Shown: positions 1 through 64,000 of the stretch, piece after piece
How positions within the stretch are numbered: position 1 is the first letter of the stretch
How the letters are laid out: each line of letters begins with the position of its first letter
Assembly (NCBI RefSeq): GCF_000316665.1
Contig: NC_019678.1
Location: 3,038,001-3,102,000 of the forward strand
Source of the DNA: Rivularia sp. PCC 7116
GTDB lineage: Bacteria > Cyanobacteriota > Cyanobacteriia > Cyanobacteriales > Nostocaceae
DNA: 64,000 nt
Direction: 5' to 3'
Notes under the pieces: model-generated
What the model saw: the letters and a program-made list of their open reading frames with translations, nothing else
Database searches by the model: none
What the model was told of the DNA's origin: nothing
Program-made: the position numbers and the translations under genes

Positions 1-290
1 TATCACCAAGCCACAATTTTAAATTGTCCAATTAAATTTGCTCCCTTGTAAGAGAAAAATAATATTTTAAGTGTAGATACTGAAGCCGAAAGTATAATAT
101 GGTTGCAATATAGTTAACAGATACTAGATGAAAAGGTAATTGTAAGTTACTTGCTTCAAACCTTACTATCAAGCAGATATTTTTGAGCAAAACCTTAATG
201 GTTTGTAACTCGCAAGTATGTAAAAACTTCATATAACAGTTTGAACATACAACTTTTTAGCACAAACAGGTCACTGGGGATAAGATAACC
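1..290. other. Upstream intergenic stretch, no gene seen
   Basis: AT-rich DNA before the first gene. The only open frame, on the minus strand, has no domain, no ribosome binding site and biased composition, so it was not accepted. The promoter of the partner-switching cassette should lie here, but no confident -10/-35 pair could be picked out. Confidence 0.5.
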
Positions 291-926
291 GTGATTCAGA
301 TTTTTGGAAACTTTCTGGAAACTTTATTCAATAAAGATAACTTAGAAAAAGCTCAAGTTTTTGGTGATTATGTAGAAAGACCACAGCAAGATGAACATTT
401 GACTTTAGGCTTTTCTCCTTCTGCTATTCCAATTAAGAAGCGTTGGCGTAATAATGGTTTATCAGCCGATTATATTGCTAATTACTTAGCTACATTTTTT
501 CCGATCCAAGCTTCGGAACCTGATGCTATGGATAAATTAGCGGAAATGAAAAGTGCAGTCAGCTATATTGCTAATGAACTGTTAGAAAATTCAATGAAAT
601 ATGCTGACGCTACGGCACTATATCCGATAACATTACATACTCAAATAGAAAACAATAAAATTAGACTATTTGTGGATAATAGTATCCTTGCTTCACAAGC
701 AGAAAATTTTCAGCTTTTTATTAAAGAATTACTAAATTCAGACCCAGATGAACTTTTTATTCGTAAATTAGAAGAAAATGCAGAAGATGAAAATACTTCT
801 AGTTCTGGATTAGGTTTTTTGACAATGATTAATGATTATTCTGCCAAGCTTGGTTGGAAGTTTGATATTGTCCAAAAAGATTCTCCAGTTATGACTGTAA
901 CAACTATGGTTGAATTAGCTGTTTAA
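291..926 (+). CDS. GHKL ATPase-type regulator (anti-sigma/SpoIIAB-like kinase), slr1658-like
   Basis: A 211-residue cytoplasmic protein of the HATPase_c/GHKL fold, likely the serine kinase or anti-sigma arm of a partner-switching system. The N box is visible as NELLENSMKY at residues 95-104 and a G2-type loop as SSGLGFLTMI at 171-180. It starts with GTG. The N-terminus carries two similar short motifs, IQIFGNFLE (2-10) and AQVFGDYVE (21-29); its fused paralogue at 3452 has only one. The next gene encodes a STAS protein, and a PP2C phosphatase follows, which is the classic kinase/antagonist/phosphatase trio. From memory it resembles the cyanobacterial slr1658-type regulators. The target (sigma factor or other output) cannot be read from the sequence. 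Confidence 0.8.
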   Translation: MIQIFGNFLETLFNKDNLEKAQVFGDYVERPQQDEHLTLGFSPSAIPIKKRWRNNGLSADYIANYLATFFPIQASEPDAMDKLAEMKSAVSYIANELLENSMKYADATALYPITLHTQIENNKIRLFVDNSILASQAENFQLFIKELLNSDPDELFIRKLEENAEDENTSSSGLGFLTMINDYSAKLGWKFDIVQKDSPVMTVTTMVELAV

Positions 927-971
927 AATATCTTATCTACGCATAATTTGGATATAAGGAGTTTTATAAAA

Positions 972-1316
972 ATGCAAGTTAAGGGTGAAAACTATAACGT
1001 TTGGTACGATAATAATAATGGTGCGGTTAATTTTGATGGCGCATTGAGACTGACTGGAATGCAGGACTACGCACCAATTTTAAAGTTATTAAATGAGATA
1101 GCTTCTACCGAACCACCGAGTATGGTTCTTAATTTACAGCGTTTAGAGTTTCTAAATAGCTCTGGAATTAGTATGTTATCTAAGTTTGTAATTGGTATGC
1201 GAAAGAAAAAGTCAGTGCAGATAAAAATTCTCGGCTCTAATAATATTGCTTGGCAAGGTAAGTCATTAAAAAATTTACAAAGATTAATGCCGGGATTGAC
1301 TTTAGATTTACAGTAA
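972..1316 (+). CDS. STAS-domain anti-sigma factor antagonist, slr1659-like
   Basis: A single STAS domain of 114 residues, expected to bind the upstream GHKL kinase and to be phosphorylated on a serine. The candidate phospho-acceptor lies in NSSG at residues 62-65, the position of the SpoIIAA serine. An upstream in-frame TTG at 948 would add eight residues, but the ATG at 972 is preferred: it has an AAGGAG ribosome binding site nine bases upstream, and the protein then begins like the STAS half of the fused paralogue (QVKGEN versus EVKGEN). It ends with a basic stretch, SLKNLQRLMP, also shared with that paralogue. The gene follows the kinase gene by 45 bases and probably shares its transcript. 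Confidence 0.85.
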   Translation: MQVKGENYNVWYDNNNGAVNFDGALRLTGMQDYAPILKLLNEIASTEPPSMVLNLQRLEFLNSSGISMLSKFVIGMRKKKSVQIKILGSNNIAWQGKSLKNLQRLMPGLTLDLQ

Positions 1317-1332
1317 TTCTTTTTCAAAAAAA

Positions 1333-1674
1333 GTGGTATCTCCAGAAAACTTATCTACAGATGAGCTTTTATTAAAAATAAAAAGTCTCAAATACGAGTT
1401 AGAAGAAGTCAAGCAACAAAAAGCTGATTTAGAAATAATGATAGAGTCAATTGCAGAACATTCTAGCGAATTGAATAATCTATATTTTAAAAAGAATCAG
1501 GAATTATTGCTTTATATTGAGCAAGTTAAGCAATTAGTCGCAGTCACACAAAACAGATTAGATGGTGACTCATCTGATTCAGAAGTTTTGGAAAGGATAG
1601 CTGCCAGAAACGACGAGATTGGGGAAATAGCACAAGTATTTTTAATCATCGATAAACGCTTTACAGCTAGTTAG
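1333..1674 (+). CDS. Small coiled-coil protein of the partner-switching cassette
   Basis: A 113-residue acidic protein starting with GTG, 16 bases after the STAS gene, so probably co-transcribed. Residues 8-75 are rich in heptad-like leucine, glutamate and lysine, suggesting a coiled coil. The C-terminal part (EVLERIAARNDEIGEIAQVF) resembles the end of HAMP or signalling-helix segments that connect to catalytic domains. No catalytic domain is present. A plausible role is an adaptor or dimerisation partner for the kinase, STAS or phosphatase proteins, but this is inference from position only. Confidence 0.65.
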   Translation: MVSPENLSTDELLLKIKSLKYELEEVKQQKADLEIMIESIAEHSSELNNLYFKKNQELLLYIEQVKQLVAVTQNRLDGDSSDSEVLERIAARNDEIGEIAQVFLIIDKRFTAS

Positions 1675-1813
1675 AAAAAAGTGATTTATCATATAGTAAT
1701 TTTATGTTAACTATAAAAAAATGGAAATATCATCCGATTGCTATTATTTTTTATTAACGTAAAATTGCTACGATTAAAAACAAAATCTCATTTAATAGCA
1801 AGATATTTAAAAA

Positions 1814-3364
1814 ATGAAAGACGCAAATAAAAAGAATTTTTTCCAAACTATATTTAGTGACAAAAAATATCGTCCGCTTCTGATTTCAGCCGGATTATTT
1901 TTGTGCTTTGACTTAGGGGTTTTGATTCCTAACTATGTTTTTTCAACATTGTTAAAAAAAGACGCAGTTAGTATTAATTTGGCAGGAAGGCAAAGAATGC
2001 TTTCCCAAAAAATGACAAAATCGCTATTGGAAGTCAAAAATCAACAGGAAGCTGGTTCTTCTTTTAAAGAATCTCGGGAAGAATTAAAGAAAGCTTATGA
2101 ATTGTTTGATGATGCTCTAGACGGATTCGGACGAGGAAAAAGCGTTCAAGGTGCCGATGGCGAACCTGTATATTTGCCAGTAGTAGATACTGAGAAAAAA
2201 AGAGCAATTCTTGATCAAGCTTTAGCAATATGGACACCTTATAAAGAAAAGCTACAGCCGATTCTCAAAGCAGATGAATCAATTCAATTCAAAGATTTAG
2301 AAGCTGCTGTTGAATATGCCAGAGAAAATAACCTCAAGCTTTTGAGTCTGATGAATCAGCTAACTATCGAAAGTGAACAAGTTGCTCAAACAAAAACTGG
2401 GTATTTGCAGCTTATTCAGCTGATAGGAATGACTTTAGCTTTAGGAAACTTTTTTATCTTGCTATCCCGCAGCTTCAAGCGAATGCAAATAGCCGATCAA
2501 GAGATCGAAACAGCGAATGCACAAATTCTTCAACTTAACGAACGCTTGCAAGCCGATAATATTCGGTTGAAATCTGAATTAGATGCTACAAGGCGCTTGC
2601 AGCAAATGATTTTACCCAAATCTTCGGAGTTGGAGTCTGTTGAGGGATTAGATATCGCTGGATATATGGAACCTGCGGATGAAGTAGGCGGCGATTATTA
2701 CGATGTTCTCAACCTTGATGGAAATGTCAAAATTGGTATTGGTGATGTAACCGGGCATGGTTTGGAAAGTGGAATGCTGATGTTGATGGTGCAAACTGCT
2801 GTCCGCACTCTCCAAGAAGTTGAGGAAACCAATCCGGTGAGGTTTATGGATATTTTAAACCGCACCATCTACAAAAATATTCAACGTATGGATTCCGGTA
2901 AGAATCTAACTTTGTCTCTTATTGACTACAGTGATGGGGAATTAAAATTAAGCGGACAGCACGAAGAGGTGATATTAGCACGTAGTAACGGCGAAGTTGA
3001 ACTGCTCGATACTACTGATTTAGGTTTCCCTATTGGTTTAGATGATGAAATTGCTGATTTTGTTGACGAGCAGAAAATAAAATTAGATGTTGGTGATGTT
3101 GCCGTATTGTTTACCGACGGAATCACCGAAGCTGAAGATATTCATAAAAATCTCTACGGAATCGAAAAGCTTTGTGAAGTCATCAAGCAAAACCGACACT
3201 TGAGCGCTTCCGAAATTAAAGATGCTGTAATTGAAGATGTGCGATCGCATATTGGCTTACAACAAGTATTTGACGATATTACGCTGTTGGTATTGAAGCA
3301 GAAGGATACGGGTACTAGTTTAAATAGCTTGCAGTCTCAGAGTTTGGCAACGGTTGGTATTTAA
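1814..3364 (+). CDS. Membrane PP2C/SpoIIE-type serine phosphatase with PilJ-like sensor
   Basis: A 516-residue phosphatase predicted to dephosphorylate the STAS proteins of this cassette. Transmembrane segment 1 is at about residues 21-43 and segment 2 at about 197-218. The periplasmic part between them starts with NLAGRQRMLSQKM (55-67), the signature of the type IV pili methyl-accepting (PilJ) sensor domain. A coiled coil (about 225-262) leads to a SpoIIE/PP2C domain (about 263-495) with metal-binding motifs GGDYYD (292-297), GDVTGHG (310-316) and FTDGITEAED (near 433). It lies between the split kinase/STAS genes and the fused kinase-STAS gene. Membrane location and sensor type suggest that an external or surface-related cue controls the phosphatase. 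Confidence 0.88.
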   Translation: MKDANKKNFFQTIFSDKKYRPLLISAGLFLCFDLGVLIPNYVFSTLLKKDAVSINLAGRQRMLSQKMTKSLLEVKNQQEAGSSFKESREELKKAYELFDDALDGFGRGKSVQGADGEPVYLPVVDTEKKRAILDQALAIWTPYKEKLQPILKADESIQFKDLEAAVEYARENNLKLLSLMNQLTIESEQVAQTKTGYLQLIQLIGMTLALGNFFILLSRSFKRMQIADQEIETANAQILQLNERLQADNIRLKSELDATRRLQQMILPKSSELESVEGLDIAGYMEPADEVGGDYYDVLNLDGNVKIGIGDVTGHGLESGMLMLMVQTAVRTLQEVEETNPVRFMDILNRTIYKNIQRMDSGKNLTLSLIDYSDGELKLSGQHEEVILARSNGEVELLDTTDLGFPIGLDDEIADFVDEQKIKLDVGDVAVLFTDGITEAEDIHKNLYGIEKLCEVIKQNRHLSASEIKDAVIEDVRSHIGLQQVFDDITLLVLKQKDTGTSLNSLQSQSLATVGI

Positions 3365-3451
3365 AAAAAATCACCGAGGCGATAAAAATTTTGTTCGGAT
3401 TTGTTGAAAAGATAATATCGGCAACAATTTATAAGAGAGGAAAATACAAAG

Positions 3452-4432
3452 GTGGTGCAAGTATTTGGTGACTTCGTTGAATCAACGCGAAAAAAAGAAA
3501 ACTTAACTTTAGGATTTTCTCCATCTTCAGTACCGATTGAGGAACGTTGGCGTAATAACGGTTTATCAGCTGATTATATTGCTGAGTATTTAACAACTGT
3601 ATTAAATAGTGATGATAATGAATCGGGCAATGAAAACTATTTAGCTGATATTAAAAGTTCGGCTAGCTATATTGCCAATGAGTTACTAGAAAACGGTATG
3701 AAATATTGCAATGAACAAACAAATCATCCCGTTACTTTTCATATTGAACTAGCTTCTAATGAAATCAGATTTTTTCTCGAAAACACCGTTATTCCTGCCA
3801 GCGCTGACAAGTTAAAAGAATTTATCGAAGAATTAAATAGTTCAGATCCAGATGAATTTTATATTCGTCAATTAGAAAAAACTGCGGAAGCTGATTTAGA
3901 AGATAATACTAGTTCGGGATTAGGTTTTTTAAGCATAATTAATGATTATTCCGCCAAATTAGGCTGGAAGTTCCAAACTTTGGAACAAAGTCCGTTATTA
4001 ATGAGTGTAACTACTTTAGTGCGTCTGATGGTACAACAAACTGAACAAGCAAAACCAGAAACTATAGCTGATACTAATATTGAACCATTAGAAGTTAAGG
4101 GAGAAAATTTTCATATTGTTTACAACAATAATAGTAGAGTTGTTGATTTTTCTGGCAGAGTAAGGATGAGGGGATTACAAGAGTATAGTATTGTTTTTGA
4201 TTTATTCGATAAGGTTATAGAAATCAATCAAGATGTAATCACCCTTGATTTACAAAATCTAGAACTGATTAATAGTTCTGGAATCGACATGCTGTCAAAA
4301 TTTATTATTACTACGCGCAAGAAAAAGACAGTTCAAATCAATATTATCGGTTCTAGCTCTAGAAATTGGCAAACAAGATTATTAAAAAATTTCCAACGAT
4401 TGATGCCGAAGTTGCAATATGAATTTAGATAA
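3452..4432 (+). CDS. Fused GHKL kinase-STAS regulator (paralogue of the two upstream genes)
   Basis: A 326-residue protein combining both proteins encoded at 291-1316. Residues 1-195 match the GHKL ATPase, with N box NELLENGMKY (76-85) and SSGLGF (154-159). Residues 213-326 match the STAS protein, with NSSG at 274-277 and the same basic tail. About 15 linker residues (TEQAKPETIADTN) join them. Two consecutive GTG codons (3452, 3455) could serve as start, preceded by GAGAGG. Having kinase and substrate in one chain next to a phosphatase suggests an autophosphorylating switch, or a decoy of the split pair. The gene lies 87 bases after the phosphatase gene. Confidence 0.85.
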   Translation: MVQVFGDFVESTRKKENLTLGFSPSSVPIEERWRNNGLSADYIAEYLTTVLNSDDNESGNENYLADIKSSASYIANELLENGMKYCNEQTNHPVTFHIELASNEIRFFLENTVIPASADKLKEFIEELNSSDPDEFYIRQLEKTAEADLEDNTSSGLGFLSIINDYSAKLGWKFQTLEQSPLLMSVTTLVRLMVQQTEQAKPETIADTNIEPLEVKGENFHIVYNNNSRVVDFSGRVRMRGLQEYSIVFDLFDKVIEINQDVITLDLQNLELINSSGIDMLSKFIITTRKKKTVQINIIGSSSRNWQTRLLKNFQRLMPKLQYEFR

Positions 4433-4445
4433 AATTGCTAATTGC

Positions 4446-4500
4446 TGAAACACTGCGTTGCGGAGGAACACGCACCGTTGTAGCAAGTGTTGAACCCGAA
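4446..4500. repeat. REP-like GC-rich repeat fragment
   Basis: The segment from CACTGCGTTG to GTAGCAAGTG has imperfectly complementary ends and resembles the larger element at about 7828-7910. It is followed by several GGGCATT-type heptamers to about 4535. It probably belongs to a dispersed cyanobacterial palindromic repeat family. Confidence 0.45.
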
Positions 4501-4610
4501 GGGTAATTGGGCATTAGGCATTGGGCATGGGGCACTCAAGAATTATAAATAATTTATTCTCCCCATTCTTTCCCTTCTCCCTCTCTCTTTTTCCTACTTT
4601 TGATAATATT

Positions 4611-4648
4611 AAAACTCCTCCTTGATATCTGCAAGGAGGAGTTTTTTT
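4611..4648. terminator. Bidirectional intrinsic terminator
   Basis: A 14-bp perfect stem (AAAACTCCTCCTTG with its complement) and a 7-base loop, flanked by A and T runs. It lies just past the atpC stop on the minus strand, and its plus-strand T run would also stop readthrough from the partner-switching cassette. Confidence 0.85.
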
Positions 4649-4673
4649 CATTGAATTGCCAGTAACCAGATAT

Positions 4674-5087
4674 TTATGCCATACCGCCAGCAGCTTGAAA
4701 GCGAGCGCGGGCGCGTTTATAGGATTGAGTTGCTTGGATTTGACCTTGTCTGTCTCCTTGCGCTATCTGGTTTAAACGAGTTTGGGCTTCGTTAAAAGCA
4801 GTACGTGCTTCTTCAAGGTCAATTGAATTACCTTGCTCGGCAGCGTTGACTAAAATGGTAACTTCATCTTCTTCAACTTCGGCGAAGCCACCTGAAAGCG
4901 CGATCGCAACCCAATTTTGATTGTTATCTGCACGGACTCGCATTACACCTGTATCTAGGGCGCTCAACATTGGTGCGTGTCCGCTAAGAATACCAAGTTG
5001 CCCTGTAGTGCTTGGTAAAATGACTTCTTCAGCCTTTGAATCCCAGACTGTTTTATCTGGGGAGATTACACGAACGGTTAATGTCAT
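4674..5087 (-). CDS. atpC: F1Fo ATP synthase epsilon subunit
   Basis: The 137-residue epsilon subunit of the F1 central stalk, which couples rotation and inhibits wasteful ATP hydrolysis. The N-terminal beta-sandwich (about 1-85) begins [11 protein letters not shown] and contains [16 protein letters not shown]. The C-terminal helical hairpin (about 90-137) is rich in alanine, arginine and glutamine. Length is normal for the family. It lies downstream of atpB on the same strand with a 162-base gap, the usual cyanobacterial beta-epsilon operon (atpB-atpE in plastid nomenclature), apart from the main atp operon. The gap is filled with 7-bp repeats. Confidence 0.97.
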
Positions 5088-5107
5088 AATTACTAGTTTT
5101 TAGTAGA

Positions 5108-5244
5108 TGGTTGTTAGTTGTTAGTTGTTAGTTGATAGTTGATAGTTGTTAGTTGTTAGTTGCTGGTTGCGTAATTCCTAGATTCTTTCCACCAACCAAA
5201 GTACTATTAACTACTAACCGCTAACCACTAACCACTAACCACTA
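5108..5244. repeat. Two heptameric repeat arrays between atpB and atpC
   Basis: TTAGTTG-type units run from about 5112 to 5163, and CTAACCA-type units from about 5210 to 5244, ending six bases from the atpB stop. They match the short tandemly repeated repetitive (STRR) elements known from filamentous cyanobacteria. They fill most of the intergenic spacer of the atpB-atpC operon. Confidence 0.8.
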
Positions 5245-5249
5245 AGCCT

Positions 5250-6713
<1,464 letters not shown>

Positions 6714-7214
6714 TTACGAAGCTATATTTTCACTATTAGAGTCGTAGAGACTTTAAAATTAAGCGATGTCATCTTCAAGATTAGCACCGAACGACACGAT
6801 TTTTGGGCTTAATTTGACCAACAATCGGAACTGAAACGAGAGAATATGGTGCCAGAATGGCAAGAAGGGGAATGAGGAGGCATTCTAAAACTGGCATAGT
6901 CGCGAATGGAAGGTTTATAGGAATACGGTGTAACAATAACTAAAAATTTACAGCTTAATTTTTGCTTATTTTAAATTCCCAGTTGTTTACTGCTAACTAC
7001 CACCGTTCGCTTTATGATTTAGAAGATAGGAGCATCCCAATTTTTGCCTTAGCATTTTATCTGAGGCTTGGTAACGGGTAATGGTTATAGAGTAAGTAAT
7101 GAATTAGACTTGGTCTTTTTGAAAAAAGTCAACCATACAAAAAAATACAATCAAATTAAGAATAAATGTAATGGAGTTATTGCAGACATATTCTTTTCTA
7201 ATTTACTTATTTTC

Positions 7215-7437
7215 GGCGTTGCTGATTAAAAGTATGATTTGCCCCCCAAACCCCAATTCTGGGGAAGAAAATCATTTATTTAATCTCTTTTTTGGCGTTG
7301 CTGATTACAAGTATGATTTTGCCCCCCAACCCCCAACTCTGGGGGAGAAAGATAATTTAAAGTCCCCCAATTTTGGGTGATTTAGGGGGCTTTACTAAAA
7401 CCAGAAACATAAATTCATACTTCAATTCAGCAACGCC
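7215..7437. repeat. MITE-like element with terminal inverted repeats and an internal direct repeat
   Basis: GGCGTTGCTGATTAAAAGTA begins at 7215, is directly repeated at 7294, and recurs inverted at 7411-7437 (TTCAGCAACGCC end). Between them are CCCCCCAA and TTGGGG stretches able to pair. No transposase frame. This is consistent with a non-autonomous miniature element, with one end duplicated. Confidence 0.6.
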
Positions 7438-7471
7438 TATTTTTTTATGCAGGTCAAGCAATTATTCTATT

Positions 7472-7551
7472 AGGACTTAAAGGTAAGGCAATTCTGTCAT
7501 TACTTCGCTAACGTTTCGGTCGTAATGACATTTTCTACTTGCGTAAGTCCT
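7472..7551. repeat. 80-bp inverted-repeat element (AGGACTTA ends)
   Basis: AGGACTTA (7472-7479) and TAAGTCCT (7544-7551) are exact inverted ends. Inside, TGTCATTAC (7495-7503) and GTAATGACA (7522-7530) form a perfect 9-bp stem. The TTGCGTAAGTCC end motif recurs at about 16609-16620 and 56257-56270. Confidence 0.5.
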
Positions 7552-7827
7552 TTATATATAGATATAAAATTATAAAAAGAAAATAGCCCCCTTTGCTATA
7601 TCTCAAAGAGAGCGTATGCTGTGCCATTTCACTACTTATTTAAATCACGTTCTAGAGATAAGATTCCGCAAAATTGCAGCGCTCATTTTTTTTTACTCAA
7701 AGATTATTTTTGGTGTCTGGGCTAACTTTTCTTTTAGCTAATTAGCAGGTTTTATTACAATCGAATATAGAAGTTTTTAGTTGAATATAATACACCCTTC
7801 TCCTTAACCAGGAGAGAGGAAGGGGAG

Positions 7828-7910
7828 CCACTGCGTTGGGCGGGTTCCCAAGGCAGCCCTGTGCGGAGGTTCCCTCCGTTGAGGGGACTGCCGCCGACTT
7901 GTAGCAAGTG
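7828..7910. repeat. GC-rich REP-like repeat
   Basis: A locally GC-rich block bounded by GCCACTGCGTTGG and GTAGCAAGTGGC, which are partly complementary, with internal palindromic GGTTCCC/GGGGAC stretches. The composition contrasts sharply with the AT-rich surroundings. A shorter relative occurs at 4446-4490. Confidence 0.5.
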
Positions 7911-8272
7911 GCGTGGTGAGGTTTCTCAAACTGTATTGCACCCAAATTAAACGCGCTATATCCAACAGCGGCATCGACTTAAGTTTGATGAGTAATCTTA
8001 CATATATACAAAAATATGTTGACTGATATTCTGCTGAAAAAGCCTATTTATTGACAAAAATTAAGAGAATATGAAATTAATGAGAAAATTCTCATCAAAC
8101 TTTCATAGATAATTCATCAGCAAGAATAAAAATTTACCCATAAAGACAAAAATAATTATCTATTTTATTCGCCGAAAATTATAAGATATTTCATAAAAAA
8201 CTTCTTGATTTATTGATGTTTGAATACAAGAAGTTAAGTCCCAAAGCTATAGGAAAATGAGGGGTAAGATTT

Positions 8273-9514
8273 ATGAAGATAATGGTATATTCTCACGATG
8301 CATTTGGGTTGGGTAATATTAGAAGAATGCTAGCAATTTGCGAACATTTACTTACAGAAATTCCCCAACTATCAATTTTGCTTTTGTCTGGTTCTCCAAT
8401 GCTGCAAGGATTTCGTTTGCCCAGAGGTTTGGATTATATTAAGCTACCTTGTTTAAATCGAGGCAATACCGGTGAATTCGCAGTTAAATATCTGGGAATA
8501 GATATAGATAAAACTTTAAAGATGCGGTCTGAACTTATTCTATCAGCAGCAGTTAATTTCCAACCAGATTTATTTTTAGTCGATAAAAAGCCATTAGGTA
8601 TTGAAAACGAACTAACCACAGCGGTTAATTACATACATCAAAATTTACCAGAAACTAAACTAGTTTTACTGCTGAGAGAAATTTTAAATTCACCAGAAAA
8701 AACTATTCCTGAATGGCAGAAAAGCAGATATACCGAAGTGATAGATAAATTTTATCAGCTTCTATTAATAGTTGGTTCGCAACAAGTTTTTGACTTTTGT
8801 AAGGAATATAAATTACCACATAGCGTTACTGATAAAACACACTTTTGTGGTTATATAGGTCGTCCTCAAGACTGTAAAATAAATCAAAATATTCGAGAAG
8901 AATTACAGTTAGAGCCTTTAGACAAATTAGTAGTTGTGACTCCCGGCGGTGGAGAAGATGGTTATGAATTAATTAATACATATCTTCAAGGACAAGAACT
9001 ATTAAAAAATAGCCAATACCGCATCAAAAGTTTAGTTTTTTGTGGCCCAGAAATGCCTCAAAAACAGAAGCAAGAACTTTGTGCAATGGCAGTAAAATAT
9101 CCTAACGTTGAAATGAGAGAATTTACTAATGATTTGATGAGTTATTTATCAATTGCCAATGCTGTAGTATCCATGGGAGGTTACAACACAGTTTGTGAAA
9201 TTATGAGTGCAGCTAAGCCTGCAATTATTGTGCCTAGAATTCAACCTTCACAAGAGCAATTAATACGCTCGCAGAGAATGCATGATTTAGGTTTATTAAG
9301 AAGCATACATCCCCAAGAAAATACACCTCAAGCTTTGATGACACAGTTGTTTCAGATATTAGAAAATCCGCAAGTTCCAAAAAATATTGACTTAGAAGGT
9401 TTACCTAGAATTACTCACCATATCAGAAATTTGTTAGCCGATAAAATGACCCCAACACAGGCAGAATTTGTTTATCCTCAGTCCAATCCATCTCAAGAAT
9501 TATTAGTTAGCTGA
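8273..9514 (+). CDS. Predicted glycosyltransferase (GT28/MurG-like fold, COG4671-like)
   Basis: A 413-residue cytoplasmic or membrane-peripheral glycosyltransferase. It opens with MKIMVYSHDAFGLGNIRRM, the N-terminal Rossmann start typical of GT-B enzymes in which the GLGN/H loop contacts the acceptor. The C-terminal domain contains VVVTPGGGEDG (about 222-232) and VVSMGGYNTVCEIM (about 301-314), matching the UDP-sugar-binding region of GT28/MurG-like proteins. Donor and acceptor are unknown. It heads a plus-strand series with an ABC exporter, a histidine phosphatase and a sugar-nucleotide epimerase, suggesting envelope glycan or glycolipid synthesis. A GAGGGG ribosome binding site precedes the ATG. 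Confidence 0.75.
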   Translation: MKIMVYSHDAFGLGNIRRMLAICEHLLTEIPQLSILLLSGSPMLQGFRLPRGLDYIKLPCLNRGNTGEFAVKYLGIDIDKTLKMRSELILSAAVNFQPDLFLVDKKPLGIENELTTAVNYIHQNLPETKLVLLLREILNSPEKTIPEWQKSRYTEVIDKFYQLLLIVGSQQVFDFCKEYKLPHSVTDKTHFCGYIGRPQDCKINQNIREELQLEPLDKLVVVTPGGGEDGYELINTYLQGQELLKNSQYRIKSLVFCGPEMPQKQKQELCAMAVKYPNVEMREFTNDLMSYLSIANAVVSMGGYNTVCEIMSAAKPAIIVPRIQPSQEQLIRSQRMHDLGLLRSIHPQENTPQALMTQLFQILENPQVPKNIDLEGLPRITHHIRNLLADKMTPTQAEFVYPQSNPSQELLVS

Positions 9515-9694
9515 ACAATAATAATTTTGTAGCGATAATTATTATATATTTCATATCCTGATGTTCCAAAAAAGTTCCAAAATATCACTATTAAAAGCTA
9601 AGGCTGTCACCGAGCTTTACTAACGCAGCATGACGGGCACTCTAGAATAAATGCCATGTCAATCTGAAAAAGAAACAAGGTATATAGGTAAAAT

Positions 9695-11572
9695 ATGGCT
9701 TGCCAAGATTCTAAAAAAACTAAACCTAAAACAACACAGAATATCAAAGCTGCTTTACCTGGAATCAATCAGATTTTACGGCGATTTTCTCCTCAAATTC
9801 AGAAGCAACGAAGTTTGCTAATTATCTCTTTTTTGGGACTGATGGCTGAAATTGGTTTACATTTATTAGAACCTTGGCCTTTAAAATTAATTTTTGATTA
9901 TATTCTGGTTGAAGATTTTAAAACCAAAATTTCGCAACTACCTTTGCTCTCAGAATTTACTCCCGTTACTTTGGTAACTATTTTCTGCTTAAGTTTAATC
10001 GCAATTGTTGGTTTACGAGCTTGTGCTGCTTACTTGGGCGTATACTACATGGCTCTTGCTGCTAGTAATGTTTTAACTGAAGTTCGCACCGAGCTTTACA
10101 GCCATATCCAAAGACTTTCACTTTCTTTTCACTATAAGGCTAAAACCGGTGACTTAATCGCTCGGGTAACTTCCGATATCGATAAAATCCGAGAAGTTAC
10201 TGTCATGGCGTTATTACCTTTGATTGCCAACTCTCTGACAATCCTTGGCATGATTTTTGTCATGTTTTGGCTGCATTGGGAATTAGCCACAATTGCCCTT
10301 GCTTTATTCCCCCTGTTTATATTTTCTACTTACCGTCTTACCAAAAGTATTCGAGGGGTAGTCAAATCCCAACGCAAACGAGAAGGAACCATTGCTGCTG
10401 CTGCTGCGGAATCTTTGGGTGCAATCAAAGTTGTGCAGGCGCTTTCTCTACAAGATATGTTGGAAGCATCTTTTGCCAACGAAAACCGTCAAAGTTTACA
10501 GGCTAGCGTCAAAGTAAAAAAGCTCTCGGCTGGTTTAGAAAGAATAGTCGAACTTTTAATCGGATTAGCTACCGCTTTAGTGCTGTGGCGGGGAGTACAT
10601 TTAGTTTTAGGAAATCATATCACTCCCGGAGATTTATTAATATTCGTCAACTATTTCCGCATCGCATTTAAACCAATGCGAGTTTTGGCAAAATATGTGG
10701 GACAAATTAGTAAAGCCACTGCTTCGGGGGAACGTATATTAGATATTTTGGATACTGTTCCAGATATTAGCGATCGCCGTTTTGCATTTGACGCACCACC
10801 CATAAAAGGCTGTATCGAATTCGACAATGTGAGTTTTGGCTACGATTTGGAAAAGACTATTCTGAAAAATATCAGTTTCAAGGTCGCATCAGGACAACAA
10901 GTAGCTTTGGTAGGTTCTTCTGGTGGGGGAAAGTCAACTTTAACAAGTTTATTGCTACGTCTTTACGACCCTATATCTGGGGGAATATTCGTAGATTGTC
11001 ACGACTTAAGAGAATATAAATTACAATCTTATCGCCGCCAAATTAGCGTAGTTTTGCAAGATAGCATTTTATTTGCCGCAAGTATTAGAGACAATATTGC
11101 TTACGGTAATCTAGCCGCTACTAATAAACAGATTGAACGAGCAGCACGTTTAGCAAATGCCCATGACTTTATCATGGATTTACCCCAAGGTTACGATACC
11201 ATCGTAGGAGAAAGAGGTTCTACGCTTTCGGGTGGGCAAAGACAAAGGATTTCCATTGCTCGGGCAGCAGTACGTAATGCACCTATAGTAATTTTAGATG
11301 AGCCAACTACTGGTTTAGACCAGCAAAGCGAGTATTTAGTTAATCAAGCTTTGAATAGGTTAACTAGAGGCAAAACAACTTTTACGGTTTCTCACAATCT
11401 CAAAGCTATTCAAAATGCAGATTTAATTCTCTACATGGAAAACGGACAAATTCTAGAAAAGGGAACCCATGAAGAGTTAATGCTCAAAAAAGGAAGGTAT
11501 TCTCAAATGTATATATTGCAGGCATCTTTGGGGAAAGAAAACAAATTTTTGGGGTTAGGGGTTAGGAGTTAG
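9695..11572 (+). CDS. ABC exporter, fused membrane and ATPase domains (MsbA/HepA-like)
   Basis: A 625-residue half-transporter. The membrane domain spans about residues 40-330 with six likely helices. The nucleotide-binding domain (about 365-600) has Walker A GSSGGGKST (406-414), signature LSGGQ (near 510) and Walker B IVILDEP (about 531-537). It should act as a homodimer exporting a lipid-linked or amphipathic substrate. The glycosyltransferase upstream makes a glycolipid or polysaccharide precursor plausible; HepA of heterocyst envelope formation is a comparable protein, but this is not proof of orthology. The last residues (GLGVRS) and the TAG stop are encoded by TTAGGAG-type heptamer repeats, so the natural C-terminus has been overwritten by a repeat array. 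Confidence 0.88.
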   Translation: MACQDSKKTKPKTTQNIKAALPGINQILRRFSPQIQKQRSLLIISFLGLMAEIGLHLLEPWPLKLIFDYILVEDFKTKISQLPLLSEFTPVTLVTIFCLSLIAIVGLRACAAYLGVYYMALAASNVLTEVRTELYSHIQRLSLSFHYKAKTGDLIARVTSDIDKIREVTVMALLPLIANSLTILGMIFVMFWLHWELATIALALFPLFIFSTYRLTKSIRGVVKSQRKREGTIAAAAAESLGAIKVVQALSLQDMLEASFANENRQSLQASVKVKKLSAGLERIVELLIGLATALVLWRGVHLVLGNHITPGDLLIFVNYFRIAFKPMRVLAKYVGQISKATASGERILDILDTVPDISDRRFAFDAPPIKGCIEFDNVSFGYDLEKTILKNISFKVASGQQVALVGSSGGGKSTLTSLLLRLYDPISGGIFVDCHDLREYKLQSYRRQISVVLQDSILFAASIRDNIAYGNLAATNKQIERAARLANAHDFIMDLPQGYDTIVGERGSTLSGGQRQRISIARAAVRNAPIVILDEPTTGLDQQSEYLVNQALNRLTRGKTTFTVSHNLKAIQNADLILYMENGQILEKGTHEELMLKKGRYSQMYILQASLGKENKFLGLGVRS

Positions 11573-11583
11573 GAGTTAGGAGC
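11551..11583. repeat. TTAGGAG/TTAGGGG heptamer array over a stop codon
   Basis: About four to five 7-bp units run through the last codons of the ABC exporter gene; the stop TAG at 11570-11572 is part of a repeat unit. Confidence 0.8.
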
Positions 11584-11663
11584 TATAAGCTCATAATTTT
11601 TTCGGACATATTCAACTAACTATTAACTCGCAATAAATAAAACATTAAAAATATTCAAAGCTA

Positions 11664-12818
11664 ATGATGAATCAAGAATTTGACCAAACTCGTGTAATAC
11701 TTGTACGTCACGGACAAAGCACTTATAACGAACAAAAACGCTATCAAGGCTGTTGCGATGAGTCTCTACTGACACAGAAAGGCAAACAGCAAGCATTTCA
11801 AACGGGAATAGCATTAAGCAAAATTAAATTTGATGCGATATATACTAGTCCGTTAAAGCGAACTCGACAAACTGCTTGGGAAATATTCAAGGTAAATAAT
11901 TTTAGTGAAAACTTAAATTCAAAACTGAGCATAAACTCAAATCTTAAAGAAGTTTATTTACCTGGCTGGCAAGGTTTGCAGTATAAATATGTTCGTGAAG
12001 AATTTGCCGAAGAATATCGAATATGGGAAGAACAACCCCACGAATTTACGACTGAAAATACTGAATCGAACGGACATACTTTAATAAAAACGAGAACAAA
12101 GCCTGTTTTACAACTTTATAAAAAAGCAGAAGAATTTTGGCAGGAAATACTACCGCTTCATCGAGGTAAAACAATTTTGGTTGTTAGTCATGGTGGGACT
12201 ATCCGCGCCTTGATAGGCACTGCAACGGGAATTCATCCTCAAAAGTATCACAGCATTCAACAATCTAATAGCGGTATTAACATTCTAAATTTTGGAAATT
12301 CTCTGCCTGGACAGTTTGTTAAAATCGAAGCTATTAACCAAACACAGCATCTAGGTGAGGTATTACCCAAGTTGAAAAATGGTAAATACGGATTGAGGTT
12401 ACTACTATTACCTGTATTTGGTAAACCTGTTAAAGGTAATTTTGAAAAAATATCTCGATTTCTTAGAAGCACAGAATTAGATTTTTGTATTAGCAACAAT
12501 AACCTAGATGCTCAGTTAATTTCAGAATCAATTATCGAAAAACAGCCAAGCCCTCCGGTAAATTTACAAGTATCGCAAGATAATTTTCTTGATATTTGGC
12601 ATCAAACAATATCTAAACGTTCGCAGAATCACCATTCCCTTAATACTGGTTTAGTAGTAGCAGATAAAAATACAATTTCTAGTACCTTGGCTCAAGTTAT
12701 AGGGGTAAAATCGCCAGAATGCCTGCAGTTAAATCAAGGAGAAATCAGTATTCTGTTTTATCCAATATCGCAAAATAAACCAGTGTTACAAGCGATGAAT
12801 ATTACGGGTATTTCTTAG
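11664..12818 (+). CDS. Histidine phosphatase superfamily protein (PGAM-like) with extra C-terminal domain
   Basis: A 384-residue protein. Residues 1-200 form a phosphoglycerate-mutase-like histidine phosphatase: the catalytic RHG triplet occurs in LVRHGQST near residues 14-20 and the second histidine in VVSHGGTIRA near 175. Residues 215-384 have no recognisable motif and may be a degenerate second phosphatase-like lobe or a binding domain. It starts at the first of two adjacent ATG codons. Its position between an ABC exporter and a sugar epimerase suggests a sugar-phosphate or lipid-phosphate substrate rather than glycolysis. The substrate is not deducible. Confidence 0.8.
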   Translation: MMNQEFDQTRVILVRHGQSTYNEQKRYQGCCDESLLTQKGKQQAFQTGIALSKIKFDAIYTSPLKRTRQTAWEIFKVNNFSENLNSKLSINSNLKEVYLPGWQGLQYKYVREEFAEEYRIWEEQPHEFTTENTESNGHTLIKTRTKPVLQLYKKAEEFWQEILPLHRGKTILVVSHGGTIRALIGTATGIHPQKYHSIQQSNSGINILNFGNSLPGQFVKIEAINQTQHLGEVLPKLKNGKYGLRLLLLPVFGKPVKGNFEKISRFLRSTELDFCISNNNLDAQLISESIIEKQPSPPVNLQVSQDNFLDIWHQTISKRSQNHHSLNTGLVVADKNTISSTLAQVIGVKSPECLQLNQGEISILFYPISQNKPVLQAMNITGIS

Positions 12819-13122
12819 GGAATGCTCGAACTTGAACAGTCAAGAAGCATACTCAGAACCTCTCTCCTGCAAAGAAAGAGGCTTTTAAACCCCACTCTGT
12901 TGTAGATAACGGGTGTATAGGGTTAGACTAACGAGGTTAGAAGCAAAACATAATACTTTTCAAGTATCCTCTTAGAGCTTGCCTAGAAAGTATAATTTTA
13001 TAATTAGTTTATTAGTGAATTAGGCAATGACATAACTCTATGAAAAAGAGAACTTAAAGTTGCCCCTTCCAAAGAAAGATTCAAAGCAATTTCAAAAGCC
13101 ATCTAATTGGAAAATCATCATC
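12819..13122. other. Intergenic region before the epimerase gene
   Basis: About 300 bases. An imperfect hairpin around 12860-12890 (CCTCTCT with AAGAGG, then CTTTTAA) could be a weak terminator after the phosphatase gene. No ORF or strong promoter was identified. Confidence 0.4.
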
Positions 13123-14139
13123 ATGAGCGTTTTAATCACTGGAGTCGCTGGTTTTATTGGATATCATTTGGCGCAAAGACTACTTGCTGATGGAGAACAA
13201 GTATATGGAATTGATAATCTCAATGATTATTATGATGTTAATTTGAAAAAAGCTCGTTTGGCTCAATTAATACCACATACTAATTTTCACTTTCAACAAC
13301 TAGACTTAAACAATCGCGAAGAGATACTAAAACTTTTTAAAGAACAAAATTTTGATTATGTAATTAATCTTGCGGCTCAAGCAGGAGTACGTTATTCTCT
13401 CGAAAATCCTTTTGCTTACGTTGATACTAATTTAGTTGGATTTGCGAATATCCTCGAAGCTTGTCGTCACAGCCAACCAAAACATCTTGTGTTTGCTTCA
13501 TCGAGCTCGGTTTACGGTACCAATACCAAAATTCCTTTTTCTGTCACCGATAATGTAGATAATCCGGTTTCTCTCTATGCTGCAACTAAAAAAGCAAACG
13601 AATTAATGGCGCATTCTTACAGCCATTTATACAGTTTACCTATTACTGGATTGCGCTTTTTTACAGTATACGGTCCTTGGGGCAGACCTGATATGGCTTA
13701 TTTCAAATTTGTTCGTGCAATTGAAGCAAACGAGCCAATTAATATATTCAATTATGGTAAGATGCAGCGAGATTTTACTTATATTGATGATGTGATTGAA
13801 GGCGTTGTCAGAGTGATGCATAAACCTCAAAAAGCACAGGTTGACAAAGCCCATAAAAATGCTCGCTACAAAATATATAATATCGGCAACAACAAACCTG
13901 TAGAGTTACTGGAATTTATTCAAGTAATCGAAAAAGCACTGGGTAAAGAAGCCCAAAAGAATTTTTTACCCATGCAGCCTGGAGATGTTCCCCGTACTTA
14001 TGCAGATGTTGACGAATTAATACAGGATGTAGGATTTAAACCAACTACAACTATTGAGCAGGGAATTGAAAAATTTGTCCAATGGTACAAAGATTTTTAT
14101 CCTTGTTCAAACCAAGAATTTTCTCAAATTATGTTGTAG
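13123..14139 (+). CDS. NAD-dependent epimerase, probable UDP-glucuronate 4-epimerase
   Basis: An extended short-chain dehydrogenase of 338 residues from the ATG at 13123. A longer frame opens at TTG 13060, but family members begin at this methionine, directly before the NAD-binding motif GVAGFIG (residues 7-13). The Ser/Tyr/Lys active site is visible as ASSSSVYG and YAATK (Tyr152, Lys156). YGIDNLNDYYD and LRFFTVYGPWGRPDMA are characteristic of the UDP-glucuronate/UDP-galacturonate epimerase subgroup. It would supply acidic sugar nucleotides for exopolysaccharide, fitting the glycosyltransferase and exporter upstream. Confidence 0.88.
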   Translation: MSVLITGVAGFIGYHLAQRLLADGEQVYGIDNLNDYYDVNLKKARLAQLIPHTNFHFQQLDLNNREEILKLFKEQNFDYVINLAAQAGVRYSLENPFAYVDTNLVGFANILEACRHSQPKHLVFASSSSVYGTNTKIPFSVTDNVDNPVSLYAATKKANELMAHSYSHLYSLPITGLRFFTVYGPWGRPDMAYFKFVRAIEANEPINIFNYGKMQRDFTYIDDVIEGVVRVMHKPQKAQVDKAHKNARYKIYNIGNNKPVELLEFIQVIEKALGKEAQKNFLPMQPGDVPRTYADVDELIQDVGFKPTTTIEQGIEKFVQWYKDFYPCSNQEFSQIML

Positions 14140-14179
14140 ACTTGATTGCAACCAGTCATTACGAGAAAATTTATACAAG

Positions 14180-14205
14180 TCCCCCAATAAAATTAGTTTG
14201 GGGGA
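14180..14205. terminator. Possible bidirectional terminator between convergent genes
   Basis: TCCCCCAA and TTGGGGGA form an 8-bp perfect stem with a 10-base loop between the epimerase and the convergent receiver gene. There is no strong T run on either side. Confidence 0.5.
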
Positions 14206-14253
14206 TAATCCAAAAACAAATAAATATACTTTTCAAACATCTTGTAACAGCTA

Positions 14254-14622
14254 TTAGCCTGTAACTAAACACAAATATTCCTCTATACGAGAAAGTAAAT
14301 CCTGAAAAGGGAAAGGTTTTGTAAGGTAGTCATCAGCACCATAAGCAATAGCTTCCGTTTTCTCTCGTTCGTCACTGCGAGCAGTCATAATAATAATTGG
14401 CAATTTTTTACCTTGATTCCGTAATTCTTGCAAAACTGTCAAACCGTCTTTCACTGGTAAACCTAAATCTAGCAGCATCAAATTAAATTGCTTGCTAGAA
14501 GCCATTTCAACTGCTTGTTGCCCATCTTCAACGACAGTAGTTATATAACCTTTTTTTCTCAAACCTTTCTGCAAAAAGGCAGCCAGACGAATTTCATCTT
14601 CAACAATTAATATTTGGTTCAT
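14254..14622 (-). CDS. Stand-alone receiver-domain response regulator
   Basis: A 122-residue protein consisting of one CheY-like receiver. The acidic pair is ED at 9-10, the phospho-acceptor Asp52 sits in LLDLGLP, and the lysine occurs in LTKPF. It closely resembles the receiver half of the OmpR-type regulator encoded at 17363-18031 (same MxQILIxEDE start and LDLGLPxKDG), but ends where the linker to the DNA-binding domain would begin. No winged-helix remnant is seen downstream, so it is either a deliberate single-domain regulator or an OmpR paralogue that lost its output domain. No kinase gene is adjacent. Confidence 0.85.
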   Translation of the reverse strand: MNQILIVEDEIRLAAFLQKGLRKKGYITTVVEDGQQAVEMASSKQFNLMLLDLGLPVKDGLTVLQELRNQGKKLPIIIMTARSDEREKTEAIAYGADDYLTKPFPFQDLLSRIEEYLCLVTG

Positions 14623-15386
14623 TTAACTTTTTTTTAAACTACAAATAGGATATGTAAGCTTCAATCATAAAATTGGGATAAGTAATCAAAGATTTAAACT
14701 AATAATTACGAACTTAAAAAAAATATTATTTATTTATCTATCTATATAGCAATCCTATTTGAATTTTGAAAAATACTCAGTACATTTTCTGTTCCCTAGC
14801 CCCTAGGAGTTATTCAGAAATCAAAACGGATTCCTATAGCTTTGATGGAACCTTATTACCTGATGTCAGATTCTGTCAGAAAAGTTTGAAATAGCTGCTA
14901 TTCGCACTTAAATCAATGTAAAATTAAACCAATAGTATATTTTCAACAAAAATTGAATGCAAATTAGCATTTCCATTCTTATTTATGAAATACATAACAA
15001 TACTATATTATCTCTAAATAAATGAAAAATTCATTAAATTTTTATGAGAAAGCTTTCATTTGTTCCAGAGGGTTTTAAGTCGTATTCATTAAAAAACATA
15101 ATCATTTATATAATTATTTCAGATATAAAAACACAATATGCATAACACTAGTAGTTTGAAATATTCAAGTAAAAATACGGCAATATTTAGCTAATTTCAA
15201 TATTATTTCGCTTTAAATAATCACAAGGTCTTTGATTATCTTCCTACAGAAACTTCCTGTCAATTACCTTGAGATGAATTGACTTGAGATAAAATTTAAA
15301 CTCAGGGAAATTTGAAAGCAAAGGATTAATATTTTTGCATCAAATATCCCTAGCTAAATACAACCAGCTATAAAGACAACTTAAAA
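14623..15386. other. 764-bp AT-rich intergenic region
   Basis: No ORF. It contains the inverted-repeat element at 14744-14840. The rest is AT-rich without recognisable signals. Confidence 0.6.
14744..14840. repeat. MITE-like inverted repeat, TATAG(C/G)AATCC ends
   Basis: TATAGCAATCCTATTTGA begins at 14745, and its imperfect complement ends at TTCCTATAG (14831-14839). About 95 bp, no ORF. A related but different-centre element lies at 35097-35249. Confidence 0.55.
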
Positions 15387-16271
15387 TTATTTTTTTTCTT
15401 GCATTTCCAGAAGTTCGGGGATAGTAACGAAGCTGTAACCCTGCTGCCTTAACTTATTAATTATTTGAGGTAGAGCTTTGACTGTATTCGTGCGATCGCC
15501 ACCACCATCATGAAGCAATACGATACCACCCGGACGTGCGTTTTTTAACACCGTATTGACCATTGTAGCGGGTGCAGGTTTTTGGAAATCGCGAGAATCA
15601 GCAGACCACATTAATGTCGCATATTTTTTGTTTTTAGCGTGAGCAACCAAGCCATTGCTTAAATGTCCACCAGGAGGACGAAATAAATTTGTTTTAACTC
15701 CCGTCACTTTATAAATTAATTCCGTAGTTTTATCAATTTCAAAAGCAGCAACCTGGGGGTTCATAAAATGATACCAATGATTCCACGTGTGATTGGCGAT
15801 CGCATGACCATCAGCTACAATTTGCTTACCTAATCTAGGATTATTTTGCAGTGCTTTACCAACTACAAAAAATGTTGCTTTAACATTATTTTTTTTCAAT
15901 ATATCTAATGTTTGTTGAGTAGTCTTTTCCCAAGGACCATCATCAAATGTTAAAGCAATAACTTTTTTATTTTTTATCGGCTTTATCTCATAAATAACCT
16001 TGCTATTAAAGCTAGAAGGTGCAGCAGAAAGTAAACTTTGTCTTTTGAATTGCTCGTTTAAAGTGGCTTCCATTGCATTTTGGAATTGTGCAACTAACTG
16101 CTGATTATTTGTTGCGGCATTGATAATTTTTTCTTCAGGTTTATCTAAGCCGACAAGTTGAGCCAGTTTTAAATTTACAGGCAATATTAAACTCAAGCAC
16201 AAAGTACTAGTAATAATAAGTAAGGCGATAAAGATTTTATATGGCAAAATAAAAGACTTACTGTTTTCCAC
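15387..16271 (-). CDS. Membrane-anchored polysaccharide deacetylase (NodB/CE4)
   Basis: A 294-residue protein with one N-terminal membrane segment (about 11-32), a linker, and a NodB homology domain (about 100-290) on the outside of the cytoplasmic membrane. Catalytic and metal motifs are complete: TFDDGP (108-113) with the catalytic base and metal aspartate, HTWNH (161-165) with the two zinc histidines, FRPPGG (197-202) and LLHDGGG (252-258). It should remove acetyl groups from N-acetylated glycans such as peptidoglycan or exopolysaccharide. It stands alone, near the polysaccharide cluster upstream, and may modify that product. Confidence 0.9.
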   Translation of the reverse strand: MENSKSFILPYKIFIALLIITSTLCLSLILPVNLKLAQLVGLDKPEEKIINAATNNQQLVAQFQNAMEATLNEQFKRQSLLSAAPSSFNSKVIYEIKPIKNKKVIALTFDDGPWEKTTQQTLDILKKNNVKATFFVVGKALQNNPRLGKQIVADGHAIANHTWNHWYHFMNPQVAAFEIDKTTELIYKVTGVKTNLFRPPGGHLSNGLVAHAKNKKYATLMWSADSRDFQKPAPATMVNTVLKNARPGGIVLLHDGGGDRTNTVKALPQIINKLRQQGYSFVTIPELLEMQEKK

Positions 16272-17362
16272 TTGATATTTCTCTCAACAATAGAATGGTT
16301 TTTTCTGGGTGACTTTGTTCATCGATTATTGATAGGTATTTATTGATAATTAAATGTGACGGCATCATCCCTTTTGAACAGCAATAACATTCAATCCTTT
16401 ACAATTAAAAGATTGTAGTTATGTTAATTGCATTTATTGACTTTTATATTTATGTATCTAGAAAAGCTGATTTCAGATTTGCGCCACAAAAATCACTGGA
16501 CTAAGGCTGCGCGTCACACAACTCGGGTGGTGCGTGACACTAAAGCCCTCATTATTACGTTAAAAATCAAATTAAGTGTCACAGCACCCTACAGCATAAA
16601 TGTGCCAGTTGCGTAAGTCCTGAATCAATTAGAATAAGCTTTCGCCTACTAACTTTTGACAAAATCTGCGATAGTTACTGATAAAAAATTAAGTTTTACA
16701 TCAAATTAACTATTTTCGTAGCTTCATGCTATCCCAAGTTAGTTCGCGCAGATTCTTATTTAAATTAGATTGAATTGTATTGAATTTAATTTGCTTTTAG
16801 TTAATCTAATAGATTATATAAAAAGCACTTGATTAAATTTAATTTTCTTTCCTAAGTTATTCGCAGCACGTCCTTTATAGCCATTTTCGATTAAGTGCAA
16901 TACCAAGCGGGAAATCTCATTCTTGCCTACCGCTTGCCTCTCCTAAGATTTTAAGAAGGGCATGTATTAATTCAACTGAAAACCGTTATAGCAGATGGGA
17001 AAGACAATACTCAATTGAGCAATTTTAGGTTTATTTTCTTCGCAGGCAAAACTTACAATTAACGTTATTGCCCATCACTTAGAGCATATCAAAATAGAGG
17101 AGCAAGCATCTCAGAATATGCAAATACCCTCATTCCAAAATATGAATTGGAAACTAGTCAAGCTTTAATAATAAAATTTAGTCATAGCAGTAGGTTTATA
17201 ATTCACCTACAAAAAAAATAAATAATTTCATTTATGCACCTACTATTCATACTTCCCGAATTAATCTTAATAAAATTTTGCTGACAGTCAAGTTATTTAA
17301 AATACTTACCGATGAATATTTAACAAATTTTATGATAATTAAAAAACTTTTTCCAAAGAATA
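16272..17362. other. 1.09-kb gene-free region
   Basis: No supported gene; the 62-codon frame at 16428-16616 only reads through the repeat at 16525-16589. The promoter of the deacetylase gene should be near 16272-16400. The remainder is AT-rich. Confidence 0.6.
16525..16589. repeat. Palindromic element with GGTGCGTGACAC / GTGTCACAGCACC arms
   Basis: The left arm GGGTGGTGCGTGACACTAA and right arm TTAAGTGTCACAGCACCC are imperfect inverted repeats around about 30 bases. Directly to the right, TTGCGTAAGTCCT (16609-16621) matches the end motif of the element at 7472-7551, so two repeat families may be nested. Confidence 0.5.
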
Positions 17363-18031
17363 TCATCTTCGTAAGCGATAACCCATACCTCGGACAGTTT
17401 CAATCAATTCGTGACCTAATTTTTTTCGTAGATAACCAACATAGACATCTACAATATTTGAACCGGGGTCATAATCGTACCCCCAAACTCTATCTAAGAG
17501 TTGTTCTCTACTCATAACTTGCCCTGGATGGCGAAAAAGCGTTTCTGCTAAAGTAAACTCGCGGGCTGGTAAATCTATATTGTCGCCATTTACTTGCGCT
17601 TTCCGAGTTCGCAAATCAAGTACTACACTTCCTGCTTTTAGTAGCATCTCTTCTGTACCCTGGGATACCTGACTATTTCGCAACCTCAGCCTTATGCGAG
17701 CCAGTAATTCTTCAAACCTGAATGGCTTAGTCATGTAATCATCAGCACCACCTTCAAGCCCTGCAACTTTATCGTTAATATCATCGCGGGCTGTCAGTAT
17801 AATTATCGCTAAATCTTCTCCCTGTCCCCGTATTTCTTCCAAAACCTCTAAACCATCTTTACCGGGAAGCCCTAAATCGAGAATCAGCAAATCGAAATTA
17901 TTGCCAATTGCCAAATTGAGCGTTTCTTGAGCATCCGATGCAATCGTAGGGACAAAACCATTAGCACGCAAACCCTTCGCAATAAATGAAGCAATGCGAG
18001 ATTCGTCTTCAGCAATGAGAATTTGACTCAT
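17363..18031 (-). CDS. OmpR/PhoB-family response regulator
   Basis: A 222-residue DNA-binding regulator. The receiver (1-118) has Asp52 in ILDLGLP and the conserved lysine in MTKPF. The winged-helix output domain (about 128-222) includes LPAREFTLAETLFRHPG and the recognition-helix region NIVDVYVGYLRKKL, ending RGMGYRLRR. It lies 106 bases downstream of a histidine kinase gene on the same strand, so the two form a cognate pair. The inducing signal and target promoters are not apparent. Confidence 0.93.
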   Translation of the reverse strand: MSQILIAEDESRIASFIAKGLRANGFVPTIASDAQETLNLAIGNNFDLLILDLGLPGKDGLEVLEEIRGQGEDLAIIILTARDDINDKVAGLEGGADDYMTKPFRFEELLARIRLRLRNSQVSQGTEEMLLKAGSVVLDLRTRKAQVNGDNIDLPAREFTLAETLFRHPGQVMSREQLLDRVWGYDYDPGSNIVDVYVGYLRKKLGHELIETVRGMGYRLRR

Positions 18032-18137
18032 AATTGATATTAGTTAAAAGCTGTATAATTTTTGCTTAAACATTTACAAAAACTACGAAGGTTGGTAATT
18101 GGTAATGACAGACAAGGGAAAATATATTTTTTAATTA

Positions 18138-19694
18138 TTAACTATTTATTGGTAAAATTATACAAAAATTGGCACCTTTTCCAAATCGACTTTCAAGAGT
18201 TACTTCACCTTGATGGGCTTCTGCAATCGCTTTAACAATAGATAAGCCTAAACCAGCGCCTTCGGAACGGCGACGACTGTTCGCAGCACGAGCAAAACGT
18301 TCAAAGATTCTGCTTTTATCTGTATCCTTAATTCCTTCCCCCATATCCCTGACCCAAAATTTCATTTTACCTCGATCTATAGAAGAGCCGATGGTAATTG
18401 TATCGGTATTAGTTGTATGTTGGGCAGCATTTTGAGCGAGATTCATCACTGCTTGAGTCAGCCGCTGGCGATCAAAAATAACCATTCCTTTTGCACTGTT
18501 ATCAAGACACCAGTTACGTTCGGCTAAGGCTTGAGCTTTGACAAATAACTCTTGGGTAAAATTTTCAACATCTACTGTGGCTAACTGTAAAAAATCCGGA
18601 CGTTCCGCTTTTGTAAGTAAAATCAAATCCTCAACAAATCGGCTCATCCGATCTAATTCATCAATTACCAAGTTCGCAGTTTCTTCCACTTCTTCTGAAT
18701 CGTCTCGATCCATTAATTCCAAATGTCCGCGAATAATAGTAATAGGAGTTCGTAATTCGTGCCCTGCATCATTGATAAAATTTCGCTGAGTAGTGAAAGT
18801 TGCTTCCAATCTATCCATCATTTCATTGAAAGTGTTTGCAACTTCTGCAAGTTCGTCTTTACCGCGTACAGGAATGCGCTGGCTCAAATCGGATTCGCTA
18901 ATGGAACGAGCTGTAACGCTAAAAGAACGTAAAGGAGCTAATATTTTTCCAGAAGCGATCCAAGACAGTAGCAAGGCTATACATATAACAATGCTACTTA
19001 CTTGAATAACAACCCCTACCGCTTCAATTACTTCATCACGTTCGCCCTTGATAGTATGGGCAACTACAAGTACCCCTAAAGTTTCCCCTTTTATTTTCAC
19101 GGGTTGGGAAAGATAAATAATGCCACCCGTATCGCTATCAAAATCCTTCTCACCTTTTTCTGGCTTAACCAATTTTGACCAGCGACGCATTATTTGTGAA
19201 TCTTCATCAAATACTTTTGGTCTTGCCCTCGGACTCGATTTAAAAAACTTTCCATCTACAAAAGTAATTAAAAAAGTATCGTCTTCGGGAAGCTGCTTGG
19301 TTAAAAATCCATTAAAAAAATCTTTCAATTCCTTCTTGGAAGATGGACGTACAAAACGATTATCCAATTCATTCACCCAATCGGAATCTTGTATTGTTTC
19401 AGATTCAGTTAGCGAAAATTCTTTGCTGTCAGCTTCATTTTGAATCAATCGATTAAATGTCTGTATCTTTTCCATCAGTTCTCTACGAACTCTTGTATCG
19501 ACACGGGCATACAGTAGCTCGCGAAAAGCCGGAATCGACACTAAAAAGATAAAAGTAATAATCAGTACATACCACGCAAGTATGCGGGTTCTAGTCGCCC
19601 AAAACAATCCCCGCCACTTATGTAAAGCAGTTTGTGCGGTTTTTGCTGGAGTGTCTGAAGGCTGAGAATGATTTTTTACGGAATTTACACTCAC
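18138..19694 (-). CDS. Membrane sensor histidine kinase
   Basis: A 518-residue classical HPK1-type kinase. Transmembrane segment 1 is at about 35-56 and segment 2 at about 228-250; the roughly 170-residue periplasmic sensor between them has no motif I recognise. HAMP (about 250-300) is followed by HisKA with the phospho-histidine near residue 311 in AGHELRTPIT. The HATPase domain shows N box LAQNAAQHT, G1 RDMGEGI and G2 GAGLGLSI. It is transcribed ahead of the OmpR-type regulator at 17363. Confidence 0.93.
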   Translation of the reverse strand: MSVNSVKNHSQPSDTPAKTAQTALHKWRGLFWATRTRILAWYVLIITFIFLVSIPAFRELLYARVDTRVRRELMEKIQTFNRLIQNEADSKEFSLTESETIQDSDWVNELDNRFVRPSSKKELKDFFNGFLTKQLPEDDTFLITFVDGKFFKSSPRARPKVFDEDSQIMRRWSKLVKPEKGEKDFDSDTGGIIYLSQPVKIKGETLGVLVVAHTIKGERDEVIEAVGVVIQVSSIVICIALLLSWIASGKILAPLRSFSVTARSISESDLSQRIPVRGKDELAEVANTFNEMMDRLEATFTTQRNFINDAGHELRTPITIIRGHLELMDRDDSEEVEETANLVIDELDRMSRFVEDLILLTKAERPDFLQLATVDVENFTQELFVKAQALAERNWCLDNSAKGMVIFDRQRLTQAVMNLAQNAAQHTTNTDTITIGSSIDRGKMKFWVRDMGEGIKDTDKSRIFERFARAANSRRRSEGAGLGLSIVKAIAEAHQGEVTLESRFGKGANFCIILPINS

Positions 19695-19936
19695 GTTATC
19701 TCATTTTGATACTGATTTGACATTAAATATAGTTGTAGTATCACTGTCCCACAAAAAAATCGCCAGCAACACCATCCTCAAGGCAGAGAATTTGTACTAC
19801 TTGTGTGGATTAAGATATTTTTCTATTATTTGAAAAACAGCTTCAGACACTCCACTGCTGAAGTTCTTATCGAAGTCTATGAACTATTTTTATAGACCAG
19901 ATAGAAGGTATTATAAATTTACTAAAATTAAGATTT

Positions 19937-20761
19937 ATGAATTTATCGTCAGCGCGACACTTTTTTCATCAGGAGATTCAACAGTCTGACGAGTATATTG
20001 ACTTAGGAAAGGCAGGTTTATATATCGCTCAAGAAGAATATTCCGAATTAGATATTGAAGAATATTTAAATGCACTAGACGCAATGGCAATGGAATTAGA
20101 AGAACGTTTGCCATCAGAAAAATATCCCTTAAAAATTATTCAGTGCATTAATCAATATTTGTATGATGATTTAAAGTTTACGGGCAATATCCAGAATTAC
20201 TACGATCCCAGAAATAGTTTTTTAAATGATGTAATAGAGCGTAGAGTCGGCATTCCAATTACATTGGCATTACTTTACATCGAAATAGCTCGTCGTATTG
20301 ATTTTCCCATGATAGGTATAGGAATGCCGGGACATTTTCTAATTCGTCCAGATATTTCGGAAATAGGCATTTTCGTTGATGCTTTTAATCATGGCGAAAT
20401 CATGTTCCCCCAAGATTGTCAGGAAAGGTTAAGTCAGATTTATCAGCAAAACTTAACATTGCAGCCAGAATTTTTAGCTCCAGTAACTAAAAAGCAATTT
20501 TTGGCAAGAATGCTGACTAATCTTAAATATATTTATCTCAATCAGCAGGAACTAGAAAAAGCTTTATTGTGTGTCGAACGAATCTTATTATTATTTCCCA
20601 GTGCAGCATTAGAATTGCGCGATCGCGGTTTATTATCCTATCAAATCGGACGCTTCAATCAAGCAGCAGAAGACTTGCAAGCTTATTTACTCCAGGTGCC
20701 CGACGCTCAAGACGCTTCTACCATCGTGCGCTTGCTGGAAAAATTAGGTAAAAATCAGTGA
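19937..20761 (+). CDS. SirB1-family transglutaminase-like/TPR protein
   Basis: A 274-residue cytoplasmic protein with a transglutaminase-like N-terminal domain (about 1-165). It shows the SirB1 sequence NSFLNDVIERRVGIPITLALLYIEIA, read across short segments, and GMPGHFLIR. TPR-like helices (about 180-270) follow. The usual cysteine nucleophile of transglutaminases is not obvious, so catalysis is doubtful. Function is unknown in cyanobacteria. The stop codon is embedded in a GAACAGT-type heptamer array. Confidence 0.8.
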   Translation: MNLSSARHFFHQEIQQSDEYIDLGKAGLYIAQEEYSELDIEEYLNALDAMAMELEERLPSEKYPLKIIQCINQYLYDDLKFTGNIQNYYDPRNSFLNDVIERRVGIPITLALLYIEIARRIDFPMIGIGMPGHFLIRPDISEIGIFVDAFNHGEIMFPQDCQERLSQIYQQNLTLQPEFLAPVTKKQFLARMLTNLKYIYLNQQELEKALLCVERILLLFPSAALELRDRGLLSYQIGRFNQAAEDLQAYLLQVPDAQDASTIVRLLEKLGKNQ

Positions 20762-20797
20762 ACAGCGAACAGCGAACAGTGAACAGTAAACAGTGAG
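20756..20797. repeat. GAACAGT/GAACAGC heptamer array over a stop codon
   Basis: About six 7-bp units covering the stop codon of the SirB1-like gene, related to the CAACAGT class of cyanobacterial STRR repeats. Confidence 0.8.
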
Positions 20798-20830
20798 TAG
20801 CAAGTATTAAGAATATGTAGTGGGTGCCCG

Positions 20831-20900
20831 TCTCGCTCCCTCTCTCCCTCGCTCCCTCTCTCCCTCTCTCCCTCTCTCCCTCTCTCCCTCCCTCTCTCCC
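20831..20900. repeat. Polypyrimidine octamer tract (TCTCCCTC)n
   Basis: About 70 bases almost purely C and T on the plus strand, in 8-bp units TCTCCCTC with a few variants. It lies just beyond the 3' end of the minus-strand SRPBCC gene (stop at 20911) and 70 bases past the SirB1 gene. Such purine/pyrimidine tracts can form triplex (H-DNA) structures. Confidence 0.85.
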
Positions 20901-20910
20901 AATTTCTCGA

Positions 20911-21357
20911 CTAACCAAGAGTTTCTGCCACATGCTTAAGACGACGTAGTTGTGCTTCCATGTCTTGCTTTGTAAATTTTTCAGCAAAGATTTTAAAACC
21001 CATAGAAACTATAGGATTAGGAATGCGAAATTCAAAACGATTCACTAAACGAGTTCCATTATTTGTTGGCTGACATTCCCAACGGTCGCTTCCTTTAAAA
21101 TAACCGTCAAAACCCCACACTATCAGACCTGGTTCTCTTTCCACAACTGTACTAATCAATGTCGGTTTTATTACTGGTATTTGAATAATAAATTTGCTTT
21201 TGCTACCTATATCTGTACTCCAATCTCCAACCGGCTCGCAGCATAAAGCAGGATTTAACCATCGATGCATTAAAACACGCTCTGTGATACATTGTTCTAC
21301 TACTGCGGATGTAGCATTAATTTCAATTGATTGCTCAAAAACTTCTAATGTCGGCAT
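20911..21357 (-). CDS. SRPBCC-family (START-like) protein
   Basis: A 148-residue protein of the polyketide-cyclase/START-like fold. It begins MPTLEVFEQSIEINATS, with the typical beta-strand and helix start, followed by VEQCITERVLMHRWLNP, IVWGFDGYF and NGTRLVNRFEFRIP, with a long C-terminal helix. These proteins bind hydrophobic ligands; the ligand here is unknown. It converges with the SirB1-like gene, separated only by repeats. Confidence 0.8.
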   Translation of the reverse strand: MPTLEVFEQSIEINATSAVVEQCITERVLMHRWLNPALCCEPVGDWSTDIGSKSKFIIQIPVIKPTLISTVVEREPGLIVWGFDGYFKGSDRWECQPTNNGTRLVNRFEFRIPNPIVSMGFKIFAEKFTKQDMEAQLRRLKHVAETLG

Positions 21358-21704
21358 TTCAAATTGTTAATGTTATCTACGCAATTAGATTAACTTAAAA
21401 CCAACAGTTCTTAGTAAGCCTTGGAGCAATACTAAACTGTTTGTTGCATATATTTTTGAGTATATTTATATACACTGTTTTCAGTAATTGTCAAGTATTT
21501 AAATTAGTTTTGTGGGAAAAAGAGTAAATAAAAATAAAAAAAGTAAAAATTAACGTTGATATTAATTATTTGTGAGATTTACTGGTAAATTAAATTGCAA
21601 AACACTAATTAAGTTGTCAGGGTGTGGTATTGTTTCAGGCAATAAATCACCATTACATTTAAGGTGTTTTTCGCGATAACACTAAATTTTAAAACTGGAA
21701 AACC
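21358..21704. other. Divergent intergenic region (SRPBCC / MscS-like)
   Basis: A 347-bp AT-rich spacer between divergent genes. Both promoters must be here; no consensus pair or operator was convincing. Confidence 0.45.
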
Positions 21705-23348
21705 ATGATTTCAACTTGGCAAGATATAACCCAAATGATGGGTGCGGATCTGTCAATAAGAATAGGGACAATTTTGGCACAATCGTCGCCTAACTTGGCT
21801 CAAGATGCAGTAGAGGGAGCTGGGAATGTTACTCAAGCAGCTTTGGGGAAAGCAGTAGAGATATTGCCCTCCTTATTAGGTGCTGTTGCGATTTTGGTTA
21901 TTGGTTGGCTGATTGCTTATATAGCTAAGGCAATAGTCCAAGGGCTACTCAATCGTACCAATATCGACAACCGCATCGCTTCTGGATTAACTGGTAATGA
22001 CTCTATAGAAGTAGAGAAATTCATCTCTGGCTTGGTTTTTTGGGTCATTTTGCTGATTACCATAGTTGCGGTTTTAGATACCTTAAATCTAAATGTTGCT
22101 TCCCAACCGCTGAATTCTTTTCTCAATCAAATTGGGGAATTCTTACCTAAATTATTAGGAGCAGCGATCCTATTGGGAGTAGCTTGGGTAGTAGCGACTC
22201 TCGTTAAGACATTAGTAGTCAATGGACTAAATGCTCTGAACGTAGACGAAAGATTAAACTCGCAACAGGATGCTACTAGTAGCAACCAGCTTTCGATTTC
22301 TCAGACTATTGGTAGTGCGCTTTACTGGTTTATTTTCTTACTGTTCTTGATGCCAGTTCTAGATACTCTAGGCTTGCAACAGGCTTTGGGACCAGTAAAC
22401 ACTTTAGTCTCAGAAATTCTAGCAATTCTGCCCAATATTTTAGGAGCAGTAATTATCGCCGCTGTTGGCTGGTTTGTGGCTAACATCGTTCGTCGAATTG
22501 TAACCAATCTGCTGGCTACAACTGGAGTTGACCATATAGGAAGTAGATTTGGGCTTTCCCAAGCTTCTACAAGCGGACAATCTTTATCTTCGATTTTAGG
22601 TACGATTGTTTACGTTCTAATCTTGATTCCTGTTGCGATTGCAGCGCTCAATACTTTGCAAATTCAGGCTATTTCGGTACCTGCAATTGCAATGCTGCAA
22701 CAGATTCTCAATGCAATTCCTTTAATATTCACCGCTGGAGCAATTCTAGCTGTTGCCTATTTCTTAGGAAGATTTATCTCAGAATTGGTTACCAATATCC
22801 TCACCAGTATTGGTTTCAACAATATTTTCTCTGTTCTAGGTTTACCTACACCTGCTAGAAGAACAACTGTTACACCAGAAGGAGAAGTTCCTTCACCAAC
22901 ATCTCGTACTCCATCCGAAATCGTCGGCTTTATTGCCTTTATCGGCATTATGCTTTTCGCTGCGATCGCGGCAATTAATATCCTGAATATCCCAGCTTTA
23001 ACAGCATTGGTGACAGGTATCACGATTATATTGGGAAGAATTTTATCTGGATTGGTAGTATTTGCTATTGGTTTGTTCTTAGCGAATTTAGCATTCAGCA
23101 TCATCACCAGTTCCGGAAATGCTCAAGCTCGAGTTTTAGGTCAGGTAGCTAGAATCGCGATTATCGTTTTAGTTTCGGCAATGGCACTACAGCAAATTGG
23201 CGTTGCTCCGGATATCGTTAACTTAGCTTTTGGTTTGTTGTTGGGTGCTTTAGCAGTCGCTCTTGCCCTTTCTTTCGGACTAGGCTCTCGCGATATTGCT
23301 AAAACTCAAGTACAACAATGGTTAAATTCTTTTAAAACCAAACAGTAA
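21705..23348 (+). CDS. MscS-like membrane protein built of five conserved TM-helix repeats
   Basis: A 547-residue integral membrane protein. A hydrophobic pattern of the type LLGAVAILVIGWLIAYI followed by an amphipathic segment and an N(V/I)D-like turn recurs five times, beginning near residues 51, 145, 244, 343 and 444. This is the 'conserved TM helix' repeat (PF05552) seen in CmpX/MscS-related proteins. The C-terminal pore-lining segment GLLLGALAVALALSFGLGSRD resembles the MscS TM3 region, but the cytoplasmic beta-domain is absent. Likely role: mechanosensitive or osmotic-stress channel, or a membrane scaffold. No partner gene is nearby. Confidence 0.82.
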   Translation: MISTWQDITQMMGADLSIRIGTILAQSSPNLAQDAVEGAGNVTQAALGKAVEILPSLLGAVAILVIGWLIAYIAKAIVQGLLNRTNIDNRIASGLTGNDSIEVEKFISGLVFWVILLITIVAVLDTLNLNVASQPLNSFLNQIGEFLPKLLGAAILLGVAWVVATLVKTLVVNGLNALNVDERLNSQQDATSSNQLSISQTIGSALYWFIFLLFLMPVLDTLGLQQALGPVNTLVSEILAILPNILGAVIIAAVGWFVANIVRRIVTNLLATTGVDHIGSRFGLSQASTSGQSLSSILGTIVYVLILIPVAIAALNTLQIQAISVPAIAMLQQILNAIPLIFTAGAILAVAYFLGRFISELVTNILTSIGFNNIFSVLGLPTPARRTTVTPEGEVPSPTSRTPSEIVGFIAFIGIMLFAAIAAINILNIPALTALVTGITIILGRILSGLVVFAIGLFLANLAFSIITSSGNAQARVLGQVARIAIIVLVSAMALQQIGVAPDIVNLAFGLLLGALAVALALSFGLGSRDIAKTQVQQWLNSFKTKQ

Positions 23349-23466
23349 TACATAGCTATATTGCAATAGCTATATAAGCATTAAGTGTGGAGTGTGGAGA
23401 ATGAAATCAACAGGAAACAATTTACTGTTCCCTATTTACCGTTTCCTTTTCTCTCCACCTCTGGTT

Positions 23467-23606
23467 AACAGTGAACAGTGAGCAGTGAGCAGTGAGCAGT
23501 TATAAATACCCCATGCCCAATGCCCAATGCCCAATGCCCAATGCCCAATGCCCAATACCCAATGCCCAATACCCAATGCCCAATGCCCAATGCCCAATGC
23601 CCCATT
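23467..23606. repeat. Two adjoining STRR arrays: GAGCAGT then ATGCCCA
   Basis: About five GAGCAGT/GAACAGT units (23467-23500), then about twelve ATGCCCA/ATACCCA units (23513-23603). The second array ends 14 bases from the stop codon of the minus-strand GTPase gene. An apparent ORF here translates only the repeat. Confidence 0.9.
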
Positions 23607-23619
23607 CGCAATTACCGAT

Positions 23620-25080
23620 TCAAACTTTTTTCAGCTTAATTTGTAATTCGCTTTTGATGCGATTCAAAATCGAAGACTCATCAAGATTAGCTAAAATTTT
23701 TCCTATAACTGCTTTTGGTCCATCCGGTCCCCAAGTAGCTCCTGCCTGTAAGTATGCTTTGGTAACTTGTCCAATACCATAAGAAGAAACACCAGCAACA
23801 CCAGCCTGAGTAAGCGCAACCGATACATAAGGACCGAGGCTTATCCCACCAGTCGCTGGCGCAGAAATACCAAGTAAAGTTTTTAAAGAACCCAATCCTA
23901 AATTTGCTAGCAGTTCGCTGGCACTGATACCGCCCATACTAAGAGCGATTTTTTGTAGTAGTTTTATCGCTCCGGCTTCCGTCATCGGAATACCGTACAG
24001 CCGAGACAAGCCCAAAATTAAGAAAACATCAATAGTTGCAGCACTGAGGATATCTAATACAGTGACTGGGTTAAGAGCAACAGCTAAAGCCTTAGTCATG
24101 ACGGATTTCCAAATTAACTGATTGGCGGCGGTTTCGCGCAGTGCTAACTTACGCTTTACCAATTGATCGTTAACGTCGTCAGCGTAAAGCATAGTATTAA
24201 GAGCTACCAAAGCTTTACCTTCGCGCTGTAAAATCTCCAATATTTTCAGTTTCAGTTCTTCAACTTGGGGTTTGCCCTTGCGTAACTGCACTCCCTTGTT
24301 ACCGTCAGGACGATGAACTAATGTTCTTACTAAAGGTGAAGCAGCAGCAGTAACAATTTCTGAAGGTGAAAGCAATTCTTTTACACGCTCATCGCGAATC
24401 TTTTCGTAAACTGCAATTCTGTCAGCTTTAGGATATTGGTCTACCTTGTTAAATACTAATAAAATTGGCTTGCGAGCTTCTCGCAATTGAGAAAGAGCTT
24501 CATGTTCAAGTTTTGTCATATCCCCAGAAATAACAAACAAAATCAAATCTGCTTGTTGTGCAATCTGCTCGGCTAATGCAGTTCGAGTTTCCCCATCAAC
24601 TTCATCCAAACCAGGAGTATCAATTAACTCTACCTGGGATTGTCCGCTGCTGCTTCTTAAAGTCGCTCGCAGGGCACCACGTTCAGATTCGCCAATAGTT
24701 TCTTCATTAATAGTCCAATTAACCGTTTGTGCATCGCGAGTTACACCATGCAAAGGTCCGGTTTCAAAGACTTCTTGCCCAACCATTGCATTTAGTAAAG
24801 AAGACTTACCCCTTCCCACCATGCCAAAAGCAGCAATCTGAATAACCATACTTTCCAATTTAGTAAGCATAGTTTCCAAATCGGCAATTTCCATTTCCAG
24901 CCCTTGAGTTTCCGATGCACTCAAATCAAGATTCGTTACCATCTCCCGTAAAGCTGTTTGTGCCTGCTTATAGTGAAGTTCCGTTTGAATCTCTTCAAAA
25001 GTAAAAATTGCCTTATCTAATTCTTCAGTACTATAAGAATTACTGCTATTAGGTTCGGGTAAAGGTAGTTTAGAAGCCAT
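23620..25080 (-). CDS. Era-like GTPase with DUF697 C-terminal domain
   Basis: A 486-residue GTPase. A helical N-terminus (1-80) precedes the G domain, with G1 GMVGRGKSS (86-94), a conserved threonine in HGVTRD, G3 DTPGL (154-158) and G4 NKVD (211-214). The C-terminal part (about 320-480) contains hydrophobic helices ([20 protein letters not shown]) characteristic of DUF697, which associates with membranes. Such proteins are common in cyanobacteria and plastids and may act in membrane or division-related processes; no specific role is established from sequence. It stands alone, upstream of tpiA in the opposite direction. Confidence 0.87.
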
Positions 25081-25249
25081 ATTTATTTAGATATTAGATA
25101 TTAGATTTTAGACTTTAGACTTAAAATCATAAATTTTGTTACGCCTGCTTCCATCCTAATAATTTTTGGATGCAGCAATGGAAAATAGGGCATAGCGGAA
25201 AGTAGACAACGAGATAAGGAGATTACAGGTAATAGATACATCACCACAT

Positions 25250-25315
25250 CACCAATGCCCAACGCCCAATTCCCAATCCCCAATGCCCAATCCCCAATCC
25301 CCAATTTCCAATCCT
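25250..25315. repeat. CCCAATG/CCCAATC heptamer array
   Basis: About eight imperfect 7-bp units with TCCCCAATC variants, in the divergent spacer between the GTPase gene and tpiA. Confidence 0.8.
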
Positions 25316-25405
25316 TAATTCCCCGTTAACCTTACAATTGGTTGCGAAAAAGTCATAAACTAAAAATTGCATTAAGTAGCGATTATGGACTTGACTGAAT
25401 AACCT

Positions 25406-26131
25406 GTGCGAAAAATTGTTATTGCTGGCAACTGGAAAATGTTCAAAACCAGGGCAGAATCCGAGGAATTTTTACAAGGATTTATGCCCTTACTACAAGA
25501 GACTTCCGACGATAGAGAAGCGGTACTGTGCGTTCCTTTTACAGATTTAAATGTTTTGTCAAAGAATTTGCACGGTAGTCGTGTCATGTTGGGGGCGCAA
25601 AATGTTCATTGGGAAGAAACAGGAGCTTATACGGGTGAAATCTCCGGTTTAATGCTCTCGGAAATCGGTGTACGTTATGTAATTATCGGTCATAGCGAAC
25701 GACGGCAATATTTTGGTGAAACGGATGAAACCGTAAATCAACGCCTCAAAGCCGCTCAAAAATACGGAATGACACCTATTCTTTGCGTCGGAGAAACGAA
25801 ACAACAAAGAGATGCCGGAGAAACCGAATCGATAATTACCAACCAAATCAAGCGAGACTTAGTAGATGTTAACCAGAATAATCTGGTAATTGCTTACGAG
25901 CCGATTTGGGCAATTGGTACCGGAGATACTTGTGAAGTAACCGAAGCAAATCGTGTTATTGGTTTAATCCGCAGTCTGTTGACTAATAAAAATGTAACTA
26001 TTCAATATGGAGGTTCTGTAAAACCATCGAATGTTGATGAAATTATGGCTCAACCCGAAATCGATGGTGCTTTAGTTGGTGGAGCAAGTTTGGAATCAGA
26101 AAGCTTCGCTCGAATTGTCAATTTTAAGTGA
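25406..26131 (+). CDS. tpiA: Triosephosphate isomerase
   Basis: A 241-residue TIM-barrel enzyme interconverting dihydroxyacetone phosphate and glyceraldehyde 3-phosphate in glycolysis and the Calvin cycle. Visible motifs: AGNWKMFK (7-14) with catalytic Lys11, IIGHSERR (about 93-100) with the catalytic histidine, [11 protein letters not shown] (about 162-172) with the catalytic glutamate and flexible loop, and YGGSVKP and LVGGASL at the phosphate site. The start is GTG at 25406, because the conserved N-terminus begins there and no ATG lies nearby. A GGTAATT-type heptamer array follows the stop. Confidence 0.97.
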
Positions 26132-26138
26132 AAAGTTG

Positions 26139-26178
26139 GGAATGGGGAATTGGGAATTGGTAATGGGTAATTGGTAAA
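26139..26178. repeat. GGGAATT/GGTAATT heptamer array after tpiA
   Basis: About five 7-bp units starting within ten bases of the tpiA stop codon. Confidence 0.75.
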
Positions 26179-26261
26179 AAGCTGATTTTTCTAACCCTTC
26201 TACCCCTTTTTCCCCTCTCCCCATCTCCCTATATTTTTTCAAACTGTAAAAAATAGTAACG

Positions 26262-27092
26262 ATGCTCAATTTCAACTGGGGTACGCGAACTTATCTAATG
26301 GGCGTTTTAAATGTTACGCCTGATAGTTTTAGCGATGGTGGGGAGTTTAATGAACCCGCCGCTGCCTTAAATCAAGCCCAAGCTTTAGCGGCTGCTGGTG
26401 CGGATATTATCGATGTGGGTGGACAGTCAACTCGTCCGGGTGCCCAACAGATATCTGTGGAGGAAGAACTTGAGCGAGTGCTTTCGGTTATAGAAATTAT
26501 TCGTCCAAAAATTAACATTCCGATTTCCGTAGATACTACTTCTTCAATTGTTGCGAAGAAAGCTATTAATAGCGGCGCGGATATAGTTAATGATATTTCT
26601 GGAGGCACTTTTGATTCTTCGATGTTTTCGACTATTGCGAGTTTAAATGTACCCTTAGTGTTAATGCATATCCGAGGAACTCCTCAGACAATGCAGCAAA
26701 TGACCGATTATCAAGACGTAATCAAAGAGATATATAGTTTTTTATCCCAACAAATAACCGCAGCGACAACTGCGGGTATTAAAAGAGAAAATATTATTAT
26801 CGACCCCGGTATTGGCTTCGCTAAAAATTTAGAACAAAATTTAGAAATTTTTCGCCGCTTAGCAGAATTAAAACAGCTTGATTGCCCGATTTTAGTCGGT
26901 GCATCTCGTAAAAGCTTCATCGGTCGTATTTTGAAACAACCAGACCCTAAAGCGCGAGTTTGGGGAACTGCTGCGGCTTGTTGTGCTGCTATTTTGAACG
27001 GCGCTGATATATTAAGAGTTCACGATGTGGAACAAATGCGCGAGGTTTCAATGGTCGCTGATGCTATTCATAGGCAGCGAGAAATCAACTAA
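26262..27092 (+). CDS. folP: Dihydropteroate synthase
   Basis: A 276-residue folate-pathway enzyme joining p-aminobenzoate to 6-hydroxymethyl-dihydropterin pyrophosphate. Signatures: GVLNVTPDSFSDGG (about 15-28), DIIDVGGQSTRPG (about 48-60), DPGIGFAKN (about 182-190) and GASRKSFIG (about 214-222). Full length. It lies 130 bases after tpiA on the same strand, with repeats and a pyrimidine-rich stretch between, so co-transcription is possible but not certain. Confidence 0.97.
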   Translation: MLNFNWGTRTYLMGVLNVTPDSFSDGGEFNEPAAALNQAQALAAAGADIIDVGGQSTRPGAQQISVEEELERVLSVIEIIRPKINIPISVDTTSSIVAKKAINSGADIVNDISGGTFDSSMFSTIASLNVPLVLMHIRGTPQTMQQMTDYQDVIKEIYSFLSQQITAATTAGIKRENIIIDPGIGFAKNLEQNLEIFRRLAELKQLDCPILVGASRKSFIGRILKQPDPKARVWGTAAACCAAILNGADILRVHDVEQMREVSMVADAIHRQREIN

Positions 27093-27096
27093 AAGT

Positions 27097-27170
27097 AAAA
27101 CTCAACATTGGGAAAATCGGTAAAGGTCAAACTTGATTTACCAATTTCCCAGATAGATTTATTGAGTTTC
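27097..27170. terminator. Long imperfect hairpin between convergent folP and stomatin-like genes
   Basis: AAACTCAA pairs with TTGAGTTT (outer arm), and TGGGAAAATCGGTAAA with TTTACCAATTTCCCA (inner arm, near perfect), around a 12-base loop. Probably a two-way terminator; its length is unusual. Confidence 0.65.
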
Positions 27171-27217
27171 AATTGTGACCTATAACTAAATTGTTTTGTT
27201 GATTAATACAACGCTGC

Positions 27218-28072
27218 TTAAGATTCAGAACCATTGCCATTTTTAGGTCTTCTTGCAGTATCTTCTGCTACTGTTTCAGCGCTTATTTGTTCGATAATCT
27301 CATTTTGACCGGAACCGGGATCTACAAAAATAACTTTGGAATTGGGGCTTTCACCTAATCTATAGCTGGCGTTGATATAATCTTGAGCTACTAGATATCG
27401 GAGAATTTCCTTATTTTCAGGAGTACTACGCAAAGCTTCGGAAAGAATTTGCATACTGGTACTGGTACCTTCTGCTTTCTTAATTGCAGCTTGACGTTCT
27501 CCTTCTGCTTCCAAAATTGCAGCACGGCTTTTAATTTCAGCAGCGCGTTGATCTTCCATTGACAACCGCACGCTTTCAGGTGGTGTAATTGATTGAATAT
27601 CTACTCTTTGAATTTCAACTCCCCAATCGGCGGTTGTTTCGTTTAATCGATCCAACAGTTCTTTATCCATTTCGACTCTTGAGACGTTGGTTTCCTCCAG
27701 AGTATTTTGAGCGATAATTTCTCGAAGAGAAGTTGTAGTTATTTGATTCAAACCTTGCGCTAAATCATCGATTTGGTAAAAGCTTTTCTCCATATCTTTG
27801 ATGCGCCAATAAACAACTCCATCAATTTCTAGATAGATATTATCTTTGGTAATTACGTTTTGCGGTTTAATATCGAGTATCTGTTCCCGTGTAGTATCTT
27901 CCATGACAATTTGGTCGATAAGGGGAACAATAAAATTGAGTCCGGGACGCAATTTACGATGATATTGCCCCAAGCGCTCTACTAAAGCTTCATTACCTTG
28001 GTTAACAATCTTTGCGGACCCAAACCCATAACCTATAAGCGCTACAACTATACCAACAACAATTGACTCCAT
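27218..28072 (-). CDS. SPFH/Band 7 stomatin-like protein (paraslipin)
   Basis: A 284-residue membrane protein with an N-terminal hydrophobic anchor (about 3-20) and an SPFH domain: VERLGQYHRKLRPGLNFIVP, the region starting DIKPQNVITKD, and VEIQRVDIQSITPP. A helical segment rich in alanine and glutamate (AAEIKSRAAILEAEGERQA) and a polar tail follow. It probably oligomerises in membrane microdomains and may modulate proteases. No NfeD-like partner gene is adjacent. Confidence 0.9.
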   Translation of the reverse strand: MESIVVGIVVALIGYGFGSAKIVNQGNEALVERLGQYHRKLRPGLNFIVPLIDQIVMEDTTREQILDIKPQNVITKDNIYLEIDGVVYWRIKDMEKSFYQIDDLAQGLNQITTTSLREIIAQNTLEETNVSRVEMDKELLDRLNETTADWGVEIQRVDIQSITPPESVRLSMEDQRAAEIKSRAAILEAEGERQAAIKKAEGTSTSMQILSEALRSTPENKEILRYLVAQDYINASYRLGESPNSKVIFVDPGSGQNEIIEQISAETVAEDTARRPKNGNGSES

Positions 28073-28373
28073 TTATGCTCCTTGTAAAGCAATAGGGAAA
28101 TTTACTTTAAGGAAGTAGTAGTTATACAGGTGATATTACTACTTCTTGTCTTTAGTCTAATTAAAAGTAACGTGTAATTTTATTATCACGATCGAGAGAC
28201 CTCAGACAAGATATTACCCGTACCAGCCCATATCATACAGGTATTATAAAATTTCGTTGTAAATATCTTATTCTTATAACACGCTTGATTATTGCATCAT
28301 TTTTGCAGCAAGCAACAGCGAGCAGTAACCTATAGGGGAAAGGTGGGACAAGGAGACAAGGAGAATAAATAAT

Positions 28374-28426
28374 TATTACCAATTACCAATTACCAATTAC
28401 CAATTACCCATTACCTATTACCAGTT
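28374..28426. repeat. ATTACCA heptamer array
   Basis: About seven ATTACCA/ATTACCC/ATTACCT units, the same unit type as at the right end of the window (63910-63956). Confidence 0.85.
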
Positions 28427-28493
28427 ATGGATAGGGGGAAGGGAAGACAAGGAGAGAGAGGAGAATAAATAATTATCTTAATTAGCAATTACC

Positions 28494-28522
28494 TATGCCC
28501 AATGCCCAATGCCCAATGCCCA
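28494..28522. repeat. ATGCCCA heptamer array
   Basis: Four ATGCCCA units abutting the stop codon (28524-28526) of the minus-strand DUF1400 hydrolase gene. Confidence 0.85.
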
Positions 28523-28523
28523 A

Positions 28524-30191
28524 TTATCTATTAGTTAATTTTAACCAAGGTTTAACACTTGCAGGTAATTCAGAATTTAAGCGCAATTTAATTTGCGGTG
28601 TAGAAAAAGATTGAGCGTAAGCTGAGGTTAGAAATGGTTGATAATTTTTTGCATCGGGGGCAAGCTGTTTGACAAAGGCGACACTCACGCCTTGAACTAA
28701 TTCCCGTAAAGCTCTAGCTTCTATTCCTCGTCGCTCTTTAATTACTTGTGTGACTGAATTCACAGGCAACCTATCGTCACTTATACTTAAATGCGTCCCG
28801 CCAATTGCTGTTAATAAATACTTCTTGCCACCTAATTTATCAAAAGGCTGTATTTGATGGGTGAGGGCTGGTGTCAGCGAGTCATCGGTTCCGCTTAATA
28901 TTAAAACTGACTGATTTATTTGACTTAAACCCTGTTCACCAAAAAGTTTACCTACCATTGGATTAAGCGCGATCGCGCTCTTTACTCGCGAATCTTGGAG
29001 TTGCAATTTTCTTTGTGGCAAAGAAGCAGCAGCGCATTTTAACCAGTCACCCGGTGCAGAAGATATATTCAAAGACTTATTGCAAAATCCCCGCAATTGC
29101 TCGATATTTACTTCTCCTCCGACTACAGCTAAAGCCGTGTAACCCCCCAAAGAATGTCCGATAACGCTTACTTTTTCGGTATTTAATTTGCCTTGCAGCC
29201 TTCCCGGTTGATTGTTAAATTTTGTTAATTCATCTAGCAAAAAGCTAATATCTTTCGGTCGATTGATAAATTCTTCGGGACTGATTAAATTTTTTAAATC
29301 CGCTGCATTTGCGGCTTGATTGATAGCGCTCATGTTGCTTCCCGGATGTTCTATAGCTGCGACGGTGATACCGTAGGAAGCTAAATGACGCGCCAAATAA
29401 CTCAAGTTTCTCCGATTAGCACCAAAACCGTGGGAAACAACCACCAATGGCTGTTGGGATTGTTTTACTCTAGTTGAGTAAATATCTAGGGGAATAGTAC
29501 GATTACGCTTTCTATCTCGCAACGTAATTGTTTGTTTTTCTACTGCCAGATTTCCAGTAATTGCTGGATTAAAATTTCTCAAGTTTTGAGAAGAATATGT
29601 TTGATTGCCTACATATAATTCTCGCGCCAGCAAAGAACCAAAGGCTTTACTTTGCAAGCGGTTGGGGTTAAATCTTACTGCTAGACTAATAGCTTTTGTG
29701 GCATCAATAGTAACGTTGTCTTGAGGATATGCCTGTAAAAAACCGACGACACTCAAACCGTTAACTTGCCTTAATGCCAAACTAATAGCACCTTGAACGC
29801 TTTCAATGCTCGAACCGGGTAAAGCTGTTCTCAATGAACTGATAAATTGTCTGCCGAAGGAAGTTTTTTGTAATTCGTCCGTAAAGTTATCGGCTGCTTG
29901 AGGATCTATTTCTAAGCGTTTTTGCAATAATCCTCGCATTCCCCTTGGTAATACTGGCGATAAACCTTGTAGCGATAGTGGTAATTTTCCAGTATTAGCA
30001 AATTCTTCTAAATCGGATATTTTTACTAACTGCTCGTAAGGACCAAAGCGAATAGTTATAGTTTGAGCCGCAGAAGCCGAAGGTATACCTAAATTCATGC
30101 AGCAAGCAAAGGTTAAGCCACACAATAAACCTTTCGCACCGAATATTCTTGAGAAGAATCTTTGTTTGGCTTTGAATAATATATTACTCAT
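28524..30191 (-). CDS. Secreted alpha/beta hydrolase with N-terminal DUF1400
   Basis: A 555-residue exported enzyme. An N-terminal hydrophobic stretch ending SASAA (near 42) looks like a signal peptide. Residues 43-180 match the cyanobacterial DUF1400 domain (IRFGPYEQLVKISDLEEFANTG, seen in short segments). The alpha/beta-hydrolase part contains VVVSHGFGANR (oxyanion region), GHSLGGYTAL with the nucleophilic serine (about 344-353), SGTDDSLTP with the likely acid and IGGTHLSIS with the catalytic histidine. Substrate unknown; lipase/esterase or dienelactone-hydrolase-like activity is the usual guess. The promoter lies in 30192-30400. Confidence 0.85.
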   Translation of the reverse strand: MSNILFKAKQRFFSRIFGAKGLLCGLTFACCMNLGIPSASAAQTITIRFGPYEQLVKISDLEEFANTGKLPLSLQGLSPVLPRGMRGLLQKRLEIDPQAADNFTDELQKTSFGRQFISSLRTALPGSSIESVQGAISLALRQVNGLSVVGFLQAYPQDNVTIDATKAISLAVRFNPNRLQSKAFGSLLARELYVGNQTYSSQNLRNFNPAITGNLAVEKQTITLRDRKRNRTIPLDIYSTRVKQSQQPLVVVSHGFGANRRNLSYLARHLASYGITVAAIEHPGSNMSAINQAANAADLKNLISPEEFINRPKDISFLLDELTKFNNQPGRLQGKLNTEKVSVIGHSLGGYTALAVVGGEVNIEQLRGFCNKSLNISSAPGDWLKCAAASLPQRKLQLQDSRVKSAIALNPMVGKLFGEQGLSQINQSVLILSGTDDSLTPALTHQIQPFDKLGGKKYLLTAIGGTHLSISDDRLPVNSVTQVIKERRGIEARALRELVQGVSVAFVKQLAPDAKNYQPFLTSAYAQSFSTPQIKLRLNSELPASVKPWLKLTNR

Positions 30192-30401
30192 TTATTGGTA
30201 TTTATACTGCTTGTTTTTAGTTAAATTTGCTTAAAAAACTTCCTTTTTAGCAGAAGCAGTTAAATGAAAGCACTCAAAATGATTGGTAGCAGATGTATTT
30301 TGAAATTAAAAAGATTGAATGTAGTCGTTTCAATCAATTGACAATTCTAAAGGCATTTTGTTCCCTTACAGATGCATCAACTAGCTGAAATAAGTAACAA
30401 A

Positions 30402-30426
30402 AGAGACGCTGCAATGCAACGTCTCT
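30402..30426 (-). terminator. Intrinsic terminator of the polysaccharide export gene
   Basis: AGAGACG(C)TGCA pairs with TGCA(A)CGTCTCT with one mismatch. On the minus strand it is followed by TTTT, 26 bases past the stop codon of the gene at 30452. Confidence 0.6.
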
Positions 30427-30451
30427 AGATTTTTTGATTTCTAGTTGAAGT

Positions 30452-31885
30452 TTATAAACCGAAGAATCTTAAGAAATTAAGAATGGTACCTATAGGGCCA
30501 CCAATAGTGTTGATAGTATCGCCAGTTTTGGCTAAACCAGAACGGCTGACTAACACTACATCATTACTACGAAGAATGGGATTAGTTTGCTCGTTAATTC
30601 CTGCCTTCAGGTCAACTTTTACCAAACGTTTGGTAACTGAACCGTCAGGATTCAAACGAATTAAGTCAACTTTACCATCGCTAGCCCTAGCATCGTTAAA
30701 TCCACCTGCTGCTAACAAGGCTTGGTTAAGGGAACTGTTAGGTCTAATATTTATTGCTCCCGGATTTTTAACTTCTCCTACTACGTTGACCTGAATTTGG
30801 GAAGGAGACAAAGTTGTTGAAGCTAACTGCGTGGCTTCTGCTGGATTCACCTCAGTTGCGGTTGGGAATACGATTGTATCTCCATCTTGAACAATCACGT
30901 CTTGGTCAACATCGCCGCTTGTTAACAATCTCCACAAATTAATATTAATAATTTGCTCTTGACCAGTTCTTGTTGGTCGTCTAATGATAACGTTACGAAC
31001 ATTAGCTTGTGGTGTAATTCCTCCGGCTAATTGCAGCGCCCTGGTTACGGTGGGTTGACCGCTGATGTTTGGAACACCAGTATCTTGAGTTCCACCGGCT
31101 TGTGCCTCTCCGGAAGTAACCAAATAAGATCCAGGACGCTGAACTTCACCAACCACTGCCACGGTACGGGGTCTAGTGGGGTCGGCTGCAAAGTTTGCTG
31201 CTGCTATATTTCGTGCTGTTGCAATGTTAAAGTTCTGACTGGTTGGCACAAAAATGGTGTCACCATCACGTAAAGTAATATCTTGAGAACGTCTACCTGT
31301 TTTTATCAGATCGTCTAAATTGAGGGTGACTGTTTGCTGTCTTCCGTTGGCGAGCTGGCGACGTAACTGTATTTCCGTTATATCAGCGCTAAGGGTTACG
31401 CCTTGAGCGGTGGTTAAAGCAGCTAAAACAGTTGGATATTGAATACCTGGATCTTGACCCGCACCACCTTGTAAGCTCAAAGTATAAGCACCGGGACGTG
31501 TTACTTCCCCAGCTACAAACACGTTGATAGGACGAGGCGATAATAAATTTACGGAAATAATCGGTCGTCTGAGAAAGCGAGCATATCTTTGTGCAATGGC
31601 CTCAGCAGCTTGTTCGGTTGTTAGCCCACCAACGGAGACGCTACCAATTAAAGGTAAGTTAACTGCTCCACCGGGAGGAATTACGTACTCACCGGAATAT
31701 TCGGGCACTTCAAATACATTTACCTTGATGCGGTCGCCTCCACCCAATGCATAACTTGACCGAATTCTTTGTTGTGCAACAACTGGATTAACTGGTTCCA
31801 AAGCAACGGTAACGGCAGTTAGTAACATTACACCCAATAATGGCTGGGCAAAGAATTTTAATAGACCTGTTTTAAGCATATTCAC
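30452..31885 (-). CDS. Polysaccharide export protein (Wza-like, SLBB domains)
   Basis: A 477-residue outer-membrane/periplasmic exporter component. A signal peptide (about 1-38, ending VVAQQ) precedes the Poly_export domain (about 43-125), with YALGGGDRIKVNVFEVPEYSG and the region after LTTEQAAEAIAQRY. Three SLBB-type modules follow, recognised by NVFVAGEVTRPGAY, VAVVGEVQRPGSY and VNVVGEVKNPGAI. No lipobox cysteine is obvious, so it may be inserted differently from enterobacterial Wza. Role: channel for exopolysaccharide secretion. No Wzc partner is adjacent; the glycan cluster at 8.3-14.1 kb is the nearest related set. Confidence 0.9.
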   Translation of the reverse strand: MNMLKTGLLKFFAQPLLGVMLLTAVTVALEPVNPVVAQQRIRSSYALGGGDRIKVNVFEVPEYSGEYVIPPGGAVNLPLIGSVSVGGLTTEQAAEAIAQRYARFLRRPIISVNLLSPRPINVFVAGEVTRPGAYTLSLQGGAGQDPGIQYPTVLAALTTAQGVTLSADITEIQLRRQLANGRQQTVTLNLDDLIKTGRRSQDITLRDGDTIFVPTSQNFNIATARNIAAANFAADPTRPRTVAVVGEVQRPGSYLVTSGEAQAGGTQDTGVPNISGQPTVTRALQLAGGITPQANVRNVIIRRPTRTGQEQIININLWRLLTSGDVDQDVIVQDGDTIVFPTATEVNPAEATQLASTTLSPSQIQVNVVGEVKNPGAINIRPNSSLNQALLAAGGFNDARASDGKVDLIRLNPDGSVTKRLVKVDLKAGINEQTNPILRSNDVVLVSRSGLAKTGDTINTIGGPIGTILNFLRFFGL

Positions 31886-32373
31886 GTTCTAGAATCAAAT
31901 TTGTAAACCGCCGCTTTAACATTTATTCTTGACTATACTTAAGTATTCAAGTTCCATTACACTTTTATTTTCTAAAATAACCGGAACTTTATCATGGGAA
32001 ATTGTTTATCAAATTTGAATTTTTAGTAAAGTTAATATAAAGTTTAATTCCTCCTTATACAGAACAAATACTGACAAGTGACAATAAGTACATTGTATTG
32101 CTTTGAGATTAATGTACTAATTACACATTCTTCAAATATATAAGTTGTGCTGTTATCCGTTTAATAAGATTCAATCATGCAGGGTGAGCCTGTTTTAATA
32201 TTTAAATAAAGATAAATCCGAATTGTTACAGCCGCCTCATCAATAAAAACCATATGATGTTTATTCTCAATCCGTTTAGATAACAATTCTGTAATTTTAC
32301 CCCACAGTTAAAAACTAATAGAAAATTTAAAATAAAACCCATCTACCATGAAATTGTCAAGTCTATCAAATCG
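31886..32373. other. 488-bp AT-rich intergenic region
   Basis: Upstream of the polysaccharide export gene (promoter expected near 31886-32000) and downstream of the ABC ATPase gene. No ORF, repeat array or convincing hairpin was seen. Confidence 0.55.
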
Positions 32374-33342
32374 TCAAACTTCTGATTTGATTTTTTGCAC
32401 AAAAAACTCTTCTAATGAAGGTCGATAAGCATTTAAACTTAGTAAATATCCCCCCATTAAACGAAGGCTGGCGAGAAAATCGTACATTTCTCCTTCCAAC
32501 TCACCTTGCCAACAACCATCGGATAAAGATTTAAGTGACGGCATCCATTTTTGCAAACTTTCCCAATCGCCGCCTTTACCTTTGACTCGATATGTGCTGG
32601 GAGTTCCTAACAATTGGGAAACATTTCCAGAACAAATTAACTCACCTTTATGAAGAATTGCAATGCGATCGCAAATCAATTCTACTTCGTTAAGAATGTG
32701 GCTGTTGAAAAAAATTGTTTTACCCTCACCCTTCAGGTTTAAAATAATTTCACGCATTTGATAGCGCCCAACTGGATCTAAACCAGACATTGGTTCGTCG
32801 AGAAATATCAAATCTGGATCGTTAATTAAAGTTTGCGCCATAGCAACCCGCTGTTGCATTCCCTTACTATAGCGACGCATCAGTTTTTTACGAGCATCAA
32901 ATTTAGACAACCCAACCAATTCTAATAATTGAGGTATGCGTTGTTTTTGTACCTTTTTCGGGATTTGGAATAATTGGGCGCTCCAAACCAAAAATTCCCA
33001 GCCAGTCAGGAAATCGTAAAGATAAGTATTTTCCGGTAAATAGCCGATGTTTTCCTTGGCAGTGCGATCGCCGAGTGGTTTTCCTAATAATAAACCTCGC
33101 CCCGAAGTTGGACGGATAATGCCCAACAGTAGTTTGAGTAAAGTAGTTTTACCAGCACCATTTTGTCCGAGCAAGCCAAAAGTCTCTCCTCGGTAGACTT
33201 TCAAAGAACAGTTCTTAAGAGACACAACTTTTTGGTTCATCCAAAAACCAGTGCGGTAAACTTTTCGCAGTTCCGAAGTGAGAACTACTGGAGAATCTTG
33301 AGTTGTATTGGGAGAAAACGCAGCTTCTTCAACAGACTTCAT
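32374..33342 (-). CDS. ABC transporter ATP-binding protein
   Basis: A 322-residue ATPase subunit of an ABC-2/Ccm-type transporter. Walker A is GQNGAGKTT, the signature is YSKGMQQRV, and Walker B is LIFLDEPMSGLDP, followed by the switch histidine in FFNSHILNEVE. The C-terminal ~90 residues (STYRVKGKGGDWESLQ to LEEFFVQKI) are the accessory domain usual for this subfamily. The permease gene is not next to it within the window, so the partner must be encoded elsewhere. Substrate unknown. Confidence 0.92.
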   Translation of the reverse strand: MKSVEEAAFSPNTTQDSPVVLTSELRKVYRTGFWMNQKVVSLKNCSLKVYRGETFGLLGQNGAGKTTLLKLLLGIIRPTSGRGLLLGKPLGDRTAKENIGYLPENTYLYDFLTGWEFLVWSAQLFQIPKKVQKQRIPQLLELVGLSKFDARKKLMRRYSKGMQQRVAMAQTLINDPDLIFLDEPMSGLDPVGRYQMREIILNLKGEGKTIFFNSHILNEVELICDRIAILHKGELICSGNVSQLLGTPSTYRVKGKGGDWESLQKWMPSLKSLSDGCWQGELEGEMYDFLASLRLMGGYLLSLNAYRPSLEEFFVQKIKSEV

Positions 33343-33615
33343 CAGAACCCACAGAACGGTAAACTAATTACAAGATACCCACTTGTGTGCTGAGAATAAC
33401 AATTTAATTTGAGAAAAGTTTATTTGCCAGGGAGTAGGAAGTAGTAAGTAGTTAAAATTTTTGACATTTCTTAATTTTTATAAAGCTTCGCATAAATAAC
33501 AATCCATAAACGTATAGAGAATGTAGATAAGTAATGTAGGAGAGCATTGCTGAAAATCAGAAATGCTCAATTTTCATGCTGTATCTAAACATTGCTATGA
33601 GCCAGGGATAAATTT

Positions 33616-35016
33616 ATGCTTCAAATGACTGATAGTTTCTCTGATTTAAAAGTGAATATTGATTCTATTTCTGATTTTTCTTGGAGCGATGTAAAAGAAG
33701 TTGCCGATTGTGCTTTGTTCAAGACTACGGGGAAATATCTTAGCGATATTGAAGTTAAAGTACTTCAAGCTTCCTGGATGCAGAAAACTTATGATGAAAT
33801 GGCAATTAGTTATGGTTACAGCGCTGAATATTTAAATAAGGATGTAGGTAATAAATTATGGCATAAACTTAGTAAAGCTGTGGAAGAAAAAGTTACTAAG
33901 AAGAATTTTAAAGCCGCATTAAAAAGAATATGGGAGAAACAAGATAATTTTATTACAACTGAAGTTAGAGAAGAATTATTTGTCACATCAAAAATTAAGC
34001 AGATACCTTTTCCAGAGAGTTCTGTAGCACCGGATTCTAATTTTTATATTGAAAGAAATAATTTAGAAAATCTCTGTGACGAGACAATCATTAAACCCGG
34101 TTCTTTAATTCGCATCAAAGCACCAAAGTTAATGGGTAAGACTTCTTTAACAAATAGAATTATCGCTAACGCGAAGAATCAAAATTATCAAACCGTTTAT
34201 TTAGATTTAAGTAGCGTCGAGCGGAGAATTTTAACAGATTTAGATAAATTCCTGCGCTGGCTTTGCTGTATGGTTGGCAGACAATTAAAATTAGAAAATC
34301 AATTAAATGATTATTGGGATTCTGATATTTTAGGCAGTAATGATAACTGTACCGTATATTTTGAAGAATATTTACTGGCAGAGATAGACTCTCCTATAGT
34401 ATTGGCTTTAGATAATATAGATAAAATTTTTGCTTATACAGAAGTTATTGAAGATTTTTTTGGAATGCTGCGGAGTTGGCACGAAAAAGCGAAAATATCG
34501 GAGATTTGGCAGCAATTACGTTTAGTATTAGCGCATTCTACAGAAGTTTATGTTCCTTTAGATATTAATCAATCGCCGTTTAATGCTGGAGTACCTGTAG
34601 AATTAGTTGAATTTAATCAACAGCAAGTAGAAAAACTAGTTGCAATACACGGTTTAAATTGGAATGAAATTCAGATACAGGAATTAATAAAATTAGTAGG
34701 AGGTCATCCTTTTTTATTAAGATTAGCAATGTACCAGGTGTCTGCAAAAAATTTAAATTTAGAAAAGTTATTGCAAGAAGCTTCGATGGAAGCGGGAATT
34801 TATAGCAATCATTTACGAGGATATTTAGAGATTTTACAAAAATCTCCAGAATTGGCTGAGGCTTTTAAAATTGTTGTTAATTCATCCGAACCAGTCGAAT
34901 TGAATTCAATCGGGATTTATAAATTGCACAGTATGGGTTTAGTCGAAAAATTAGATAATTGTGTCAAACCTAGCTGTAATTTATATCGAGATTATTTTCA
35001 ACGAGTTTTGGTGTAA
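33616..35016 (+). CDS. HTH-like/AAA-like (AAA_35) NTPase without effector domain
   Basis: A 466-residue protein. Residues about 20-110 (SDVKEVADCALFKTTGKYLS, MAISYGYSAEYLNKDV) resemble the winged-helix-like N-terminal domain found on cyanobacterial vWA-MoxR-associated (VMAP-type) regulators. An AAA-like NTPase follows, with P-loop KAPKLMGKTSL (about 168-178), Walker B-like IVLALDNIDKI and the sensor-like GGHPFLLRLAMYQ. Members of this group usually continue into WD40, TPR or peptidase domains; this one stops after the NTPase. Such proteins are thought to be signalling or conflict-type ATPases. Partner unknown; a second AAA_35 protein lies 3 kb downstream. Confidence 0.78.
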   Translation: MLQMTDSFSDLKVNIDSISDFSWSDVKEVADCALFKTTGKYLSDIEVKVLQASWMQKTYDEMAISYGYSAEYLNKDVGNKLWHKLSKAVEEKVTKKNFKAALKRIWEKQDNFITTEVREELFVTSKIKQIPFPESSVAPDSNFYIERNNLENLCDETIIKPGSLIRIKAPKLMGKTSLTNRIIANAKNQNYQTVYLDLSSVERRILTDLDKFLRWLCCMVGRQLKLENQLNDYWDSDILGSNDNCTVYFEEYLLAEIDSPIVLALDNIDKIFAYTEVIEDFFGMLRSWHEKAKISEIWQQLRLVLAHSTEVYVPLDINQSPFNAGVPVELVEFNQQQVEKLVAIHGLNWNEIQIQELIKLVGGHPFLLRLAMYQVSAKNLNLEKLLQEASMEAGIYSNHLRGYLEILQKSPELAEAFKIVVNSSEPVELNSIGIYKLHSMGLVEKLDNCVKPSCNLYRDYFQRVLV

Positions 35017-35096
35017 GATTTTTTTGATTAGTTTATTTGTCTCCGAAATTTATCGAAACGTAACAGTGTTACGTCTTTTAAGGTTTATGTAAAAAC

Positions 35097-35249
35097 TATA
35101 GGAATCCGGTTTTATTTTTGAATAAATTGAGTATTTGTAGGGTGCGTTATGGCTTTAGCCTAACGCACCTAAACCTAGATATTATGATGCGTTGCGCTAC
35201 GCGACAACACACCCTACATATTTTTCAATAATCAAATAGTAATCCTATA
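35097..35249. repeat. MITE-like element with TATAGGAATCC-type ends
   Basis: The left end TATAGGAATCCGG and right end GTAATCCTATA are inverted. The arms continue with TTGAATAAATTGAGTA against its complement and GTAGGGTG/CACCCTAC. Near the centre is a perfect GGTGCGTTA/TAACGCACC hairpin. 153 bp, no ORF. The ends match those of the element at 14744-14840. Confidence 0.65.
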
Positions 35250-35362
35250 ACTTAAAAAACTAGTGCAATCAACTATTAAGTTTCTACATTCAATAAATTG
35301 TAATGTTCAGAAATATTTGCCGTTCCTAATTTAAGAGCAATATCATTTTTTTAAATAAGTAT

Positions 35363-35390
35363 AAAAAACCCACCCAGTAAATGGGTGGGT
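35363..35390 (-). terminator. Strong intrinsic terminator
   Basis: ACCCACCCA/TGGGTGGGT forms a 9-bp perfect stem with a 5-base loop. Read on the minus strand it is followed by six T residues. It serves the beta-lactamase-fold gene ending at 35431. Confidence 0.9.
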
Positions 35391-35430
35391 ATGTCAATCA
35401 AAATAGGATATGAGAATTCTCTAGTTGTGG

Positions 35431-37284
35431 TTAATTATTCTGCAAAATACCTTCAATGGTTTTAGTCAATTCCCCTGGTTTCCCACTACTTTGATTGGTA
35501 AGAACACTAATTACGGTTTTATCGCTGCGATTTATCCGCCAGTAAGACTTAGCGCCCCTTTGAGATCCACTATGAGACAATTTATTATTAGTAGAATAAG
35601 TATTCAGTGATTTTTCTGAGACAAAAGAACCATCCAAAACCTTCATTCCCAAACGAGTCAAATCTGTTACAGATGATTCCAATCCACCACCGGGATATTT
35701 CCAACTGAGGTTATCGCGGTTTGCAGGTACGCTCTTACCGTTTGAAAGACTGTAGATTTTAGCTCTTTCGGGATTCGATTGATTGCGAAATTCTGGTTTA
35801 AGAGTTGGTATATTAAGTCTTTGATTGATTTCACGTTTAATCAATCCCGAAAATGATTTATTTGTAGCACCTTCTAAAGCTGCTCCTAAAACTGTATAAC
35901 CATGAGTGGTGTAACATCTCTTAGAATCGGGTGAAAACATTAATGGATTGTCTTGGAATAAAGTGCTTGCTTGGGTAGCAGTAGAATATTGCGTATTACT
36001 CGAATCTTTCCAAGCTGAATTATTAGGAACTTCACAATTTTTGCGTTTGCTACCTCGATAGTGTCGAATACCCGAACGGTGACGCATCAATTGCTCAACT
36101 GTATGGGTGTGATGGTTGGGTAAACTAGGGACATAGAAGCGAGTGGGTTTATCAAGGGAAATTTGATTTAAATCCAGCAAACGCATGGTTAACAATGCTG
36201 TTACTAATTTGCTAACCGATGCATGTCTGGAAACAGTATCAGCACTATAAACTTTGTTGTTTTGAATATCCGCAAAACCAAATCCACGGGAATAAATTAT
36301 TTTGCCATTTCGAGCAATTGCAACGCTGATTCCAGCTAATTTATTTTCGTTTTTGTATCGCTTAATTGCACTATCAACGGCTGTTTTCCCCGACCAACTC
36401 AGACGACTGCCATTCTGTCTCCAAACTCCAGCGTAGCGGGTACCTTGAGCGGTTGGGTATGCTTCAAAATCGACTAGTCGATATCCTTCGTCTTTGTAAG
36501 TTTTCCACCAGTTACCAAACCAATTAGCACTCATATCCCGACGAGCAGCCCAACCTCTACCATTGGTATTTTTCACCCAAATTGCAGCATATTTTTGTGT
36601 TGAACCTTGCTTGTAGGATTCAATATCTAAAACTCGATAACCCTTTTGTTTAAATTCTTTAAACTTGGAAGCATAGGTTGATTTAGACATATCTCGATAT
36701 TCTGCCCAACCTAAACCAGCTGTATTTTTGACCCAAATCGCGGAATATTTTGTTTTACCACCACTAGGGTATGCTTCCACATCAACTATGCGATACCCTT
36801 GGTTCTTGTAGTTTTTGAAGCGCTTAGAAAATTCGGCACTATCTACGTTACGGTAGGATACCCAACCTAGCTTTTCCTTGTTCTCTTCCCATACACCAGC
36901 ATAACGACGCTGGGAGCCAATTTTATAGGCTTCTTGGTCAATGAGTCGATAACCTTTATTGCGGTAATCTTTCCATCGCTGAGAAAATTGTTCGTGAGTA
37001 AGATTACGTAAGCTAGCCCAACCTCGTCTGTCGGTATTCTTTTGATATATGGCAGAATAACGAGTTTGACCGTTAATTTTATCTACTTCAATATCTATAA
37101 CGCGATAGCCTTGGGATTTTTTCTTCTGGAAATACTTACCAAATGCATCGCTACTCAAACCGCGAATTGATGCCCAATTAACATCATTAGGGTCTGAGAT
37201 AGTTCCTGCAAATACTGGGTTAGAAGCAATGGTCGATAAAGCAAGTCCAATTGTAATTGAAGTTACCAAAGTAGTTAATTTCAT
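35431..37284 (-). CDS. Secreted five-repeat protein fused to class C beta-lactamase-like hydrolase
   Basis: A 617-residue exported protein. A signal peptide (about 1-27, ending VFA) is followed by five tandem repeats of about 51 residues (about 34-300). Each has a W-A/V-x-x-R start, a KxQGYRVxDxEAY centre and a YxAIWxKN end, matching the bacterial tandem repeat/polyglycine-hydrolase-type structural repeat. The C-terminal serine hydrolase (about 305-615) has the SxxK motif in ASVSK (near 357) and HSGSQRG near the third motif. The tyrosine motif reads CYTTHGY where YxN is usual, so activity is uncertain. It may cleave peptides or D-amino-acid esters rather than beta-lactams. Confidence 0.85.
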   Translation of the reverse strand: MKLTTLVTSITIGLALSTIASNPVFAGTISDPNDVNWASIRGLSSDAFGKYFQKKKSQGYRVIDIEVDKINGQTRYSAIYQKNTDRRGWASLRNLTHEQFSQRWKDYRNKGYRLIDQEAYKIGSQRRYAGVWEENKEKLGWVSYRNVDSAEFSKRFKNYKNQGYRIVDVEAYPSGGKTKYSAIWVKNTAGLGWAEYRDMSKSTYASKFKEFKQKGYRVLDIESYKQGSTQKYAAIWVKNTNGRGWAARRDMSANWFGNWWKTYKDEGYRLVDFEAYPTAQGTRYAGVWRQNGSRLSWSGKTAVDSAIKRYKNENKLAGISVAIARNGKIIYSRGFGFADIQNNKVYSADTVSRHASVSKLVTALLTMRLLDLNQISLDKPTRFYVPSLPNHHTHTVEQLMRHRSGIRHYRGSKRKNCEVPNNSAWKDSSNTQYSTATQASTLFQDNPLMFSPDSKRCYTTHGYTVLGAALEGATNKSFSGLIKREINQRLNIPTLKPEFRNQSNPERAKIYSLSNGKSVPANRDNLSWKYPGGGLESSVTDLTRLGMKVLDGSFVSEKSLNTYSTNNKLSHSGSQRGAKSYWRINRSDKTVISVLTNQSSGKPGELTKTIEGILQNN

Positions 37285-37481
37285 ATTAATTCAGATAATT
37301 TAGCCTTCAGTTATCTATACTTTTGAGAGCGAAGATTTATGCAGCGATTTTATAAAAGCTAATCGATGACTACTTCCTTCCTGCTACAAAATTGTCTATA
37401 GAAGCTCATAATATTGAAGCTTTCGTCTTAACTCAGTAGTTTTTTAACAGGATGGAAGTAGCTTGAAAGTTACCGAAATAT

Positions 37482-37811
37482 TTAGTCTCTAGGTGCGGGG
37501 ATTGGATTATTCTCGGGGCAATCCACAGGATCTACTACACCCAATTCACAATGATTTACCTTGAACTTTTCAGGTATTTCGTGAGGGAATTTTTGTTGAT
37601 TTGAAGGTGTAGTCTTCTGAATTGGTTGTCTTATTCCTGGAGATTTCACTTTATTTGGAATGCAGCCAAGTTGAGGATTAGGAGCGGGAACCCAACCATC
37701 TGGACAACCTGGTTTTTGAGGAGGAGTTGCTGCAAAAGCCGCGCTTGCAATTGATAATCCAGCTAAAGCATTAACAACTATTAAAGATGCGGATACTTTT
37801 TGTTTTAACAT
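37482..37811 (-). CDS. Small secreted Pro/Cys-containing protein of unknown function
   Basis: A 109-residue protein with an N-terminal signal peptide (MLKQKVSASLIVVNALAGLS, cleavage after AFA near residue 28). The mature part is proline-rich, with four cysteines (GCPDGWVP, LGCIPN, NHCELG, VDCPEN) that could form two disulfides. I do not recognise the family. It lies upstream of the repeat/beta-lactamase gene on the same strand, 197 bases apart. The coding potential looks real because of the coherent signal peptide and cysteine spacing. Confidence 0.6.
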   Translation of the reverse strand: MLKQKVSASLIVVNALAGLSIASAAFAATPPQKPGCPDGWVPAPNPQLGCIPNKVKSPGIRQPIQKTTPSNQQKFPHEIPEKFKVNHCELGVVDPVDCPENNPIPAPRD

Positions 37812-38058
37812 GATAATTTGACCTGAAATTTAATTGAATATTTGATGAAAAGCGATTTGGTTTGCGCTTCATGTATACATAATGAATTCAGTTTATCTAA
37901 ATACCAATAGGGCAAAATCAGGTGTTATCAACTATCAATAAATTCCCACGGTAAAAGTATTTAGGGGAAAAATAGGGAAAAGTCAGGTATTGATTTGAAA
38001 GTAAAATAATTCTTGGTATAAATAGTATAGTTAGAAAGACAGTGTTAGCCATAAAACT

Positions 38059-41000
38059 ATGACTGAATCACCATCTCAATACGAATATCAGGTTGGTGGA
38101 AGTCTATCTGCTGATGCTTCTAGCTATGTCAGTCGTCAAGCTGATGCGGAATTTTATCAAGCTTTAAAAGCTGGTGAATTTTGTTATGTACTCAATTCCC
38201 GACAGATGGGAAAATCTAGCTTAAGAGTACAAACAATGCAAAAGTTGCTTCTTCAAGGTTTTGTTTGTGCTTTTATTGATTTAACCGGAATTGGTAAGGA
38301 AGATGTCACCGCTGAGAAATGGTACGCAGGGATTGTTCAATCTTTAGTTAGTAGCACTCAATTAAGTAAAAAGATTAAATGGCGAAGTTGGTGGAAGGAA
38401 AGACGCGATCTACTCTCACCAGTGCAGCGGTTAAATTTATTTATTGATGAAATCTTATTGGTAGAAATTCCGCAGAAAATTGTAATTTTTGTAGATGAAA
38501 TTGATAGAGTATTGAGTCAAGATTTTTCTCTTGATGATTTTTTTGCTTTAATTCGCTTTTTCTACAATAAACGTGTTGATAATCCAGAATATAAACGTTT
38601 GACTTTTGCTCTTCTGGGAGTTGCGACACCAAGCGATTTAATTGCTGATAAAAATCAAACTCCTTTTAATATCGGTAAAGCTATTGAATTATACGGATTT
38701 AAAGTTGATGAAGCTGAACCTTTAGCTCAAGGTTTAAATGGAAAAGTTAATAATCCTCAAGCTGCAATCAAAGAAATCTTAAATTGGACTGGTGGACAAC
38801 CTTTTTTATCGCAAAAGTTATGTCAGTTGATTATTAAGGGCGAAAACATCAATGAAAATAATATTCCCGCAAGTAAATTAGTTGAAGTTCTAGTCCAAAA
38901 TTCAATTATTAAAAATTGGGAAGCACAAGACGAACCAGAACATTTAAAGACGATTCGAGATAGAATTCTACGTAACGAACAAAAAGCTGGAAGATTATTA
39001 GTAATTTATCAAGAGATTTTGCAGCAAGGCGAAGTGATTGCAGATGGAAGTCTGGAACAAACTGATTTACGTTTATCTGGTTTGGTAGTTCAAGAGCAAG
39101 GTAAATTACGAGTATACAATCAGATTTATCAACAGGTTTTCAATAAAAATTGGGTTGAAAAGCAATTAGAAAAATTACGTCCCTATTCTCAAATTTTTAA
39201 TAATTGGGTTAATTCTAACTACCAAGATGAATCTCGACTTCTACGAGGAAAAGCATTACAAGATGCTCTCTGCTGGGCTAATAATCAAAATTTGAGTTCC
39301 TTAGATTACCGTTTTTTATCTGCTAGCCAAGATTTAGAAAAACAAACAATAAAATTAGATTTACAAATTAAACAAGAAGAAAGTCAAATATTAGCTCAAG
39401 CTAACGATACTTTAAGTAAAGCACAGCAGAAAGCCAAAAAAATTGTCGCCGTTGGTGGAGTAATTTTACTCATCTCCGTAACAAGCGCAATTGTAGTTTG
39501 GTTACAGATTAGAAAAGCAACAGAAGATTTATCAGTTGCAAGATTAGACTTACTCGCTTCTAAAGCCAAAATAACTTATGAATCTAGCCCCTTTAAAGCA
39601 CTATTAGAAGCTTTGAAAGCGGGAGAAAATTTACGTGTCTTAGAAGCAAATTATCCCGTTCCCCAAAAAGTGCGATCGCAAGTTATTTCGGCTTTAGAAA
39701 AAGCGGTTTATAACGTTCGAGAATTGCGGAGTTTTCAAGGTCATAATAGTGCAATTTTAGCAGTTAGTTTTAATCCCGATGGTAAAATCATTGCTTCTGC
39801 TAGTTTTGATAAAACCATCAAATTATGGCAAGTATCAAACGGAAAACTATTAAGAACTTTAAAGGGACATCGAGAACGACTTTGGAGTTTGCGTTTCAGC
39901 CCAGATGGTAAAACTCTTGCTTCTAGCAGTTTCGATAGTACTGTCAAGTTATGGAATGTGGCTGATGGAACTTTAAAAAAAACTATTTTCGGTCACAAGA
40001 AAACTCCGGTTAGAAGCGTTGATTTTAGTCCGGATGGCAAAATTTTAGCTTCTTCCGATTCTCGTGGTTGGATAAAGTTATGGAACCCTGAGGATGGAAC
40101 TTTAATTAAGTCTATCCCCGCTCACAGAACCAAAAAAGGTCGTAGCAGGTGGGTTACTGCAATTAAATTTAATCATGATGGAAAAATTATAGCTTCCACT
40201 AGTAATGATAAAACCGTTAAATTATGGAAAGTTGAAAACGGTAGTTTATTAAAAAGTTTAACAGGTCATAGAGGTACTGTCAGAAGCGTTGATTTTCATC
40301 CCGAGAATCTCATTCTTGCTTCTGCTGGTGAGGACGGTACGATAAAGTTATGGGATATTAAAACTGGAGAAGAAATACAAACCCTACGCAGTCATCGCAA
40401 CCCCGTATGGACTGTCCAATTTACACATGATGGTAAACAATTGGTTAGTGCTAGTTCCGATAGCACAATCAAATTGTGGAATTTACAAGATGTAAAAAAC
40501 ACTAATACAAAACCCCAAACTTTAAAAGGACATCATGGTAGAGTTTGGAGCGTAAATATTAGTCCCGACGGAAAAACAATTGCTTCCGGAGGTTGGGATA
40601 AAATCATTAGATTGTGGTCTTTAGAAAAGCAATATCCGAAAACTTTTAATGTATCGCAAGAACTTTTAAGAAGCGTTAGCATGAGTCCTAATGGTAATAC
40701 TTTTGCAACAGCAGGTAACGATAGGACTATTAAACTTTGGGATTTGAAAAAAGAAGCTTTAATTAAAAGTCTCAAAGGTCATAAAAGAGGTATTGGCAGC
40801 GTTAGATTTAGTTCCGATGGCAAATATTTAGCAACAGCTAGCAGCGATAGAACAGTTAAAGTATGGAACACCGAAAATGGTTCTATTAAATTTGATTTGA
40901 AAGACCCCAAGCATTCATTTGGTAGCGTTAGATTTAGCCCCAATAATCAACTTTTAGCTGCTGGTGGTGGTTCCGGTAAAAAAATCAAAATATGGAATTT

Positions 41001-41625
41001 AGCTAACGGTAGCTTATATAAAATCATCAAAGACGACTCCGAAAATCCCTGTATCATTGGCAGTATAAACTTTAGTTCTGATAGCAAACAATTAGTATCG
41101 GGTTGTAGAACTCAAAAAGCTCAGTTATGGGATGTAAATACAGGTAATGCTTTATTTCCTTTAAAAGGTCATAGTGGTGGAGTGATGAGTGTTGACTTCA
41201 GCCCAGATGGGAAATTATTAGCGTCAGGTGGAAATGACAGCAATGTTAAACTATGGAATCGTCAAAATGGTAGTTTAATTGCAAACATTGAAGCTCACGA
41301 TAGCGATGTTAGAAGAGTAAAATTTAGTCCCGACGGTAAAACTTTAGCATCCGCTAGCAGCGATAATATTATTAAAATTTGGAGTATTCCCGATGGTACT
41401 TTACTCAATACTTTAGAAGGACATCGCAATACAATTATTAGTCTTAGTTTTAGTCGCGATAGTAAAAGTCTTATTTCTGCTAGTTACGATAACACCGTTA
41501 AAGTGTGGAAATTAGATTTAGAACAAAAAGACTTAATGAAAATGGGTTGCGATTGGTTGCGAGATTATTTAGCAACCAATCAAGAAGAAAAGGAATTGCG
41601 GAAGATATGTAAAAGAAATTGGTAA
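38059..41625 (+). CDS. AAA-like NTPase with transmembrane segment and 14 WD40 repeats
   Basis: A 1188-residue protein. The N-terminal AAA_35 NTPase (about 10-350) has P-loop [10 protein letters not shown] (46-55), Walker [11 protein letters not shown] (about 140-149) and [12 protein letters not shown] probable membrane helix (about 464-486, [17 protein letters not shown]) separates it from a regulatory region and fourteen WD40 repeats (about 555-1155), each with the SPDGK/ASAS/KLW pattern, enough for two seven-bladed propellers. The domains therefore lie on opposite sides of the membrane, or the helix is a hinge. Likely a large signalling scaffold. The last codon and stop are inside an AATTGGT repeat array. 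Confidence 0.88.
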
Positions 41626-41642
41626 TTGGTAATTGGTAATTT
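41620..41642. repeat. AATTGGT heptamer array over the AAA-WD40 stop codon
   Basis: Three 7-bp units; the TAA stop at 41623-41625 is part of the first unit. Confidence 0.75.
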
Positions 41643-41646
41643 CTTG

Positions 41647-41747
41647 TTCCCAGGTTCTACCTGGGAATGCAGTTTTCGAGGCTCTGCCTCGCGCAAGAAT
41701 GAAGGCAGAGCCTTAAGCAATGGGTTCCCAGTCTCTGACTGGGAACC
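41647..41747. repeat. Three consecutive hairpins (palindromic repeat element)
   Basis: TTCCCAGG/CCTGGGAA (41647-41667), GGCTCTGCCT/AGGCAGAGCC (41680-41712) and GGTTCCCAGTC/GACTGGGAACC (41723-41747, 11-bp perfect stem). It lies between the convergent AAA-WD40 and hisB genes. It probably represents a dispersed palindromic element that may also act as terminator. Confidence 0.75.
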
Positions 41748-41778
41748 AGTTACTTGTGCAACGGTAAAGTAAAGTTTC

Positions 41779-41810
41779 CTTAAAACCTTTAACCTTTGAC
41801 CTTTAACCTT
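41779..41810. repeat. CCTTTAA/CCTTTGA heptamer array after hisB
   Basis: About four 7-bp units ending at the stop codon of hisB (minus strand). Confidence 0.75.
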
Positions 41811-42466
41811 CACAAAACCCCCTTAGAACTAGGAATGGTACTCGCACGTCTGGGGTCAATTTCTGTAGCCATTCGCATTGCTCTAGCAAACGCTTTAAAT
41901 GTCGCTTCAATAATGTGATGGGAATTGATTCCGTCAAGCTGACGAATATGTAATGTCATTTGACTGTTATTAGCAACCGCTACAAAAAATTCCCTTACTA
42001 ATTGAGTGTCGTAAGTTCCTACTCTTTGTGTGGGAATTTCTAAACCGTAAGTTAAATGAGGTCTTCCTGAAAAATCCAAAGCTATTTGCACCAAAGCTTC
42101 ATCAAGAGGAGCAATAAAGTGACCGAAGCGGACAATTCCTTTACGATTACCAAGTGCTTTAGCTAAAGCTTGTCCCAATGTAATTCCTACATCTTCATTG
42201 GTGTGATGGTCGTCAATTTCTATATCACCCGTAGCTCGGACATCTAAGTCAATTAATCCGTGGGAAGAAATTTGATGCAGCATGTGGTCTAAAAACGGAA
42301 TCCCGGTTTGAGCATTGCAGTTACCAGTACCATCTAAATTTAGAGTAACTTGCACGTCCGTTTCCCCGGTAGTACGGCTAACGGTAGCAATGCGAGGACT
42401 AAAACCACTGTTGTAATTTGCACTGTTTTGATTTGAAGAGACTTCGGGATGTTCGATTGAGCGCAT
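41810..42466 (-). CDS. hisB: Imidazoleglycerol-phosphate dehydratase
   Basis: A 218-residue monofunctional HisB of histidine biosynthesis. The first ~25 residues are a variable leader. The core shows [16 protein letters not shown] (metal-binding histidines), [12 protein letters not shown] and [15 protein letters not shown] (second metal set). Length and motifs are normal for cyanobacteria. It lies downstream of nothing obviously related; the next gene on the strand is a hybrid sensor kinase 157 bases upstream. Confidence 0.97.
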
Positions 42467-42622
42467 GATAGCCGTACTTATAAAAAGACTTTGATTATAT
42501 TATCCCAATGCTTGGGGAATTTTGGATTTTAGATTTTAACAACGGATGAGTTTATGCAAGGATTTCGGATTGAGTAGTACCAAGTAGTCAACCAAGTCAA
42601 CAAAGCAGTGGTATTTTTTTCA

Positions 42623-44437
42623 CTACTCCCTAATCGGAAATCTAATACAAAAAATAACCATGCCATTTCTACTTTCGACATCAACAGTTGCTTCTAGCAT
42701 TTCTGCAAGTTTCTTAACCAGTGCTAACCCCAAACCCGTACCTCCATATTTCCAAGGATCGCTATTTGGGATGCGATAAAACTGATTGAAAATTAATTCT
42801 TGTTGTTCTACAGGAATTTCTACACCCGTATTAATCACACGCAGAGAAATATTTGATGTGTCTGCTTCAGTTTGAATTGTAATTTTTTCACCTGATGGAG
42901 TGTATTTATAAGCATTGTGCAGCAGTTCTTTAATAATCCTTTCTAACATTATTGGATCTGTAGAAATTTGTAATTCTTCTTCTGCTAAATCTAGAATTAA
43001 TTGCTGCTGTTGGTCTTTAGTTCGTGCTAAATATAACTGTACCAGATCGGGAATCCACAGATGAAGATTGATTGATTGTAGCTTTACGTTGTTAGATGTT
43101 GCATCTACGTAACAAAGAGTCAGTAAATCGTCAATTAGTTGTTTTTGTCGCTTATATGAATCGTGAAAAATTTTGATAACTCGCTTGAAGGTGGAAGACT
43201 TATGGGGATTTGTGTCGGTAGCTAACAAAGCGTCCATTGTTTCAGCAGCTAAATGAATGCTGCTTAGAGGAGCTTTTAATTCGTGAGTAATAGTTTTGAG
43301 AAAATCATCTTTAAGCTGATTTAGTCTGGCTAATTCTGCGACTTGATGATTAGAAGCTTCATATAGTCGAGCTTGACGAATTGCGATCGCGCATTGAGAA
43401 GCTACCTGCTGCATCAACTCGATTTCTAAATCCGTAAATACTTCTGTGGGTGGTTTGAGTGCCCAAACATTACCAATAATGCCGCGCTCGTCGAAAATTG
43501 GACAAGCTAAACGAGTGACTTGAATCTGCTGAGGACTAAATTGAGGAATTTTTTCTACTAATTGAACGGGAATTTTTTCTAATAGTTGTTGGTAAAGTTC
43601 GGAAAAATCTTTTATATTTCTACTTGTACCTTGCGATTGGGGTAGAGTAATGCTGTGTTCGTAAGCAATGGTTGCTGTTACCTGTTGTGAATCGTAAAGC
43701 TCGATTTGACAGCTACCGAGTTCTAGAACTTCAGCTAACTCCTGGGTAGCGGTTTGTAATATTTGGCTTTCATTAAGACTGTCACGCAACTTATCGGTTA
43801 TACGTCGTTGCAAAGCTTGAAAATCTAACCTTTGTTTTAGCTCTTGATTTTGCTTGGCTAAGGTAGAGCGCATTCTTTGCAAATTTAGATGAGTTTGAAT
43901 GCGTACTAAAACTTCTTCCTGCTCGCTGGGTTTGGTAATATAATCTACCCCTCCCAACTTGAATCCCTGCACTTTATTGACAGTTTCTGAAAGTGCAGTC
44001 AAAAAAATCACAGGAATTTCTTTTGTGTATGGTTTCTCTTTCAACCTCCGACAGGTTTCAAAACCGTCGATTTCTGGCATCAATACATCTAACAAAATTA
44101 AATCTGGAGCTTTAGATTGAGCGATTTGTAACGCGCTCTCCCCATCTTCAGCTAACAAGACTTTAAACCCTTTTTCTTCTAAAAAAGAAAACAATACCAG
44201 TAAGTTCTCTGGGGTATCATCTACGATTAAAATTACTTCTGAATTTTTCTCTTGCGGATTTACTTCTACTGTTGCTCGGTTGTCTTGAAACTTAGCTACA
44301 AAATTATCACCCTTCCGGTAAAACTTTTCTTGTTCGCCATGAAAGTTTTGCTCTTCAGAACTTTCTCCCAATGAACTTGCTATTAACTTGGCTAAAGTTT
44401 TAGTTGATTTGGACAACAGCTGTTGATGATGACGCAT
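42623..44437 (-). CDS. Receiver-GAF-histidine kinase hybrid
   Basis: A 604-residue soluble kinase with an N-terminal receiver (about 66-182; phospho-acceptor in LILLDVLMPEIDG, lysine in YITKPS). A GAF-like domain (about 215-355), HisKA with HELKAPLSS (phospho-His near 388) and a HATPase with N box ELLHNAYKYT and G2 YGGTGLGLALV follow. The ~60-residue N-terminal extension is polar. No membrane segment, so the input is the receiver (phosphorelay) and the GAF ligand. It lies downstream of a degraded kinase gene and the giant CheB/CheR kinase on the same strand. Confidence 0.9.
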   Translation of the reverse strand: MRHHQQLLSKSTKTLAKLIASSLGESSEEQNFHGEQEKFYRKGDNFVAKFQDNRATVEVNPQEKNSEVILIVDDTPENLLVLFSFLEEKGFKVLLAEDGESALQIAQSKAPDLILLDVLMPEIDGFETCRRLKEKPYTKEIPVIFLTALSETVNKVQGFKLGGVDYITKPSEQEEVLVRIQTHLNLQRMRSTLAKQNQELKQRLDFQALQRRITDKLRDSLNESQILQTATQELAEVLELGSCQIELYDSQQVTATIAYEHSITLPQSQGTSRNIKDFSELYQQLLEKIPVQLVEKIPQFSPQQIQVTRLACPIFDERGIIGNVWALKPPTEVFTDLEIELMQQVASQCAIAIRQARLYEASNHQVAELARLNQLKDDFLKTITHELKAPLSSIHLAAETMDALLATDTNPHKSSTFKRVIKIFHDSYKRQKQLIDDLLTLCYVDATSNNVKLQSINLHLWIPDLVQLYLARTKDQQQQLILDLAEEELQISTDPIMLERIIKELLHNAYKYTPSGEKITIQTEADTSNISLRVINTGVEIPVEQQELIFNQFYRIPNSDPWKYGGTGLGLALVKKLAEMLEATVDVESRNGMVIFCIRFPIRE

Positions 44438-44590
44438 AAGTTTTAGAGCAAAATCAGAATTGATTATCTTCTTGTTAAATGTTTGTATTTCTTAATATTC
44501 AATAATATTATAATACTTTTGCTCTATAGGGATATTGCTATAAACCCTTAAAGGCAGACATAAATCTAAAATAATGCTTAATTATCATAT

Positions 44591-45224
44591 TTAATGATTT
44601 GCTAGTTGCTCTATCGTCTTGATTAAAGCAGCATAATCGTTGATTGGTTTCGCAAAGAACTCGTTTGCTTTAGAATCAGCCAGAAGCGATTCGCGCTCAC
44701 TTGCCATTGCATAAGCTGTCAAAATAATTATGGGAACGCTAGATGTTTCTTTATTATCTTTTAATAAACGAGATAAGTCAGCACCACTTATTTGTTCTCC
44801 CTGCCAAGATGGCAATATCAAGAATACTATCGACAATTCGGTGCAGATTTTCTGCCGAAAGATGAGCAGTTTCGATATACTCTAATAATTCTTGTTCGTT
44901 TTCGTAAAAGCCTTCTTTGAGTAGTTTCAAATAGTTAAGAATTGAAGCAAGGGGAGTTCGTAATTCATGACTGGATGAGGATAAAAACGTAGACTTTAGA
45001 CTGCTGGCTCTTTCTGCTTCTTTACGAGCATTTTCAAGTTCGTGGTTTTGCATTTCTACTAGCAAGCGCTGCTTTCGTTCCTGACGGTAAAATTTATAAA
45101 TCTTTACTCGATCAATTTTGAGAAAAGCTCGAACTTCTGTTACTGCTGCATCTAATATTTCTCGCAATTCCAGGGATTGTCTGATTTTGCGAGTAATTCG
45201 ATTGAGTAGTTCGATTTGATTCAA
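44591..45224 (-). pseudogene. Deletion-scarred hybrid sensor kinase
   Basis: Remnants of a GAF-HisKA-HATPase-receiver protein in two frames. Frame 1 (45224-44778) starts like a GAF domain (NRITRKIRQSLELREILDAA, KIDRVKIYKF). It then jumps to a linker and HisKA ([13 protein letters not shown]) without the rest of GAF, and ends in ILDIAILAGRTN followed by out-of-frame residues and a stop. Frame 2 (to 44591) resumes at ISGADLSRLLKDN, i.e. helix 3 of a receiver, and runs through PIIILTA and FFAKPI to a normal end. The whole HATPase domain and the receiver phospho-acceptor are missing, consistent with an out-of-frame deletion near 44790 plus an internal GAF deletion. Confidence 0.8.
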
Positions 45225-45491
45225 AATGCAGCTATTAACGCTTCTTTGATTACTTGTTTAATTCAATATTATCAAGGATGCTCGGCAGCTAGAACATAGT
45301 TTGTGTTGTCGCGGTTGCCATTTATTCCAAGGCGGTGCTGCAATCAAAATTCTATCCTAAGATAGATGAAGCTTTGTATCTGTAGCTAGATATTGCTAAC
45401 AATCAACGCACAAGAGTTTAAATAAACTTATTATCTTAATAATATCTTAAGATTCTCGATTATTATATTTCTATTACTCTAGGTTGCAAAA

Positions 45492-45710
45492 ATGGATTTA
45501 GACATAAAAATCATCCGTATGGTATGGGCTTTTGTAGAGACATTAAATCCCAGCAGTCTTTTGAAGCTTTCAGATATTGAATTAATCCAAAAATTGATTA
45601 ATGAGATAGAAAGAGCATCTTTTCTGAGTCCAGAAGACAGTCAAAATCTCTCTAAATATATTGGCTCAAGAACGCCATTAATTAGAGACTTGGTTGATAC
45701 ACAACTTTAA
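45492..45710 (+). CDS. Small conserved-looking protein of unknown function
   Basis: A 72-residue, mostly helical acidic protein (MDLDIKIIRMVWAFVETLNP, then LLKLSDIELIQKLINEIERA, SPEDSQNLSKYI). I do not recognise a named family. The leucine/isoleucine periodicity and the absence of simple-repeat composition suggest a real gene. It is the only plus-strand gene among the sensor-kinase cluster and converges with the giant CheB/CheR kinase gene. Confidence 0.55.
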   Translation: MDLDIKIIRMVWAFVETLNPSSLLKLSDIELIQKLINEIERASFLSPEDSQNLSKYIGSRTPLIRDLVDTQL

Positions 45711-45739
45711 TCAGAATTTGAATCAAGATTTAAGTAAAA

Positions 45740-48700
45740 TTATTCACTCTGTTTAAGATATTGTTTAAGCAATTCTTTGAGTTTTCTTAACTGACAAGTT
45801 TCGGCTAAATGTCGTGTTTGTTGGATAAAAGACATCAATTTGGGTCGATTTTGTTGCCATCCTTCTATTTGAGATAACGCCTCTCGGATATCCCCTTCCA
45901 TTATCAATTCCAACAGTTGGTTTAATTCTGCTGCTGTGGGAATAACTATCGATTCCGAATCGCTTTTAATTTGGGAAGTTTTAGAAGTTTTAGAAGTTTT
46001 AGATAACTGGGTAAAACTATCTTGAGTTGTCCATTTAAGTTTGAGATGTTGTTGTAAAAGTTTTAATAATTGTTGAAAATTTAAAGGTTTTGCTAGAAAA
46101 TAATTTGCTCCTGCTTGATAACATTCGGATTCATCGGTAGGCAAGGTACTAGCAGAAACAATAATAATCGGTAAATCTTGCCAACCTAATTCTTGTCTCA
46201 AAATTCGGGTTACTTCCAAACCATCTATTTTAGGCATTATCAAATCCAAAATAATTAAATCTGGCTGATATTTTTCAGTTTTAGCTATTGCTTGTGTTCC
46301 CGAACTCGCTTCAATAATTTCAAAACCCAGAGGTGTTAGAAAATTGGCTAAAATCTCTCGGTTGTTATCTAAATCATCTACAATTAAAATCTTACGCTTT
46401 GCTCCTTGATAGCCGGTAATCTTCGGGTTATTATTTTCAACTGGTAAGAAATCTATAGAAGATTCTGGTGATGAAAAATCTATGTCGAACCAAAATTCAC
46501 TTCCTTTGCCAAAAGTGCTAGTAACATAAATTTTGCTACCCATTTGCTCGACAATACTTTCGCTGATACTCAAACCTAGTCCCGTACCTTCTTGGGAAGA
46601 TTGATGAGAATCCAATTGTTGGAAGGGTAAAAAGATTTCTTCTAGCTTATCTTGGGGAATACCTATTCCTGTATCTGCGACGTGAAAACGAATTTTATCG
46701 GCGTTATCTGGCTCGATATTATCTTGTTCTTTATTGCAATTCCAGCCTTCTTCCTTCGTTTGAATAAAATCTCGAACATAGCCGATGCTAAAAGTAACTT
46801 TTCCTGAAGGGGTAAATTTTACCGCATTACTCAAAAGATTGAGCAGGAGTTGACGCAAACGAGTTTCATCTCCCCGTACTATTAAAGGTAAATCGGAAAG
46901 AATCAGATGCTCGAATTCAATTCCTTTTTGCTGGCAACGAATCCGAATCATCGCTTCTAGATTATCTAAAAACGAGGACAAAATAAAATCTGTTAATTCT
47001 AAATTAAGTTTTCCGGCTTCAATTTTGGCAACATAGAGAATATCATTAATTAAGGTAAGTAAATGTTGCCCCGAACGTTGAATAACCTCAATTTCTCGCT
47101 GCTGTTTTGCACTCAAACCTGTTTCATTTTGAAGAATTTGAGCAAATCCCAAAATTGCATTTAAAGGAGTTCGCAATTCGTGGCTAGTATGAGCAATAAA
47201 AGCACTTTTAGCTCTATTTGCAGCTTCAGCAGTTTCTTTGGCTTGTTGTAATTGTAATGATTGGTTTTGAATTTGGGTAAATAAATCAATCTGTGCAATG
47301 GAAATACCTAACTGAATACCTGTTTGAGTTAATAAGCGAATCTCACCTTCTTTCCACTCACGGGAATTTTCGTTTTGATATGCAGCGAGCAATCCCCAAA
47401 GTTTATCGCTTTGAAAAACAGGAACAATACAAAAAGATTTTACTTGTAACTGTTGATAAATTTCGCGGTGACAATCGCTAAAATCAGCTTCATCAATATC
47501 GCTAATAGCCAAATTATGATGGTTCTTATACCTACCCCCAGAGGTTTCTTGCAGATAGGTATCATTCCAAGTATTTTGTAATTGATTACCTATAAAGGGA
47601 GTCAAACCTTCTACTAATGATTCAGCAACAAACTCCCCACTCCAATCCGAGTTAAACTGATAAACAACAACGCGATCGCACTTTAAAGTTTCTCGTATTT
47701 TTTTTGTTGTAACTTGAAATATTTCTTCTAAATTTAGAGTTTCGCGAATTTTTTTGACAATATTGAGAATAGTTCTTTCCCTTGCTGCACCTTCTCTTAA
47801 TTCCGCTTCAGTTTCTTTTTGTTCGCTGATATCAGTAGAAATCCCGCAAATGGCATAAACTTCGCCATGACTATTAATTAGAGGTGCTTTAGTAGAAATA
47901 TAGGTGCGTAGTTTACCGTCAACAGTATGAGCTTGTTCTTCAAATCTTAAAACTGACTTTTTAGCTAATACTTGTCTATCGTTTTCGAGGAGTACATCAG
48001 CAATCTGTTCGGGAAAAATATCGCTATCGGTTTTTTCTAAAATATCTTTTTCTGTTAAATTGAATGAATCTAAATATTGTCTGTTAACCAGCAGATAACG
48101 TCCTTCTATATCTTTCAAAAAAATTATTGAAGCAGTGGTGGATAAAATTGCTCTCAATCTCGCTTCCGATTTTTGTAAAGCTTGGGTGCGCTCTTCTACT
48201 CTTTCTTCTAATTCTTGATTAAGTTGACGCAATTGCAATTGAGAAGCTTTAAGTTCTTGATTTACTAAATAAATTTGTTGCTGAATTGTTTTAACTTCGT
48301 CAATATCAATAAAAGAAATTACTACCCCATCTAATTTCCCATCTTCGAGCCGATAAGGATTAATTCTCATTAATAAATGGAAGTCTTCTTCTACTAATTT
48401 GACTTCTTTATCTAAACCTCTTTGACTTTCAATTACTGCTTTGAGTAATTCAATTAAATTAATACAGTTGAGGTTATGGGTAATATGTTTTAAAGGACGA
48501 TTTATATCTGCTTCAACTAAGTTAATTGCGACAGTAGCTGCGGGGGTAAATTTACGAATTTTTAAATCTCGGTCTAAAAATACGACTCCAATATCCGTAC
48601 TCCGCAGCAAATTATCAATATCGTTATTTAATTCGGTTAACTCACCGATTTTTGATTGATATTCAGCATTAACCGTATATAATTCTTCATTTACCGAATG

Positions 48701-50815
48701 TAGTTCTTCGTTGGTGCTTTGTAACTCCTCATTAGAAGCTGTCAATTCTTCATTTGTAGCCTGTTGTTCTTCATTAGTAGTTTCTAATTCTTCAATGACT
48801 GCTTGCAGATTCTCGCGAGTTTGCTGTAGCTCGTACTCCAGTTCCATAATTCTTTGGGAAGCTTCAGCATCAGCTTCAAATTTTTCCCCCGCAGGCTGAT
48901 GGGGGACTTCATCTTCCTGAATTACAATTGCAAAGAAATCCGAAGCTAATTTATTGCTTTCGTGATAGGTAACTTCCAGCTTGAGAGTAGATTCCCGATT
49001 TTCTAATTCTACTTTTATACCGGTGTAAGAAACTGAAGAATGGTCTTGCTTAGCGCGATGAAGTGCAGTAATTAAAGGTAGCTGCAAATCGGCAACAATC
49101 ATTTTAGTAATATCAGTTGTCGTTCTGCCAAAAGGTACTTTTAAAATATTAATGTCATCATTAAAGCTATGAAATAGTTTATATTCTCTATCTGCTAAAA
49201 AGCAGGTAGCCTTGTATTTAGCTAGAAAAGCACTAAACGCTTTATCCAGCATTGGTTCGAGATGACTTTCTGATTGGCTTCTTGATGGTGTGAAAGGAAA
49301 TATTTGATGGGCAGTTTTTTCGATAGTCTTTACAGGAATATTCAGTCTGACATCTCGCCGTTTTTGATAAATTTTATTTTTTGTATCGATATGTTGAAAT
49401 TCTGGTTCGATATAACCTAAATTTTCTGCTTCTCCTAAGAATAGAAATCCTTTGGATGCCAAAGAAAAATGTAAGTTGCGTAATACTTGTTGTTGCAAAT
49501 CCGATTGCAAATAAATCAGCACATTACGACAGCTAATTAAATCCATGCGGGTAAAACCAGCATCTTTAGTCAAGTCGTGGGGTGCAAATAATAGTTTTTC
49601 TCTGAGTTTGCGAACCACCTGTAAGCAATTATCTTTCCGTAGAAAATAGCGTTCTAATCGTTCGGGATTAATATTTTTATTAATCGTTAGGGGATAAATA
49701 CCTTGAGTTGCTTTTTCTAATGCTGCTTTATCAATATCGGTAGCAAATATTTTAAATCTAATTGGTTTATCGGATTTTGTTACCGCTTCATCGAATAATA
49801 TTGCTAAAGAATAAGCTTCCTCTCCAGTCGCACAAGCAGTTACCCAACAGCGTAACTCTTCATGAGGATTAGCTTTATCAACTAATTGAGGAATTACCGA
49901 CATTTCCAACACATCCCAAGCAGCTGGATCGCGAAAAAACTGAGTGACGCTAATCAGCAAATCCTGACGTAAAATTGCTCTTTCTTGGGAAGATATTTGT
50001 AACAGACGAATAAACTCATCCAGATTATTGCAGCCACTAATTAAGTAGCGACGGTGGATGCGTCGGGATAGAGTTGTGGTTTTGTAATGGGAAAAATCGG
50101 TTTGCTCGTATTGTGCCAAAATACTGGCAATACGTTCTAAATGATGGGGCTTGAATAGCTCTAATTGATTATTGTTACTACCTTCAGAAGGTAAATTCGG
50201 CGATTGTACCAACTGACTAATAACCTCAGCTAATTCCTGTGGTGATAAAATTCTATCCACTACCCCCGTAGCAATGGCAGTTCTAGGCATCCCATCAAAT
50301 TCAGCCGTAGTAGGTTCTTGCACCATCGCAAACCCCCCAGCTTCATTAATTGCCCTTAAACCGTTAGTTCCATCGCTTCCAGTCCCCGATAAAATTACAC
50401 CAATCGCTCTTTCCACATAGTTTTTAGCCAAAGATTCTAAAAAGATATCTATGGGAAAATTTAGCCCGTGACGGCTGCGCTCTTCCTGCTCTAATAAATG
50501 TAACTTTCGATTTTCTAAAACTAAGTTTTTACCGGGAGGAATCAAATACACCGAATTCGGTTGCAGTTTCATTGCTTCCGTTACCCGATATATTTCCATT
50601 CGGGTACGCCGCTCTAGCAACTCCTTCATCAAGCTTTTGAAATCTGGTGAAAGGTGTTGAATCACCACAAAAGCAGCCCCGCTATCAGTTGGCATATGCT
50701 CGAAGAATTCTTCTAGAGCGCGGAGTCCCCCTGCGGATGCACCAATACCAACCACAAAAAAAATTTGCTCTTGTTCGGAGATAGATGAGTTTACACCAGA
50801 TTCGTTTTCTGACAT
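45740..50815 (-). CDS. CheB-CheR-PAS-PAS-GAF-histidine kinase-receiver fusion
   Basis: A 1691-residue soluble protein. CheB methylesterase (about 18-205; catalytic Ser in GASAGG, His in IQHLSP, Asp in GSDGTNG) lacks the usual CheB receiver. CheR methyltransferase (about 230-490; SAM site [15 protein letters not shown]) follows. A coiled coil built of NEEL-type repeats (about 665-735) precedes two PAS domains (about 745-860 and 905-1025), GAF (about 1040-1180), HisKA ([13 protein letters not shown]), HATPase (GTGLGLSI) and a C-terminal receiver (about 1480-1595; [11 protein letters not shown]). A helical tail of ~95 residues may bind a partner. The protein may link methylation-type adaptation with phosphorelay; no chemoreceptor gene is adjacent. 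Confidence 0.92.
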
Positions 50816-51048
50816 AAATAAATGATTAAATAATCCAGGGAAGTAGCGGCTATCGCTATATAGTATTACCCCTTTGGTTTCATCTCACTATCTGTTGACT
50901 TATCTTAGTATTTAGAATTCATAGCGTATTAGCCCACCTCAACGGCGGGCTTCGTTTGTTTAACCCTAGATTTCAAATCTGATGGCTAATAATTCCGCTT
51001 AGGGCAAATTAACAAAGTAAATATTAAAAAAATCGGAAATTCTGCATC

Positions 51049-51825
51049 TTACATTCCTGTAATTTCGTATCCTGCATCAACGTACAAAACTTGACCTGTA
51101 ATTCCACTTGCTAAATCGCTACATAGGAAAGCTGCTGCATTTCCCACTTCTAGCTGGGTAACGGTGCGTTTTAAGGGTGCTACTTGCTCTACATGATGGA
51201 TCATATCTAAAATGCCACCCACCGCGCTTGAAGCTAAAGTACGGATGGGACCTGCCGAAATTGCATTGACGCGAATATTTTGTTCTCCAAGTTCTGCTGC
51301 TAGATAACGCACGCTCGATTCTAATGCTGCTTTCGCAACTCCCATAACATTGTAATTAGGAATTGCTCTGACACCACCCAAGTATGTGAGAGTCACAATG
51401 CTGCCTCCCTCGGACATCAAAGGCTTGGCTGCACCGGCTAATAAAGCTAAAGAATAAGCGCTGATTTCCAAAGCTAAACTAAAGCCTTCGCGAGAAGTTT
51501 CGCTAAAACCTCCGGTTAAGTCGTCTTTTTTCGCGAAAGCAAGACAATGAATCAAAATATCTATCGAACCCCATTTGTCCTTGATGGTATCAAAAGTTGA
51601 TTTTACTTGCTCGTCATCTTGGACATTACATGGCAAAAACAAACTAGGAGAAAGCGGTTCGACTAAATCCTTGACCTTTTTCTCCATTTTTCCTTTCTCG
51701 TCAGGTAAATAGGTAACACCAATATTTGCTCCTGCTTTATGCAGTTGTTGGGCTATACCCCAAGCAATAGAACGGTTATTAGCAATACCTGTGACGAGCG
51801 CGTTTTTCCCTGTCAGATCCAGCAT
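51049..51825 (-). CDS. fabI: Enoyl-[acyl-carrier-protein] reductase (NADH)
   Basis: A 258-residue FabI of type II fatty-acid synthesis, reducing the enoyl-ACP double bond. The NAD site is GIANNRSIAWGIA (13-25). The active-site pair lies in YNVMGVAKAAL (tyrosine and lysine six residues apart, FabI spacing), with AISAGPIRTLAS as the substrate loop. Full length. It is divergent from ntcA across a 376-bp spacer. Confidence 0.97.
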   Translation of the reverse strand: MLDLTGKNALVTGIANNRSIAWGIAQQLHKAGANIGVTYLPDEKGKMEKKVKDLVEPLSPSLFLPCNVQDDEQVKSTFDTIKDKWGSIDILIHCLAFAKKDDLTGGFSETSREGFSLALEISAYSLALLAGAAKPLMSEGGSIVTLTYLGGVRAIPNYNVMGVAKAALESSVRYLAAELGEQNIRVNAISAGPIRTLASSAVGGILDMIHHVEQVAPLKRTVTQLEVGNAAAFLCSDLASGITGQVLYVDAGYEITGM

Positions 51826-52201
51826 AAAAATGACCTATTTATTCAATGGTTCATGGTTGAGCATACTAGATATTAGACCGATCGCTCTAAATTTTAAATA
51901 CTATTTGCTGAGTACTAATAATAAATGTTGTTAAAAATCTGCTAATTTAATCACCATTTTTTTTATGATATTTTAAATATTTCTTCATCGAATTAAATTA
52001 CTTCTATGAACTAGCTGAATAGTGTTAAAAATTAGTAGCTGTCTTGAGCTAAAATTTATGTATCATCATGAACAAATAGTAAGAAGGTGAGGAGGTTAAG
52101 TATAGGAAAGTACAAAAAGGTTCACAATGCAATCTTTATTTTTCAAGTGTATTCTTAGGTAATCTGTTTTAATTATTCCGGCATTGGGTAGGGGAAGGGA
52201 G
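51826..52201. other. Divergent fabI/ntcA promoter region
   Basis: 376 bp containing the NtcA-type promoter of ntcA (52100-52142). The fabI promoter should lie close to 51830-51950, but no consensus was clear. Confidence 0.6.
52100..52142 (+). promoter_or_regulatory. NtcA box and -10 element upstream of ntcA
   Basis: A perfect GTA-N8-TAC palindromic NtcA site (52100-52113, core N8 TAGGAAAG), followed 23 bases later by TATTTT (52137-52142), which fits the TAN3T -10 box. This is the arrangement of class II NtcA-activated promoters, and positive autoregulation of ntcA is established in heterocystous cyanobacteria. Transcription would start about 50 bases before the ntcA ATG. Confidence 0.85.
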
Positions 52202-52873
52202 ATGATTGTGACACAAGATAAAGCCCTAGCAAATGTGTTTCGACAAATGGCAACTGGAGCTTTTCCACCAGTTGTAGAAACATTTGAACGCAACAAAACT
52301 ATATTTTTTCCGGGCGATCCAGCAGAACGAGTTTATTTTCTTCTCAAAGGTGCCGTGAAGCTCTCCAGGGTGTATGAGGCAGGAGAAGAAATAACGGTGG
52401 CATTGCTACGAGAAAACAGTGTTTTTGGTGTTTTATCCTTACTAACAGGAAACAAATCCGATCGGTTTTATCATGCGGTAGCATTCACGCCAGTAGAATT
52501 ACTCTCGGCTCCAATTGAACAAGTAGAGCAAGCACTCAAAGAAAACCCTGAATTATCTATGTTGATGCTGCGAGGACTTTCTTCGCGGATATTACAAACT
52601 GAGATGATGATTGAAACTCTTGCTCACCGAGATATGGGTTCAAGATTAGTAAGCTTTTTACTAATCCTGTGTCGAGATTTTGGAGTACCTTGCGCTGATG
52701 GAATAACTATCGATTTAAAGTTATCTCATCAAGCAATTGCTGAAGCAATTGGTTCTACTCGCGTTACCGTTACAAGATTGTTAGGTGACTTACGAGAAAA
52801 AAAGATGATTTCAATACACAAGAAGAAAATTACCGTACACAAACCAGTTACTTTGAGTCGGCAATTTACTTAA
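52202..52873 (+). CDS. ntcA: Global nitrogen regulator NtcA
   Basis: A 223-residue CRP/FNR-family activator that senses 2-oxoglutarate and controls nitrogen assimilation and heterocyst differentiation. The cAMP-binding-like domain ([30 protein letters not shown]) is followed by the long dimerisation helix and the HTH recognition helix [20 protein letters not shown]. The ATG at 52202 is preferred: it gives the standard 223-residue protein starting [13 protein letters not shown] and has a purine-rich AGGGGAAGGGAG site just upstream, whereas the frame opening at 52184 would add six residues. It is divergent from fabI. Confidence 0.98.
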
Positions 52874-53276
52874 AGCATCGCCAAGGGATTAAGTTCAAAT
52901 TCTGTTAATAGTCTGATAATAGGAGGTCACAAAAGCTTTTGTTTGATTGCATTGTTGAAAAAGTACATCTGAAATTATCAGAACAACAACTTCGGATAAC
53001 TAAATTATCCGGTTAACATTACAGATGCTTTTATTTTGGTAGCAGATGAATGATAATTAGGGCTGCTACCAATTTATTTAGAATTAAAGAGGTAATTTTT
53101 TCTGCTTGTTAGATAGAGCAAAGTTTAAAATAGCGATTAATTCTAAGCTTTTGGTAATTTAAGTAAGGCACACTTGAGAATAAAGTATATTTAGCTCTTG
53201 CCTTATTTGCTTTTTCTCACACACAATAACTGAAAATAGTAAACAGTATGTGTAAGGATGAATTCGGCACGATTAT
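52874..53276. other. 403-bp spacer after ntcA with two hairpins
   Basis: Contains the hairpins at 52993-53011 and 53036-53072. No ORF. The remainder is AT-rich and should contain the promoter of the DUF3084 gene. Confidence 0.6.
52993..53072. terminator. Tandem hairpins downstream of ntcA
   Basis: CGGATAA/TTATCCG (7-bp stem, 52993-53011) and TTGGTAGCAG/CTGCTACCAA (10-bp perfect stem, 53036-53072) flanked by TTATTT-type runs. Probably the ntcA terminator; a small RNA cannot be excluded. Confidence 0.5.
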
Positions 53277-54809
53277 ATGACTACCGCGTTTATCCTGATA
53301 ACCGCAATTCTAATTTTGGGAGGCGTAATTGCCACCGTCGGCGATCGCATTGGCACGCGGGTGGGCAAAAAAAGGCTCTCACTTTTTAACCTGCGTCCTA
53401 AAAAGACTGCCGTTGTGGTGACGATTTTGACGGGAATCGGTATTTCTGCTTCAACTTTAGCGAGTTTGTTTTTAGTTGATGAAGGATTGCGTAAAGGTGT
53501 GTTTGAGCTTGAGGATATTCAAAAAGATTTGAGGAGGAAGCGAGAACAGCTCGAAGGCACTGCAACTAATCTTGAAATTACTAAAAGAGAGTTGGCAGAA
53601 GCTAGAAACCAACAGGCGCAAGCCCAGAAAAGATTAGAAGCAATCAACCGCTCGCTGCAAGCTGCAAACACCAAACAACGGCAAACCCAAGCCCAACTCA
53701 ATCAAACTATTAAGCAGCAAGCTCGCACTCAAGCTTTGTTGCAAGATACTCAAAACAAACTCAATCAAGTTGCAACTCGCTACAAAAAAGCTATTGACGA
53801 ATTGCAAAGCATAATCAACCAAAGAGACAATAAAATTGAGGAAATTAAGCAGCTTAAAGCAGAAAGCTCGCAACTCAAAGAAGATAGAAGACGATTAATT
53901 GCAGATGCTAAAAAAGCTTTAGCTCAAGCCGAAGCCGCAATTAACAAGCGCGATCGCGAATTAGCTAAACGCCAAGAAGCCATTGAAAAGCGGGATGAAA
54001 AAATTGTTCAGCTTGATAAACAAATTCAACAGCGTAATTCTGAGATTACAGCCCGCGAGCAAATGATTACTCAAAGACAAAAAGTAATCAACGAAAAGCA
54101 AGCGCGGCTTTCAGAGTTAGAACGACAGCAATCTTCCTTAGAGCAACAACTGGCAAAATTGGGACAATCCAATCGGGATTTGCGTTTGGGTAAGTTAGCT
54201 TTAGTCAGGGGACAAGTTATTGCTGAAGCAGTTGTTAGTGTAGAAAAACCCGCAGCTGCCAAACAAGCAGTAATTAAGTTATTGCAGGAAGCAAACCGTT
54301 CTGCTCTTAATAAATTAAGCGAACCTGGAAGTAATTTATCACAAGATGGAAAATCATCAATTCTTTTTGCTACTGCAAAACAAATTGAGCAATTAAGCAA
54401 GCAGATTGATGATGGCAGAGAATATGTAGTGCGAATTTTTTCCGCAGGAAATTATGTCCGGGGAGAAAAACGCATCGAATTTTTTGCTGATGCAGCACCC
54501 AATCAAGTCGTTTTTCAAAGAGGTGAGGTACTAGCAACTACCACAGCAGATCCTCAAAACATGACACCAGATCAACTCAAACAGCGACTGGAGTTATTAA
54601 TTTCTGCTTCTCAATTTCGTGCCCGTAATGCTGGTATTTTAGAAAGTATTCAAATAGACCGTACTTTTATTAAATTTGCATCTTTATTAAGACAGTACAA
54701 TCAATCATTAGATATCAAAGCTGTGGCGGCAAATGATACTTATAGAGCCGGACCTTTAAAAGTTAAACTGGTAGCGATATTAAATGGAAAAATAATCTTT
54801 AGTACTTAG
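53277..54809 (+). CDS. DUF3084 membrane-anchored coiled-coil protein
   Basis: A 510-residue protein of a cyanobacteria-specific family. Two N-terminal hydrophobic segments (about 3-22 and 45-68) surround GDRIGTRVGKKRLSLFNLRPKKTA, the family signature. A long coiled coil (about 75-305) rich in Gln, Arg and Glu follows, then a globular C-terminal domain (about 305-510; VRIFSAGNYVRGEKRIEFFADAA, seen in short segments). The topology suggests a cytoplasmic coiled coil tethered to the membrane. Function unknown. It lies between ntcA and the YqgF-like gene on the same strand. Confidence 0.88.
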   Translation: MTTAFILITAILILGGVIATVGDRIGTRVGKKRLSLFNLRPKKTAVVVTILTGIGISASTLASLFLVDEGLRKGVFELEDIQKDLRRKREQLEGTATNLEITKRELAEARNQQAQAQKRLEAINRSLQAANTKQRQTQAQLNQTIKQQARTQALLQDTQNKLNQVATRYKKAIDELQSIINQRDNKIEEIKQLKAESSQLKEDRRRLIADAKKALAQAEAAINKRDRELAKRQEAIEKRDEKIVQLDKQIQQRNSEITAREQMITQRQKVINEKQARLSELERQQSSLEQQLAKLGQSNRDLRLGKLALVRGQVIAEAVVSVEKPAAAKQAVIKLLQEANRSALNKLSEPGSNLSQDGKSSILFATAKQIEQLSKQIDDGREYVVRIFSAGNYVRGEKRIEFFADAAPNQVVFQRGEVLATTTADPQNMTPDQLKQRLELLISASQFRARNAGILESIQIDRTFIKFASLLRQYNQSLDIKAVAANDTYRAGPLKVKLVAILNGKIIFST

Positions 54810-54930
54810 AGATTTGCAAATAATATCATGTCGGTGAAATTAAACATATTTAACTCAAAAATCAAGGAGATAATTATTTTAGTCGGATAATATTATGTTT
54901 GCTCCGACATTTATCATATTTGTGGCATAG

Positions 54931-54958
54931 GTAATTGATAATTGATAATTGATAATAA
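54931..54958. repeat. AATTGAT heptamer array
   Basis: Three to four AATTGAT units in the spacer between the DUF3084 and YqgF-like genes. Confidence 0.75.
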
Positions 54959-55102
54959 CTTAAGCCGTAATGGTATTACAAAGCATAAATAGTCTGCACA
55001 AGTGATTGCCAGATTCACTGATTGCTAAAAGTCCATTGCTTTTTTAATATTAGCTTTAAGCCAAGAGTAAAACTTGTATAGGTAAAATTAACAGCATTTT
55101 AT

Positions 55103-55537
55103 ATGACTTCCCGTAATTTTTCACCTTCCGATTCGGTGATTTTGGGTTTCGATCCTGGAAAAGATAAATGTGGTGTGGCTGTAATGGGGCTTGATAGACA
55201 ACTTCAGTACCACGAAGTTGTTTCCTCTTCCGAGGCAATAAGCATTATTGGGGATTTGTATCAAAAATACCCAATTTCTTTGTTAGTAATGGGCAACCAA
55301 ACTACATCAAAGCACTGGAAGCAGCAAATACAAGAACAATTATCCGCAACGGTAAATATTATTTTAGTAGATGAGCGTTATTCAAGTTTAGAAGCACGCG
55401 ATCGCTACTGGGTAATGTACCCACCAAAAGGATTAACTAAGCTATTGCCCAAAGGAATGCGGACTCCACCACGTCCAATTGACGATATTGTGGCAATTTT
55501 GCTTATCGAAAGATACCTCAATCGTTTAACCCAGTAG
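55103..55537 (+). CDS. YqgF/RuvX-like RNase H-fold nuclease
   Basis: A 144-residue protein of the YqgF-type RNase H fold. The first strand carries ILGFDPGKDKCGVAV with the catalytic aspartate in GFDPG. LLVMGNQTTSKHWKQ is the middle signature, and VDERYSSLEARDRY carries the second acidic pair. The C-terminal PRPIDDIVAILLIERYL carries the last aspartates. Family members process pre-16S rRNA or resolve nucleic-acid junctions; this divergent cyanobacterial subgroup may differ. No clear ribosome binding site precedes the ATG. Confidence 0.82.
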   Translation: MTSRNFSPSDSVILGFDPGKDKCGVAVMGLDRQLQYHEVVSSSEAISIIGDLYQKYPISLLVMGNQTTSKHWKQQIQEQLSATVNIILVDERYSSLEARDRYWVMYPPKGLTKLLPKGMRTPPRPIDDIVAILLIERYLNRLTQ

Positions 55538-55725
55538 CTTAGTATGGGGAGATGAGAGTACAAATGTGAGGAAGAATGAGGAGAGAGGATGCAATAAAAT
55601 TCCTAACTCCTTATTATTAAATTACTACCCCTAAATCTAAAATCTAAAATCTCAAATATAAAATTCTATAACCTCTAATTCCTCATTTATAAATTTTATT
55701 TATTAACTATTTGCTATTGGCTAAT

Positions 55726-55989
55726 TCAAATTTCGGCTCGGATAGTAAAAGCATAATCTCCCCCCGGTTCTAGTTGATAGTCTTTTTGCTCTAGAAAACG
55801 GCTAAGAGGCTCTTTAATTAAGGCTCTACCTTGAGAAGGTGTTATTGACAAATCTCCTTGACGAAAATGCCATAGAAATTGCCATTGAAATTCACCTGCT
55901 CTTACTTCTCCTTTAAGTAAACCGTCTTCCCACGATTGTCGGGTTATCCGCACGTGGGCTGTAGTTTTCGGTAGTCGTTTAGAACTCAC
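55726..55989 (-). CDS. DUF3146 family protein
   Basis: An 87-residue cyanobacterial protein (MSSKRLPKTTAHVRITRQSW start; GEFQWQFLWHFRQGDLSI in the middle; DYAFTIRAEI at the end) fitting the DUF3146 family by length and sequence. Mostly beta-strand; no catalytic residues are evident. Function unknown. It converges with the YqgF-like gene; the 188-bp spacer has AATCTAAAATCT-type repeats. Confidence 0.8.
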   Translation of the reverse strand: MSSKRLPKTTAHVRITRQSWEDGLLKGEVRAGEFQWQFLWHFRQGDLSITPSQGRALIKEPLSRFLEQKDYQLEPGGDYAFTIRAEI

Positions 55990-56719
55990 GATTTATGCAA
56001 TACCGCAGTGTTGATTATTTGTACTTTTACCTATGATTTACGCAAATCCTTCCTGAAAAAATAGGACAGGTTAGCAAGTCCACTTTTACTGGTTAGCTTA
56101 GTCTTTATTGCTCCAAACCCAAGCAGTGAGGGACTAAAATTATCGCCGAAATCAACCAAAGGCTCCGATTACTCAGAAGTAGCATCACCCAAAGCGGATA
56201 ACGCTAACGCAGTTTCTTTCAGACGAAGATACCCGTAATCAGGGATTTCATTAATGTTGCGTAAGTCCTATACTTAACATAACTTAAATTTAAATTAGGT
56301 CAAATTGGTATACCAAAATTTTGATTTTAGTCTTATAGGACTCAAGTAAGTCAGCACAAATAAACTGAACTATATAGTAAGTGATAAAACACCGATCGTA
56401 TCTGTGGGATTAATATTAATAGGTAATAAAAAATTTTGATAGCACTGGGTTATATAGTAAATAATTAGCCGGACTCGGTATAACTTAGTTTGTATAATTA
56501 ATTCTTTAAATTGAACCACCAAGCAATAAATACATTAGAGATAGTAATTATTTGATTCAAAAACTTCTCAATGTCCCTGGTGGCTAATCTCAGTTAATAT
56601 TCATTTTGTCAATAGAAGCGCGGATTTTAGATTTGTGAATTCATAATCCCGGACACTTGTTACAACGCAGGCAAACTGCTTACGAGTTCAGTGTCCTTTA
56701 AATCTAAAATCCTAAAACT
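55990..56719. other. 730-bp gene-free region
   Basis: No ORF. TTTACGCAAATCC (56037-56049) and TTGCGTAAGTCCT (56258-56270) have complementary cores and may delimit a degraded repeat element of about 230 bp. The rest is AT-rich. Confidence 0.5.
56651..56696 (-). terminator. Possible terminator after pnp
   Basis: GGACACT/AGTGTCC outer stem with an inner GCAG/CTGC hairpin, 24 bases past the pnp stop. It lacks a T run. Confidence 0.4.
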
Positions 56720-58873
56720 TTAGGCGTTAGAAGCTGCTTCTCGCGCCGCAGCGGCTTGTTCTGGGTGAATTCCTAGACGGGTAAGGTTGATTCTACCTTT
56801 GTTGTCAATTTCCCGAACTTTAACGATTACTTCGTCGCTAACTGCAACTTCATCTTCAACTTTGCCAACTCGATAATCGGCTAGCTGGGAGATATGAATC
56901 ATCCCTTCTTTTCCTGGTAAAAACTCCACGAAGGCACCGATGGGTATAATTCGAGTCACTCTACCGACATAAACGTCACCTTCATTGAGCTTGCGCGTCA
57001 TTGATTGGATAATGAAGCGGGCTTTCTTAGCTTTGCTTTCATCTAATGCAGCAATTGTTACAGTGCCATCATCTTCAATGTCAACTGTGGCACCTGTCTC
57101 TTCAGTAATTCCTTTAATGGTCTTACCTCCGGGACCAATCACCAAACCAATCATGTCTGGTTCAATCTTGATTGTTAATAAACGTGGAGCATAAGGTGAC
57201 ATTTCCTCACGCGGTTTTTCAATGCAAGCAAGCATCTTCTCTAAGATGTGTAATCTAGCACTCTTAGCTTGATGAACTGCTTGGGCAACAACCTCCAAGG
57301 ATAAGCCAGTGATTTTCATATCCATTTGCAGGGCTGTGATGCCTGTATCGGTACCGGCAACTTTGAAGTCCATATCGCCGAGGAAATCTTCAATACCTTG
57401 GATATCGGTTAGAACGCGGACTTCGTCTGCTTCTCTAATTAAACCCATTGCTGCACCGCTAACGGGTTTTGCAATTGGTACCCCTGCATCCATTAACGCT
57501 AATGTGGAAGCACATACCGAACCCATTGATGTAGAGCCGTTAGATGAAAGTACTTCAGATACGACTCTAAGTACGTAGGGAAATTCACTTCTTGGTGGCA
57601 ATACAGATAATATGGCTCGCTCTGCTAAAGCACCATGACCAATTTCTCTTCGTCCCGGTGCCCGTAAAGGCTTGGTTTCTCCAACGGAAAATGGTGGAAA
57701 ATTATAATGGTGGAGATAATGTTTTTGCTGGTCTGATTGCAGGTCATCGTTCAAGTTTTGAGCGTCTCCGGGAGTTCCCAAAGTACAAATAGAAAGTACT
57801 TGAGTGAGTCCTCGATTGAATAAACCGCTACCGTGAACTCGTTTGGGTAAAAGACTTACTTGGCAAGATACCGGACGCACTTCATCCAGCTTGCGACCAT
57901 CTACGCGAACCTCGTCTTCAACAATCTGACGGCGCATCAGCTTTTTAGTAATGCTTTTGAAAGTGTTGCCAAGAGCTTTACTGTTCTCCATTGCTGCAAC
58001 TCGGATTGGATCTTCTTCCGATAGCTCCTCAATGGCTGCCGAGATTTCCTCTTTTATGACATCCAAAGCATCATCGCGTTCGGCTTTAGTAAAATCAAAC
58101 TGCGATAAAACTTTTTTGATTTTATCGGTAGCGCGATCGCTAATAAAGTTTTCCAGAGTGGTATCTACTTCCGGTGCTTCTTCCGAAACAATTTCAATAC
58201 CTAATTCTGCAATTAAATCGAGTTGTGCCTGAATTAAATCTTGTACGGCTTCGTAACCAAATTCAATAGCTTCGATAATATCTTGTTCTGGTAGTTGATT
58301 AGCCCCGGCTTCTACCATGATTACACCGTCCGGCGAACCAGCAACAACCAGATCCAAGTCTCCAGCAGTGATTTCTGCATAGGTGGGGTTGATGATAAAA
58401 TCGTCTCCCACTAAGCCAACTCGTACCGCAGCCATGGGTCCGTTAAAGGGAATTTTCGCCATCAAAGTAGCAATACTTGCCCCAGTAACCGCTAGCACAT
58501 CCGGCGGTACTTGTTCATCTACCGAAAGAGTTGCTGCGATAATTTGCAAATCGTCTCGCAACCATGAAGGGAATAGAGGACGCATGGGACGGTCAATTAA
58601 ACGACTTGTAAGAATCGCTTTTTCTGGAGGTCGTCCTTCCCTTCTTAAAATCCCCCCCGGAATTCTACCTGCGGCATATAATCTCTCTTCGTAATCTACC
58701 GTCAAAGGTAAAAAATCAATTCCTTCTCTTGCTCGCGATCGCGTCGCCGTTACCAATACTGCGGTATCCCCAGATTGTATCATTACAGACCCGCCAGCCT
58801 GGGGAGCTAACACGCCTACTTTCAGCCGAATATCCCGTCCGTCGAAGGATATTGACTTTTCAAATTCTTCCAT
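56720..58873 (-). CDS. pnp: Polyribonucleotide nucleotidyltransferase (PNPase)
   Basis: The 717-residue 3'-5' phosphorolytic exoribonuclease/polymerase, the main RNA-tailing enzyme in cyanobacteria. Two RNase PH domains are present (about 1-145 and 310-540; [32 protein letters not shown] and the acidic [20 protein letters not shown] region). A KH domain ([18 protein letters not shown]) and an S1 domain ([20 protein letters not shown]) follow. Full length and intact. Monocistronic in this window. Confidence 0.97.
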
Positions 58874-59076
58874 TCAGTTCTTTTTCCTTCTATGCACTAT
58901 TCGCTCTCAGTGGCAATCCTAACATTTATGCCTTCTAGCTTGCCGCTTTGCTGTTTGTAAGTCAGTTACCAGTTAACAGGCACCTGCGACTATTGTTTAA
59001 TTTCTTTTAGTTTTATTCATAATTCTTAACTCTGCTTCATTAGGGAGAAGGAAAGAAACATCAAGAACAAGGGGCG

Positions 59077-59634
59077 CTACTCGTTCCCAACTGCCAACCG
59101 ACGATACATAACCAAAGCATCTATATATGTACTATCTTTTAACTCTACTGCTGCGGGAATCCGTCCAATAGTTTGGAATCCTAAAGATTGCCACAGCCGA
59201 ATTGAAGGTATATTAGTTTCAAACACCAAATTAAACATTACAGCTTGATAACCTAGATCCTGGGCTATTCTAAGCATAGTTTCACCCATAAATCGTCCAA
59301 TCCCCTGACCCCGCATTTGTGGTTGTACAATAAATCCAGCGTTGCAAATATGGCTGCACTTCCCAGGAAAGTTTGGTTTGAGATAAAAAGCAGCTAGTAT
59401 TTCTGGCGAGGGAGATTGATTGCTTGTATTTACTGGTTTCACTACGAAGCAATCACCCACAAGCCAGTAAGCCTTAAATTCTAATTCTGTCAAAGGTTGC
59501 TGTTGCGGATATGATTTTCCTTCTAGAACTATGCGATTAAGCAATTTTCTGACATCCTCTGTTTCGTGAGAATGCATATAATCTAATTCTACTTCTATGG
59601 CACTTTTTAGATTTGTATAAACTGGTAACTGCAT
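59077..59634 (-). CDS. GNAT-family N-acetyltransferase
   Basis: A 185-residue acetyl-CoA-dependent transferase. The cofactor motif is VQPQMRGQGIGRFMGETML (about 111-129), followed by the beta-strand YQAVMFNLVFETN and RLWQSLGFQTIGRIP (about 149-163) at the C-terminal end of the fold. The substrate cannot be inferred. It is upstream of, and co-directional with, pnp, separated by 203 bases. Confidence 0.88.
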   Translation of the reverse strand: MQLPVYTNLKSAIEVELDYMHSHETEDVRKLLNRIVLEGKSYPQQQPLTELEFKAYWLVGDCFVVKPVNTSNQSPSPEILAAFYLKPNFPGKCSHICNAGFIVQPQMRGQGIGRFMGETMLRIAQDLGYQAVMFNLVFETNIPSIRLWQSLGFQTIGRIPAAVELKDSTYIDALVMYRRLAVGNE

Positions 59635-60019
59635 TTTTGTTAATCTTGATTAAGTTATATTTTACAATTGTTGAATAAGTTGAAAAATCAGACAAAATAA
59701 ATTTTTTAGCAAGTTTTACACTCGAAGCAGGGGGATATAAAGTTTATTTAGTTTATGAAGTTTGAAAATAACTAAATATATTTAAAATGTATTTATAATA
59801 TTTATCAAAAAATCTCAAAAAATATTTCAAAAGCATAACGTTTGAGTCGTATCTATAGTAAGATATCCACTTTAATTGCATATCATCAATTCATTATTGC
59901 TAAAGATTTTATATTTAATCAGTTTTCATAGATTCTAATATAAGCTCGAAACAATATTTTCTTCAAAACAAAGCAGTCGAGAATCAAAGTTCTACAAAAG
60001 GTAAGAGTGTAGTTGAGAT
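59635..60019. other. 385-bp AT-rich divergent spacer
   Basis: Between the GNAT and SNF2 genes, which diverge. No repeat or confident promoter element was picked out. Confidence 0.5.
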
Positions 60020-63000
60020 ATGGCAATTTTACACGGTAGTTGGTTACTACAAGGTCAAAGCAGTTGTCTTTTTGTATGGGGAGAAACTTGGCGTTCTATA
60101 AGTAGCGATTCGGCTGAAGATGAATTAGTAAAAGTACAACCCCATCCTTTCGGTATGACACCGTTAGAATTATTGGAATTATTGCAAAAACGCAATCTTA
60201 AAATTCCGCAAGAGTGGGAAAAACTAGTAGCTGAGAATTCCACAACTAAATCTGGAAAAAAAGCCAAAGCTACTAAAGAAGATATAAATTTACCTTCTTC
60301 ATCCTTCGCTATCGCTTTACCTACACATATTCCTCAAGAAAATAAAAAGAAGAAAAAGAAAAAGGATATTGACTCGATACATCCCCTACATTCAGGAGTT
60401 GTTAACGAAGGCGCAAGCGAGCAATATTTATATTCTTGGCAAGTTGAAGGTTTTTGCTTGAACTCTACAGAAGCAGTAAAATTTTTAACTTCCTTACCGA
60501 TGAGCGTGACTAATGATGAACAAGCTTTTATTGGCGGAGATTTACGTTTTTGGTCGCAAATTGCCCGTTGGGGTTTAGATTTAGTTGCAAGATGCAAGTT
60601 TCTGCCTGGAATTGATAATTTACCGGATAATTCTAAAATTGCTAGTTGGCAAGCGCTTTTAGATAGTGCAGTTGACGGCAGTCGTTTGGATAAGTATTCG
60701 CGATTAATGCCTTTATCTTGTCGTCTTTATCAAGGACAAATTCAAGGTGATATTCAAGATTATTACCAATCAATTAATTTACCTCCTGAATCCGAGCAAC
60801 TACTACTAGATTTTTTAAATAAAACTGTGGATGCTCAAGTGCGAGAAATGGTAAATTCTCTCGATCCAGGAGAAACTCGATTGCTGGCATCTTTACCATC
60901 TGTAGTCAGACAGTGGTTGCATTCTTTAACAAGCAAGAAAAATTCACTTGCTGCAAATAATCAGGAAGTTGAAAGGCTAGAAGGCGCTCTAAATTCTTGG
61001 ACTTTACCTTTACAAAATCAACTTGGAGCCAGAAGTCTTTTTCGTACTTGTTTTGTATTGCGTACTCCAGAAGTCGGGGATACACAATGGTTGTTGGAAT
61101 ATTATCTGCAAGCAATTGATGATGAAGAGTTTTTAGTAGATGCACAAACAATTTGGAATCATCCGTTTGAACAATTTATTTATCAAAATCGCACGATTGA
61201 CAAACCGCAAGAAACTTTTTTAAGGGGTTTGGGTTTAGCTTCGCGGCTTTATCCGATTATTGCACCAAGCTTGGATACGGCTTTACCTCAATCTTGTCGT
61301 CTTGAACCGATGCAGGCTTATGATTTTATCAAGTCGGTAACTTGGAGATTTGAAGATAGCGGTTTAGGTGTAGTTTTACCCGATTCTTTAGCAAATCGCG
61401 ATGGTTGGGCTAATCGTTTGGGCTTAAAAGTCAGCGCTCAAACTCCTAAGAAAAAAGCCGAGCGTTTGGGTTTACAAAGTTTACTTAATTTCAAATGGGA
61501 ATTAGCAATTGGAGGACAAACTCTTTCCAAGCAGCAGTTTGACAAACTTGTGGCTTTAAATAGTCCCTTAGTACAAATCAATGATGAATGGGTAGAATTA
61601 CGTCCCCAAGATATCAAGACAGCACAAACATTTTTTGCGGGTAGAAAAGAAAAAATGTCTTTATCCCTAGAAGATGCTTTGCGATTGGGTTCTGGTGATA
61701 CTCAGACAATTGAAAAATTACCAGTAGTCAGCTTTGAAGCTTCTGGTGCTTTGCAGGAGTTAATTACAAATCTTACGGATAATCAAGATTTAGAATTAAT
61801 ACCCACTCCCGAAAGTTTTCATGGAGAATTGCGCTCCTATCAAAAGCGAGGAATGTCTTGGCTGGCATTTTTAGAGCGTTGGGGTTTGGGCGCTTGTTTG
61901 GCTGATGACATGGGTTTAGGGAAATGCGTTGCACCCGATACCGAAATTTACATCAACGGTTGTTTGAATACTGCTAAAAATATTTGGCAAAGCTATGCAG
62001 GGGAAACACAATTTGACGGTGAAGGATTTTGGGCTGAATCCACCGAGCAGTTGATAGTTAATTCCTTAAATGAGTCAACTGGTGAAATTATCCAAGCTCC
62101 AATTCGACGACTTTACCGACAAAAGGTTGAAGAAAAGTTAAGAAAAATCAATTTACAAAATGGTAGCAGCATTACCATTACTCGTCGTCATAAGTTACTG
62201 ACGAATAAAGGTTGGACAAATCACCTGAAAATTGGCGATTCTGTTGGTATACCTACTAATAAACCCTCAGCGAACCTCCGCGAAAACCTCCGCGAACCTT
62301 TGCCTTTAAAAAATACAACTCCTCTTCCTCAAACAGCCAATATTGCTTTAAAAGAAAAACCAAAAACTAGTAAAGAAATCTTCTACTGCAAAATCGAAAG
62401 CATTGAAGATATAGATTATCAGGGATGGGTTTACGATTTTGAAGTTGAACAACACCATAATTTCGTTGCTAACAATATTATTTGTCACAACACAGTTCAA
62501 TTCATAGCCTTTTTACTTCACTTAAAAGAAGAAGAAGCCTTAGAAAAACCAACTTTATTGGTTTGTCCAACTTCCGTATTAGGAAACTGGGAACGAGAAG
62601 TTAAAAAATTTGGTCCTAAACTTAAAGTTTTACAGTATCACGGTGATAAACGTCCCAAAGGCAAGGCTTTCCAAACTGCTGTTAAAGATAAAAATATCGT
62701 AATCACAAGTTACTCGTTAGTTCATCGCGATTTAAGTTTGTTGCAGGACGTTTCTTGGCAGATTATCGCTTTAGATGAAGCCCAAAATATTAAAAATGCT
62801 TCATCCAAACAATCGCAAGCAGTACGACAGTTAGAACCAGATTTTCGGATTGCTTTGACTGGTACCCCGGTAGAAAATAGACTGCAAGAATTGTGGTCGA
62901 TTATGGACTTCTTAAATCCCGGATATTTAGGAAACAAACAGTTTTTTCAACGACGGTTTGCAATGCCGATTGAAAAATACGGCGATACCTCTTCATTATC

Positions 63001-63835
63001 GCAATTGCGTTCCTTAGTCCAACCGTTTATTTTGCGACGCTTGAAAACAGATAGAGATATTATTCAAGACTTACCAGAAAAACAGGAAATGACTGTTTTT
63101 TGCGGTTTAACCCCCGAACAAGCCAAGCTTTATCAACAAGTAGTAGAAGATTCCCTATCCGAAATTGATGATGCAGAAGGATTGCAGCGTCGGGGAATGA
63201 TTTTAAGTTTACTTGTGAAATTAAAACAAATTTGCAATCACCCAGCACAGTATTTAAAGAAAAAGAAATTAGAGCAATACGATTCAGCCAAACTTCAGCG
63301 TTTGGACGAAATGTTAGAAGAAGCAATATCAAATGGCGATCGCGCTTTAATTTTCACTCAGTTTGCGGAGTGGGGTAAGTTGCTAAAACCCCATTTAGAA
63401 GATAAGTTGAGCCGAGAGACTTTGTTTTTATACGGTAGTACAACCAAAAAGCAACGTGAGGAAATGATAGACCGTTTTCAACACGATCCACAAGCCCCAC
63501 CTGTAATGATTCTTTCTTTGAAAGCTGGCGGTGTCGGATTAAATTTAACTCGTGCAAATCATGTATTTCACTTTGATAGGTGGTGGAATCCCGCAGTCGA
63601 AAATCAAGCTACTGATAGGGTATTTCGTATCGGTCAAACAAAAAACGTTCAGGTGCATAAATTTGTTTGTACCGGAACTTTAGAAGAAAAAATTCACGAC
63701 ATGATTGAAAGCAAAAAGCAATTAGCAGAACAAGTTGTAGGTGCGGGAGAAGAATGGTTAACCGAAATGGACACGGACCAATTACGTAACTTATTAATAC
63801 TTGATAGAGATGCAATTATTGAAGAAGAAGGTTAA
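60020..63835 (+). CDS. SNF2-family DEAD/DEAH helicase containing a mini-intein
   Basis: A 1271-codon gene. The N-terminal half (1-~570) is the bacterial SNF2 accessory region, including a lysine-rich patch near 110-118 and a DUF3670-like part (about 420-570). Helicase lobe 1 begins at LRSYQKRGMSWLAFL; its Walker A motif DMGLGK^T is split between Lys635 and Thr825 by a 189-residue intein. Lobe 1 continues with PTSVLGNW, LDEAQNIKN (Walker B, near 917) and LTGTPVENR. Lobe 2 shows LIFTQF, SLKAGGVGLNL and the ATDRVFRIGQT motif. After splicing the helicase would be about 1082 residues and complete. Role: ATP-driven nucleic-acid translocase, function not specified by neighbours. The stop codon lies in an AAAGGTT/AAAGGTC repeat array. 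Confidence 0.93.
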   Translation: MAILHGSWLLQGQSSCLFVWGETWRSISSDSAEDELVKVQPHPFGMTPLELLELLQKRNLKIPQEWEKLVAENSTTKSGKKAKATKEDINLPSSSFAIALPTHIPQENKKKKKKKDIDSIHPLHSGVVNEGASEQYLYSWQVEGFCLNSTEAVKFLTSLPMSVTNDEQAFIGGDLRFWSQIARWGLDLVARCKFLPGIDNLPDNSKIASWQALLDSAVDGSRLDKYSRLMPLSCRLYQGQIQGDIQDYYQSINLPPESEQLLLDFLNKTVDAQVREMVNSLDPGETRLLASLPSVVRQWLHSLTSKKNSLAANNQEVERLEGALNSWTLPLQNQLGARSLFRTCFVLRTPEVGDTQWLLEYYLQAIDDEEFLVDAQTIWNHPFEQFIYQNRTIDKPQETFLRGLGLASRLYPIIAPSLDTALPQSCRLEPMQAYDFIKSVTWRFEDSGLGVVLPDSLANRDGWANRLGLKVSAQTPKKKAERLGLQSLLNFKWELAIGGQTLSKQQFDKLVALNSPLVQINDEWVELRPQDIKTAQTFFAGRKEKMSLSLEDALRLGSGDTQTIEKLPVVSFEASGALQELITNLTDNQDLELIPTPESFHGELRSYQKRGMSWLAFLERWGLGACLADDMGLGKCVAPDTEIYINGCLNTAKNIWQSYAGETQFDGEGFWAESTEQLIVNSLNESTGEIIQAPIRRLYRQKVEEKLRKINLQNGSSITITRRHKLLTNKGWTNHLKIGDSVGIPTNKPSANLRENLREPLPLKNTTPLPQTANIALKEKPKTSKEIFYCKIESIEDIDYQGWVYDFEVEQHHNFVANNIICHNTVQFIAFLLHLKEEEALEKPTLLVCPTSVLGNWEREVKKFGPKLKVLQYHGDKRPKGKAFQTAVKDKNIVITSYSLVHRDLSLLQDVSWQIIALDEAQNIKNASSKQSQAVRQLEPDFRIALTGTPVENRLQELWSIMDFLNPGYLGNKQFFQRRFAMPIEKYGDTSSLSQLRSLVQPFILRRLKTDRDIIQDLPEKQEMTVFCGLTPEQAKLYQQVVEDSLSEIDDAEGLQRRGMILSLLVKLKQICNHPAQYLKKKKLEQYDSAKLQRLDEMLEEAISNGDRALIFTQFAEWGKLLKPHLEDKLSRETLFLYGSTTKKQREEMIDRFQHDPQAPPVMILSLKAGGVGLNLTRANHVFHFDRWWNPAVENQATDRVFRIGQTKNVQVHKFVCTGTLEEKIHDMIESKKQLAEQVVGAGEEWLTEMDTDQLRNLLILDRDAIIEEEG
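61925..62491 (+). mobile_element. Mini-intein in the SNF2 helicase Walker A motif
   Basis: 189 residues (Cys636-Asn824 of the precursor). Block A is CVAPDTEIY with the splicing Cys1. Block B has TRRH in SITITRRHKLL (Thr-x-x-His). Block F/G is VYDFEVEQHHNFVANN ending IICHN, with penultimate His and terminal Asn, followed by Thr as +1 nucleophile. No LAGLIDADG or HNH endonuclease is present between B and F; instead there is a short low-complexity linker (about 62260-62370). All residues needed for protein splicing are intact, and its removal restores GLGKT. Confidence 0.93.
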
Positions 63836-63862
63836 AGGTTAAAGGTCAAAGGTCAAAGGTAG
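63829..63862. repeat. AAAGGTT/AAAGGTC heptamer array over the SNF2 stop codon
   Basis: About four 7-bp units; the TAA at 63833-63835 is within the first unit. Confidence 0.8.
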
Positions 63863-63907
63863 AAGTTAAAAATATAATCTTGACTTCTAACTTTTTTACA
63901 ATTCACC

Positions 63908-63956
63908 ATGCCCTATGCCCAATTACCAATTACCAATTACCAATTACCAATTACCA
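63908..63956. repeat. ATTACCA heptamer array
   Basis: About five ATTACCA units preceded by ATGCCCA/ATGCCCT variants; same unit type as at 28374-28426. Confidence 0.85.
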
Positions 63957-63967
63957 AAATTAAAACC

Positions 63968-64000
63968 ATGCAAGCAAATTACGATTTACAAGCATCAAGA
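63968..64000 (+). CDS. Possible start of a downstream gene, truncated by the window
   Basis: ATG at 63968 opens a frame reading MQANYDLQASR to the window edge, 133 bases after the SNF2 gene. There is no clear ribosome binding site, and eleven codons are too few to identify a family. Confidence 0.25.
   Translation, partial: MQANYDLQASR

Follow-up and report, generated by a model that had tools for sequence, protein, structure and literature searches.

The ATP-binding site of helicases is a place previously known to attract inteins, and several described elements resemble the one presented here. Closest is the case of NCBIfam family NF058636, whose name, 'sll1366 family intein-prone helicase', indicates that the insertion site itself is already known; the host family is identical and the model ends at the insertion point. 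The accessible part of that record names the host and contains neither the Rivularia mini-intein nor the repeat in its linker. The inteins of Pyrococcus horikoshii RadA and M. smegmatis DnaB (DnaBi1) likewise interrupt P-loops; their hosts are different, however, and DnaBi1 is of class 3, whereas the Rivularia intein retains Cys1 (PMC6195587, in the part available). Deinococcus radiodurans also has an intein in a Snf2-type protein (Brace et al. 2010), of class 3 according to the title of that paper and comparable by type of host, not by insertion site. A gyrB intein is listed for Rivularia sp. PCC 7116 in the available part of PMC4071816. As for the linker, Rickettsia palindromic elements and other intragenic MITEs are, similarly, dispersed repeats lying in frame within genes, but in the accessible text of PMC10969869 their peptide stays fused to the gene product, while the Rivularia linker peptide should leave with the intein.

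The window analysed here is the whole stretch of 64,000 nucleotides taken from Rivularia sp. PCC 7116, whose genome (G000) comprises 8.73 Mb in 3 contigs. The features of the locus, in window coordinates, are the following.

60020..63835, + strand: SNF2-type helicase precursor of the sll1366 family (1271 aa; SNF2-rel_dom, DUF3670 and Helicase_C)
61910..61924, + strand: MGLGK, the N-terminal half of Walker A and the end of the N-extein (47 of 60 relatives run directly into T/S)
61925..62491, + strand: mini-intein, 189 aa (Pfam and NCBIfam intein models)
61925..61927, + strand: Cys1, first nucleophile (TGC; invariant in 38/38 aligned inteins)
62180..62191, + strand: block B TxxH, T86-R-R-H89 (T86 and H89 invariant in 38/38)
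62266..62311, + strand: copy of a dispersed repeat of 10-bp period, lying in frame where the endonuclease used to be (28.1 bits with nhmmer, E=9.6e-8)
62273..62296, + strand: tandem 12-bp duplication within the repeat, two copies of AACCTCCGCGAA (common to G005)
62426..62470, + strand: block F, WVYDFEVEQHHNFVA (W168, V169, Y170, D171, E173, H178, N179, F180 and A182 invariant in 38/38)
62471..62491, + strand: block G, NNIICHN, with Cys187, penultimate His188 and terminal Asn189 (all three invariant in 38/38)
62492..62494, + strand: Thr+1 (ACA), C-extein nucleophile and Walker A Thr

The sequence-only reading of this DNA placed a complete 189-residue mini-intein across Walker A of a SNF2-type helicase, in a setting known to be prone to inteins, and in these respects it holds well. 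The boundaries are exact to the base: Walker A reads GLGK/C...HN/T, with TGC for the first Cys, CAC AAC as the last codons of the insert (62486-62491) and ACA for the Thr. The host has the SNF2-rel_dom match and scores 848.3 bits against NF058636 (cut-off 550), over residues 1-635, precisely where the intein starts, and the name of this NCBIfam family covers the known setting. By subtraction, the spliced helicase would have 1082 aa. Pfam Intein_splicing covers insert residues 45-189 (E=1e-22), NCBIfam intein_Nterm begins at residue 1 and intein_Cterm finishes at residue 189; among solved structures, the RadA intein of P. horikoshii is nearest in sequence (6.1e-13). The claimed lack of a homing endonuclease is likewise borne out, as neither Pfam nor NCBIfam has a hit to such a family at an E-value of 1 or below. 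Class 3 inteins are those without a nucleophile at position 1, and that class is ruled out by Cys1; together with the block B TxxH, the HN/T end and the precise insertion relative to empty homologues, Cys1 marks the element as of class-1 type, and the absence of an endonuclease domain makes it a mini-intein. A HINT fold is probable from the sequence models; the AlphaFold models had mean pLDDT values of 31.9 and 33.9. With a rough probability of 0.92, we therefore read the insert as a class-1-type mini-intein in Walker A of an sll1366-family SNF2 helicase, with a genomic repeat in its linker. Chance is excluded as the source of the insert; the intein itself is ordinary, its linker less so.

The distribution of the element was established in 60 related genomes, all with a match to the helicase and each read at the insertion site. 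An intein is present in 13 of them and the other 47 are empty, running straight through GK(T/S), so that the insert is an intein and not a conserved helicase domain. Six relatives have versions of 466-474 aa (G008, G012, G013, G036, G047 and G049), and seven have short ones (G000, 189 aa; G003, 185; G004, 190; G005, 181; G006, 184; G030, 213; G019, 221). LAGLIDADG_3 was found in all three long inteins scanned (G013, G047 and G036), whereas a scan of three short ones (G030, G019 and G004) did not find it; judged by sequence, the mini-intein and the full-length homing-endonuclease inteins at this site are relatives. Within the genus of the window five of eight genomes carry it, and it is thus not fixed at that level (G001, G002 and G007 are empty), contrary to what had been supposed from the loss of the endonuclease. 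The accompanying idea of vertical inheritance fits better: as far as the trees resolve, the host tree unites the five carriers in a single clade with moderate support (ultrafast bootstrap 88), and their inteins group together in the intein trees (support 96 with 13 sequences, 99 with 38 inteins). The intein is, on these trees, passed down in one Rivularia subclade without being fixed. Five carriers set against three non-carriers in one genus are a natural set for the cost or benefit of a P-loop intein. A profile search of 388 genomes from the order gave 48 matches at E<=1e-20. Among 30 loci from it, 5 belonged to genomes already read, 21 were further distinct Walker A inteins by their junction pattern and 4 had no intein by that pattern (uncaught, or identical to another). 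Six further loci from the same search were fetched for short versions; the additional short inteins are those of G241 (265 aa), G293 (241), G075 (305) and G289 (234), together with the nearly linker-free inteins of G087 and G219.

Among the five Rivularia carriers, dN/dS (NG86) is 0.10-0.28 for the N-terminal splicing part (to residue 104) and 0.03-0.14 for the C-terminal one (9 of 10 pairs defined; a rough value, because dS exceeds 1 in five of the nine), and 0.03-0.10 for the exteins (the last 500 residues of the N-extein, and the C-extein). The splicing blocks are evidently under purifying selection; low dN/dS signals constraint and is no measure of splicing efficiency. Since the catalytic residues are also invariant in all 38 aligned inteins, the mini-intein very probably does splice. 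A whole-helicase search of the Rivularia genome gave a single match, so no close intein-free copy is seen that could cover for failed splicing. From what is known of other inteins, an N-S shift at Cys1 would lead to transesterification to Thr+1, after which cyclisation of Asn189, aided by His188, and an acyl shift would rejoin GLGK with T and restore the ATPase. By the same analogy, the unspliced precursor should be inactive and unable to hydrolyse ATP; the available part of PMC6195587 reports such inactivity for the RadA P-loop intein and assumes it for DnaB.

Splicing could in principle be conditional on redox state, metal, DNA binding or temperature, making the intein a post-translational switch for the helicase. 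There are precedents: a disulphide inhibits splicing of the M. smegmatis DnaB P-loop intein (PMC6195587, available part) and intein-extein contacts block that of P. horikoshii RadA (PMC5790916, likewise in part). Moreover, Cys187 (62483-62485) adjoins His188-Asn189 and is invariant in the 38 aligned inteins and in two more, making a Cys1-Cys187 disulphide conceivable; this Cys is not tied to domestication, since the endonuclease-bearing relatives have it too. Three close relatives nevertheless manage without any intein, and the constraint is what would be expected of any intein obliged to splice out of a useful protein. We consider such a switch unlikely.

One point escaped the sequence-only reading: the linker is itself a copy of a repeat dispersed through the genome. 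The Rivularia linkers resemble CCTCAGCGAACCTCCGCG...CCTTTGCGTTTAAAAAA. The 12-mer AACCTCYGCGAA was discarded as the repeat unit: it has 4 copies in its own genome, two of them inside the intein, and 2-5 copies in the other eight genomes versus 0-8 for the reversed control. It was replaced by the 10-bp-period pattern CCTCNGCGNNCCTYNGCG, which has 27 occurrences in G000, counting that in the intein, against 0 for the reversed pattern, and is present in 12 of 21 genomes searched, among them G001, G002 and G004-G007, though not in G003 (a draft genome, 84% complete). A rough, post hoc expectation for a random copy landing in the linker is about 0.0004 (27 copies, 120 nt, 8.73 Mb). The frame is open over the whole 321 bp in just 2 of 22 G000 repeat loci and 0 of 18 G019 loci, and most copies therefore look non-coding. 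As far as we can judge from these comparisons, the endonuclease slot of the Rivularia mini-intein holds a dispersed 10-bp-period repeat, and this finding is new here.

It could be objected that the likeness is a coincidence, or the outcome of convergent codon choice, and that no dispersed repeat was captured. The linker element is indeed short, at 46-50 bp, and low in complexity, the search pattern was chosen after the linker had been seen, and this pattern is absent from 9 of the 21 genomes searched. However, a profile of 48 columns, built from 40 copies that all lie outside the intein (22 G000 loci and 18 G019 loci), gives 36.4 bits on the intein of G005, 31.6 on G004, 28.7 on G006 and 28.1 on G000, as against a best score of 13.1 bits in 2.22 Mb of dinucleotide shuffles, and the match takes in the GCGTTTAAAAA-like end of the repeat. 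On the window itself, the second-best hit scores 5.5 bits, compared with 28.1 at 62266-62311. Four of the five Rivularia inteins thus stand above the shuffle background. The fifth, that of G003, falls short of significance with the profile (10.7 bits); BLAST matches 29 bp of its linker (E=1.6e-5) and 20 bp lying outside the linker (E=0.002). Thirty-two other inteins and six reversed queries, run against a set of 59 repeat loci, produced no hit. A second mini-intein, that of G019, carries a different repeat family. In the light of these results we give coincidence or convergence very little credence, and continue with the captured repeat.

The G019 linker holds CCGCGAAGACGCGAAGTACGCAAAG, which has 64 occurrences in that genome at no more than 1 mismatch (intein included) and 0 reversed, and 0 in G000 and G030. 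Among the 59 repeat loci, it matches genomic copy L200 over 105 bp with 87% identity (E=5e-32). The inverted arms of L200, which start ATAGGACTTACGC, are 37 nt long and 76% complementary; no such arms are reported for the copy in the intein, whose ends accordingly seem worn. G019 has the terminal-repeat pattern at 10 places, around cores that vary (0 reversed), and the frame is open over 361 bp in the intein copy alone among 20 fetched G019 loci. The chance expectation for this linker is about 0.002 (64 copies, 231 nt, 7.9 Mb), again rough and post hoc. The idea that the G019 linker is the Rivularia repeat reversed was ruled out, there being no profile hit, and the element belongs to a different, MITE-like family. 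A looser form of the Rivularia pattern does have 21 copies in G019 (control 1) and 0 in G030. Loci L191-L210 represent MITE-like families whose cores vary and whose ends are GGACTTACGC...GCGTAAGTCC; these also occur at 46 places in G028 and 19 in G018.

The endonuclease slot therefore has the look of a place where repeats can land and be tolerated, since the residues that they encode should be removed together with the intein and leave the mature helicase unaltered. Because two lineages have two different repeat families there, repeat insertion may be a recurrent route to a mini-intein. We propose, tentatively and at rather less than even odds, that the slot is a safe harbour, in which a dispensable endonuclease was interrupted or replaced by repeats or MITEs that have been kept within a conserved gene as their peptide is spliced away, and that homing inteins have possibly become mini-inteins repeatedly in this manner. 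In the literature on intein repeats and endonuclease loss, as covered by titles and the starts of abstracts, mostly outside the subscription journals, we found nothing on repeats in intein linkers.

Loss of the endonuclease seems to have occurred more than once. In the tree of 38 inteins (G087 and G219 left out), the short intein of G241 pairs with a full-length one (support 100), G075 with the full-length G047 (100) and G019 with the full-length G012 (76), while the five Rivularia inteins make up one group (99); the deep nodes are weak (14-66). This suggests at least four shortening events, that of G019 with moderate support. Seven short versions are known beyond Rivularia and G019, five with endonuclease remnants and two nearly linker-free; C-terminal pieces of the endonuclease region are recognisable in G030, G241, G289 and G293, and a degraded core in G075. 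The intein nearest to the Rivularia set is that of G030 (support 84 with 13 sequences, 59 with 38 inteins), and these inteins may share one endonuclease loss. The host tree of 13 also unites G030 with Rivularia (72), whereas the 59-host tree, with low deep supports, pairs it with the empty G029 (72), apart from Rivularia. We have not retained intein transfer between hosts as a demonstrated event, the G030-Rivularia support being weak and the host trees in conflict. Because of this weak placement and these differing trees, the intein may have entered the Rivularia clade either through transfer or through descent accompanied by many losses. In all, a single insertion site keeps a graded series of states, from empty through full-length endonuclease, partial deletions and nearly linker-free forms to minis with a repeat as linker. 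From this series the closing stages of the intein homing cycle can be read, and it points to inteins as possible shelters for repeats within conserved genes.

That the intein has ceased to splice, leaving the helicase a pseudogene or two working pieces, is a most improbable reading: splicing is deduced here from sequence, and the G003 helicase gene has one internal stop (1 TAG, in a draft genome), but every catalytic residue is retained, and the intein and both exteins are under purifying selection. The view that the insert is a conserved helicase domain and no intein, for which we found no supporting point, can be dismissed, given the 47 of 60 relatives empty at exactly GK/T, the intein models at both ends of the insert and the LAGLIDADG matches in three long versions.

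Outside the window, loci L002-L008 of the same genome hold further intein hits, with hosts named from reading their sequences: an RtcB-like protein (mini-sized), ribonucleotide reductase (whose insert is of endonuclease size), DnaB, GyrB and, as the N half of a split intein, DnaE. The DnaB intein (L004/L005; G000:C1, about 5415672-5416901, minus strand) splits a P-loop too, as GK/C...HN/T, so that one genome has two P-loop inteins. Finally, two heptamer arrays lie near the end of the helicase gene, AAGGTCA (x4.7) at 63828-63860, at the gene end, and CCAATTA (x5.6) at 63919-63957, just past it.
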